Source of the DNA: Bacteroidota bacterium
GTDB taxonomy: Bacteria; Bacteroidota; Bacteroidia; Chitinophagales; UBA8649
NCBI GenBank assembly: GCA_002862745.1
Contig: PKDX01000019.1
Coordinates: 1-42,964 of the forward strand
Direction of reading: 5' to 3'
Length of the DNA: 42,964 nucleotides
Made by a program: the position numbers and the translations under genes. This document shows positions 1-42,964 of the stretch, one piece after another (positions within the stretch are counted from its first letter, which is position 1; every line of letters begins with the position of its first letter). Under the pieces are notes generated by a model, which did not search any database, was not told the DNA's origin, and saw only the letters and a program-made list of their open reading frames with translations.

Positions 1-1752
1 AATATTGTTCCAGCCGATAACCTGCGATAAGCCTACGTTGTACTTCTCAGCAATCACGCTTAATACCTCGCCAGACTTCACCGTATGAATCACCTTAGAC
101 GACGAGGACGAAGAAGATGACGAACTGCTTGAGGAAGCCGTTCGATTATCTGAATAAACTGTCAGTCGCTGACCTATTGCTAGTATTGACTCTTCGGTTA
201 GACCGTTCCAAGCCATAAGCTTAGAGAGCCCAACATCGTATTGCTCAGCGATACTACCCAAAAACTCTCCCTCTTCTACGACATGCGTAATGCTTTGATT
301 TGAATTCGAAGCGCTTGAACTATTGCTAGTCGACACAGCGCTACCAGACTCTACTGTTGGGGGTGAATGAGCGCGGATGGTTGTATTGGAAGTAGTAACT
401 TCTTGGGTCGTTGTACTTGTAGCAGCAACCTCTAGAGTTTGAAATGCTAGAAGGCGTTCTGCTTGCGCTTCTCTAAAAGCCTCTACGTCAACTTCTGTGG
501 ATTGAGATGTCCCTTCATTTAGAGCAATAAGCAGGGCCTCTCCTAACATGTCGGCCTTAAGGCGATATCCTTTAGGTTTCAAAGAGATAAGATCAAGATT
601 GGCCAATCTTCTCGATTTCCAATCTAAAATTCTAGTCCTTCCCCCAGAAGCCCAAAACCAATCATACAATAGGCAGTCCTTCTCTTTTGCTATCGCATGA
701 AGCAAGGCTGAATACTCTTCGGTTACCGCTACATTTTCTTGTTTACTGCGATACATATCTTGACCTGACACCAATAAAATGGCTGCATTGGGACATGCAC
801 GGTTGACCTTAGCAATCGTTCGGCTTATGTTTTTCTTGGTGAAAGGACCTAAGACATCTCGCCCACTTAGTTCGGCCATGGAAAAATCAAGGATGATCAA
901 ATCTGGATTAAGTGCCGATAACTGGGCACTGAACAATTCTGCATTAAGTATTCCTGCATACCCAGAACCTTTAACGCCTAGAGAATGATAGACTAGTCCA
1001 GAATCTTCAGCAGAAAGAAGGTTAGCCCCATGAAAAATAAAACCTGATTGACTTTGTGCCGATTTTTGACACATCAAGGTAAACTGGCGTTCGAATGGGG
1101 GTATGAGCGCTTCTAAGTAACCTAAATCTGTATTCATTGAAGAGGGCTGAATAAGGACGGTATCTTCGCCAGAAACCCACAAAACATCGAAACTATTGCT
1201 TGGCTCACAAAATATCTGAAGCCTCATAGGCCGTTGAGGAAGCTTTTCTTGAAATTCAAAAGAAATCTGAGCATTTTCATCAGCTGTTTTAGCCACCATG
1301 CCGGACACCCCTCTAGGAATGGACGGTGTCGTTCTACTGGCAATATCATATCGCCATGCCCCTTTATGACTGCTGGTGTAGTATACTGAACTAAAGGTGC
1401 ACGCAATCGAATGGGGTTGAACCATTCCCCAGCCGCCATCGCCAGCTTCTTCCTGAAGAATTTCTTGTAAGTGTCCAGTGAACCTATCCGCTTGAACATG
1501 CTCGTCGCCAAAGTGAGCAATAACGAATGCATTGCTATCCGCATTATTCCAAGCTTCTCTCACATGAGTAAGTGCACTATCTGAATAACACTGGATGACA
1601 TTCGCTTCAGGATGAAGGAAAGGGTAGTCATCGGCGCGTGAAAAGCTTCCTTGAGCCCAGGCAGAATTGGCCGACAAGACAGAGCATCCAACGACCATTA
1701 ATAAAGAGGAAGCTAGGCTCCTATGAGGTGACGGTTGAGTATATTTCTCCAT
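1..1752 (-). CDS. LysM protein with degenerate SGNH/GDSL-like domain (partial, C-terminus beyond left edge)
   Basis: I translated this by hand; it is open for 584 codons from ATG at 1752 to the window edge. Residues 1-36 look like a signal peptide ending near SANSAWAQ, so the product is probably exported. Residues about 75-410 resemble the SGNH-hydrolase-like domain common in Bacteroidota LysM proteins: a GDxHxQAD-type block, a QL..L.PDLIIL block and a KGYRLKADMLGEALL block. A Thr/Ser-rich linker leads to one LysM repeat (about 488-531), a run of Ser (about 538-551) and the start of a second LysM (from about 555). The SGNH catalytic residues are replaced: Ser by Glu84, Asn by Ala293, and the His position near Asp387 by Ser390. 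It is therefore probably a peptidoglycan-binding pseudoenzyme. Domain family is fairly sure; role is unknown. A partner SGNH enzyme or MBOAT acyltransferase could lie to the left, which I cannot see. Confidence 0.85.
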   Translation of the reverse strand, partial: MEKYTQPSPHRSLASSLLMVVGCSVLSANSAWAQGSFSRADDYPFLHPEANVIQCYSDSALTHVREAWNNADSNAFVIAHFGDEHVQADRFTGHLQEILQEEAGDGGWGMVQPHSIACTFSSVYYTSSHKGAWRYDIASRTTPSIPRGVSGMVAKTADENAQISFEFQEKLPQRPMRLQIFCEPSNSFDVLWVSGEDTVLIQPSSMNTDLGYLEALIPPFERQFTLMCQKSAQSQSGFIFHGANLLSAEDSGLVYHSLGVKGSGYAGILNAELFSAQLSALNPDLIILDFSMAELSGRDVLGPFTKKNISRTIAKVNRACPNAAILLVSGQDMYRSKQENVAVTEEYSALLHAIAKEKDCLLYDWFWASGGRTRILDWKSRRLANLDLISLKPKGYRLKADMLGEALLIALNEGTSQSTEVDVEAFREAQAERLLAFQTLEVAATSTTTQEVTTSNTTIRAHSPPTVESGSAVSTSNSSSASNSNQSITHVVEEGEFLGSIAEQYDVGLSKLMAWNGLTEESILAIGQRLTVYSDNRTASSSSSSSSSSSSSKVIHTVKSGEVLSVIAEKYNVGLSQVIGWNNI

Positions 1753-2005
1753 AATATAAAGTTCTCTAAAATATCGCAAGCTTAGGTCCCCTGCATCTCC
1801 ACAAAGTTGGATTTGATGTCCATGAGAATCTACAAAGCCATTGTCCAGCGAAACAAAATGATTGAAACAAATGAAAACACGCCAAAAACGAATACCTGAA
1901 CAAAAAAGTATGATAGTCCTTCTTAGAAAAGCACAGCATATTGTTTGTTTCGATAGATTGTTGTATCTTCGCCTACCCATAAAAAGGGGATAATAATCAT
2001 TCATC
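1753..2005. other. Divergent intergenic region between LysM gene and rpmH
   Basis: This is the longest stretch without a gene (253 bases). It is A/T-rich and separates the leftward LysM gene from the rightward rpmH-rnpA pair, so it must hold promoters for both. I can support a candidate rpmH promoter at its right end (1941-1971). For the leftward gene there is only a weak TATTTTAG box at 1766-1773 (minus strand) with no good -33 partner. I see no repeat, RNA gene or convincing small ORF. Confidence 0.6.
1941..1971 (+). promoter_or_regulatory. Candidate Bacteroidota-type promoter for rpmH-rnpA
   Basis: TTG at 1941-1943 is followed after 20 bases by TATCTTCG (1964-1971). This resembles the phylum's consensus TTG-N19-TAnnTTTG with one mismatch in the -7 box. 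It would start transcription near 1978, about 28 bases before the rpmH ATG. It is a match by eye only. Confidence 0.45.
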
Positions 2006-2161
2006 ATGAAAAGAACATTTCAGCCTTCGAGAAGAAAACGTAAAAACAAGCACGGTTTCCGTGAGCGTATGCTAAGTAAAGGAGGTCGAAAAGTTGTTGC
2101 CTCCCGCCGTGCCAAAGGAAGAAAAAAACTCACCGTATCCGACGAAAAACGTCTTAAGTAG
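2006..2161 (+). CDS. rpmH: 50S ribosomal protein L34
   Basis: This is a 51-residue ORF starting [19 protein letters not shown], the standard L34 opening, followed by the conserved [19 protein letters not shown] region and ending DEKRLK. L34 is a small basic protein of the large ribosomal subunit that contacts 23S rRNA. Length and composition are normal for the family. It is the first gene of the classical rpmH-rnpA pair, with a candidate promoter just upstream. Its 3' part (2094-2161) is also read in another frame as the start of rnpA. Confidence 0.97.
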
Positions 2162-2534
2162 ACACTACAGTCTAAAGAGTACTCTTTTGTGGGGTAAGCT
2201 ATTGTCTACGGGCACCCGAATTAGAAAGGGTCCTTTCACTATCATTTTCATTCCCTACCATGAATTCAACATTGGATTCAGCGTTCCTAAGCGATTTTTT
2301 GCCAAAGCGCATAGTCGTAACCGGGTGAAACGTTTGTTAAGAGAAGCAAGCGCAAGCCTTCTATCTCATTATCCTGACTTACCTAAGGCGGCCATCATTG
2401 TAAAGTATGGAAACAAAAAGAATCCTCCACTTACCTTGAAGACGGCCGTTGATTCGCTAGCTCCCTTATTTCTAGAAGTAAAGAATTCAAATCAAGCGAA
2501 TGTCCAGCCTCGAGAAGAACAGGGCAAAGGCTGA
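2094..2534 (+). CDS. rnpA: Ribonuclease P protein component
   Basis: The product is the protein subunit of RNase P, which with the M1 RNA removes 5' leaders from pre-tRNAs. The domain begins near residue 24 (YSLKST..) and contains a phenylalanine-rich beta region, [24 protein letters not shown] (residues about 62-85) with the RNR signature, and a KYG..KNPPL segment. Family identity is firm. The start is unusual: a stop at 2073-2075 closes the frame upstream, and no ATG occurs before the domain. The only usual start codons are TTG 2094 and GTG 2109, both inside rpmH. TTG 2094 has AAAGGAGG about 8 bases upstream, so I chose it. The C-terminal tail after about residue 128 is not conserved. Confidence 0.93.
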
Positions 2535-2545
2535 ACCTAGGTTTC

Positions 2546-3661
2546 CTAATTAAAAAGCGTCTCTACTGGGACGTAAGGAAGATTAAAGGCTTCTGCTACT
2601 CCCTCATAGACCACCTTGCCCTGAACGACATTCAGTCCTTTCAACAAGTCTTTACGCTTGGAGCACGCTTCTTTCCACCCATTATTGGCTAAATCTATTA
2701 CATAGGGAAGGGTTGCGTTAGTTAATGCCATCGTCGAAGTATAAGGAACAGCGCCTGGCATATTCGCTACGCAATAATGTACCACGTCATCAATGATATA
2801 CGTAGGGTCTTCGTGCGTCGTTGGCTTACATGTTTCTATGCATCCACCTTGATCCACTGCTACATCAACTAGAACTGCGCCCTTGTGCATTTGGGGTAGC
2901 ATATCCCTTGTGATAAGGTTTGGAGCCTTTGCCCCAGGAATCAGCACAGCACCTATAATTAAATCCATTCGTGGAATCAATTCTCTAATGGTCATTTCAG
3001 TAGAAAAACGAGTAATTACATTGGAAGGCATTACATCATTAAGGTAGCGCAATCGGTCCAGGTTTATATCTAAGATGGTCACCATGGCCCCCAAGCCCGC
3101 GGCCATTCGGGCAGCCTGTGCTCCCACTACTCCTCCACCGAGAACCAGTACTCGGCCTGGCTCAACACCTGGCACTCCTCCCAACAAAACGCCTTTTCCC
3201 ATTACAGGTTTCTCCAAGTATTTTGCGCCTTGTTGAACGGACATTCTTCCCGCCACTTCACTCATCGGGATGAGCAGTGGCAAGGCGCCTTGGTCATTTT
3301 CGATCGTTTCATAGGCTAAGCACACTGCCTTTGACTTGATACAGGCGTGGGTTAAAGGCTCACTTGACGCAAAGTGGAAATAGGTAAAGATGAGCTGGTC
3401 CTCACGCAAAAGACCATATTCTTCTTCAATGGGTTCTTTTACCTTCACAATCATCTCTGCTTCAGCATAGACACTTTCTATTGTGGGGGCAATAGATGCT
3501 CCAGCATCCACATAGTCTTGATCGCTAAATCCACTGCCTATTCCCGCCTGCGTTTGTACGCGCACTGCGTGGCCTCTTTTTACCAATTCCAACACACCGC
3601 CAGGAGTAACAGCCACCCGGTTTTCGTTGTTTTTAATTTCTTTAGGTACCCCAATATTCAT
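2546..3661 (-). CDS. ald: Alanine dehydrogenase
   Basis: This 371-residue enzyme should interconvert L-alanine and pyruvate plus ammonia with NAD. It begins MNIGVPKEIKNNENRVAVTP, the conserved N-terminal substrate-domain motif. VKVKEP (catalytic Lys) and TYFHFASS (catalytic His) follow, then a nucleotide-binding VLGGGVVGAQAA segment near residue 173. Length matches single-chain Ald; the related transhydrogenase alpha subunit is less likely because the C-terminus GVAEAFNLPYV is Ald-like. I took ATG 3661; a TTG two codons upstream (3667) is possible. It lies 30 bases downstream of the GNAT-like gene and converges on rnpA with an 11-base gap, so it may be the last gene of a long leftward operon. 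Confidence 0.95.
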   Translation of the reverse strand: MNIGVPKEIKNNENRVAVTPGGVLELVKRGHAVRVQTQAGIGSGFSDQDYVDAGASIAPTIESVYAEAEMIVKVKEPIEEEYGLLREDQLIFTYFHFASSEPLTHACIKSKAVCLAYETIENDQGALPLLIPMSEVAGRMSVQQGAKYLEKPVMGKGVLLGGVPGVEPGRVLVLGGGVVGAQAARMAAGLGAMVTILDINLDRLRYLNDVMPSNVITRFSTEMTIRELIPRMDLIIGAVLIPGAKAPNLITRDMLPQMHKGAVLVDVAVDQGGCIETCKPTTHEDPTYIIDDVVHYCVANMPGAVPYTSTMALTNATLPYVIDLANNGWKEACSKRKDLLKGLNVVQGKVVYEGVAEAFNLPYVPVETLFN

Positions 3662-3691
3662 AACCAAAATTTTCTCAATATTAAAAAAGAT

Positions 3692-4843
3692 TTATCGAAA
3701 TGCCTGCCTCGTATTTTCTGTGTCCAATTCAACGGATTGGGTAAAGGATTTCATTAGATATCGCATGGACCTTCGCCGATGATAAACGGCTGATGCCATT
3801 GCATTTGGCTGAGCCCCCACATTCGACTTTGCTTGTTGTGACGTTCTCCCGTAGCAAACCATGTCTTTTTTATGTTCTATACCCAACTCAACTAAGTCGT
3901 ATAAAATTCTATGATAAGCTTTGAATCTTCGTGCTCTTTTGTGATTGAGTCCAATTAAATGAGCATGAATCCTGTTATCATCTTCAAACCAGGAGATCCA
4001 TCCAATGACCTCGTCGCCGACAGAATATGTTCGCAGTTTGGGAAGACTCGAAGAAGTGTTTCTTTCTATCTGAAAATACGCAGGCGACATCAGCTGAATG
4101 TAGAAGTCTACAGCCAACATAATGTTTATGTAAAGCGGATACATTGCCTCCGTCGGCGCCTCGCTCCAGTTGCTGTAATCGATTACTTGCAGGTCCTTAC
4201 TCCGCTCGGCTACCTGATTATACTTTGTTCGGTATTTGGCTCGCAATGCCCCAGCATAATCCTCCATAGTGGAAAAGCGTGTAACATTCTCCAAAATCAT
4301 GTCAGGTTCTGATGGTGTCATGAAAAAACCGCGTTCTTTTAGACTATCAACCATCCAAGAGTCGGTTGTTGTGTAAATATCCTTAATCAATAATCCATCA
4401 TAGGGTATCAAACCATTTTGTAACTGGCTAAGTAAATATTGGTAGGCACCCTTCTTTTGCTCTTGGGTCATTTCTCCGGAAAAAACCAAGCCATTGTCGC
4501 CTGTGGTAAAGATGCTTCCCAAAGACAATATCCTCCATTGAATCGGACGGACTACGAGGTCATATACCTTTGAGGGCAACCACCTCATGGGCCGAAAGTT
4601 ATCTAACCGTTCTCCGCTAAAAGGCATCCTTTGGAGATACGCCCGTGCCAATAGGGTGTCGCCATCATAGACTGCACAGATAAAGTGTTCCATTGCTGGA
4701 TTGCTTTGAGCTAAATGAGTGAGGTAATCCACTTCTTGAAAGGGAAGTTTCTCAGCCACTAGGTCGCTGTGGTTCGACGCAAAATCCTGAACAGATAAGA
4801 CGGATACTGATTGGTCCTTATATTGAAGAGAAGCATTGCCCAT
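3692..4843 (-). CDS. GNAT/FemAB-like acyltransferase of unknown substrate
   Basis: The product is a 383-residue soluble protein without signal peptide or membrane segment. The C-terminal half (residues about 215-370) has the fold pattern of a GNAT or FemAB-like acyltransferase: IGWISWFEDDNRIHAHLIGL, then HKRARRFKAYHRILYDLVELG, then a YGRTSQQAKSNVGAQP motif typical of proteins annotated as GNAT family or peptidoglycan-biosynthesis-related in Bacteroidota. The N-terminal half may be a second, degenerate acyltransferase domain. The acceptor cannot be told from sequence. It sits between rlmN (24 bases upstream) and ald (30 bases downstream), so co-transcription is likely. Family assignment is moderate; function is inferred. 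Confidence 0.6.
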   Translation of the reverse strand: MGNASLQYKDQSVSVLSVQDFASNHSDLVAEKLPFQEVDYLTHLAQSNPAMEHFICAVYDGDTLLARAYLQRMPFSGERLDNFRPMRWLPSKVYDLVVRPIQWRILSLGSIFTTGDNGLVFSGEMTQEQKKGAYQYLLSQLQNGLIPYDGLLIKDIYTTTDSWMVDSLKERGFFMTPSEPDMILENVTRFSTMEDYAGALRAKYRTKYNQVAERSKDLQVIDYSNWSEAPTEAMYPLYINIMLAVDFYIQLMSPAYFQIERNTSSSLPKLRTYSVGDEVIGWISWFEDDNRIHAHLIGLNHKRARRFKAYHRILYDLVELGIEHKKDMVCYGRTSQQAKSNVGAQPNAMASAVYHRRRSMRYLMKSFTQSVELDTENTRQAFR

Positions 4844-4867
4844 GTCTATGGTAACAACCTTTTTAAG

Positions 4868-5941
4868 TCATTGTTTTTTTCCTGCCAGCTGACCGCAAGC
4901 AGCATCGATATCATGGCCGCGACTTCGTCGGATATGCGCCTCTAACCCATTGTCTGTCAATATTTCTAAAAACCGGCGTGAACGTGTTGGCGTTGATCGT
5001 TCTAAGGACACTCCCTTCACCGAATTGTACTCAATAAGATTGATGAAGCAAGGAAATTCTTTAGCAATCTTAATAAGATTCCTCGCATCCTCTTCTGAAT
5101 CATTGAACTTTTGAAAGAGGATATACTCCAGCGTTACTTTTCGTTTCGTGTGAGCATAAAATTCCTTGATAGAATCCACCACTTCTTCAATAGGATTGCT
5201 TTTGTTAATGTCCATAATTTGAGCTCGCTTGGCATTGGTGGCTGCATGGAGAGACCATGCCAAATTAAACTTACTGCCGCGTTTCGCTAGTTTCCTAATG
5301 CCTCGAGCAATACCCACTGTAGAGAGCGTAATACGCCTTGAAGCCATATTCATCGCTTCTTCGGCTGTAAGAATTTCTGTAGCTCGAAACACTTCTTCCA
5401 AATTGAGCAAGGGTTCTCCCATCCCCATAAACACAATATTTGTGAGTCCTCTTCCAAATTGATCTAGAGCAAGCTCATTCAAGCCTCTAACTTGATCTAC
5501 AATTTCAGAAAAGTCCAAATTGCGATCGCGCTTAAGTTGTCCTGTGGCACAAAATGAACAATGAAGAGAGCAACCAACTTGAGAGGAAATACAGGCCGTA
5601 ATCCGCTTACTTGTTGGAATGATAACCCCTTCAACCGTCCGACCATCGTGGAGAGTAAAGCCAACTTTAATCGTCCCATCTTGACTTTTCTGGACAATAT
5701 CTACTTCTGCAATGTGAAACACAAACGACTCCTCAAGCCTGGCCCGAAGACTTTGGGGAAGATTTGTCATCATATCAAAATGATCTGCTCCTTTAATCCA
5801 AAGCCATTCAAAAATCTGCTTGGCTCTAAAATGAGGCTCATTGTATTGCTCAAGCCATTGAGCTAAGTCTTCGCGAGCCATCGTGCGAATATTTATCTTC
5901 GGTACAGGCATGCTATTTGCTGGTGGGTTTACCGTATCCAT
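4868..5941 (-). CDS. rlmN: Dual-specificity 23S rRNA A2503 / tRNA A37 C2-methyltransferase
   Basis: RlmN is a radical-SAM enzyme that methylates C2 of A2503 in 23S rRNA and A37 of certain tRNAs. The 357-residue product has CSLHCSFCATG (CxxxCxxC cluster, near residue 125), the preceding SSQVG, VFMGMGEPLLN (SAM binding), the ITLSTVG motif and the LAWSLHA motif. The C-terminal Cys of DIDAACGQLAG (methyl-carrier/acid-base Cys) is intact. Length is normal. Its first 13 bases overlap the 3' end of the EnvC-like gene, which indicates one transcript with the envelope genes upstream. Assignment is secure. Confidence 0.97.
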   Translation of the reverse strand: MDTVNPPANSMPVPKINIRTMAREDLAQWLEQYNEPHFRAKQIFEWLWIKGADHFDMMTNLPQSLRARLEESFVFHIAEVDIVQKSQDGTIKVGFTLHDGRTVEGVIIPTSKRITACISSQVGCSLHCSFCATGQLKRDRNLDFSEIVDQVRGLNELALDQFGRGLTNIVFMGMGEPLLNLEEVFRATEILTAEEAMNMASRRITLSTVGIARGIRKLAKRGSKFNLAWSLHAATNAKRAQIMDINKSNPIEEVVDSIKEFYAHTKRKVTLEYILFQKFNDSEEDARNLIKIAKEFPCFINLIEYNSVKGVSLERSTPTRSRRFLEILTDNGLEAHIRRSRGHDIDAACGQLAGKKQ

Positions 5942-7152
5942 GCTTCTGGATTTAGCTTAACACTGTTCTTCCAAATTTCCAAGTGTATTCTTGGAGAAAG
6001 GGCTCCCAATCCCTCGCCATAAACCGATCCAATAACCTGACCTGAAGAAAGAGCTTGACCCCTTGAAACCATGGGCCTAGATAGATTGCTATATACAGTG
6101 AAATATGGGCCATGTTGTACAATCACAGTCCAGTGAACATTGGTCATTTCAAAAACACGGGATACTTTTCCATTGTACAAAACACGCACTTCTTCATTTG
6201 GCCTTGTTTCAATATCTATTCCATTGCTTTGGATAAGTAGTGAGGGCATATCCGGATGACTTACTTGGCCAAAACGGGTAACGATACGTCCGTTGTTCAC
6301 CGGCCATGGAAAACGCCCCTTGTTGGCTGCAAAAGAATTTGCTAATTCAACGTCTACCGGGTCGGGCGCGGTCAAGCTGGCCTGCCTTTCTCGCGCATTC
6401 CGTGCTTCCTCTTCTAAAATCTCTTTGAGCCGAAGATCTAGGGCGCTGATGTTGGCCTGGATCTCCGCTTTAATCTTTTGCTGTCGAGCCATATCGTTTT
6501 CCAATACGAGCAAGGTAGCGTTATACTGATCTTCCGATGCCTTGAGAAGGCGTTGTTCTTCAAGAAGTTCGGCTTGCTTGGCTTCTAAAACTGTTATTTG
6601 TGCCTTTACCTCATTACGGAGTAAAACTAAATAGTCTTGAATTTCTTGTAATGCACGCATTTTGTAATTCAACACCCGAGATAAATTTCCCATAAACCGA
6701 TAGCGCTGAAAAACATCTTCAAATGAGGTAGAGGACAAAACATACATTGACCGGGTCTGTGAAACTCGATAACGATAGGCCATTCGAACAGCACCGGCAC
6801 AATTTCCTTTAAGTCGTTCATATTCATTCCTGGTTTTGTTCTCCTCTTCTTGCAAGGAGTCTAGGCTGTAGGCTAATTGAAAACTATCCTGCCGGAGGAG
6901 ACTAACCAAGGAGTCTTGAATTTGCCGCTGAGTGTTGAGTAACCTTAATTGATTAATCGTCACTTGTTGTTGGCTTTGAAGGCGTTGTATTTCTCCCTCT
7001 AAATTTGCTAAATCACTTCGTAGTTTATCCTGCTTGCTCACAATGGATGATGAAGTCTCAGGCTCTTGTGCATGCAACCAACCAGCCACCCAAACCAAGC
7101 CCACCACACAGAAAAGAAAGCTAAAAAACAGGCTATGGTTGAATGACTTCAT
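5929..7152 (-). CDS. EnvC-like murein hydrolase activator (coiled coil plus degenerate LytM domain)
   Basis: The product starts MKSFNHSLFF with a signal peptide ending near WLHAQ, followed by a long coiled coil (residues about 35-275, rich in Gln, Glu, Leu and Arg). It ends in an M23/LytM domain (about 280-407). The LytM zinc ligands are missing: NGIDI replaces HxGIDI, YSNL replaces YxHL, and RIHLEIW carries Arg at the first His of HxH. That is the EnvC/NlpD pattern of proteins that activate amidases at the septum rather than cut peptidoglycan. I chose ATG 7152 because the signal peptide starts there; an upstream start (7182) only adds ten residues inside the DUF4292 gene. It overlaps that gene by 20 bases. 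Confidence 0.88.
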   Translation of the reverse strand: MKSFNHSLFFSFLFCVVGLVWVAGWLHAQEPETSSSIVSKQDKLRSDLANLEGEIQRLQSQQQVTINQLRLLNTQRQIQDSLVSLLRQDSFQLAYSLDSLQEEENKTRNEYERLKGNCAGAVRMAYRYRVSQTRSMYVLSSTSFEDVFQRYRFMGNLSRVLNYKMRALQEIQDYLVLLRNEVKAQITVLEAKQAELLEEQRLLKASEDQYNATLLVLENDMARQQKIKAEIQANISALDLRLKEILEEEARNARERQASLTAPDPVDVELANSFAANKGRFPWPVNNGRIVTRFGQVSHPDMPSLLIQSNGIDIETRPNEEVRVLYNGKVSRVFEMTNVHWTVIVQHGPYFTVYSNLSRPMVSRGQALSSGQVIGSVYGEGLGALSPRIHLEIWKNSVKLNPEAWIR

Positions 7153-7852
7153 AGGATGAAGGTACTTCAAAAGGAAGGTCATAGGGCCCTTTCTTTTCCA
7201 AGGAATTTGTGGATAGAGAAACTTCTAAGCCCTCTGCTTGGATAATCAAGGTGCGATCTTTGGCCCAAAGCCCTCCTTCTAATTCTCCGACATTCATCCA
7301 TTGAAGCGCAGCCCATTGCTCAATAGAGGGCTCATAAACTTCTAGGTAATTTACCCCTAGAGTATCCGATGCAATAATCTTAACCATCAATCCCGCCGGA
7401 GACAACCATAGAGAGTCTTCTTTTTGAAAATCGTCTTGCTGTAATACCGCACCAAACATCCAAGACATCATCAAATCATAATCACTAATGGCTGGCAACC
7501 CAAGGGCGTCAAGTCCAGCTATAGACCCCGAATAATAGGTCCGTTCCAAGCGATTAAGCGCTTGTACTGAATCTCTGGAAAACAAAATCCGAGCCCCCTC
7601 AAATCCAAACTTGGTAAACTGTCCCCAAACCCTGTCGCCACCATTGGTTCTAAACTTTGCTTTAAATCGCTGTTGCTGATTATCGTAGAGAATAGTGGCC
7701 GAGGTGGTCATCTCTAGTGTATCCAAACCCTTTAGCCAGTTGGTCTCTAAAGAAGCAGGCTGCCGCCGTTGCTTAAGTACCTTACACTGAGGCATCAATA
7801 AACCCGCAACGAACACTAAGAGTAGCGCACCATATGATATACTTTGACGCAT
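7133..7852 (-). CDS. DUF4292 family lipoprotein
   Basis: This 239-residue protein opens with a signal sequence (MRQSISYGALLLVFVAGLL) and a lipobox-like LMPQC, so it is probably lipid-anchored after cleavage at Cys23. The body is beta-rich (TSATILYDNQQQRFKAKFR, GFEGARILFSRDSVQALNR, GLMVKIIASDTL), matching the DUF4292 family of Bacteroidota, which structurally recalls LolA/LolB-type lipoprotein carriers; that functional hint is inference. In many Bacteroidota a DUF4292 gene sits between a TPR gene and an M23/EnvC gene, as here. Its start codon overlaps the TPR gene's stop by one base. Function is unknown. Confidence 0.8.
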   Translation of the reverse strand: MRQSISYGALLLVFVAGLLMPQCKVLKQRRQPASLETNWLKGLDTLEMTTSATILYDNQQQRFKAKFRTNGGDRVWGQFTKFGFEGARILFSRDSVQALNRLERTYYSGSIAGLDALGLPAISDYDLMMSWMFGAVLQQDDFQKEDSLWLSPAGLMVKIIASDTLGVNYLEVYEPSIEQWAALQWMNVGELEGGLWAKDRTLIIQAEGLEVSLSTNSLEKKGPYDLPFEVPSSYEVIQP

Positions 7853-9384
7853 TATGGATTGATTCCGAGTATTTTTTGTTGTAAAAATTCTTCGGGACCA
7901 CCAAGCTTTATGGCCTGCTCATAAAACAGAACTGCATCTGAGGCCTGACCAAAGCGTGCATAGCTATCTCCTAAAAACTCCACAATTTCATAGGATTTAA
8001 AGCGATTAACATCTCCTTGGGCGGTTAATAGACCGAGTGCGTCCTGGGTATTAGAAGCCTCTTCATATACATCAAAAAGCGTGGTTAAGGTTTGGATATA
8101 CAGTGTCGGTTGGCTTGAAAAAGCAAGAGGTATCGTTTTATTCCATGATTCAATAGCAGCAGGAAGCTGTCCAAGCTTGCTGTAGGCGACACCCTGCATA
8201 AAGAAAATCAGAGGCTGCGCAAAAAAATAGGCCGTTGATTCTTCGGTGACACGCAAAAGGCTTTCATAATCCTCTGCATCATAATACGCATAAAAGAGTT
8301 CTCTCCATAGACGAAAGTCGCCTTTGTCGAGGTTGATTCCTTGGGTTAGAGCCCCGATCATTTTTTCATATTCGTGATGCTTTTGGTAAAGCATGTACAA
8401 TGTGATTAAAAACTTTAGATCATCACTTGCTTCGTGATGCAAGACCATCGTATCAACAAAAGCCACAATACGCTTATCGGTTAGATTACTGTAGGACTTA
8501 ACCCATTGGTTAATTTGCTCTTTCTGGAAAGAGAACCCTTGATTTCCAAAGTCATTTAACGCTCTAAGATCATTCAGCCAACTGGTGATGTCGCCCTTAG
8601 AAAGTGCACGATTGGCAGAGAAGTCCACCACAGCAGGGACAAGCTCTTTTATCTTTTTTCCTTCACCTAACCACACCTCCACAGCATGGTCTTTGCCTTG
8701 ATATAAGAGCGCCGCCAAGTGGTCCTGAAAGGATTGTGCGTTTCCTCCGCGCTCGATAAAACATCTCTTGCTGAGCTCCTCCATGTCGGCCCACGCTCGC
8801 TGTTCCTTAAGAACTTCGATGTAGGGCCCGTAGACCTCATCGTCTAATCCGTATCGTTCAACATATTCTCCATATGAGTCAAGGGCAGATAGTGTATCGC
8901 CCATCATCAACTCTACAATTGCAATGTTATTTAGATGACTGCGCTTTGAAGGCTCCATCTCGTGAAGATGTTCAAAAAGACTTACCGCTTCCGGGAATTT
9001 ATTGTTGCCGACGTATATCTCGGCCAAAAACGCCATGTACCACGTGTTACTGGGGTCGATCGAAAGCGCTTGCGTTAGGTGATAATCTGCACGGTTAAAG
9101 TCGAGTTCTTTAAAATAGATTACTGCCAGCTCATAATGCGCAGCATCATTCGTAGGAATAAAAGATAGCGAGGCCTCAAAAGATACTATGGCCTCCTCAT
9201 AATTGTCAACGGCACGATATTTAATACCCTCGAAAAAAGCTCGTTCGCCAGAAACTCTATCCATTTCCAAAACTTGCTCCTCCTTATTGGATTGCCTTTT
9301 CTTTCCCCTATTCTTCTTTTGAGCATATAAAGGATTTGATGCAACATAAAGGACCAATAATGCAATGAATAAAATTCTTGGCAT
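7852..9384 (-). CDS. Exported TPR-repeat protein
   Basis: The product is 510 residues with a signal peptide (MPRILFIALLVLYVASNPLYAQ) and a basic patch (KKNRGKKRQ). TPR repeats start near residue 47 (RAFFEGIKYRAVDNYEEAIVSFEASLSF and DAAHYELAVIYFKELDFNRADYHLTQAL are two clear ones). Further helical repeats run to the C-terminus (SYARFGQASDAVLFYEQAIKL). TPR arrays hold protein partners, so a periplasmic scaffold is plausible. Flanked by the nucleotidyltransferase gene (8-base gap) and the DUF4292 gene (1-base overlap), it belongs to a recurrent Bacteroidota envelope cluster. No enzymatic motif is seen. Confidence 0.85.
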   Translation of the reverse strand: MPRILFIALLVLYVASNPLYAQKKNRGKKRQSNKEEQVLEMDRVSGERAFFEGIKYRAVDNYEEAIVSFEASLSFIPTNDAAHYELAVIYFKELDFNRADYHLTQALSIDPSNTWYMAFLAEIYVGNNKFPEAVSLFEHLHEMEPSKRSHLNNIAIVELMMGDTLSALDSYGEYVERYGLDDEVYGPYIEVLKEQRAWADMEELSKRCFIERGGNAQSFQDHLAALLYQGKDHAVEVWLGEGKKIKELVPAVVDFSANRALSKGDITSWLNDLRALNDFGNQGFSFQKEQINQWVKSYSNLTDKRIVAFVDTMVLHHEASDDLKFLITLYMLYQKHHEYEKMIGALTQGINLDKGDFRLWRELFYAYYDAEDYESLLRVTEESTAYFFAQPLIFFMQGVAYSKLGQLPAAIESWNKTIPLAFSSQPTLYIQTLTTLFDVYEEASNTQDALGLLTAQGDVNRFKSYEIVEFLGDSYARFGQASDAVLFYEQAIKLGGPEEFLQQKILGINP

Positions 9385-9392
9385 GGCGCGTT

Positions 9393-10397
9393 TTAGAGTT
9401 GAATGGTTGTATGATCTCCAATACTGAGGTCAGCCGCCTTGCCATGCACAGAACATTTTGACCCAATCATAGAACCCTCTATGCTTGCATTAACAATCTC
9501 TGTATCATGCTGAACCAAGCTGTTGGCAACAAGAGAGTTTCTAATCACCGTATTAGGCCCCAAGGTGACATGTGGGCCCACCACGCTGTTTTCAATAACA
9601 CACCCTTCTTCAATATAAACTGGCTCAACAAGCACCGAATTCTTTACGCTACCCTGCATAACCAATGTGCCTTGAGCCGCTTTTATATCGAGCATTTGTG
9701 CATTGCTTTTCACTGTTATTGCTTTGTTCCCGCAATCCATCCATTGGTTTACCACTCCAGGGACAAAGACCGTGCCTTTTTGGCGTAACTGCTCTAGAGC
9801 ATCGGTAAGTTGGTATTCTCCCTTACTCCGAATATCATGGTCGATGATGTATTGCATTTCACGGCGAATGTCGGCGGCATCTTTAAAATGGTATACCCCT
9901 ATTATAGCCAAGTCCGACTTGGGATTTTGTGGTTTTTCCTCAAAGGACTCAATGCGATTGGACGCATTGAGGTTTACCACGCCAAAGGCACGAGGGTCAT
10001 CGACTTGTTTGACCCATATTGTAGCATCCGCCGTGGGGTCTAAGTCAAATGTCGCGTCAAACAAGGTGTCTGCAAATCCAATGATTACCTCTCCATCTAA
10101 GGACGATGATGCGCACAAAATGGCGTGGGCCGTACCTAAAGGCTCGGTTTGGTAGTCAATGCGACACTCAGCGTCTAAGTCTCGCGCAATTTCTTGAAGC
10201 TTGTCTTCTACCTCTTTTCCAAAATCCTCTCGAATAACAAAGTGCAAACAATCTGCTTTACCCGCTAACTGAATGAGCGACTTACAGAGACCGGCTACTA
10301 TAGGGTCGCCAGCAACTGGCATCATGGGTTTAGGAACAGTTAGCGAGTGAGGACGTAGTCTTGACCCCCAGCCAGCCATTGGTATAATTATATTCAT
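9393..10397 (-). CDS. Sugar-phosphate nucleotidyltransferase
   Basis: This 334-residue enzyme should activate a sugar phosphate to an NDP-sugar. The N-terminal Rossmann-like domain has the signature MAGWGSRLRPHSLTVPKPMM (residues 7-26), then TEPLGTAHAILCA and IGFADTLFD (metal-binding Asp). The C-terminal part (about 245-334) shows hexapeptide left-handed beta-helix repeats (CVIENSVVGPHVTLGPNTVI). Sugar and base specificity cannot be read; glucose- or mannose-1-phosphate enzymes are candidates. Its ATG overlaps the upstream lipoprotein gene's TGA (ATGA), suggesting translational coupling. The neighbouring flippase implies glycan or lipopolysaccharide supply. Confidence 0.9.
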   Translation of the reverse strand: MNIIIPMAGWGSRLRPHSLTVPKPMMPVAGDPIVAGLCKSLIQLAGKADCLHFVIREDFGKEVEDKLQEIARDLDAECRIDYQTEPLGTAHAILCASSSLDGEVIIGFADTLFDATFDLDPTADATIWVKQVDDPRAFGVVNLNASNRIESFEEKPQNPKSDLAIIGVYHFKDAADIRREMQYIIDHDIRSKGEYQLTDALEQLRQKGTVFVPGVVNQWMDCGNKAITVKSNAQMLDIKAAQGTLVMQGSVKNSVLVEPVYIEEGCVIENSVVGPHVTLGPNTVIRNSLVANSLVQHDTEIVNASIEGSMIGSKCSVHGKAADLSIGDHTTIQL

Positions 10398-10993
10398 AGT
10401 CCTTCATTGATTGCATTAATTTCTTCATCAAGAGGGTTGTCTATTAATTCAAAATTGTTATTTGCCGCAAACTCCTCTTGAGAGGATAACATAGCATTTG
10501 ATAACTCCATCTCCTCCTCGTCAATGTTATTTTGAATTTCTAACAATCGACTATATCCCTCCAATACAAACGATTCATCGGAAGTATTCTCTTCCATTTC
10601 CGCAACTAAATCATATATCTCAAGGAATTCATTTTCTGTAAGTCTTAGATAAAATGAAAATAAATCAAGCATCGAGGACTTAAATCCATAATCAACACCT
10701 GAATAACTTAGTTTTTCAAGAGCTTGGATGTTTGTTAAAATAGTTTCTCTCGCTTTTTCAATCTCCTCGACAGTTTCCGCTTGGATTAATTGGTAGCCAA
10801 TTTCTGTTTGTAGTCCGATTATTGCCTGATTATATTCATACGGATCATCATAGAAATTATCTGTTTTAGCTTCATCGGCTCTGTCCATTAAGTCTTCTAT
10901 CTGATCTTCTCTAGAGCCATTGCCACATGAAGCAATCGCGCCCAAAAGGACGGCTAAAAGAAGGAAGGGGTAAACATATCTAGTATTCATCAT
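10394..10993 (-). CDS. Hypothetical acidic helical lipoprotein
   Basis: I do not recognise this 199-residue protein. It has a signal sequence with a clear lipobox (AIASC, Cys23), then a very acidic, almost wholly helical body with many Glu, Asp and Asn (IEDLMDRADEAKTDNFYDD, VAEMEENTSDESFV) and an acidic C-terminus. It is visibly more A/T-rich (about 33% G+C in sampled lines against about 42% in the next gene). It lies between the flippase (17 bases upstream) and the nucleotidyltransferase (ATGA overlap), so it is co-transcribed with envelope genes. The protein is real by reading frame and lipobox; its job is unknown. Confidence 0.75.
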   Translation of the reverse strand: MMNTRYVYPFLLLAVLLGAIASCGNGSREDQIEDLMDRADEAKTDNFYDDPYEYNQAIIGLQTEIGYQLIQAETVEEIEKARETILTNIQALEKLSYSGVDYGFKSSMLDLFSFYLRLTENEFLEIYDLVAEMEENTSDESFVLEGYSRLLEIQNNIDEEEMELSNAMLSSQEEFAANNNFELIDNPLDEEINAINEGL

Positions 10994-11010
10994 AATTATT
11001 CTGTTTTAAA

Positions 11011-12534
11011 TTATTTATTCATTGGTGATGTTTTAAACAACCGGGCAAGGGTCGAACGCTCTAAAAATACAGTTAACGCACCATACAAAACGACTCCAAC
11101 CAAAGCCAGTGGCCAAAACGATGGTGCCTTCGCGTAACGAACAATATCGCCCATATGGCCAGTAACAAGATAGGTGACGAGTCCATAAATAACTAAAGGA
11201 AGCATTAGATATGCCGCAAGCCTTCCCCACTGATAGGGGATTGGAAGGTACCTTCGGCCTATGCTAGCCGATAACACAGCAATGCATCCGTAGGAAAGTA
11301 CCGTAGACCATGCCGCCCCTACCATACCTACACGTGGGACCAAAAACAGGTTGGCTCCAATAGTAATGGCTGCACCAAACAGTGTGATATAAGCTCCTAG
11401 CCAGGTTTTATCAGAAACCTTATACCAAATGCCAAGATTGACAACAACGCCTAAAAAGAGATTAGCATAGAGTAAAATGGGAACTATATATAGTCCGGGC
11501 CAATACTCAGGTGCTATAAAATGACGCACTACGGGCATAAACAGGGTTATCCCCAAAAAGACAAAACCGCCTAATGCCATAAATATGGTTAGGGATTGTG
11601 CAATAAGAGGGTGAGTTGATTTATCGCCTGGTTTGGATAAAAAATAGGGGTCTGCGGCATAACGAAAAGCCTGAATCAATAGGGCCATAAACATAGCTAG
11701 CTTGTAGTTAGCACCATAAAGACCCAAATAATAATTATTAGTTGCCAAGTCAAAAGGGAGCAAACGGGTCAATACTACGCGATCAAGTAGCTCATTAATC
11801 ATTCCAGCAAATCCAACAATTACAAGCGGAAAAGCATAGGCAAACATTTGCTTCCATAAATCTTTTGAAAAGGCCAGTCGAATTCGACGGATAACGGGCA
11901 GGACCAGGACCATTTTTATTGAACTTGCCACAAGATTTGATATGAAAATATAGCCCACTCCAATGGATGGGCTGTACAGGCTTGCCAAAAATTCACTGCC
12001 CCCGCTTTCATAAGCAGGTTTGCAAAAACCAAGAAAAAACACATTAAGGCTGAGGTTCGTTACAATCTCAGTGATTTGAATTCCCGCAAAGCTTGTGGGT
12101 CGTTCATCAAATCGCAATCTTGCCAAAGGAAGGTAGGCTATAGCATCAAGGGCAAGAACCCAGCCCAAAATCCGTACCCAGGACCCTTTGCCTGGTTGGC
12201 CAGCAAAGGCGGCGACTTCTTGAGAAAAAAGGCTCAAGCCTATTCCCGCAAACAACGATATCGCCATGACGGAACACATCGCGGTACCAAAAACAACATC
12301 TTTGTCTTGGTTTTCCTTGCCCGCAAACCGAAAAAAAGCAATAGCCATAGCATGCTGTAATACAATCGTGATAAATCCTATGTAAGCATAAAAAAGCCAT
12401 ACAGGAGCTAGCGATTCGGCATCGGTAAAGGTGTACGTATATAGCGGTGTTAATGCGAAATTCAGAACCCTTCCCAATACGTGCGTAAACCCGTAAATTG
12501 CAGTCTGCCCTAATAATTTTCGCAATGAAGCCAT
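11011..12534 (-). CDS. MOP-superfamily polysaccharide/lipid flippase (Wzx-like)
   Basis: The product is a 507-residue integral membrane protein with about 14 hydrophobic segments and the family's typical start [22 protein letters not shown]. Members of this oligosaccharide flippase branch move lipid-linked glycans across the inner membrane. Conserved features include [20 protein letters not shown] near the N-terminus and [24 protein letters not shown] (about residues 273-296). It is the first gene of a leftward cluster with the lipoprotein, nucleotidyltransferase, TPR, DUF4292 and EnvC genes. Its ATG at 12534 overlaps the divergent rnhB start by ten bases. The exact glycan substrate is unknown. 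Confidence 0.9.
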
Positions 12535-13169
12535 GGCCTAAGAATACATTAAATGTACAAGGCTCCCTCTTCCTTAATGAGGAAATCGCCGATTTTGATG
12601 CTAACATTCCCTTGTCAAGTGTCGTGGGTTTAGACGAAGCCGGAAGGGGCTGCTTGGCGGGCCCAGTAGTTGCCGCCGCCGTTATCTTGCCAAATGACTT
12701 CGTGTTGGAAGGGCTTGATGATTCCAAGAAACTCAGCGAAAAACACCGCAGTCATCTAGAAGGTATCATACGAAAAGAGGCCCTGTATCGAGGGGTGGGC
12801 ATTGCCTACCCAAAAGAAATTGATACCATAAATATATTGCAGGCGAGCTTTTTAGCTATGCATCGAGCCCTAGCAGGTGTTGGCACCTCCGAGTCATTGG
12901 AATTATGGGTGGATGGAAACCGCTTTAAACCATTTGGAAACCTACGCCATCGGTGCATTGTTCAGGGCGATAGCCGTTGTACCTCCATTGCAGCTGCCTC
13001 TATTTTGGCCAAACAATACAGAGACCAATTAATGATCGGCGCAGCAGAGCAATTTCCCGATTACGGTTGGGATAGAAACAAGGGCTATCCCACCAAAGCG
13101 CACAGAGAAGCTATAGAAAGGTATGGAATAACCCCATATCATCGAAGGTCATTTCGACTCAAAAACTGA
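12525..13169 (+). CDS. rnhB: Ribonuclease HII
   Basis: RNase HII cleaves RNA in RNA-DNA hybrids and starts removal of misincorporated ribonucleotides. The 214-residue product contains [20 protein letters not shown] (first catalytic Asp-Glu pair), [12 protein letters not shown], the VDGN motif with Asp, [17 protein letters not shown] with catalytic Asp, and [11 protein letters not shown]. All four acidic residues appear present. I chose ATG 12525; this gives about 34 residues before the first motif, longer than usual, so a non-ATG start nearer 12611 is possible. The chosen start overlaps the divergent flippase start. Confidence 0.95.
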
Positions 13170-13180
13170 ACTATTGACAA

Positions 13181-13188
13181 TACCTTTG
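13181..13188 (+). promoter_or_regulatory. Candidate -7 box of a Bacteroidota-type promoter for gcvT
   Basis: TACCTTTG at 13181-13188 is a perfect match to TAnnTTTG, in the 36-base gap after rnhB and 17 bases before the gcvT ATG. I find no TTG at the expected 19-base distance upstream, so only half of the promoter is supported. Confidence 0.45.
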
Positions 13189-13205
13189 GGTTGTATAATT
13201 AGAAG

Positions 13206-14294
13206 ATGAAAACTACTGCACTTCACGCAATTCATGTCGCACAAGGCGCCAAAATGGTCGACTTTGCAGGATACCATATGCCCATGGTGTATTCTAGCGT
13301 AAAAGAAGAACATCTATGGGTGCGCCAAGAAGTTGGCTTGTTTGATGTTTCTCATATGGGCCTCTTTAAGATTTCAGGAGAACTAGCCAGCCAATCGCTA
13401 CAAGAAATCTTCTCTAATGATGTCAATAAGTTATCTATTGGTAAAGCCCACTACACCCTTCTGTTAAATGAGACAGGAGGAATAGTGGATGATCTATTGC
13501 TTTATCGCATGACTGCCAACGAATATCTTGCTGTGGTCAATGCCGCCAATATTGCAAAAGACTGGGACCACATAGTGGACAACAAAAAGACAGAAGCTCT
13601 TTGGGAGAATCTGTCCGACGACTGGAGCATATTGGCACTACAGGGGCCGCGATCCACGGAAGTCATGCAACATATACTTAATGAGTCTTCCTCGAGCCTT
13701 TCAAGCCTCAACGACTGTTGCCCTGTTACCTTTTCTACTGGAGCAAAGGGATATGTTGCCCGAACGGGATATACGGGGGAAGTTGGATATGAAATAATTA
13801 TCCCTCAAGGAGATACGAATGGTTTGTGGGAAATCCTTGAAGAGGGAGAGCATAATCTGAGACTAATTGGTTTAGGGGCAAGAGATACGCTGCGCACAGA
13901 AATGGGCTTTTGTTTGTATGGGCAAGATATTGATGAAAATAAAAGCCCGAAAGAAGCAGGGCTGATGTGGGCAGTTCATGCTCAGGGCCACTTTCTTGGA
14001 AAAGCTGCTCTCGACCTGCAAAATCCAGGCAAAAAGCGGCTTGGGTTTGTCTTGGATAGCTACCGAATAGCCCGTCCAGGCCAAGCAATCTTACATCCTG
14101 AAACGCTAGAAACCCTTGGTGAAATCACCTCGGGGTGTCCTTCTTTTAGCACGGAACAGTCCATTGCGATTGGCTATATAGACGCCGATCTTGAAAAATC
14201 CCTGAATCATGTCTTGGTTGACATCCGAGGAAAACACATTGCCGCTCAACGAAGCAAAATGCCTTTTTACAAAATATCAGCACAACATGCCTAA
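13206..14294 (+). CDS. gcvT: Aminomethyltransferase (glycine cleavage T protein)
   Basis: GcvT transfers the methylene group from the aminomethyl-lipoyl H protein to tetrahydrofolate. The 362-residue protein shows the family landmarks: MVDFAGYHMPMVYSS near the start, VRQEVGLFDVSHMGLF, FSNDVNKL with the conserved Asp region, YTLLLNETGGIVDDLLLYR, ALQGPRS, ARTGYTGEVGYEI and GLGARDTLRTEMGFCLYGQD. Length is normal. Its partner gcvH lies 2.6 kb downstream on the same strand but in another transcription unit; gcvP is not in the window. The gene overlaps the DUF2452 start by eight bases. Confidence 0.97.
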   Translation: MKTTALHAIHVAQGAKMVDFAGYHMPMVYSSVKEEHLWVRQEVGLFDVSHMGLFKISGELASQSLQEIFSNDVNKLSIGKAHYTLLLNETGGIVDDLLLYRMTANEYLAVVNAANIAKDWDHIVDNKKTEALWENLSDDWSILALQGPRSTEVMQHILNESSSSLSSLNDCCPVTFSTGAKGYVARTGYTGEVGYEIIIPQGDTNGLWEILEEGEHNLRLIGLGARDTLRTEMGFCLYGQDIDENKSPKEAGLMWAVHAQGHFLGKAALDLQNPGKKRLGFVLDSYRIARPGQAILHPETLETLGEITSGCPSFSTEQSIAIGYIDADLEKSLNHVLVDIRGKHIAAQRSKMPFYKISAQHA

Positions 14295-14772
14295 GCTCGA
14301 CCCTTTTCAGCCTAAGCAGGGCGCAGGACCTGATTCCAACCCCATTGACAAGGATAAAATTGCTGAGAATCCGCACAACCTGCCTTATGCCCACTCCGTA
14401 GCAAGCTTAAAAATTGAGCCAAATAAAGAAGGAGCCATCAAGGGAATGGCTCTTTCGGCAATGTATGAGCAAACAGGTGCGCAGATGTCGCAAATTCAAG
14501 AACAGGTGAGAACTCTTTTTGAACAGGCTCAAAAACTCAAGGAGCGCGTCCGAATATCTGAGCTTATCTATGAAGCTGAAATACGGTTTGAGCCTGTAAT
14601 TGGTCAACACTACCACTTATACCAACGAAGCAATGAAAGCCATGTCCTTTCTATGGTAGCGCCCAAGGATTGGGGGAAAACCCTGCCATTTGAAGTCCAT
14701 GTTGCTGAGGTCCGATTGCTCGCAGATCATAGCTGGGATGTCACGTTCAGCAATAAAGACAGTGAAAGTTAG
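14287..14772 (+). CDS. DUF2452 family protein
   Basis: The product of 161 residues matches DUF2452: NPIDKDKIAENPHNLPYAHS near the start, IKGMALSAMYEQTGAQMSQI, a helical stretch (EQVRTLFEQAQKLKERVRIS) and the signature SMVAPKDWGKTLPFEVHVAEVRLLADHSWDV near the end. It has no signal peptide or membrane segment, so it should be cytosolic. Function is unknown for the family. I chose ATG 14287 (MPKLDPFQ), which overlaps the gcvT stop by eight bases; the frame is open upstream inside gcvT but those residues look like shadow sequence. Confidence 0.88.
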   Translation: MPKLDPFQPKQGAGPDSNPIDKDKIAENPHNLPYAHSVASLKIEPNKEGAIKGMALSAMYEQTGAQMSQIQEQVRTLFEQAQKLKERVRISELIYEAEIRFEPVIGQHYHLYQRSNESHVLSMVAPKDWGKTLPFEVHVAEVRLLADHSWDVTFSNKDSES

Positions 14773-14785
14773 GGGAAGAATGGGA

Positions 14786-14816
14786 TTTTGAAGAATCTCG
14801 GCTTACCTTAGATTTA
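14786..14816 (+). promoter_or_regulatory. Candidate Bacteroidota-type promoter for tatA-gatA
   Basis: TTTTG (14786-14790) is followed after 18 bases by TAGATTTA (14809-14816), a TAnnTTTG box with one mismatch. It lies 18 bases before the tatA ATG in a 61-base gap. A second box, TACCTTAG (14804-14811), overlaps it but has poorer spacing. Confidence 0.45.
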
Positions 14817-14833
14817 ATAAATGACATTAGATT

Positions 14834-15106
14834 ATGTACAGTATTATATTCTCGTTAGTTCTTGGATGGCTATCCGTACAAGAACTATTAATTGTTGGTG
14901 CAATCATTTTGCTTCTTTTCGGAGGCCGTAAGCTACCTGAACTCATGCGAGGGCTTGGTAAAGGTATTCGCGAGTTTAACGCCGCCAAAGCCAATGTTCG
15001 CAATGAAGTAGAAGAAGGACTTAGATCTGAAGAGCGAAAGGCAAGTGAGCGAAAAAAAATGAATGACAACCCTAAAGACTCTACGAACGACAGCGCAGAA
15101 GCATGA
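14834..15106 (+). CDS. tatA: Sec-independent protein translocase TatA/TatE family subunit
   Basis: TatA forms the pore-like oligomer of the twin-arginine pathway, which exports folded proteins. The 90-residue protein has a short N-terminal hydrophobic helix (VQELLIVGAIILLLFG), the diagnostic FGGRKLPELMRGLGKGIREF hinge plus amphipathic helix, and a charged tail (RSEERKASERKKMNDNPKD). TatA and TatB are hard to separate by sequence in this phylum. Its TGA overlaps the gatA ATG (ATGA), so the two are co-translated. No tatC is in the window. Confidence 0.94.
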   Translation: MYSIIFSLVLGWLSVQELLIVGAIILLLFGGRKLPELMRGLGKGIREFNAAKANVRNEVEEGLRSEERKASERKKMNDNPKDSTNDSAEA

Positions 15107-16509
15107 AGTCCATCGAGGCAACATGGCAGGATGTTCAGCAAGGCCTGCTAACCTTTACGCAAGTTGTCAATTCTTGCCTTACGCGCATTGAGGAAAGCGA
15201 GCATTGCAATATCTACATTGAAGTTTACCGAGAGGAAGCCCTAGCAAAAGCCAAAAAACTTGATGAGAAAGTGTCGAATGGAGAAGCCCTAGGCTCCATG
15301 TTAGGCGGAATTGTAGCCTTAAAGGACAATCTCTGTTATACGAGTCACACGGTAACCGCAGCATCCGCCATACTCAAAGACTTTGTAAGCCCCTACACAG
15401 CAACAGCCGTTCAGCATCTTCTCGATGAGGATGCCATTATCATTGGACGGGTTAATTGCGATGAGTTCGCCATGGGGTCTGCAACTGGTTTTTCTGTGTA
15501 TGGCGCCACCCTGAACCCACTCGATACAAGTCGCGCACCCGGAGGATCTTCGGGAGGATCGGCTGCTGCGGTAGCTGCCAAAACATGTCATGTAGCCCTT
15601 GGCTCGGATACAGGGGGCTCTATACGCCAACCCGCTAGCTTTTGCGGAACCTATGGATTAAAACCCACCTATGGTAGAATTTCTCGTCATGGCCTGATTG
15701 CCTTTGCTTCTTCCTTTGACCAGATTGGGCCGTTTTCTCATTCGATTGAGGACATCAGCCGCGCGACTCAAGTTATGTCGAGCAAGCCATGTGCCTATGA
15801 TTCCACGTCAATACACAGGGCATGGAATACAACCAAACCCAACACGAATCTGCGAATTGCAAGCTTCAGTCACCTTGCATCGGCAGAATACTGCAATGAA
15901 GACGTTCAGAAAAATTATCATGATACCATAGAGAAAATGAAGGCTTGTGGCATGACCGTGGAAACCAAAGAGTTTACCCTGATTGACTACATGTTATCTG
16001 CCTATTATATTTTAACGACTGCAGAAGCTTCAAGTAATCTATCGCGGTTTGATGGTATGCGCTATGGCCATCGCTCAGATAAAGCGGAAAACCTTGAGGA
16101 GGTGTACACCCTCTCACGGTCTGAGGGCTTCGGTAAAGAAGTGAAAAATCGGATTATGCTCGGGACCTTTGTGCTAAGCTCTGGGCATTACGACGCCTAC
16201 TATGAAAAAGCTATGCGTGCACGTCATAAGGTTCGTTCCTTTTTTGATGCGATTCTAGAAGATTTCGATGCGATTGCCCTGCCCACTTCCCCGACTACAG
16301 CCTTTGCACAAATCACAAAAGATGCTGACGGGGTGGAACAATACAATGCTGATATTTTTACTGTTGTGGCCAATTTAACAGGCCACCCTGCACTAAGCAT
16401 TCCTAACGGACCGGGAAACGATAACCTGCCCACTGGGTTTCAATTGGTCGGACGAATGTTTGAAGAGCAGCAATTACTAGACATTGCTAAAGAGATCAAG
16501 CCCTTATGA
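15103..16509 (+). CDS. gatA: Aspartyl/glutamyl-tRNA amidotransferase subunit A
   Basis: GatA is the amidase subunit that supplies ammonia for converting Glu-tRNA(Gln) (or Asp-tRNA(Asn)) to the amide. The 468-residue protein has the amidase signature: the catalytic Lys in VALKDNLCY, the PGGSSGGSAAAVA block (cis-Ser) and ALGSDTGGSIRQPASFCG (nucleophilic Ser). It also has the GatA-type GLKPTYGRISRHGLIAFASSFDQIGP segment, which favours GatA over a general amidase. It is joined to tatA and to the GroES-like gene by 4-base overlaps. The C-terminus is slightly short (ends AKEIKPL). Confidence 0.93.
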   Translation: MKSIEATWQDVQQGLLTFTQVVNSCLTRIEESEHCNIYIEVYREEALAKAKKLDEKVSNGEALGSMLGGIVALKDNLCYTSHTVTAASAILKDFVSPYTATAVQHLLDEDAIIIGRVNCDEFAMGSATGFSVYGATLNPLDTSRAPGGSSGGSAAAVAAKTCHVALGSDTGGSIRQPASFCGTYGLKPTYGRISRHGLIAFASSFDQIGPFSHSIEDISRATQVMSSKPCAYDSTSIHRAWNTTKPNTNLRIASFSHLASAEYCNEDVQKNYHDTIEKMKACGMTVETKEFTLIDYMLSAYYILTTAEASSNLSRFDGMRYGHRSDKAENLEEVYTLSRSEGFGKEVKNRIMLGTFVLSSGHYDAYYEKAMRARHKVRSFFDAILEDFDAIALPTSPTTAFAQITKDADGVEQYNADIFTVVANLTGHPALSIPNGPGNDNLPTGFQLVGRMFEEQQLLDIAKEIKPL

Positions 16510-16874
16510 TTCAAGATTATCTAGACCAGTTGATTGTTGTTGGGGATCGCTTGATTATTGAGCCCTCAGAGAGCAGTGACCGAACAGATAGCGGACTATA
16601 CCTTCCTCCAAACGTTAAAGAAAAAGAAGAAATCCAAAGTGGCTATGTGTTGAAAGTCGGCCCAGGACATCCCATCGCATTTGATGAAGAAAGCGAGCCT
16701 TGGAAGTCAAACGACAATCCGGTCAAATACATTCCCGTGCAGGCAAAAGAAGGCGATTTTGCCTTTTTTCTCAAGAAGTACGCCTATGAGGTGGTGTTTA
16801 AAGGACATACGCTTATGATTGTTCCTCAAACCTCTATTTTGTTGCTTCAACGAGACGAGGGACTTTTTGAGTAA
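16506..16874 (+). CDS. GroES-like (Cpn10 family) protein
   Basis: This 122-residue protein has the co-chaperonin pattern: VVGDRLIIEPSE at the start, a mobile-loop-like SGLYLPPNVKEKEEIQSG, GYVLKVGPG, and a C-terminal AFFLKKYAYEVVFKGHTLMIVPQTSIL. Cpn10 is normally about 95 residues; the extra length is an insertion around residues 55-80 (PIAFDEESEPWKSNDNPVKY). No groEL is adjacent. Its ATG overlaps the gatA stop (ATGA). It is probably a divergent paralogue of GroES found in Bacteroidota rather than the main co-chaperonin; whether it binds GroEL is not known. Confidence 0.8.
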   Translation: MIQDYLDQLIVVGDRLIIEPSESSDRTDSGLYLPPNVKEKEEIQSGYVLKVGPGHPIAFDEESEPWKSNDNPVKYIPVQAKEGDFAFFLKKYAYEVVFKGHTLMIVPQTSILLLQRDEGLFE

Positions 16875-16883
16875 AATGTCAAC

Positions 16884-16911
16884 TTTTGATTGCCTGTGCG
16901 TGTTATCTTTA
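16884..16911 (+). promoter_or_regulatory. Candidate promoter for gcvH
   Basis: TATCTTTA (16904-16911) matches TAnnTTTG with one mismatch, in the 53-base gap between the GroES-like gene and gcvH and 16 bases before the gcvH ATG. TTTTG at 16884-16888 could be the -33 element, but the 15-base spacing is shorter than the usual 19. Confidence 0.35.
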
Positions 16912-16927
16912 TTGAATAAATAACACC

Positions 16928-17305
16928 ATGAATTTTCCTGATAATCTATTGTATTCCAAAGACCATGAATGGATCAAGGTCGAAGGCGAAATCGCCACCG
17001 TTGGCATCACTGACTTTGCCCAAAGCGAATTGGGAGACATCGTTTTTGTTGATGTTGACACCGTTGAAGAATCTCTTGACAAAGAAGCTGTTTTTGGAAC
17101 CATTGAAGCGGTGAAAACAGTGTCCGATATGTTTATGCCTGTTGCAGGAGAAGTTGTTGAAGTGAATGAGGCCCTTGAAGACAACCCAGAGCTGGTCAAC
17201 AGCGACCCTTATGGAGAAGGTTGGATCGTAAAAATCAAGATCAACGCATCAGACGCTGCTGCACTTATGGACAGCGCATCTTATAAGTCCATGGTCGAAG
17301 GGTAG
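16928..17305 (+). CDS. gcvH: Glycine cleavage system H protein
   Basis: GcvH carries the lipoyl group that shuttles the aminomethyl intermediate between the P, T and L proteins. The 125-residue protein reads [20 protein letters not shown] at the start, then [13 protein letters not shown], and the lipoylation site [20 protein letters not shown] with Lys63. The C-terminal [14 protein letters not shown] is also standard. Length is normal. It is followed by the VanZ-like and TonB genes on the same strand with an 11-base gap, an arrangement I recall from other flavobacteria. Confidence 0.97.
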
Positions 17306-17316
17306 CCAAGATTGTT

Positions 17317-17676
17317 TTGATCGTAATCTACAGAATTGGGCTAGGGTTTTGGGTTGTACTCCTTGCCTACCTCTCTCTAAGACAAAGTTCAGTGTCTCCG
17401 CCCCTCTTCCCTCACGCGGACAAAGTCTTTCATCTATTGTTTTATGGTGTGCTGTCCTTGCTAGCTTTCGGAGCTCATAGCACAAAACCCAATGGAAAGC
17501 TGCTTGTATATATTGCCTTAACATGTTTTTTCTACGGCATTTTTTTAGAATTTATGCAGAGATTTGCGACAAAAAGTCGTTTTTTTGAGGTATTAGACAT
17601 TGTCGCTAATGGAATAGGAGTCTTTTCTGCATCTACAGTGTATTCAATGTTTACAAAGAAAAAATTATGGGTTTAG
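17317..17676 (+). CDS. VanZ-like family membrane protein
   Basis: The product is about 119 residues with four hydrophobic segments: IGLGFWVVLLAYLSL, a middle segment VFHLLFYGVLSLLAFGA, LLVYIALTCFFYGIFLEFMQ, and a C-terminal VLDIVANGIGVFSASTVY. HADKVFHLLFYGVLS and EFMQRFATKSRFFEVLDIVANGIG are the conserved VanZ-family motifs. Despite the name, short Bacteroidota members have no shown link to teicoplanin resistance. The start is TTG 17317; no ATG lies before the first membrane segment. It overlaps the TonB gene by ten bases. Confidence 0.85.
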   Translation: MIVIYRIGLGFWVVLLAYLSLRQSSVSPPLFPHADKVFHLLFYGVLSLLAFGAHSTKPNGKLLVYIALTCFFYGIFLEFMQRFATKSRFFEVLDIVANGIGVFSASTVYSMFTKKKLWV

Positions 17677-18533
17677 GAATACTTATTACACTCGTTGGAT
17701 TTATAGGATCCGTCGCCCTTTTGTTTGGATTGGTGTGGTACTTAATGACACTTGGCGGAGAAGAAAGCGATGTCAATTTGATTGCCCAAAACAAGGCCAA
17801 TCCTCTGCAAAAGAAAGCCAAAGGAAAGGACTTGCGCCCTTGGGCAGCCGTACTTGTTTTAGGAGGATTCCTCAGTGTTTCAACCACAACAATTTTTGTT
17901 TTTTCAAGCAAATCGGCTACAGATAGCCTCAATCAAATGTTTTCTTCCGTATGGGAAATCGAAGCCAAGCCCTCTGATTTTTTGGTGACGGTTGAAGAGG
18001 AAGAAATCCTAGACCCACCGCCTTCTGAACCACCACCACCGCCACCACCGCCACCGACGGTAGACAATGTGGTGATCAGTGAGGAGAAAATAGATACCGT
18101 AATTGCCATTGACACCACTGCGGTGATTATCGAGCCCGACATTGTTATTGATGAGCCGCAAATTGAGGATGATGTCATTGTCGATGTTCCTCAACAAAAG
18201 GCATGCTTTAAAGATGCTGATGCGAATTGTGGGAGTCTATCGGGTACGGAACAAGACGAGTGCTGCCAAAAAGCCATTTTGACCTACTTGGCTAAAGTTG
18301 AATACCCGACTCAGGCTAAGGACTTAGGTGTAGAGGGTAAGGTGCTTCTTCGCTTTGTTGTTGAAAAAGATGGAAGTATTTCTCAAATCGAAAAAGTTCG
18401 AGGAGATGATATGCTTGCGTCTGCAGCGATTCGCCACATCAAAAACTCTGGCGGGAAGTGGGTGCCTGGCCAAAATAACGGTGAAAGTGTGCGCTCACGC
18501 TTTGTGGCACCTTTTACTTTTAAATTACGCTAA
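17667..18533 (+). CDS. Energy transducer TonB with two predicted N-terminal membrane segments
   Basis: TonB couples the inner-membrane proton gradient to outer-membrane transporters. This 288-residue protein has a Pro-rich spacer (PPPSEPPPPPPPPPTVD, near residue 117), an Ile/Val/Asp-rich stretch, and a C-terminal TonB domain (about 205-288) with YPTQAKDLGVEGKVLLRFVVEKDGSI. Four Cys precede that domain (ACFKDADANC, ECC), as in some Bacteroidota TonBs. Unusually, two hydrophobic segments occur, residues about 3-26 and 59-81, with a basic loop (KKAKGKDLR) between them. A later start at Met27 (17745) would leave only one. ExbB/ExbD are not nearby. Confidence 0.88.
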   Translation: MGLGILITLVGFIGSVALLFGLVWYLMTLGGEESDVNLIAQNKANPLQKKAKGKDLRPWAAVLVLGGFLSVSTTTIFVFSSKSATDSLNQMFSSVWEIEAKPSDFLVTVEEEEILDPPPSEPPPPPPPPPTVDNVVISEEKIDTVIAIDTTAVIIEPDIVIDEPQIEDDVIVDVPQQKACFKDADANCGSLSGTEQDECCQKAILTYLAKVEYPTQAKDLGVEGKVLLRFVVEKDGSISQIEKVRGDDMLASAAIRHIKNSGGKWVPGQNNGESVRSRFVAPFTFKLR

Positions 18534-18554
18534 GCGACTTTACGTATTCATACA

Positions 18555-20372
18555 ATGACCAATAGGGCGCAGCGCCACCTCGTAAACATTATACTTTCTC
18601 TACTCTGTATGGCATGTAGCACCTCGCTCTTCGCCCAAGATGAGTATGTACGCGCTGAGCGGCTCTTTAATGAAGCTAAATTTGATTCTGCTGCCCAACT
18701 ATATCTCGACCTCTTTAACGCTGAGTCGCCGAAAAACCCCTCTACCTATCTTGCCCTAAGTCGATCATTATATGAAGTAAAGAACTTCGATCGCCTAGGT
18801 CTAGTTGCCGAAAAATATCGCATTGACAGCAAGGACCCCCTGGGATATATTGATCAATATTGGGCGCTTGTAAGCAGGGGAAAGGAAAAAAAAGCTGACA
18901 ACCTATGGAAAGAGATTACAGCTTACTCCAGGGCTTCAACAGAGGTTAACTGTAGTCGTTTAATGCAGCGTTTGATTCGATATGGGGCATTTAGCCAAGC
19001 AAAAACGATCTTCTCTCAGTTTGCTCCCGCCATCCACTCAGCCCCTCAAAACCTTGTGGAACAATATTTAGAACTTTATTTTCTTGAGGACTCCATGGAT
19101 AAAGCCCTAGCTCTTTCATTGGAATATCTGAAGGAACGGCCGTTGCAAGTTGAAGGTTTTCAAAGATTCTTTGATCGACAAAAATCAAAAGAAGGTTTCT
19201 ACAGTTTATTCAAACAAAAGCTCTTTACCTATACCAGTCAACATCCCGAGGTGTCTTTTACGCTTCACCTGCTCATATGGCTTGAACAAGTTCATGGAAA
19301 TTTTGGGGAGGCCGCACGGTTTGGCCTAATGCTGGCGCGGCGATCAGCAGGTTTTATTGTCAACCTGCTTGCCTTGGCCCAGGATGCATTCAACAACGAT
19401 GCCCTTGTTCAATGCCTTGAATTGTGTGACTTTGTCTTGGCCTCAGATTATGTTAACGCCTATGGGGGCAAGGCCGCCCAACTTAAACTAGCTACACAAA
19501 AACGCCTTCTCGACCAAGGAGAAGACCAGGCTGTAGATCTGAATTATCTAGAAAGCGCCCTGCTCGAACTTGGTAATAATCGTGAAGCAGACCCATCCAT
19601 TCAAACAGAAGCTCTTCTTGAATACTGCAGCATACAAATAAAATATCGTCAGGATATTACGTATGCCGTGAACTTTTTAGATAGCCTCATCCAGTCCAAT
19701 ACCTTTGCACGGAAAAACCTTAACCGAATTAAACTTCTCTATGGGGAAGCTTTAACCATGCAGGGGAAACCATGGAAGGCACTGATTGTCTACACCCAAG
19801 TGGACCATGACGATGGAGATGGAATTCTTGGTGAAGAAGCACGATTTAAAAAAGCACAACTTAGCTATTATGAGGGGGAGTTTGAATGGGCCCAAGCACA
19901 ACTCAACATTCTCAAAGGGGCCACCTCAGAATTAATTTCAAACAATGCCATTCAACTGTCCGTATTTATCACAGACAACCTTGGCTTGGACTCAAACACG
20001 GACGCGATGATGGGCTATGCCGCAATTGAGTTGTTGGTCGCACAGCGTCGATATCGTGAGGCGATAACCGCTCTTAATACTTGGGAACAAGTATATGACG
20101 AGCATGTGCTGATGGATAATGCATTAGTAATGCGGGCAGAAATTTATGAGAAGCAGCGCAATCCAGAAGCCGCAATTCGCACCTATAATCGTGTTTTGGA
20201 TCGATTTGAGTCAAGTATTTTGTGTGATAATGTACATTGGGCCTTAGCTGAATTGTATCAAAAACAAGAAGAGCATGAACTGGTCAAAGAACACTGTCTT
20301 GCCATCCTTACGGACTATCCAGACAGCCGACTCATAAATAGTGCCCGAGAACTTTATCGAAGCTATCCCTAA
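18555..20372 (+). CDS. Exported TPR-repeat protein
   Basis: The 605-residue protein opens with a signal peptide (HLVNIILSLLCMACSTSLFAQ); cleavage after FAQ by signal peptidase I seems more likely than lipidation at the Cys. The body is entirely helical-repeat: EYVRAERLFNEAKFDSAAQLYLDLF is a typical TPR, and more occur to the end (AIRTYNRVLDRFESSILCDNVHWALAELYQ). It lies 21 bases downstream of TonB and nine bases upstream of the DUF4286 gene. A scaffold or secretion-associated role is only inference; no enzymatic motif is present. Confidence 0.85.
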   Translation: MTNRAQRHLVNIILSLLCMACSTSLFAQDEYVRAERLFNEAKFDSAAQLYLDLFNAESPKNPSTYLALSRSLYEVKNFDRLGLVAEKYRIDSKDPLGYIDQYWALVSRGKEKKADNLWKEITAYSRASTEVNCSRLMQRLIRYGAFSQAKTIFSQFAPAIHSAPQNLVEQYLELYFLEDSMDKALALSLEYLKERPLQVEGFQRFFDRQKSKEGFYSLFKQKLFTYTSQHPEVSFTLHLLIWLEQVHGNFGEAARFGLMLARRSAGFIVNLLALAQDAFNNDALVQCLELCDFVLASDYVNAYGGKAAQLKLATQKRLLDQGEDQAVDLNYLESALLELGNNREADPSIQTEALLEYCSIQIKYRQDITYAVNFLDSLIQSNTFARKNLNRIKLLYGEALTMQGKPWKALIVYTQVDHDDGDGILGEEARFKKAQLSYYEGEFEWAQAQLNILKGATSELISNNAIQLSVFITDNLGLDSNTDAMMGYAAIELLVAQRRYREAITALNTWEQVYDEHVLMDNALVMRAEIYEKQRNPEAAIRTYNRVLDRFESSILCDNVHWALAELYQKQEEHELVKEHCLAILTDYPDSRLINSARELYRSYP

Positions 20373-20381
20373 ACAAAGACT

Positions 20382-20693
20382 ATGGGTTATATCTATGCCG
20401 TAACAGTACAAATTCAGCTTAGCCACCATGACGAGTGGTTGGCCTATATGAAGGGTAGACACATTCAAGATGTATTGGACACCGGATGTTTTTCAAAAGC
20501 CTCTATGACCAAAGTGCTCAAAGAAGATGAACGCGAAGGGTTTACCTACACCATTCACTATCATTTCGAGGATTTTTCTTCCTTTACAACCTATGAAGAA
20601 ATTCACGCGCCGAAGTTGCAAGAGGAACATCAAAAGCTCTTTGATGGAAAGTTTTTGGCCTTTCGTTCAATACACCGAGTAATAACCTTGTAA
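20382..20693 (+). CDS. DUF4286 family protein
   Basis: This 103-residue cytosolic protein matches DUF4286: YIYAVTVQIQLSHHDEWLAYM at the start, HIQDVLDTGCFSKASMTKVL, and a C-terminal HAPKLQEEHQKLFDGKFLAFRS. The alternation of strands and helices suggests a ferredoxin-like, dimeric alpha-beta barrel, but function is unknown. It is positioned nine bases after the TPR gene and 13 bases before the small membrane protein gene, so one transcript running into mutL is likely. Confidence 0.88.
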   Translation: MGYIYAVTVQIQLSHHDEWLAYMKGRHIQDVLDTGCFSKASMTKVLKEDEREGFTYTIHYHFEDFSSFTTYEEIHAPKLQEEHQKLFDGKFLAFRSIHRVITL

Positions 20694-20706
20694 CGAGTTG
20701 TAAAAC

Positions 20707-21054
20707 GTGAAAAGTTTTTTTCGAAATAAACGGCCCAACGCCTTTGATTACCAACCCAGGTATCCTTCTTCGAGGAACAAAAGGACCGGAGAGCGAGGTC
20801 TTGAAGAAGGTTTTCTGAGGTCTCACAGGGCGTCAAGTCCAACAAGCAATAGTCGATACCGAGCCAGTATGAATTCTTCAAAAAGAAAGGGCTATCAAAA
20901 GTTAGTTGCTGGGGCCGTTGTGATCGGTTTGATTGTTGTATATTTTACCCAAGGCGCTTGGATTCAAGCCCAATGGGGACACAATGGTCAATTCATGGTT
21001 CTTGGGCTGATATTTATTGCTGCCATAAGATTTCTTCGCAAATCAAATGCCTAA
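20707..21054 (+). CDS. Small basic membrane protein upstream of mutL
   Basis: The product is about 115 residues starting with GTG. The first half is basic and polar (RNKRPNAFDYQPRYPSSRNKR), the second has two hydrophobic segments (LVAGAVVIGLIVVYFTQGAW and FMVLGLIFIAAIRFL). The FDYQPRY motif and the place next to mutL fit a small Bacteroidota family often mislabelled as riboflavin synthase subunit beta; I see nothing in it to support that enzyme. Its TAA shares one base with the mutL ATG. Function is unknown. Confidence 0.7.
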   Translation: MKSFFRNKRPNAFDYQPRYPSSRNKRTGERGLEEGFLRSHRASSPTSNSRYRASMNSSKRKGYQKLVAGAVVIGLIVVYFTQGAWIQAQWGHNGQFMVLGLIFIAAIRFLRKSNA

Positions 21055-22913
21055 TGACGACGTCTCAGATTAAACCCTTACCAGAAAATCTTGTCAATCA
21101 AATTGCAGCAGGGGAAGTCGTTCAGCGACCCGCCTCCGTATTGAAGGAATTGGTAGAAAATGCAATCGATGCTGGTGCGACTGAAATAAAGATTTTTATC
21201 GAAGGTGCCGGAAGCCAACGCATTGAGGTAAGAGATAATGGGAAGGGGATGTCAGCAGAAGATTTATCCATGTGCTTTGTGCGGCATGCCACTTCAAAGC
21301 TTCATGAGGCAGATGATTTGTTTTCCATAAACACCATGGGGTTTCGGGGAGAAGCCCTAGCATCCATAGCCTCCGTCGCTCATGTAGTGGTGGAAAGTCG
21401 ACAACAAGGAAAAGCTACCGGCAATCAACTACAGATTGAAGGTGGGTCTATTTCGACCCAAGAAGAATGCGCTTGTGCCGAAGGAAGTGCCTTTACCGTC
21501 AGCGATTTGTTTTCCAATATTCCAGCTCGTAGAAATTTTCTAAAAAGTCGTGGAGTGGAAATGAAACACCTCAATACCGCCTTCCTTCGAATGGCCCTCA
21601 TTCATCCCGACATATCCTTTGACTATGAGGTCGATGGGCGGCCATTATATGCTGTCAAGCCCTCTTCAATGCGCAAAAGAATTTGCGATCTTTTTGGAGA
21701 GCGAATCAATGAGGGACTTATTCCTGTAGAAGAAAGCACAGAAGTCGTTACCATTCAAGGTTTTATTGGCAAACCGAGTCTGGCAAAAAAAACCAATCAA
21801 GAACAGTTTCTCTTTGTCAACGGTCGAGCTATTCGATCACCTTATCTTCAACATGCCGTAAAGAAAGCCTTCGAAGGGTTGATTGCCCCTGAGCGAAAAG
21901 CCAGTTATTTTATCGCGCTCACAGTAGATGCTAATAAACTCGATATCAACGTGCATCCTGCCAAAGAAGAGGTGAAATTTGAAGAAGAAAAAATCATCTA
22001 TTCTATCTTACTGGCCGCACTAAAGCATAGTCTGTCTAAGTTTCAAGTGCAGCCTGCTATTGACTTTGACCAAGAGCAGGGATTAAACACCTATGGTGCA
22101 TTTGGTGGGGAGAAAGAAGACTTCGGACATAACAAAGCCCGCGCCTTTACATCACACTTCCCATTTAGCGGAGGAATGGCAAGGCATGGAGAAGGGCGAC
22201 TGCCAAAAGGAGCTTCCGAATGGACCAATGCCTTTGTCAATCCAGGAGGCTCTGAACAACCTCAGATCCGGCAAGCAAACCTTAACCTTGGAGAAGAGGA
22301 AACCATTAAACAACATAGTCATCAAAAAATTGAGCTCTTTGCCAAGAAATACTATGCTAAAAGCATGCGTAATGGGCTCATGGTACTTGATGTACATGGT
22401 GCGCTCACAAAAATTCGTTTCGAACAGCTCGAAGCTACCGCTCAAAGTGGACAGGTGCCCGCTGCCCAGGGATTGTTGTTTTCTCTGCCTGTAGATCTCC
22501 CCGCAACGCTTGTAGCTCTTATGCGGTCCCAACAAGAACTTTGGGAATCTATGGGGTGGAGCATTCAGTTTGTACATGACACCCAAATTGAACTCACCGC
22601 TATTCCAAAGGAACTTCATCAAGATGATCTTCGAACCTATTTTGATGAAGTGAGCACCTGTTTAGCTGAACACGAAACCCTGCATTCTGAGAGAAAACCC
22701 CTCCACTTAATGGCAACAGCTCAAGCTACCGTGCAACTCAAGCGTGGAATTTTTACAGAAGAAATGAACGAAATCATTGATACATTGTTTGCCCTTAAGT
22801 ATCCGGAACGTGGAATTCGAGGACAACTGATCCTCCGATTCCTTAAAGAAATCGATATCCAAAAAATGTTGCTTAATTCAAAATCCATACCCCCTCTAGA
22901 TGCAGCGCGATAA
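21054..22913 (+). CDS. mutL: DNA mismatch repair protein MutL with eroded C-terminal endonuclease motif
   Basis: MutL links MutS mismatch recognition to strand removal. The 619-residue protein has all N-terminal GHKL ATPase motifs: ELVENAIDAGA, DNGKGM, TMGFRGEALASIASV, and NVHPAKEEVKF at the end of that half. A disordered linker (about 355-425) precedes the C-terminal dimerisation domain. There, the endonuclease motif DQHAxxERxxxE reads DVHGALTKIRFE (446-457), and the later Cys-containing metal-binding motif reads FALKYPERGIRGQL. So the nicking activity of most non-enterobacterial MutLs may be lost. Start is ATG 21054; the frame is open upstream but those residues belong to another gene's frame. 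Confidence 0.95.
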   Translation: MTTSQIKPLPENLVNQIAAGEVVQRPASVLKELVENAIDAGATEIKIFIEGAGSQRIEVRDNGKGMSAEDLSMCFVRHATSKLHEADDLFSINTMGFRGEALASIASVAHVVVESRQQGKATGNQLQIEGGSISTQEECACAEGSAFTVSDLFSNIPARRNFLKSRGVEMKHLNTAFLRMALIHPDISFDYEVDGRPLYAVKPSSMRKRICDLFGERINEGLIPVEESTEVVTIQGFIGKPSLAKKTNQEQFLFVNGRAIRSPYLQHAVKKAFEGLIAPERKASYFIALTVDANKLDINVHPAKEEVKFEEEKIIYSILLAALKHSLSKFQVQPAIDFDQEQGLNTYGAFGGEKEDFGHNKARAFTSHFPFSGGMARHGEGRLPKGASEWTNAFVNPGGSEQPQIRQANLNLGEEETIKQHSHQKIELFAKKYYAKSMRNGLMVLDVHGALTKIRFEQLEATAQSGQVPAAQGLLFSLPVDLPATLVALMRSQQELWESMGWSIQFVHDTQIELTAIPKELHQDDLRTYFDEVSTCLAEHETLHSERKPLHLMATAQATVQLKRGIFTEEMNEIIDTLFALKYPERGIRGQLILRFLKEIDIQKMLLNSKSIPPLDAAR

Positions 22914-23544
22914 TCAGGTTGTAAGCCATATCATCGGAATCAACGCCTTGGTTTGGATTTTCACCTTGGTCATGGAGGGTCAAGGCATACCCCTCAATCT
23001 TTACGGTGGAATGTTTTACGCCATCTCGCCTTTGTTTCAACCTTGGCAACCATTAACCCATATGTTTATGCACGGAGGATTTATGCATATTGCATTTAAC
23101 ATGTATGCACTCTACCTCTTTGGCAGCATTTTGGAGCGCGTCTGGGGTTGGCGACGTTTTCTCTTTTTCTATATGTCTGCAGGATTCGGAGCAGCATTGA
23201 TTCATCAGATTGCAACGGGAGTCGAAGCGTATATGCTCTTTGATAGCATTTATCCCGCCGAAGATTGGCGAGAAATATACATCCCAGTAGTTGGGGCCTC
23301 CGGTGCCGTTATGGGTGTCGTCGTGGCTTTCGGCTTACTCTTTCCCAACACCCGCTTGCAGTTGTTGTTTCCCCCTATCCCAATTGCCGCAAAATATCTT
23401 GTCCTCCTTGTTATTGCCTTTGATGCCTACTTTGTAATTCAGGGTATTGATGATGGCATTGCCCACTGGGCGCACTTAGGAGGTGCCGCCACAGGATTTC
23501 TGATCGTGAAAATGTGGAGTTTAAACCGTGATGCTTTTTACTAG
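22900..23544 (+). CDS. Rhomboid family intramembrane serine protease (first of a pair)
   Basis: The product is a 214-residue polytopic protein with about six membrane segments. The rhomboid hallmarks are present: HMFMHGGFMHIAFNMYALYLFG (the HxxxN oxyanion motif), GASGAVMG with nucleophile Ser134, and AHWAHLGGAATG with His192. Such proteases cleave membrane-anchored substrates within the bilayer. The ATG lies 14 bases inside the mutL 3' end, so it is translated from the mutL transcript. Substrates cannot be predicted. Confidence 0.93.
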   Translation: MQRDNQVVSHIIGINALVWIFTLVMEGQGIPLNLYGGMFYAISPLFQPWQPLTHMFMHGGFMHIAFNMYALYLFGSILERVWGWRRFLFFYMSAGFGAALIHQIATGVEAYMLFDSIYPAEDWREIYIPVVGASGAVMGVVVAFGLLFPNTRLQLLFPPIPIAAKYLVLLVIAFDAYFVIQGIDDGIAHWAHLGGAATGFLIVKMWSLNRDAFY

Positions 23545-23549
23545 TCGCT

Positions 23550-24485
23550 ATGGCTTTATATGGACGATCAAAATGGAATGATTTCACCATAACCCTAAGA
23601 CAGGGCAATGTGGTGTTATGGCTGATTGCTATCAATCTCGGAATTTTTATTCTACAGGCCTTTGTCGGAATGATTGGGTTTCTTTTTATGGCAGATCGTG
23701 CTGTCTTCGAAACCTTTTATCAGAATTACTTTTATGCGCCCTCCAGCCTGAGCAACCTTCTCTACCGTCCTTGGACGGTATTAACTTATGCCTTTTTTCA
23801 TGCAGATTTCTGGCATATTCTCTTTAACCTGCTTTATCTCTATTGGTTTGGCCGAATTTTTCAAGTATATCATAGTGAAAAGAGGCTACTTAACTTATAT
23901 CTTCTAGGAGCGCTTGTTGGAAGCGCCTTCTATATATTGTCTTACAATACTTTTCCCGTGTTCGAACAGGCTAAACATCAAGCCTATCTTCTTGGCGCAT
24001 CAGGTGCTGTGTGGTCCATTATAGCTGCCGCAATGGCAACGAATCCAGCGTATCGCATTCGGCTTTTTATTATCGGCTCAGTACCCTTGTGGGGCATTGT
24101 GCTCTTTATGTTTGGCCGAGATTTATTGTCCTTTCAGAGTAACCCCGGAGGTATTCTTGCCCACTTCGGAGGGATGATTACAGGCTTCAGCTTTGTCGGT
24201 CTGTATCGAAGAGGGTATAATATCATAGGATGGATGTCTTGGCCCAGAGAGCGCATCGCTTCTTGGCGACTTAGCCTACAGAGCCGACGTCAATACAGTG
24301 CTCGGGTTGAGCGACAGGCCAACTTTCAACGCAAGGGGGAAAATAGAAAATCTTCCACCCGGCCTAGTGGAGAAAGTGAGCAAGTACAGCTTGATATGAT
24401 TTTAGACAAAATATCAGCCAAGGGGTATGACTCCCTTTCCAAAGAGGAAAAAACGTTTCTGTTTAACCAAAGCAATAAAAAGTAA
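23550..24485 (+). CDS. Rhomboid family intramembrane serine protease with C-terminal DUF6576-like tail (second of a pair)
   Basis: This is a 311-residue rhomboid with YAFFHADFWHILFNLLYLYWFG, GASGAVWS with Ser151, and ILAHFGGMITG with His205. Six membrane segments occupy residues about 20-225. A basic cytosolic tail follows and ends LDMILDKISAKGYDSLSKEEKTFLFNQS, the short helical motif (DUF6576-like) seen in many Bacteroidota rhomboids. The gene begins five bases after the first rhomboid gene. The two share only the family motifs, so they are old paralogues, not a recent duplication. Confidence 0.92.
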   Translation: MALYGRSKWNDFTITLRQGNVVLWLIAINLGIFILQAFVGMIGFLFMADRAVFETFYQNYFYAPSSLSNLLYRPWTVLTYAFFHADFWHILFNLLYLYWFGRIFQVYHSEKRLLNLYLLGALVGSAFYILSYNTFPVFEQAKHQAYLLGASGAVWSIIAAAMATNPAYRIRLFIIGSVPLWGIVLFMFGRDLLSFQSNPGGILAHFGGMITGFSFVGLYRRGYNIIGWMSWPRERIASWRLSLQSRRQYSARVERQANFQRKGENRKSSTRPSGESEQVQLDMILDKISAKGYDSLSKEEKTFLFNQSNKK

Positions 24486-24494
24486 TCGCATCCA

Positions 24495-24869
24495 ATGACT
24501 CCTCCATCAGAAAACACAATGATTCCCGCAAACCCCACAGTACAAGATTGGCAACAGGCTGTAGATAATTGGATAAAAACTTTAGGCGTGCGTTACTTTG
24601 AACCATTGACCAATACCGCCGTTCTTATGGAAGAGGTCGGGGAGTTTGCGCGGATTATGGCCCGTGTGCATGGCGAACAAAGTTTTAAAAAGCCCGAAGA
24701 AGAGCAGCAATGGAAGGCCCAAGTGGCCGATGAATTAGCCGATGTATTGTTTGTGATTACCTGCCTAGCCAATCAACACGATATTGATTTAGCCCAAGCC
24801 CTACAAAAAAACCTTCTCAAAAAGACCAAGCGCGATGCGACACGGCATAAAAACAATACCAAGCTATAA
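24495..24869 (+). CDS. MazG-like nucleotide pyrophosphohydrolase
   Basis: The product is 124 residues (116 if Met9 is used) and carries the MazG-type metal-binding motifs LMEEVGEFARIMAR (EExxE) and ADELADVLFVITCLA (ExxD). Such single-domain all-alpha enzymes hydrolyse nucleoside triphosphates to monophosphates and are thought to clean the nucleotide pool. VDNWIKTLGVRYFEPLTN is typical of the Bacteroidota form. It starts nine bases after the rhomboid gene and converges on recX with a four-base gap. Confidence 0.88.
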   Translation: MTPPSENTMIPANPTVQDWQQAVDNWIKTLGVRYFEPLTNTAVLMEEVGEFARIMARVHGEQSFKKPEEEQQWKAQVADELADVLFVITCLANQHDIDLAQALQKNLLKKTKRDATRHKNNTKL

Positions 24870-24873
24870 GCTT

Positions 24874-25302
24874 CTACACATAAAACCCTTTTTGCCGCAA
24901 AAAGACACGCAGTTTTCCCTTTAAGGTAAAATCATCATATGATTTATGGGCCCAAGCCTTGGTCATGCGGGCGCTCCAATAGGCTTCTAATGCCGGCCAC
25001 TGCGTATCAAATTGGGCCAACTCTTTCTGAATAAGTGTAGGGTCTACTTTCTTTGCCATCAAGGCCACTTCTATTTTCCGTGGTCCCCATTTGTTGTTGT
25101 TAACCTTCCCTCGCACAAACACCTCGGCATAGCGAGATTCTTTAAGAAAATCTTCTTCGCTTAGATAGCGTAAATAAGCTGAAATCCGACGTGGGGGGCA
25201 ACCAAGATTGTGTAGTTTACGTTCAACTTCTTGGATGCATCGTTCTTGATACGCACAATACCGCATTATCTTGCGCTGAATTATTGGATCAAGTTTCGCC
25301 AT
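24874..25302 (-). CDS. recX: Regulatory protein RecX
   Basis: RecX binds RecA filaments and modulates recombination. The 142-residue protein is all-helical with the three-helix repeats of the family: RKIMRYCAYQERCIQEVERKL, LRYLSEEDFLKESRYAEVFVRGKVNNNKWGPRKIEVAL, and a third repeat with KLRVFLRQKGF near the end. The FLxESRYAExFVRGKxxxxKWGxxKI segment is diagnostic. Length is near the usual size in the phylum. It is transcribed alone, against its neighbours; recA is not in the window. Confidence 0.9.
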   Translation of the reverse strand: MAKLDPIIQRKIMRYCAYQERCIQEVERKLHNLGCPPRRISAYLRYLSEEDFLKESRYAEVFVRGKVNNNKWGPRKIEVALMAKKVDPTLIQKELAQFDTQWPALEAYWSARMTKAWAHKSYDDFTLKGKLRVFLRQKGFYV

Positions 25303-25337
25303 CTATGTTCGAAACTACGCAATAAGGCTCGAGACAA

Positions 25338-26618
25338 ATGAAAAATAAACCAGCAATCCTTTATGTTTTCTTAGCTAATGCCATATCAGGTATTAGCCAA
25401 GGAATGATGATGATTGCTATTACTTGGTATATCAATAATACGATTGACCAACCCGACCTATACAATGCCCTTTTTTTGGGGTCGAGCCTACTATCTATTG
25501 TTTGGGGGCCCTATGCCGGCAGCTTAATCGACCGATACGACCGGCGTAAGGTCATGATCACAATCAATGTGCTCGGAGGCATCTATATGATGGTATGTGC
25601 TGCAACGGCCTTGGTGTTTGATGATGTTCCCATCTTTTTGGTTTGTGGCATCTTTATTATGACTGTCGTCTTTTACAATGTTCACTTTCCCAACTTGTAT
25701 GCTTTCTTACAAGAAATTGTTCCGCCAGCGAGTTATGGGAAAATCACAAGCGCCGTTGAAATTCAAAATCAATTAGCCTTTGTGCTCAGTGGTGGGCTGG
25801 CCGCCGTGCTCTTAGAGGGTGTTCCGGTGCATGTTTTAGAAGCCCTCAGCATGCAACAATATGCACACATCATGGCCGAACCCATAGCATTAGAAAAACT
25901 GATCTTTATCGATGGGTGTACATATCTCGTGGGCGTATTACTCCTATGGAAAATGAGTTATGTGAGCCTTACTGAGCGAGATAAACGCTCTATTCCCGTG
26001 ATAAAAAGACTTCAAGACGGATTAACCTTTCTCAAAGAACGACCGCTAATTTTCGTCTTTGGATATTTCTCTCACATTCTTTTTGCGAGCATTATGGTGT
26101 GTTCCTTTCTTATTCTTCCCTCTTATATCCGACATATTGTAGAAGGCGATGCCGCCATCTTTGGGCTGAGTGAAGGCCTCTTTGCCCTTGGGGCCATATT
26201 TGCAGGGATTCTGGTGGACCGTGTTTTTCGCAAAAACCGTCTCTTTGGCATTATCCTATTCCTATTACTTGGTGCAACTATCTATGCCGTATTGTTTTTC
26301 TCCCAAAGCGCCATCGTTCTTTTAGTGATGTATCTCTTTTTAGGGATGATGAATGCCAGCACACGCATCCTTCGCACAACCACCCTTTTTCAGCTTGTGC
26401 CCAATAAAATTATTGGCCGGACCAATAGCTTTTTTGGTGTGCTTAATACCGCAACTCGTATACTCTTCATCGTTATTATCAGTCAATTCACCTTTTTCTC
26501 GGACAACCCTGACCGATCCATGGGCTTTCTTATGATGATGTTGCTTATCGCAGCAACTGTTCTTGGATTGAACTACAAAAAAATCCAAGATTTCAAAAAG
26601 AAAACGACCTTTGACTAA
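25338..26618 (+). CDS. Major facilitator superfamily transporter
   Basis: This is a 426-residue protein with about 12 hydrophobic segments and the MFS loop motif GSLIDRYDRRKVMI after segment 2 (residues about 55-70). A second, weaker copy, GILVDRVFRKNRL, follows segment 8. The overall pattern (long 6-7 loop, FLKERPLIFVFGYFSHILFAS) resembles the macrolide/enterobactin exporter branch (MFS_3), so a drug or small-molecule exporter is plausible. Substrate cannot be assigned. It is followed 18 bases later by the lipid kinase gene, probably on one transcript. Confidence 0.85.
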   Translation: MKNKPAILYVFLANAISGISQGMMMIAITWYINNTIDQPDLYNALFLGSSLLSIVWGPYAGSLIDRYDRRKVMITINVLGGIYMMVCAATALVFDDVPIFLVCGIFIMTVVFYNVHFPNLYAFLQEIVPPASYGKITSAVEIQNQLAFVLSGGLAAVLLEGVPVHVLEALSMQQYAHIMAEPIALEKLIFIDGCTYLVGVLLLWKMSYVSLTERDKRSIPVIKRLQDGLTFLKERPLIFVFGYFSHILFASIMVCSFLILPSYIRHIVEGDAAIFGLSEGLFALGAIFAGILVDRVFRKNRLFGIILFLLLGATIYAVLFFSQSAIVLLVMYLFLGMMNASTRILRTTTLFQLVPNKIIGRTNSFFGVLNTATRILFIVIISQFTFFSDNPDRSMGFLMMMLLIAATVLGLNYKKIQDFKKKTTFD

Positions 26619-26636
26619 CGTATAACTCCTTTTGCC

Positions 26637-27569
26637 ATGTCCTCAAATACCTGGGCTATTATCATAAATCCACAAAGTGGTGCCGGAAAAACCAAAAAAA
26701 AGTGGCAGCAAATTGATGCAGAGCTGCAGGGCCTAGAAGTCGACTTTAATCTTCATTGGACAGAATCTGCTGGGCATGCCGTCGAGATTTCTCAACAATG
26801 CAGAGCAAAAGGATACACCAAGTTTTTTGCTATTGGCGGGGATGGTACGATTCAAGAAGTGGTCAATGGGGCATTCGCTCAAGGGTATTCCGATGAATTC
26901 ATCTTTGGCGCCTTACCCATGGGCACAGGAAACGATTGGATGAGACAATATATTAGCAAAGCATCTATTGCTGACTACCTATCTGCGTTGAAGGAAAAAA
27001 ACCTCTTTGAGCAAGATTTAGGGATAGTCCAAAGAGAAGGAGGTAAGAGCCGATACTTTATCAATTTTTTCGGTGCTGGATTTGATAGCCAAGTGATTCT
27101 CGAATCTGTCAAATACAAACGATGGGGTGCCGTTGCGTATGAAATGGGCCTTCTTTCCGCTCTATGGAATTACAAAAGTCCGATGGGGAAAATTTCAGAG
27201 AACAATCAAATTCTATATCAAGGAAGGTTGTATATGATGATTGCTTCCATTGGGCCCTATGCGGGGGGTGGCATGCAGCTGTGCCCAGCGGCCATTAACA
27301 ACGACGGCATATTAGACCTAACCTATATAGAACATCTTGGAAAGTTGAATGTGATTGCCAATACCCGTCGCCTCAAGACAGGCAGCATTATTCATCACTC
27401 CAAAGTGCATACGCACAGGGGTAAATCGTTTATCATTGAAAATAGAAGCACCTTGGAGCATACCGCCCTCAGAGGCGAAATTGATGGAGAGTATTTTGGA
27501 GATGGGCCGTTTACTGTTGGTCTGGCCCCATTTAAGCTCAGACTTAGTCTTCCTGCTAACGCGTCTTGA
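26637..27569 (+). CDS. Diacylglycerol kinase family lipid kinase (YegS/DagK-like)
   Basis: The 310-residue soluble protein begins WAIIINPQSGAGKTKKKW, the nucleotide-binding start of the DAGK catalytic domain, and has GGDGTIQEVVNG and PMGTGNDWMRQY. The C-terminal beta domain contains GAGFDSQVI and CPAAINNDGILDLTYIEHL. These proteins phosphorylate diacylglycerol or related lipids (sphingosine or ceramide in some Bacteroidota). Lipid specificity is unknown. The gene converges on the outer-membrane-type protein gene with a 14-base overlap. Confidence 0.92.
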   Translation: MSSNTWAIIINPQSGAGKTKKKWQQIDAELQGLEVDFNLHWTESAGHAVEISQQCRAKGYTKFFAIGGDGTIQEVVNGAFAQGYSDEFIFGALPMGTGNDWMRQYISKASIADYLSALKEKNLFEQDLGIVQREGGKSRYFINFFGAGFDSQVILESVKYKRWGAVAYEMGLLSALWNYKSPMGKISENNQILYQGRLYMMIASIGPYAGGGMQLCPAAINNDGILDLTYIEHLGKLNVIANTRRLKTGSIIHHSKVHTHRGKSFIIENRSTLEHTALRGEIDGEYFGDGPFTVGLAPFKLRLSLPANAS

Positions 27570-28125
27570 ACGACAAAACAACACCGAGGTCTGCGCCCTT
27601 CAGTTGATCGTTTAATGTCATTGATCCCGAAGAGTTCCAGGTAAATCCTGAATACATGCCAATCCCCACAAAAGGAATTGGATAATAGATTGCCTCAACT
27701 TTGGGATAGAGATAAAAAGCGTTTTGGCGCTCTTTTAACGAAGAAGCGTTTCGATAGGAAGAGAGCATACAACCAATCATGACAGTAGGCGTCACTTTAA
27801 GGGATTTAAAGTTGAGAACATTGACCCCAGCCTCAAGGCCTACAGCATGATTCGTCCACTCGCTTACCCTTGTATTCCCTTGAATAACCAATGAGGGCCG
27901 TAGCGCCATCATAGAATAGGTCGGGCCAAATCGGAACCATTTCTTACCTAATCCAAGATGGAGTTGATAGTTGGATAATCGCTCCTGCTGGCCAAAGACT
28001 ACGGCTCCACGTGCTTGAAAAGTAAGCGTGGTTTGCGGACTTATAAGTCTTGCCGCCTGACCAACTTGGCCAGAAGCGCTCAGCGTACAAACCAACATGA
28101 CAATGAGGATAAGATGTCGTTTCAT
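27556..28125 (-). CDS. Small outer-membrane beta-barrel-like protein
   Basis: I do not recognise the family. The 189-residue product has a signal peptide (MKRHLILIVMLVCTLSASGQ) and then alternating hydrophobic-polar strands with many Gly, Tyr and Phe: YQLHLGLGKKWFRFGPTYSMMAL, NHAVGLEAGVNVL, PFVGIGMYSGFTWNSS and a final strand LGVVLSFKTR. That fits an eight-stranded outer-membrane barrel. I chose ATG 28125; a TTG at 28146 would add seven residues before the signal peptide. It is divergent from the exonuclease gene (37-base gap). Confidence 0.7.
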   Translation of the reverse strand: MKRHLILIVMLVCTLSASGQVGQAARLISPQTTLTFQARGAVVFGQQERLSNYQLHLGLGKKWFRFGPTYSMMALRPSLVIQGNTRVSEWTNHAVGLEAGVNVLNFKSLKVTPTVMIGCMLSSYRNASSLKERQNAFYLYPKVEAIYYPIPFVGIGMYSGFTWNSSGSMTLNDQLKGADLGVVLSFKTR

Positions 28126-28162
28126 AATACGAAGAAACATAATCAACCTGTAACTTCATAAC

Positions 28163-28702
28163 GTGTTTGCTATAGTTGATTTAGAATCCACAGGAGGAAA
28201 GCCCGCCGACGATAGAATCATGGAAATCGCGATTGTCCTTCATGATGGGCAAAAAATCGTAGACCAATATGAAAGCCTCATAAATCCTGAGCGCAATATT
28301 CAAGAATTCGTACAACAGTTAACAGGAATAAAGGGGTCGATGGTAGACGTGGCGCCTAAGTTTTCTGTCCTTGCCCAAGAAATCGACAGCCTCACCCATG
28401 ACTGCATTTTTGTAGCACACAATATTGGTTTTGACTATCGCATGGTACAATCGGCGTTTAAACGCCATAAAATGTCCTATAAGAGGCCGACCTTGTGCAC
28501 GGTAAAGCTTGCGCAGGCACTCATGCCATCATCAGAGAAATACAATCTGGCTCATCTTTGCAAATCACTCAATATTGACAATACCTCCCGACATCGCGCA
28601 ATGGGAGACTGTAAAGCTACAGCAGAACTACTACATCTCTTTATTGAATCGCACGGAATAGATGCTGTAATGGACCACGTCGAAGGGGGTGTGCGGGCCT
28701 AA
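28163..28702 (+). CDS. DEDDh 3'-5' exonuclease (DnaQ-like), stand-alone
   Basis: The 179-residue protein has the DnaQ-type exonuclease motifs: IVDLESTG (Asp6, Glu8), FVAHNIGFDYRMV (Exo II Asp), and RHRAMGDCKATAEL (Exo III His and Asp). It should remove 3' nucleotides from DNA or RNA. In many Bacteroidota the equivalent domain is the N-terminal part of a longer protein with a GIY-YIG domain; here only the exonuclease remains and the frame ends cleanly. It starts with GTG. No polymerase gene is adjacent, so a role in repair is inferred. Confidence 0.88.
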   Translation: MFAIVDLESTGGKPADDRIMEIAIVLHDGQKIVDQYESLINPERNIQEFVQQLTGIKGSMVDVAPKFSVLAQEIDSLTHDCIFVAHNIGFDYRMVQSAFKRHKMSYKRPTLCTVKLAQALMPSSEKYNLAHLCKSLNIDNTSRHRAMGDCKATAELLHLFIESHGIDAVMDHVEGGVRA

Positions 28703-28714
28703 TATGCTTAGCCC

Positions 28715-29722
28715 TCAATCCTGCGGCCAGTCCCCGAAAACGCCCTGTTGAAAGTCGGTTATAGCCTGGCGAATTTCCTCTTCAGTATTCATGACAAAGG
28801 GGCCATATGAAACAATGGGCTCTTTGATTGGCTCGCCCGCTAAGAGCAGAACTTTGGTATCTCCTTCAAGGGCTCTAAGTTCAAAAGATGCTGCATCGTG
28901 AGCCAATACAGCAAAGTGGTCCTTCGCCACCTCTTGGTCTTCATTAACGACCAAACCGCCTTCCAACACCAAAAGCCCAATATTCCATTCGCTTGGAAAG
29001 CTAAAAGGCACAATATCCTCTCTAGATAACTGAACATTACTTATGTGCAACGGGCTAAAGGTTTCCGCAGGACCGTGAGCATCGCCATAGCTTCCTGCAA
29101 CCAATTCTACTGAGCTATTGCTTCCAACAGAGACTTCAACCAGCGAATCTTTTAAGATGGGCTGGTACTTGGGTTGAGACATTTTATACTTCGCCGGAAG
29201 ATTTACCCAAAGCTGAACCATCTGAAAAATGCCTCCCTCTTTCGAATAGCTTTCACTGTGAAATTCTTCATGCAATACACCAGAGGCTGCCGTCATCCAT
29301 TGAACGTCTCCCGGGCCAATAACTCCACCGCCGCCTTTATTGTCTTGATGTGCAATCTCTCCTTGATAGGCTATTGTTACTGTTTCAAAACCTCTGTGTG
29401 GGTGAACATCTACCCCTCGCGGGGTCAAGGCAGGAGAAAAGAAATGAGGGGCATTATAATCCAGCATGATAAATGGATTCATACGTGTTGACCGAATGGG
29501 GCCCCTTGGAGTGATTAATGAATGAACTCGAAACCCATCGCCGACAAAATGGACAGGAGGTGGACTGAATATTGAGTCGATGGTCCGCAAATCTTTCATA
29601 ACGTCTTTTTTGTTAAACCCTTTGTAGGAGAGATTAACACTCTCCGATTGAATTGGTTTGGAAAGGAAGGCAAAAAGTGCGAATCCCACCGCAAGAATAC
29701 TTAGTTGTTGGTAGCTAGTCAT
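28715..29722 (-). CDS. Pirin family protein with N-terminal hydrophobic leader
   Basis: Pirins are bicupin metalloproteins, some with quercetinase activity. The 335-residue protein has the metal site DVHPHRGFETVT (two His) and GVLHEEFHSE (His and Glu), then FQMVQLWVNLPAKYKMSQPKYQ, and a C-terminal cupin with PIKEPIVSYGPFVMNTEEEI. These are intact. Unusually, the first 20 residues are hydrophobic (LSILAVGFALFAFLS), followed by about 35 residues with no pirin similarity, so export or membrane anchoring is suggested; typical pirins are cytosolic. It overlaps the asparaginase remnant by eight bases. Confidence 0.9.
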   Translation of the reverse strand: MTSYQQLSILAVGFALFAFLSKPIQSESVNLSYKGFNKKDVMKDLRTIDSIFSPPPVHFVGDGFRVHSLITPRGPIRSTRMNPFIMLDYNAPHFFSPALTPRGVDVHPHRGFETVTIAYQGEIAHQDNKGGGGVIGPGDVQWMTAASGVLHEEFHSESYSKEGGIFQMVQLWVNLPAKYKMSQPKYQPILKDSLVEVSVGSNSSVELVAGSYGDAHGPAETFSPLHISNVQLSREDIVPFSFPSEWNIGLLVLEGGLVVNEDQEVAKDHFAVLAHDAASFELRALEGDTKVLLLAGEPIKEPIVSYGPFVMNTEEEIRQAITDFQQGVFGDWPQD

Positions 29723-30011
29723 GTTTGTCGTTGCATGGCTTCAAAATAACCGGTTGATCGATTTTTTTACCCGTACCCGCCTTATAACAATTGCCGTTCA
29801 TCGCCACGTACACCCCTGGATTTAGGGCCTGAGCAAACGCCAGCGCACTTTCTAAATTTATAAGAACATCACTTGCGCCGAAAGAATAGGGTATAATCGT
29901 CCCAGAAAGCACTATGGTTTTTCCAAGACTGTAAGATTCCAAAAAGGTCGCCATTGCTGCTATAGAGTCCATTCCATAATCGTTATTAACCCGTCTTGTA
30001 ATATTAAACAA
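29715..30011 (-). pseudogene. Remnant of an L-asparaginase-like protein (N-terminus lost)
   Basis: The frame encodes up to 98 residues. Its core, GKTIVLSGTIIPYSFGASDVLINLESALAFAQ followed by PGVYVAMNG, is the central part of the short asparaginase-domain family. The N-terminal TGGTI motif with the catalytic Thr is absent, and there is room for it only within ssb. The second catalytic motif HGTDTM appears as YGMDSI. The only upstream start is TTG. I therefore read it as a truncated, non-catalytic remnant, although an expressed small protein cannot be excluded. Confidence 0.65.
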
Positions 30012-30025
30012 AACCCTTAGTTTTA
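29996..30025 (+). promoter_or_regulatory. Candidate Bacteroidota-type promoter for ssb
   Basis: TTG (29996-29998), exactly 19 bases, then TAGTTTTA (30018-30025) matches TTG-N19-TAnnTTTG with one mismatch. The ssb ATG is at 30030, only four bases past the -7 box, so the transcript would begin at or almost at the start codon. Confidence 0.5.
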
Positions 30026-30029
30026 GTAC

Positions 30030-30488
30030 ATGGTAAATAAAGTTGTCTTAGTTGGTCGATTGGGCAAAGACCCAGAGGTACGACACCTCTCCGATACAAG
30101 CTCTGTTTGTAATTTCACCCTTGCCACCAACGAATCCTATAAAGATCGTCAAGGAAATCGCGTTGATCAAACCGAATGGCACAACATTACCATTTGGCGC
30201 CCTGGTCTTGTTGGCGTTGCCGAGAAATACCTACAAAAGGGGAAGCTCATTTACCTTGAAGGAAAACTCAAAACAAGAGCCTGGGATGATAAAGAGGGCA
30301 ACAAGCGCTATACTACGGAAGTTCATGTTGACCAATTACAGATGCTTGAGCGATCACAAGATACCGGGTCCTCTATGGCTCCACAAAGCAACGCTGGCAT
30401 GTCAGCCAACTCCTCTCAGGGAAGTCCGTCGGCAGCAGACAGCACCGTATCAAATACCCCAAAGGTTGATGACGACCTACCCTTTTGA
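30030..30488 (+). CDS. ssb: Single-stranded DNA-binding protein
   Basis: SSB coats single-stranded DNA during replication and repair and recruits partners through its C-terminal tip. The 152-residue protein has the OB-fold start VNKVVLVGRLGKDPEVRHL, then FTLATNE, TEWHNITIW, KGKLIYLEGKLKTRAW, a Ser/Gln/Asn-rich linker (about 113-145) and the acidic tip DDDLPF. It is the first gene of ssb-gldE-gldD-recG. In many flavobacteria mutY precedes ssb (from memory); here the asparaginase remnant takes that place. Confidence 0.96.
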   Translation: MVNKVVLVGRLGKDPEVRHLSDTSSVCNFTLATNESYKDRQGNRVDQTEWHNITIWRPGLVGVAEKYLQKGKLIYLEGKLKTRAWDDKEGNKRYTTEVHVDQLQMLERSQDTGSSMAPQSNAGMSANSSQGSPSAADSTVSNTPKVDDDLPF

Positions 30489-30514
30489 TACTTTTTTTAA
30501 CTAAATGCTAGACT

Positions 30515-31891
30515 TTGGATTCAGACCCAGAATTATCCCCTTCTTTCTTTGCTGGTGATATAATACTTGACCTTTTAGCTGTCGCACCCGATGATTATAA
30601 CGGTATTCTTCCCGTTCTAACCTGTTGTGCCCTGTTGTTTTTGTCTGCCCTGGTTTCAGGGTCAGAAGTGGCATTGTTTTCTATCAAACCCACAGACCTC
30701 GATGCACTTAATGAAAGCAATCACAAAACCGACCGTCTGATTGCGACACTCCTCAAAAATCCTCGGGAGCTATTGTCCACCATTCTTATTTCCAATTCCA
30801 TAATCAATGTGTTGCTTGTAATTCTTGCGAGCCGCTTGATCCAATCACAAATCCAACAAATGCCTATTTCTGGGGAATCATGGGGAATTCCAAATCATGA
30901 TTTAATAGAATTTGCCCTAATTACCCTAGGGATTACAAGTTTGCTTGTGCTCCTTGGAGAGGTAACGCCAAAAAGTCTGGCACACCATAGAAATCTAGCC
31001 TTTGCAAGAGCATCTTGTCGATTTCTTGCCGTGGCACGCGTGTTATTTTGGCCCCTTGTCGTCGTGCTCTCAAAAAGTGGTATTTGGCTGGAAAAACGAA
31101 TGGTGTCGGACAACGCCTCGATAAACCTCGACGAGATCGAACGCGCTATTGAGCTATCAAAAGATTCAATTGGCGAGCACCAGTCGGATGTTTCTATGCT
31201 CAAAGGGATTATTAATCTCGGAGCGCTATCAGTAAAAAACACCATGACACCAAGGCTTGACATGGTGGGTTTAGATTGGACCCTAACGAGCCAAGAGGTG
31301 CTCGACACGCTCCTCAAACACAAATATTCTAGACTCCCTGTTTATGAAGGTTCCCCTGACCAAATCAAGGGCATCCTGTATGCTAAAGACTTTTTTGCAA
31401 AAATGAAGGACCAAAATCCTCCCAAAGAATGGCACAGTCTCCTGCAGAAGGCCTTGTTTCTTCCCGAGAACCAACGAATTGATGATGCCCTTAGAAGCAT
31501 GCAGCGTGAGCGCAAACACATGGCTATTGTCATTGATGAGTATGGGGGAACCGAGGGCTTGGTGACACTTCAAGATATCCTAGAGGAAGTTTTTGGTGAA
31601 TTCAGAGATGATGTAGAAAACAGCAGTATTGCCTTTCAGCGAATTGATGAAAAAAATTATGTGTTCGAGGCCAAAACCACCCTCAGTGATGTTGCGAAAA
31701 TTGTACCATTAGAAGAATCCTATCTTTTGGATATGGGCGGGGGGGCAGACACGTTGGGTGGACTAGTTTTAGAAGAATTAGGCGAAATACCACAGCGTGG
31801 AGATGAGGTTGTTAAGGAGGCATTTAAATTGCGTATTTTATCCCTTGATCGTTACCGTATCAAACGTGTTCATTTGACTCTTTTTGATTGA
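30515..31891 (+). CDS. gldE: Gliding motility-associated protein GldE (CNNM/CBS-domain membrane protein)
   Basis: The 458-residue protein has an N-terminal DUF21/CNNM membrane domain (about 25-195; FLSALVSGSEVALFSIKPTDL, LLGEVTPKSLAHHR), then a CBS pair (about 215-365; TMTPRLDMVGLDWTL, VIDEYGGTEGLVTLQDILEEVFGEF) and a C-terminal CorC/HlyC-type domain. Related proteins handle Mg2+/Co2+, but GldE is needed, with GldD, for gliding in Flavobacterium. The start is TTG 30515 (MDSDP, as in other GldE); the nearby ATG 30505 is out of frame. It is directly followed by gldD. Confidence 0.93.
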   Translation: MDSDPELSPSFFAGDIILDLLAVAPDDYNGILPVLTCCALLFLSALVSGSEVALFSIKPTDLDALNESNHKTDRLIATLLKNPRELLSTILISNSIINVLLVILASRLIQSQIQQMPISGESWGIPNHDLIEFALITLGITSLLVLLGEVTPKSLAHHRNLAFARASCRFLAVARVLFWPLVVVLSKSGIWLEKRMVSDNASINLDEIERAIELSKDSIGEHQSDVSMLKGIINLGALSVKNTMTPRLDMVGLDWTLTSQEVLDTLLKHKYSRLPVYEGSPDQIKGILYAKDFFAKMKDQNPPKEWHSLLQKALFLPENQRIDDALRSMQRERKHMAIVIDEYGGTEGLVTLQDILEEVFGEFRDDVENSSIAFQRIDEKNYVFEAKTTLSDVAKIVPLEESYLLDMGGGADTLGGLVLEELGEIPQRGDEVVKEAFKLRILSLDRYRIKRVHLTLFD

Positions 31892-31893
31892 TT

Positions 31894-32535
31894 ATGGCAT
31901 ACACAAACATACTTTTTATCTCCTTTCTGTGGTTGGCTTGTCTTGGGTGCTTTCATACCGAACCGCCTGTTCGCATTAAACGCTTACCCAAACTTTTTAC
32001 TCGGGTTGATTTGCCAGAGGCCGCCTATACAAATACCAAAGAAAAGGGCGCACCCCTTACCTACGAGGCAAGTGAATATGCCGAGCTCACAACCAAAACC
32101 CATCCTGCGTTAGACTCTTGTTGTGACTCAACCAATCTCCTTCCTTGCTGCAAGGATTATTGGTTTGATTTGTACTACCCATCGTTCGATGCAACCCTTA
32201 ATTTCACCTATAAGAGTTTACATTTTGATGGCGTGTCCGATCATATCAAAAGCGACTTCATCATGAGCAGTTTTGTAAACACAAATAATCGCAGAGCACA
32301 GGTAGAAGAACAACAACAAGGAAGTACGCCTCAAGGATATTATTATGAGCACTACAGTTACGCTGAGGCCGGTGAGCCCGAAATGTTTTTCATTGCCGAT
32401 ACCCTTGGACAACATTGTTTATTGGGTTCGTTAATCTTTAACTCGGCAGGCCAAAGCTCTGATTCTTTATCCCCTTATATCTCTTTTATTCAAAAGGATA
32501 TAGAACATTTTATTTCCTCTGTGACCTTTCATTAA
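31894..32535 (+). CDS. gldD: Gliding motility lipoprotein GldD
   Basis: The 213-residue product has a signal sequence with a lipobox-like WLACLGC, so it is probably lipid-anchored. The rest fits GldD: RVDLPEAAYTN, PLTYEASEYAEL, WFDLYYPSFDATLNFTYKSL, a middle DFIMSS segment, and FFIADTLGQHCLLGSLIFN near the end, which resembles the family's FYLTDS..FLRGALYF. A Cys cluster (SCCDSTN..PCC) near residue 75 is unusual. It follows gldE with a two-base gap, the standard gldE-gldD order; I chose ATG 31894 over a TTG six bases upstream. Confidence 0.85.
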   Translation: MAYTNILFISFLWLACLGCFHTEPPVRIKRLPKLFTRVDLPEAAYTNTKEKGAPLTYEASEYAELTTKTHPALDSCCDSTNLLPCCKDYWFDLYYPSFDATLNFTYKSLHFDGVSDHIKSDFIMSSFVNTNNRRAQVEEQQQGSTPQGYYYEHYSYAEAGEPEMFFIADTLGQHCLLGSLIFNSAGQSSDSLSPYISFIQKDIEHFISSVTFH

Positions 32536-32547
32536 GCGTTTAACTCG

Positions 32548-34623
32548 ATGTCTCTTTCGCGTTTTTGTAAAAAACCAGCCCTTTCTGCTCTAGAGAACGA
32601 TTTTAACATTCGCTCTATCCAGGACCTCGTCTACTGTTTTCCTTTTCGCTATGAAAAACGAGAAAGCCTAGAGGATTGGAAAACATTAAATCAATACATC
32701 GGCCAGACTATTGGCCTTTCAGGGAAGGTATTAGATGCAAAGCTTGAGGGACATCCCCGCAGACAACGACTTCGGGTTCGGCTTAGCCAGTCAGGTGTTT
32801 ATTTAGACCTGGTGTATTTTAAACACGCTCAGTGGATGATTAAGAAGTTTGCCCTTGGCCAACCGATTGCCATTATGGGGAAACTACAAGCCCATAAAGG
32901 AAAACTCACCATGGCTCATCCAGAGATTGTTCCAAGTGCCTCACTAAAAAAAGACACAGGTCTCGTTGCCGTATACCCCAGCAGCGAAAAGCTAAAGAAA
33001 GCTGGGTTAGATAGCAATGGAATGGGAAAGCTCATTCGACAAGTGCTTAAGGAGGCCGATGCCCAAGAATTTCAAGAGCGTTTACCCGAATATCTAATGC
33101 AACATTTTGGGCCCAAAAGCAGGCTTGAAGCATTGCAGCGTATTCATAAACCATCAAGTTTCGAGGAGGCCCATTTAGCCTTACAATATTTCAAGTTTGA
33201 AGAAATCTTCTGGTTTAAGTTTCAGCAGGAAATTGCCAAAAGACAAGTAGGCAAAAAGTCTTCTGACGTGTTGTTTTCCGCTATAGGGGATAACATGAAT
33301 ACCTTCTACAATGAGATACTTCCCTTTTCGCTAACCAAAGCACAAAAACGCGTAATTAAAACCATTCGCGAGGATACGGCTTCCGGGCGGCAAATGAATC
33401 GATTGCTCCAAGGAGATGTGGGAAGTGGAAAAACCATTGTAGCTTTTTTTGCGACCCTTCTTGCCATTGATAATGGTTACCAAGTGTGCTTAATGGCACC
33501 TACTGAAATTTTGAGTCAGCAGCATTTCGAAGGCCTTCAACCCTTTTGTCGCAAACTTGGCCTCCGTTGTGCGTTGCTTACTGGGTCTACTCCTGCAGCA
33601 GAGCGAAAAACCCTTTTACTGGGCACTAAGTCCGGACAGATTGATCTCTTGATTGGAACCCATGCATTATTGGAAGACCGTGTTCAATTTGAATCCCTTG
33701 GCTTGGCCATCATCGATGAGCAGCACAGATTCGGAGTTGCTCAGCGCGCAAAACTTTGGGCTAAGAACTCACAGCCGCCCCATATACTTGTTATGACCGC
33801 CACCCCTATTCCGCGGACCCTTGCCATGACCCTATATGGAGATTTAGATGTTTCGGTAATTGATGAATTACCGCCGGGTCGCCAACCCATAAACACCACC
33901 TGGGAAAAGGACAGCTCACGATTAAAAGTGTTTGGGTTTATAAAGGAGCAAGTGGGTCAAGGGCATCAAGTGTATGTCGTATACCCATTAATCGAAGAAT
34001 CCCAGAAACTTGACCTCAAAGACTTACAAGATGGGTACGAGAGCTTAGAGCGATATTTTCCCAAGCCAAAATATCAACTTGGTATAGTGCATGGGCGCAT
34101 GCACCCCAAGGATAAAGATTTTGAGATGAAGCGATTCGCCTCAAACGAAAGCCAAATTCTTGTAGCCACCACGGTGATTGAAGTCGGCGTTAATGTTCCC
34201 AATGCCACGGTAATGGTTATTGAAAATGCCGAGCGCTTTGGTCTTTCTCAGTTGCATCAATTGCGGGGAAGGATTGGACGTGGTAGTGCAAAATCCTACT
34301 GTATTTTGTTAACCTCTAATGAAATTTCTGAAGTGGCTCAACGAAGAATGCAAATTATGACCACAAGTCAAGATGGCTTCCGCATTGCACAAGAAGACCT
34401 TCTTATCCGAGGACCTGGAGATATTGCAGGAACAAAACAAAGTGGCCTACTCGATTTTAAAGCCATTGATCTGGCTAACGACACAAATATTGTGCACTCC
34501 GCTGCCGAATGGGTAAAAGCTATACTCGACAAAGACAGTATGCTTGAGAAGAAGGAAAACCTTGTACTTCGAAACCGTTTGTATGAACTTAAACCGAAGT
34601 GGTCTTGGTCTGAAATTAGCTGA
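32548..34623 (+). CDS. recG: ATP-dependent DNA helicase RecG
   Basis: RecG regresses stalled forks and processes branched DNA. The 691-residue protein has an N-terminal wedge/OB domain (about 50-150, GLSGKVLDAKLEGHPRRQRL), then helicase motifs: LTKAQKRVI, Walker A GDVGSGKT (about 289-296), IIDEQHRFG (DEQH box near 388), MTATPIPRTLAMTLYGDLDVS, VATTVIEVGVNVPNA and QLRGRIGRG. The C-terminal TRG-type motif region (GDIAGTKQSGLLDFK) is present. It lies 12 bases after gldD and converges on dnaN with an eight-base overlap. Confidence 0.97.
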   Translation: MSLSRFCKKPALSALENDFNIRSIQDLVYCFPFRYEKRESLEDWKTLNQYIGQTIGLSGKVLDAKLEGHPRRQRLRVRLSQSGVYLDLVYFKHAQWMIKKFALGQPIAIMGKLQAHKGKLTMAHPEIVPSASLKKDTGLVAVYPSSEKLKKAGLDSNGMGKLIRQVLKEADAQEFQERLPEYLMQHFGPKSRLEALQRIHKPSSFEEAHLALQYFKFEEIFWFKFQQEIAKRQVGKKSSDVLFSAIGDNMNTFYNEILPFSLTKAQKRVIKTIREDTASGRQMNRLLQGDVGSGKTIVAFFATLLAIDNGYQVCLMAPTEILSQQHFEGLQPFCRKLGLRCALLTGSTPAAERKTLLLGTKSGQIDLLIGTHALLEDRVQFESLGLAIIDEQHRFGVAQRAKLWAKNSQPPHILVMTATPIPRTLAMTLYGDLDVSVIDELPPGRQPINTTWEKDSSRLKVFGFIKEQVGQGHQVYVVYPLIEESQKLDLKDLQDGYESLERYFPKPKYQLGIVHGRMHPKDKDFEMKRFASNESQILVATTVIEVGVNVPNATVMVIENAERFGLSQLHQLRGRIGRGSAKSYCILLTSNEISEVAQRRMQIMTTSQDGFRIAQEDLLIRGPGDIAGTKQSGLLDFKAIDLANDTNIVHSAAEWVKAILDKDSMLEKKENLVLRNRLYELKPKWSWSEIS

Positions 34624-35731
34624 TCATTACAGGCATTACCAACATGGTGATTTCCTCACCAGACTCTTGGTTTTTGGGCAATAGAAGCCCTGCACTACTC
34701 GGTGAAGAAAGCTTTAGCTCTACTTCCTTTCCTTCAAGCACACCCAACATTTCGATCAAGAATCGAGCATTGAAACCTATCTCCAAATCGCTTCCCTCAA
34801 ATTCTGCTGGAACGCTTTCGTAGGCCTCATTGGCAAAGTCCAAATCCTGAGTGCTCACCTTAAGCTGCCCTGCCTGAACGTTTAAGACGACCTGGAAGGT
34901 CGTGCGATTAGAGAAAAGAGATACACGCTTTAACATATTCTGAAAGGTGATTCGATCTAGACTCAGTCGATTATCATTTTGCATTGGAATCACTGCATTG
35001 TAGTCTGGAAACTTAGCATCAACCAAACGACACATTAATGAGGTGTCACCAAAGTGAAAGAACACGTTGTTAGCTGTCTGCTCAACTTTTACAGAAACAC
35101 TCTCCGCAGGAAGGCTTCCTTTAAGCAAGGAAAGCGCCTTTTTGGGAACAATGAACGAAGTGGTTTGATTACAGCTAACATTCGTGTTCTTGTACTTCAC
35201 TAATTTGCTAGCATCTGTGCTTACCATAATTAGACCATCCATATCACACTGAAAGAATACACCTGTCATGGCAGGACGCAACTCATCATTGCTTACCGCA
35301 AAGAGTGTATGCTGGATCCCTCGAATCAGCGAATCAGAAGGAACATCCATTGAAAATGGATCTTCTAAGACCGGAAGTGCAGGGAATTCCTCTGGATTCT
35401 CACCCGCAAGCTTGTATTTACCATTTTCCGAGTGAATTTCCACGCCATAGGTTTCTTCATCAAAAGAAATCGTGATGGGCTGTTCCGGAAGCGTTTTTAA
35501 TGTGTCGAGCAAAATCTTTGCAGGAATCGCAACACTTCCATTCTCCGAAGCCTCGACTTCTAACGAGGTGCGTATGGAGGTTTCGAGGTCTGTTGCCCGT
35601 ACAGTTAACGTGCCTTGTTGAATATCAAAATGAAAGTCTTCTAAAATGGGAAGTACCGTATTAGTACTTACCACTCCTTGAATTCGTTGAAGCTTTTGCT
35701 GAAGTAAGGTGGTCGAAACGACAAAACGCAT
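34616..35731 (-). CDS. dnaN: DNA polymerase III beta subunit (sliding clamp)
   Basis: DnaN is the ring-shaped clamp that holds the replicative polymerase on DNA. The 371-residue protein shows three repeated clamp domains: MRFVVSTTLLQQKLQRIQGVVSTNTVLPIL at the start, then LAGENPEEFPALPVLEDPFSM, RPAMTGVFFQCD, DAKFPDYNAVIP and a C-terminus ending MLVMPVMIS, the usual hydrophobic C-terminal pattern. Length is normal. It is not next to dnaA or oriC here; it follows the gldA-gldF-gldG-DUF4340 set by 46 bases and has its own candidate promoter. Confidence 0.97.
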   Translation of the reverse strand: MRFVVSTTLLQQKLQRIQGVVSTNTVLPILEDFHFDIQQGTLTVRATDLETSIRTSLEVEASENGSVAIPAKILLDTLKTLPEQPITISFDEETYGVEIHSENGKYKLAGENPEEFPALPVLEDPFSMDVPSDSLIRGIQHTLFAVSNDELRPAMTGVFFQCDMDGLIMVSTDASKLVKYKNTNVSCNQTTSFIVPKKALSLLKGSLPAESVSVKVEQTANNVFFHFGDTSLMCRLVDAKFPDYNAVIPMQNDNRLSLDRITFQNMLKRVSLFSNRTTFQVVLNVQAGQLKVSTQDLDFANEAYESVPAEFEGSDLEIGFNARFLIEMLGVLEGKEVELKLSSPSSAGLLLPKNQESGEEITMLVMPVMIS

Positions 35732-35745
35732 AACAATGATTTATT

Positions 35746-35753
35746 TAAAGATA
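35746..35753 (-). promoter_or_regulatory. Candidate -7 box of a promoter for dnaN
   Basis: On the minus strand this reads TATCTTTA (TAnnTTTG with one mismatch), 14 bases before the dnaN ATG and inside the 46-base gap after the DUF4340 gene. No TTG is found at the expected spacing, so support is partial. Confidence 0.35.
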
Positions 35754-35777
35754 GTATTTCAGATTAGACCTTTCTGT

Positions 35778-36821
35778 CTATTTTTTATCTGAAGGCAAAA
35801 AGAATGATACTGGCTTTACCATAGGCTGCATAAAGGCAAAGGCCTGCAGTTCAAACCATGAAGGCTGACCCTCAACTTCCCCAAAGAATTGATCGCTCAC
35901 ATACTCTCCCTCAGGGCAGCCCAAAGATGATGTACAGGGCATCCTGTAAACATGGAGAACCCACTTGCCGCCTTCCAAACTGTGGACAACTAGAGAGACT
36001 AGTTTGTCGTTATCCCGCACGATTCCCTGTGCTTCATACGCTGTATTATAGCGCTGAACTTGAATGCTTGCAAAATCTCTGATATAGCTTCGAGCTCTGA
36101 GTGTATCCACCGAATAATTTCCGTCACTTGTATGAATTGTTCTTCCAGCCCAATCAAGGACATAACTTTCATCATTGGGCCCACCAAGCGTATCGTAAAA
36201 CACCACGTCAATCCATTGAATTTGCTCCAGGGGCTTGTCCATGGATAAAATGCTTCGGTCCCGCATAGATTCCGCTCCAAATTCTGCCATACTTGGGTCA
36301 AAGGCGCTCGTAAAATCCCGCGTAATCTTCTTTTTTTCATCAGACACCCATGCTTGATGCAAGGCGCCTTCCATAACATCATCAGAGGCAAAGCAAACAA
36401 AGGTTTTAGAAGGGTCAAAGGCTGTTACCAAGTAGAATGTCTTCTGTGTTCCGTCAGCCCAATCAACAGTAACTCGCAAGCCCTTATCTCTGAGCGCCTG
36501 GCGCGCTGTAACCTCTTGACTTTCCCTGACCGATTCAAAGGACGCGTTATATAGGGCGTCAAGCATTTCCTCAGCAAAAGAAGCATTCATGGCTTGGTTA
36601 TCCTTGTTGACCCATGAAGACTCCTTAAGGATAAAATCAACCTCATCGCCCGATGTTGACTGAATGGAAATACGCTGCACAACAACCGCTGTATCGTAAA
36701 AAAGATATGCCGTGGACGGTTCTGAAGGATCCTCAAGATTTGGGCGACATGCCAAAAGAAAAAGAAGCATAACCCAGAACCCGCTTAGGCGAAAATCATT
36801 TATGTACATTATTTTTTTCAT
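35778..36821 (-). CDS. DUF4340-like lipoprotein of the Gld ABC operon
   Basis: The 347-residue product begins MKKIMYINDF and has a signal sequence with the lipobox LLAC. Mature residues run through beta-rich segments such as VQRISIQSTSGDEVDFILKESSWVNKDNQAMN and LRVTVDWADGTQKTFYL, like DUF4340, a family that often accompanies GldG-type ABC auxiliary proteins. I chose ATG 36821 because it makes an ATGA overlap with the gldG stop and starts the signal peptide. A role in the GldAFG complex is inferred from position and anchoring. Confidence 0.7.
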   Translation of the reverse strand: MKKIMYINDFRLSGFWVMLLFLLACRPNLEDPSEPSTAYLFYDTAVVVQRISIQSTSGDEVDFILKESSWVNKDNQAMNASFAEEMLDALYNASFESVRESQEVTARQALRDKGLRVTVDWADGTQKTFYLVTAFDPSKTFVCFASDDVMEGALHQAWVSDEKKKITRDFTSAFDPSMAEFGAESMRDRSILSMDKPLEQIQWIDVVFYDTLGGPNDESYVLDWAGRTIHTSDGNYSVDTLRARSYIRDFASIQVQRYNTAYEAQGIVRDNDKLVSLVVHSLEGGKWVLHVYRMPCTSSLGCPEGEYVSDQFFGEVEGQPSWFELQAFAFMQPMVKPVSFFLPSDKK

Positions 36822-38503
36822 AATGCGCGTTGCTTTCGAATATAATACACTAGCCCCCCCATAAACAGCAAAGAAAGAAGTGGTATTAAAAAATTTATCC
36901 ATAACCACTTACTGCGCGTTCTACTCAGGCACTCCGTATCCATATAAACATCCTTTCTTAATGTGGTCTCTTGGATTATCATGTCTTCCTCTCCAAGGAT
37001 ATATTCCACGCAGTTTCTTAGGAAATCTCTATTGCCATATCGTACCTGTCCTTCACTTGTGCTGTTAAGGCCCATTTCTCCTAATCCGCCGCGAACCATA
37101 TCGCCATCGGCAAAAAGCATCACTTTGGACGAAGAAGTTCTATAGACGCCATTAAGTTTGGTCATCATGTCGTAATGGGAAGGAATTTCACCTTCCAATA
37201 AGTAACCAACTACTCCCTGTTCCCCTTCAAAAGAAGATAGCGCAAAACTATCACGAGCATATTCAGCTAGGGAAATGGTATTCCATTCCGGAAAATAATT
37301 GACATACGGAGAAGTTATAAGCAGTGGGGTGTATTCTATGCCCGGTCTTCGATGTTTTAGATCAAAAGTACTTGCATATCTACCCAATATAGGAGCATCT
37401 AACTGACCCGTTGGGTGGCTTGGGTCGGCATCAAATAGGCCAAAAAACGGCCACAAGAGTTCCTTGAGTTCTGGTTGTCGCGTCTGTTCCAACGAAAGAC
37501 CATCAAGGCTTCCTCCAGTTGGCAATTCCTGGCGAACACAAGTAAAATTCTGAACAAGGTGCTTATTCAACCGGAGGCCATAAGACGACAAGAGTGGCTC
37601 TATGCCAAGCTCTATTCCCAAAACAAATTCTTTAAACCTGTTTTCGGGTTGTAAGAAACAGGGGTCTAAAAACATCATTAGATTCCCTCCATTCATGACA
37701 AAGTCATCGATGCTTTTCAGCGCGATGTCTGAAAACGCTGGGCTTTTGGGCTGGGCTATAATCAAAAGGTCTATTGATTCGGGAATGACGCTTGGTTTAT
37801 CATTATCGATAAACAAAGTATCTAGAGCAAAGAACGCATCTGCACCCAGCAGGTCGCCCAAATCATCTAAATCCGTATTCCCATCGCCTGAGCTCAATTC
37901 GTCATGTCCCGAAGCAATGGCTATTCTTGGAATACTCGGTCTAAGAAGTTTCGCAATGCCCTGATAAAAACGATGCTCCATGTTCGCTAGTGAACCGGCC
38001 ACATCTTCATCGCTAGATACTGCCTGCGAAGAAGTCAAATCAATTACGACTTGTTGGCCTTTGTAGCCGATTGCAGCATAGGGATACACTTGGCTTATGA
38101 CGCGCTCTGCGCCACGCTCTGTACTGTGGAGTATAGGAAACTTCCTAGCAGCATTTAAGGCCTCTTTTTCGGTCAATGACTCCTCCAAATTAACTTGAGT
38201 GACCGATACCCCTTGGGGCGCATGCTTGCGAAAATTATCCATCAAAATTTCTACTTCGCTATTTAGCTGTCTGTAGGCTGGGGGGAGGGGCACCTCTTTG
38301 CGATTCTCGCCAAGATAGATTCGAATTTCTATAGGAGCATCTAGGGATGACAAAAGACGGCTGGTCTTATCACCTAATGTAAAACGGTGGTCGGAAGTGA
38401 GGTCCACGCGCACTGGATAACGGGAAAGAAGCATAAAGGCCACCCAAAAGATTAGAACCAAAGCGGTCGGCAAAAAGGACCAATGTTTTAGGACCTTATT
38501 CAT
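36818..38503 (-). CDS. gldG: Gliding motility-associated ABC transporter auxiliary protein GldG
   Basis: The 561-residue protein has an N-terminal membrane segment (FLPTALVLIFWVAFMLL), a long periplasmic domain of the ABC_transp_aux type (YPVRVDLTSDHRFTLGDKTSRLL, IAIASGHDELSSGDG, GGNLMMFLDPCF) and a C-terminal membrane segment (WLWINFLIPLLSLLFMGGLVYYI). That layout is typical of GldG, which with GldA and GldF forms a transporter needed for gliding in Flavobacterium johnsoniae. I chose Met at 38503, giving an ATGA overlap with gldF; an ATG at 38524 adds seven residues. Confidence 0.9.
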   Translation of the reverse strand: MNKVLKHWSFLPTALVLIFWVAFMLLSRYPVRVDLTSDHRFTLGDKTSRLLSSLDAPIEIRIYLGENRKEVPLPPAYRQLNSEVEILMDNFRKHAPQGVSVTQVNLEESLTEKEALNAARKFPILHSTERGAERVISQVYPYAAIGYKGQQVVIDLTSSQAVSSDEDVAGSLANMEHRFYQGIAKLLRPSIPRIAIASGHDELSSGDGNTDLDDLGDLLGADAFFALDTLFIDNDKPSVIPESIDLLIIAQPKSPAFSDIALKSIDDFVMNGGNLMMFLDPCFLQPENRFKEFVLGIELGIEPLLSSYGLRLNKHLVQNFTCVRQELPTGGSLDGLSLEQTRQPELKELLWPFFGLFDADPSHPTGQLDAPILGRYASTFDLKHRRPGIEYTPLLITSPYVNYFPEWNTISLAEYARDSFALSSFEGEQGVVGYLLEGEIPSHYDMMTKLNGVYRTSSSKVMLFADGDMVRGGLGEMGLNSTSEGQVRYGNRDFLRNCVEYILGEEDMIIQETTLRKDVYMDTECLSRTRSKWLWINFLIPLLSLLFMGGLVYYIRKQRAL

Positions 38504-39246
38504 AGTTTCTTGAAATTTGGCCACCGTGCAATAATCAATATTGCAAGGGATAAAAAGGTTACAATGATTGCCATAAAATAGGCGACATCTGCAAAATCTA
38601 ATAGCCCAATACTTATGCTCTCATAATGGGCCTTAAATCCCATACCGTTAATCACAAAATCCCAATATCCGGCAAATTGTCTCTTTTCAGAAATCAATTC
38701 GAAACCCAAATAACCCATGGCGTTTATCGTGGCTGACAACAAAAAAGCAACGACTTGGCTTCGTAATAAAATCGATGTAAAGAGACCTACCGCAGAAAAG
38801 GTCATCCCCAAAAGCATTAAGCCGAGATAGGCCCCAAGTATAGGCCCATAATCCAACGACACATTATCTACAGCAAGCGCTTGGACTGAAGGTATATAAG
38901 TAATTGCGGTAAGCGCAAGCGTAAGGGCAACAATACTAATCGCTGCAAAGTACTTTCCTAATACAATCTGTATAGAGGACAGGGGCTTTGTTACGAGCAA
39001 CTCCAGGGTCCCTTCTGCTGATTCTTCAGCAAACTGCCGCATGGTTGCCGCACTAACAACCAATATTAAAAAAATGGGTGCCCAGGTAAAAAATGGATCA
39101 AGGGATAAAATGGTTCGCTCCAAAATACTATGGGATGGAAAAACCCAGACATAAAGCCCCGTAAGCAATACAAAAAGGGCTATCGAAGCATAGCCAACAA
39201 TTTGTCCAAAAAACTGGAGAAACTCTTTTTTGTAAATCGCTATCAT
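38500..39246 (-). CDS. gldF: Gliding motility-associated ABC transporter permease GldF
   Basis: This 248-residue permease has six hydrophobic segments and the GldF/ABC-2 pattern: MIAIYKKEFLQFFGQIVGYASIALFVL at the start, FTWAPIFLILVVSAATMRQFAEES and EGTLELLVTKPLSSIQIVLGKY. It is the membrane part that GldA drives. It overlaps gldA (ATGA) at one end and gldG (ATGA) at the other, which argues for tight co-translation of the complex. The transported substrate is not known. Confidence 0.92.
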   Translation of the reverse strand: MIAIYKKEFLQFFGQIVGYASIALFVLLTGLYVWVFPSHSILERTILSLDPFFTWAPIFLILVVSAATMRQFAEESAEGTLELLVTKPLSSIQIVLGKYFAAISIVALTLALTAITYIPSVQALAVDNVSLDYGPILGAYLGLMLLGMTFSAVGLFTSILLRSQVVAFLLSATINAMGYLGFELISEKRQFAGYWDFVINGMGFKAHYESISIGLLDFADVAYFMAIIVTFLSLAILIIARWPNFKKL

Positions 39247-39965
39247 TCCGAGGTATTGGTGTTTAATGAGGTATAGTGTGCGAACGCTTTCTCCAAGTTT
39301 GGTCCATGTCGTTCTAGCAATTCCGACAATTTCTTATCGGCCACTAGTTTTCCTTGGTTGATAATTATTACCCGGTCACATAACGCCTGAACCTCTTGCA
39401 TAAGGTGGGTAGATAAAATGATGGCTTTATGATCTGCAATTTCCCGGAGCCTCGATCGAATTTCAACCAACTGGTTGGGATCCAATCCCGAATGTGGCTC
39501 ATCTAAAATCAAAAGGTCGGGGTCGTGAATTAATGCGTGGGCAAGACCCACTCGTTGCTTATACCCCTTGGAAAGTTGTCCTATCTTTTTATGCGCTTCT
39601 TGCTGAAGACCGACAAGGTGTATCGTTTCTTCAATGCGCTGACGAGTGTTACTTACACCCGTTATTGAGGCAGCAAAACGCAAAAACTCTCGCACATACA
39701 GATCATAGTACAAGGGGTTGCCTTCGGGCAAATAACCTATTTTTTGTCGGATGGTTTGTCTATTGGATTCAACCTCTAAGCCATTGACCTTGATGCTTCC
39801 CTTGCTTGGGCGAATAAATCCCATAATCATCCGCATGGTCGTAGACTTTCCAGCCCCATTAGGGCCCAAGAAGCCCACAATCTCACCTTTGCCGACCTGA
39901 AAACTCAGGGCATCCACTGCATGTTGTGCTCCGTAAATTTTTGAAACCTGATCTAATTGTATCAT
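39243..39965 (-). CDS. gldA: Gliding motility-associated ABC transporter ATP-binding protein GldA
   Basis: The 240-residue ATPase has Walker A GPNGAGKST (34-42), a Q-loop region IGYLPEGNPLYYDLYVREFLRF, signature QLSKGYKQRVGLAHALI, Walker B LLILDEP and the switch His in ILSTHLMQEV. It powers GldF/GldG. Similarity to GldA is judged by this neighbourhood and the ABC-2 export subfamily; alone the sequence could be any ABC-2 ATPase. It is the first gene of its operon and is divergent from glyQS, with a 12-bp inverted repeat in the gap. Confidence 0.9.
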   Translation of the reverse strand: MIQLDQVSKIYGAQHAVDALSFQVGKGEIVGFLGPNGAGKSTTMRMIMGFIRPSKGSIKVNGLEVESNRQTIRQKIGYLPEGNPLYYDLYVREFLRFAASITGVSNTRQRIEETIHLVGLQQEAHKKIGQLSKGYKQRVGLAHALIHDPDLLILDEPHSGLDPNQLVEIRSRLREIADHKAIILSTHLMQEVQALCDRVIIINQGKLVADKKLSELLERHGPNLEKAFAHYTSLNTNTSE

Positions 39966-39983
39966 AGGTTGACAATCCGTTGC

Positions 39984-40045
39984 CTAAAGGTAACGCGAAA
40001 AGTAGAGCTTTCTTTTATAGAAAAGTTAAGCTTCGTTACCTTTAG
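39984..40045. promoter_or_regulatory. Inverted repeat with divergent -7-like boxes between gldA and glyQS
   Basis: The arms CTAAAGGTAACG (39984-39995) and CGTTACCTTTAG (40034-40045) are perfect inverted copies with a 38-base spacer. Each arm read outward contains TACCTTTA, a TAnnTTTG-type -7 box: minus strand toward gldA (ATG at 39965) and plus strand toward glyQS (ATG at 40059). Neither has a good TTG at about 19 bases. Divergent promoters are the simplest reading; a regulator binding site is also possible. Confidence 0.55.
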
Positions 40046-40058
40046 CTCAAGTTTAATC

Positions 40059-41606
40059 ATGGCACAACAAACAACGCATTCCACAGACCATTTTCAACTC
40101 GTAATATCTCACTGTAAAGAATATGGCTTTGTCTTTGGGTCTAGCGATATATACGATGGACTAAGCGCCGTCTATGACTATGGCCCCAATGGAGTTTTAC
40201 TTAAAAATGCCTTGCGCAATTATTGGTGGAAAGATATGGTGCAAAGACACGACAACATTGTTGGTCTCGATGCAGCCATTTTTATGCATCCCAAAACATG
40301 GAAGGCCTCTGGCCACGTAGATGCGTTTAATGATCCATTAATTGACAATAAGGATTCCAAAAAGAGATACCGAGCTGATGTCCTAGTTGAAGAATACATC
40401 GCTAAAATTGAGGGTAAAATTCAAAAGGATGTAGATAAAGCTAAAAAGCGATTTGGTGATGCCTTTGACGAGGCGCAGTTCCGCGCCACAAATGGCAACA
40501 CAGTCCGAAGAGCAAAAGAAATTGAAGACGTTACCCAACGATTAAAAGAGGCGCTAGACCAAGAGGACCTAAGTCATTTTACCGCCCTAATCAACGACCT
40601 TGGTATAACATGTCCTGTTTCAGGAAGCAAAAACTGGACAGAAGTTCGACGGTTTAACTTGATGTTTCACACACAACTTGGCAACATATCGGGCGAAGAA
40701 TCTAAGCTCTATCTTCGTCCTGAGACCGCCCAAGGCATTTTTGTCAACTTCCTCAACACCCTTAATTCCACCCGCCAAAAGATTCCATTTGGTATAGCCC
40801 AAACGGGTAAAGCTTTTCGAAATGAGATTGTCGCACGACAATTCATCTTTAGAATGCGTGAATTTGAACAGATGGAGATGCAATTTTTTGTTCCACCAGG
40901 TTCAGGACCTGAACATTATGCCTTTTGGAAAGAGGAGCGCCTTAAGTGGCACCACCGTCTCGGGCTAGGGACGGATAATTACCGCTTCCACGATCATATA
41001 AAAACCGCGCATTATGCTGATGCGGCGCTCGATATTGAGTTTAAGTTTCCTTTTGGTTTTAAAGAATTAGAGGGTATTCACTCTCGGACGGACTTCGACT
41101 TAAAACAGCATGAAGCATTGAGTGGCAAAAAACTACAAGTTTTTGATCCTGTGAGCAATAGCCATTTTACGCCCAATGTTATTGAAACTTCTATTGGACT
41201 TGATCGGCTCTTCCTTGCCGTTATGTGTGCAAGCCTAAAAGAAGAACTCTTGGATAACGGACAACACCGCCGGGTCCTAAGCCTTCCTGCGCCTTTGGCT
41301 CCAAATCATCTTGCCATATTGCCGCTTGTAAAAAAGGATGGTCTTCCCGAACTCGCTAAGAAAATCTTTCATGAGGCCCAACTTGATATGATGTGTCAAT
41401 ATGATGATAAAGATTCTATAGGTAAGCGCTACCGTCGTCAAGATGCCCTTGGAAGCCCCTATTGTCTTACCATTGACCACGATAGTCTTCAGGATAACCA
41501 AGTAACCTTGCGAGAACGGGATAGCATGCAGCAGGAAAGAATGGCCGTTGCCGAAGCGCTTGACCGCGTACAGAAAGCAACTTCTTTGCGATCATTATAT
41601 CAATAG
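40059..41606 (+). CDS. glyQS: Glycine--tRNA ligase (single-chain, class II)
   Basis: The enzyme charges tRNA(Gly) with glycine. The 515-residue protein is the alpha-2 type: CKEYGFVFGSSDIYDGLSAVYDYGPNGVLLKN (class II motif 1 region), LYLRPETAQGIFVNF, RNEIVARQFIFRMREFEQME (motif 2) and NVIETSIGLDRLFLAVM (motif 3). An insertion with a basic helical stretch (residues about 105-190) is usual for this type. I chose ATG 40059 (MAQQTTHS); the frame is open to 39957 but those residues read through the promoter repeat. It stands alone, divergent from gldA. Confidence 0.96.
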   Translation: MAQQTTHSTDHFQLVISHCKEYGFVFGSSDIYDGLSAVYDYGPNGVLLKNALRNYWWKDMVQRHDNIVGLDAAIFMHPKTWKASGHVDAFNDPLIDNKDSKKRYRADVLVEEYIAKIEGKIQKDVDKAKKRFGDAFDEAQFRATNGNTVRRAKEIEDVTQRLKEALDQEDLSHFTALINDLGITCPVSGSKNWTEVRRFNLMFHTQLGNISGEESKLYLRPETAQGIFVNFLNTLNSTRQKIPFGIAQTGKAFRNEIVARQFIFRMREFEQMEMQFFVPPGSGPEHYAFWKEERLKWHHRLGLGTDNYRFHDHIKTAHYADAALDIEFKFPFGFKELEGIHSRTDFDLKQHEALSGKKLQVFDPVSNSHFTPNVIETSIGLDRLFLAVMCASLKEELLDNGQHRRVLSLPAPLAPNHLAILPLVKKDGLPELAKKIFHEAQLDMMCQYDDKDSIGKRYRRQDALGSPYCLTIDHDSLQDNQVTLRERDSMQQERMAVAEALDRVQKATSLRSLYQ

Positions 41607-41639
41607 GTAGTATCTTATTGGTCTCCGATAACATTTTCT

Positions 41640-42964
41640 ATGAACCTCAGTGTAAACCAAGATGTATCTTCAATTGATGTGCTGTACAACGCTCAGGCCT
41701 CTCTTGTCTGCAGTGGTGTTGCCCCGAGTTATAAAGAGCGAAGGCAAAAGCTAAAGAACTTGCTCTCTGCCTTGTTCCTCCATCGCGAAGAACTACTAGA
41801 GGCACTACAAGATGACTTAGGAAAGCCAACATTAGAGACAGAGGTTGTTGAGTTTCACCCAACGGTTGCTGAGCTTAAGTTTGCTCTTCGAAACCTTCGT
41901 CACTGGATGGATGAGCGATTGGTTCCCACCCCACTTAGTCTTTTTGGAAGCCGAAACAGTGTGCGCATTGAACCTAAGGGGCATTGCCTAATCATAACCC
42001 CTTGGAATTACCCGATTTGGTTAACCATGGCTGCGGTAATCAGTGCCGTGGCTGCGGGGAATCACATCGTTGTTAAGCCCTCTGAGTATGTCGATAAAAC
42101 CGTCAAGGTGATGGAAAAAATTTTGCTCTCTGTTTTTTCAACCGAAGAGGTTTGTGTAGTATACGGAGACCATCACATTGCTCAACATTTACTTCAAAAA
42201 AAGTGGAATCACATCCACTTTACAGGAAGCACTCAAGTTGGAAAGGTGGTCATGAAAGCGGCCGCAGAACATCTAAGTAGTGTTACACTAGAATTAGGTG
42301 GTAAATCTCCCACTATTGTTACCGAGGACGCCAACATAAGGTTAGCGGCACAACGTATTGCCTGGGGAAAGTGGACAGGCGCCGGCCAAACATGCCTTGC
42401 GCCCGATTTAATCTACGTGCATCGAAGTCATGCAGACAACCTGGTCGAAGGACTCAAGGCTTACTTAGCAAAGGCCTACGATAATGACGCTATTCAATCC
42501 AACCATTATTGCAGCCTAATCCACGAACGGCACTTTGCTCGGCAGCAAGATTTTTTACATGAGGCCAAAGATGCTGGAGCCGAAATCGCTTACGGTGGAT
42601 CAGCGGATAAAAAGTCCTTGCGCATGGAGCCCACAATTGTGTTGGGCAATTTATCAAATACTGCCTTACTTGCTGAGGAGATTTTTGGACCCATCATGCC
42701 TATAATAGTGTATGATTCCTTAGAAGAAGTTGTTGCCGAACTCCAGCAGCGACCACGGCCGCTTGGGATGTATGTTTTTAGTAGGCGCAAGAAAACCATT
42801 AACTATATCCTTAATCGCTGTCCATCAGGGGGCGCTTGTGTCAACGACACGGTGCTGCACATCGCAAACCCTAACCTACCTTTTGGAGGAATGAATACCT
42901 CAGGCATAGGAAAAAGCCATGGTCACCACGGCTTCCTTGACTTTAGTAATGAACGAAGTGTTTT
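41640..42964 (+). CDS. Aldehyde dehydrogenase, class 3-like (partial, runs off right edge)
   Basis: I translated this from ATG 41640; it stays open to the window end (441 codons). It is a NAD(P)-dependent aldehyde dehydrogenase of the class 3 / fatty-aldehyde type: ITPWNYPIWLTMAAVISAVAAGNHIVVKPSE (cofactor domain), HFTGSTQVGK, catalytic Glu218 in LELGGKSP, catalytic Cys252 in GQTCLAPD, EEIFGPIMPI, and PFGGMNTSGIGKSHG near the edge. All key residues are intact. It lacks a signal peptide. It begins 33 bases after glyQS and may be co-transcribed with it; the natural substrate is unknown, and the last few residues lie outside the window. Confidence 0.95.
   Translation, partial: MNLSVNQDVSSIDVLYNAQASLVCSGVAPSYKERRQKLKNLLSALFLHREELLEALQDDLGKPTLETEVVEFHPTVAELKFALRNLRHWMDERLVPTPLSLFGSRNSVRIEPKGHCLIITPWNYPIWLTMAAVISAVAAGNHIVVKPSEYVDKTVKVMEKILLSVFSTEEVCVVYGDHHIAQHLLQKKWNHIHFTGSTQVGKVVMKAAAEHLSSVTLELGGKSPTIVTEDANIRLAAQRIAWGKWTGAGQTCLAPDLIYVHRSHADNLVEGLKAYLAKAYDNDAIQSNHYCSLIHERHFARQQDFLHEAKDAGAEIAYGGSADKKSLRMEPTIVLGNLSNTALLAEEIFGPIMPIIVYDSLEEVVAELQQRPRPLGMYVFSRRKKTINYILNRCPSGGACVNDTVLHIANPNLPFGGMNTSGIGKSHGHHGFLDFSNERSV

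Follow-up and report, generated by a model that had tools for sequence, protein, structure and literature searches.

An Ape1-type protein with LysM repeats that has lost its catalytic residues and may act as a peptidoglycan-binding adaptor

The gene and its domains

We have analyzed a stretch of DNA of 42,964 nucleotides (the window) comprising the entire contig PKDX01000019.1, which is C17 of its assembly. At its left end, on the reverse strand, lies a gene of the Ape1 type with LysM repeats (positions 1–1752). It begins with an ATG at position 1752, and its 3′ end is lost at the end of the contig, giving an open reading frame of 584 amino acids that lacks its C terminus. Complete orthologues of 609 and 603 amino acids are present in two genomes from sister species of the same genus, and judged from these the window protein is short by about 20–25 C-terminal residues. 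Over the stretch searched the orthologues are ∼90% and ∼88% identical to the window protein; the corresponding records are Saprospirales bacterium SP157 and Bacteroidetes bacterium UBA12012. The names of these nearest records suggest a marine habitat for the genus. The gene is therefore common to three species of one genus, all sampled as fragmentary metagenome assemblies, and the gene order around it is identical. No copy was found in three further genomes of the same family that were searched.

All the features of the protein are encoded on the reverse strand. A signal peptide (approximately residues 1–34; positions 1651–1752) was read from the sequence, with an AWA/Q-type cleavage site that is kept in the three species. 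It is followed by an Ape1-type SGNH domain with an inserted β-sandwich (residues 42–420; positions 493–1629), assigned using AlphaFold, Foldseek and profile comparison. The insertion is a strand-rich stretch of the model (approximately residues 120–250; positions 1003–1395), where Neisseria Ape1 carries its CBM35-like module; the β-sandwich inserted into the SGNH domain of Ape1 has been described as CBM35-like (PMC6174289). The first LysM repeat (residues 490–532; positions 157–285) was identified by Pfam PF01476, and the second (residues 553–584; positions 1–96), which is cut by the contig end, by Pfam and comparison with the sister orthologues. The Pfam match to LysM comprises two repeats with E = 3.4e-17 and 62.5 bits, against a cut-off of 20.9. 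The first-pass annotation of this DNA had described a signal peptide and LysM repeats, and both are present. The SGNH/GDSL domain scores 30.1 bits, just under the cut-off of 32.9, as expected because its conserved blocks are damaged.

The AlphaFold model of the window protein has pLDDT 91.8 and pTM 0.92. Its best Foldseek match in the PDB is 4k3u_A (E = 9.5e-27, TM 0.77/0.84), and the five best matches are Ape1 structures from two species, aligned over the whole length with TM 0.70–0.77 by query. The first-pass annotation had proposed folding the protein and superposing it on SGNH hydrolases as a check, and the SGNH fold is borne out by the model. A profile built from 45 relatives matches the Ape1 of Neisseria (E = 3e-53) and of Campylobacter (E about 1e-36). 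From the profile and whole-length fold matches to Ape1 we therefore conclude that the window protein, β-sandwich included, belongs by descent to the Ape1 lineage.

In one of the sister species (G002; L038:8757-10586) the two LysM repeats are near-identical, matching at 110/114 nucleotides compared with 68/114 in the other species. This points to recent homogenization of the repeats.

Active-site positions

The published catalytic residues of Ape1 are Ser80, Asp366 and His369 (PMC6174289). Residues Ser62, Gly218, Asn250, Asp348 and His351 of the Ape1 chain become, on addition of 18, Ser80, Gly236, Asn268, Asp366 and His369. We take Gly236 and Asn268 to be the oxyanion residues of Ape1, consistent with the sequence blocks. 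In the profile alignment these five positions fall exactly on residues 84, 262, 293, 387 and 390 of the window protein, and the conserved blocks align to Ape1 without shift. The catalytic positions were thus assigned by alignment, rather than by residue-wise superposition of coordinates.

By alignment and profile match, the nucleophile Ser80 is replaced by Glu84 (positions 1501–1503), and the oxyanion Gly236 is kept as Gly262 (positions 967–969). In block III, Gly-Thr-Asn268 is replaced by Ser291-Met292-Ala293 (positions 874–882), with Gly293 in one sister species. In block V, Asp366-x-x-His369 is replaced by Asp387-Leu-Ile-Ser390 (positions 583–594). The exchanges of Ser80 for Glu84 and His369 for Ser390 occur in all three species, and the counterpart of Asp366 is Asp in two species and Asn in the third. 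Among the five Ape1 positions compared, only the oxyanion Gly236 survives throughout the genus. The first-pass annotation had named Glu84 in GDEH, Ala293 in FSMAEL and Ser390 in DLIS as replacing Ser, Asn and His. Alignment with relatives and sister species shows these residues to have been correctly placed; the list was incomplete, missing the change of the block III Gly to Ser291 and the Asn387 of one sister species. Judged from the alignment, esterase chemistry has very probably been lost in the genus.

These positions are otherwise almost invariant. In 94 relatives, drawn from a public scan and from genomes of the order, the columns for Ser84, Gly291, Asn293 and His390 are 100% conserved, and that for Asp387 is 99% conserved; one of the public-scan patterns accepted no nucleophile residue other than Ser and Glu, and a second pattern was independent of this site. 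In comparison with these relatives, the Ser, Gly291, Asn and His are replaced solely in this genus. A whole-protein profile search of 398 genomes of the order gave the same result, with these residues kept in all further relatives read. The domain has 26 columns that are ≥90% conserved in the 94 relatives, of which 20 are kept in the genus and six are changed. The six include all four of the Ser, Asn, Asp and His columns (hypergeometric p about 0.001). The catalytic columns have been hit more often than expected by chance. Five relatives (L014, L016, L018, L019 and L021) have GGS instead of GDS in the nucleophile block, with the catalytic Ser kept.

Selection, descent and genomic context

The ratio dN/dS for the SGNH domain is 0.120, 0.076 and 0.092 in the three species pairs, comparable to the values for four neighboring genes (0.061–0.156). 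The lowest values within the gene are those of the second LysM repeat (0.011–0.064); for the first repeat, synonymous changes are saturated between two of the pairs. Glu84, Ser291 and Ser390 are unchanged in the three species while their codons change synonymously, and His85, beside Glu84, is also invariant. Positions 292 (Met/Val), 293 (Ala/Gly) and 387 (Asp/Asn) vary within the genus. Since dN/dS resembles that of the neighboring genes, the gene is maintained and not decaying. The suggestion of the first-pass annotation that this is a maintained pseudoenzyme is therefore well supported at the level of sequence and predicted structure: the catalytic residues are gone, while the predicted fold, signal peptide and LysM repeats are kept under purifying selection. 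The conservation of Glu84 in orthologues, which it had put forward as a check, was found in both sister species.

In a phylogenetic tree the genus lies inside a clade of LysM proteins mostly having DHHW partners (21 rows, support 100/98), with L057 and L058 as its closest neighbors at moderate support. The stem branch of the genus corresponds to 1.25 changes per site, and the tips to 0.04. A long stem with short tips records a burst of change followed by constraint.

The OAP (O-acetyl-peptidoglycan) cluster of Neisseria has the order patA-patB-ape1, and Bacteroides and Porphyromonas have OAP-type clusters with ape1b and ape1c, in which adjacent SGNH genes accompany an MBOAT (Weadge et al., 2005; PMC1199599). 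Among the relatives of the window protein, an MBOAT gene is present in the retrieved flank at 70 of 78 loci. The usual further gene encodes either a DHHW protein, the motif being present at 16 loci, or another SGNH protein, and this layout agrees with the OAP clusters just described. Clusters of MBOAT, DHHW and Ape1-LysM genes in Bacteroidota fall within L057–L084, as 15 full loci and one cut locus; examples are L058:3147-7641 and L068:2424-6757. They resemble OAP clusters with a DHHW protein in place of PatB. In one genome such a cluster is apparently split over two contigs (G016:C49:1, Ape1-LysM; G016:C139:46396-49191, MBOAT and DHHW).

The pseudo-Ape1 gene lies outside such a cluster. As its own contig ends there, the genes to its left were read in the two sister genomes, where it sits between rho-serS-glyA and rpmH-rnpA-alanine dehydrogenase (names read from the sequences), with no MBOAT (PatA) or transferase neighbor. 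We therefore reject the proposal of the first-pass annotation that an active esterase or acyltransferase partner is encoded to the left. Nor was an intact partner found elsewhere. No second Ape1-type gene was detected in the window's own genome, only a remote 878-amino acid GDSL protein on C25, and searches of the genomes of the three species gave no DHHW protein and no close MBOAT. The MBOATs of the genus are only 36–43% identical to the cluster type, compared with ∼60% identity among cluster-type MBOATs of the other genomes compared. Of the two in the window's own genome, one is surrounded by glycosyltransferase-like genes on C8 and the other is on C24; their neighbors of ∼330 amino acids belong to other families. 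The absence of partners could partly arise from gaps in assembly, though this is unlikely across three genomes. An orphan position does not by itself explain the catalytic loss, because the triad is intact in L062 and L082 although neither has a flanking MBOAT. The Ape1-like gene of L062 (L062:3730-4890) has a long low-complexity linker (819 amino acids).

Possible role of the protein

We suggest that the protein is a pseudo-esterase of the periplasm, derived from a peptidoglycan O-acetylesterase of the Ape1 type that carried LysM repeats at its C terminus. The ancestral gene would have belonged to an OAP-like cluster, together with genes for an MBOAT acyl exporter and a DHHW transferase; the genus would then have lost these partners or left them behind, and lost the chemistry, but kept the protein. 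A role in peptidoglycan binding is plausible, via the LysM repeats, perhaps the β-sandwich, and the old substrate groove. The protein might then serve a peptidoglycan-cutting enzyme as an adaptor or activator with no catalytic activity of its own, by analogy with the mutually stimulating complex of LtgA and Ape1 in Neisseria (PMC7083599); the Ape1 of that model system is active. Taken as a whole, the retention of an orphaned, dead Ape1 as a peptidoglycan-binding adaptor is the reading that we favor, and we regard it as reasonably probable.

Other readings must be weighed against this. The protein could be purely an anchor that depends on its LysM repeats and signal peptide alone, with the SGNH part serving as a passive spacer. 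The second LysM repeat does have the lowest dN/dS of the gene, but the SGNH part is constrained like housekeeping genes (0.08–0.12) and retains most of its family-conserved columns, and we think this unlikely. We consider it less likely still that the old pocket has gained new chemistry or a ligand site on peptidoglycan around the Glu84-His85 pair and Ser390, with Glu84 serving some other reaction as its general acid/base or as a ligand. The invariance of Glu84, His85, Ser291 and Ser390 despite high synonymous divergence would be consistent with this, but the drift of their pocket neighbors at 292, 293 and 387 is not usual in an active center. Were it true, the pocket would have been rebuilt in a genus without the usual O-acetylation genes.

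Orphaned from its operon and stripped of its catalytic residues, the gene might also be taken for a relic on its way to becoming a pseudogene. However, the frame is open in three species and the confidently predicted fold accompanies a dN/dS of about 0.1, which contradicts decay; we reject this reading as very improbable. For a gene at a contig end in a fragmentary assembly one might suspect misassembly or a chimera, or that the motifs were misaligned and a complete triad lies elsewhere in the chain. Such an artefact is scarcely credible, and is rejected on the evidence of the sister genomes, since residues and gene order are identical in three assemblies, the blocks align unshifted and the fold matches Ape1 over its full length.

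The favored reading, a dead Ape1 kept as an adaptor, may be compared with known systems. Like the Ape1 (CE3) proteins of Neisseria (4k3u) and Campylobacter (8gkd, 8gld), the window protein has the SGNH fold with β-sandwich and the oxyanion Gly. It differs in the replacement of the nucleophile Ser, oxyanion Asn and His, and partly the Asp, in its additional LysM repeats, and in the position of its gene outside an OAP cluster. The Ape1b and Ape1c proteins come from the same phylum, with SGNH genes beside an MBOAT as in many of our relatives, an equivalence set by cluster layout and not by direct sequence comparison. They are, however, putative esterases encoded in a patA cluster (PMC1199599), whereas the gene of the window is an orphan with its active-site residues lost. 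The Ape1-LysM proteins of Bacteroidota MBOAT-DHHW clusters, such as L057 and L058, share 34–37% identity and the same domain order and are nearest in the tree; these retain both triad and operon. The open-access papers searched gave no example of a catalytically dead Ape1.

Ape1 is usually regarded as an enzyme. A dead Ape1 under strong selection, with its usual O-acetylation partners gone, suggests that Ape1 has an additional structural role in the wall, and this fits the complex that it is known to form with a lytic transglycosylase. The genus offers a natural case of separation of function. The window's own genome retains SLT-LysM (C5), glucosaminidase-LysM (C13) and EnvC-like M23 proteins, candidate partners for the proposed adaptor. 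An EnvC-like protein with coiled coil and M23 domain is encoded in the window itself (positions 5929–7182), in the same conserved gene block as the pseudo-Ape1 gene. By eye, SNGIDI seems to stand where its first metal-binding His motif would be, as is the case in amidase activators that lack catalysis.
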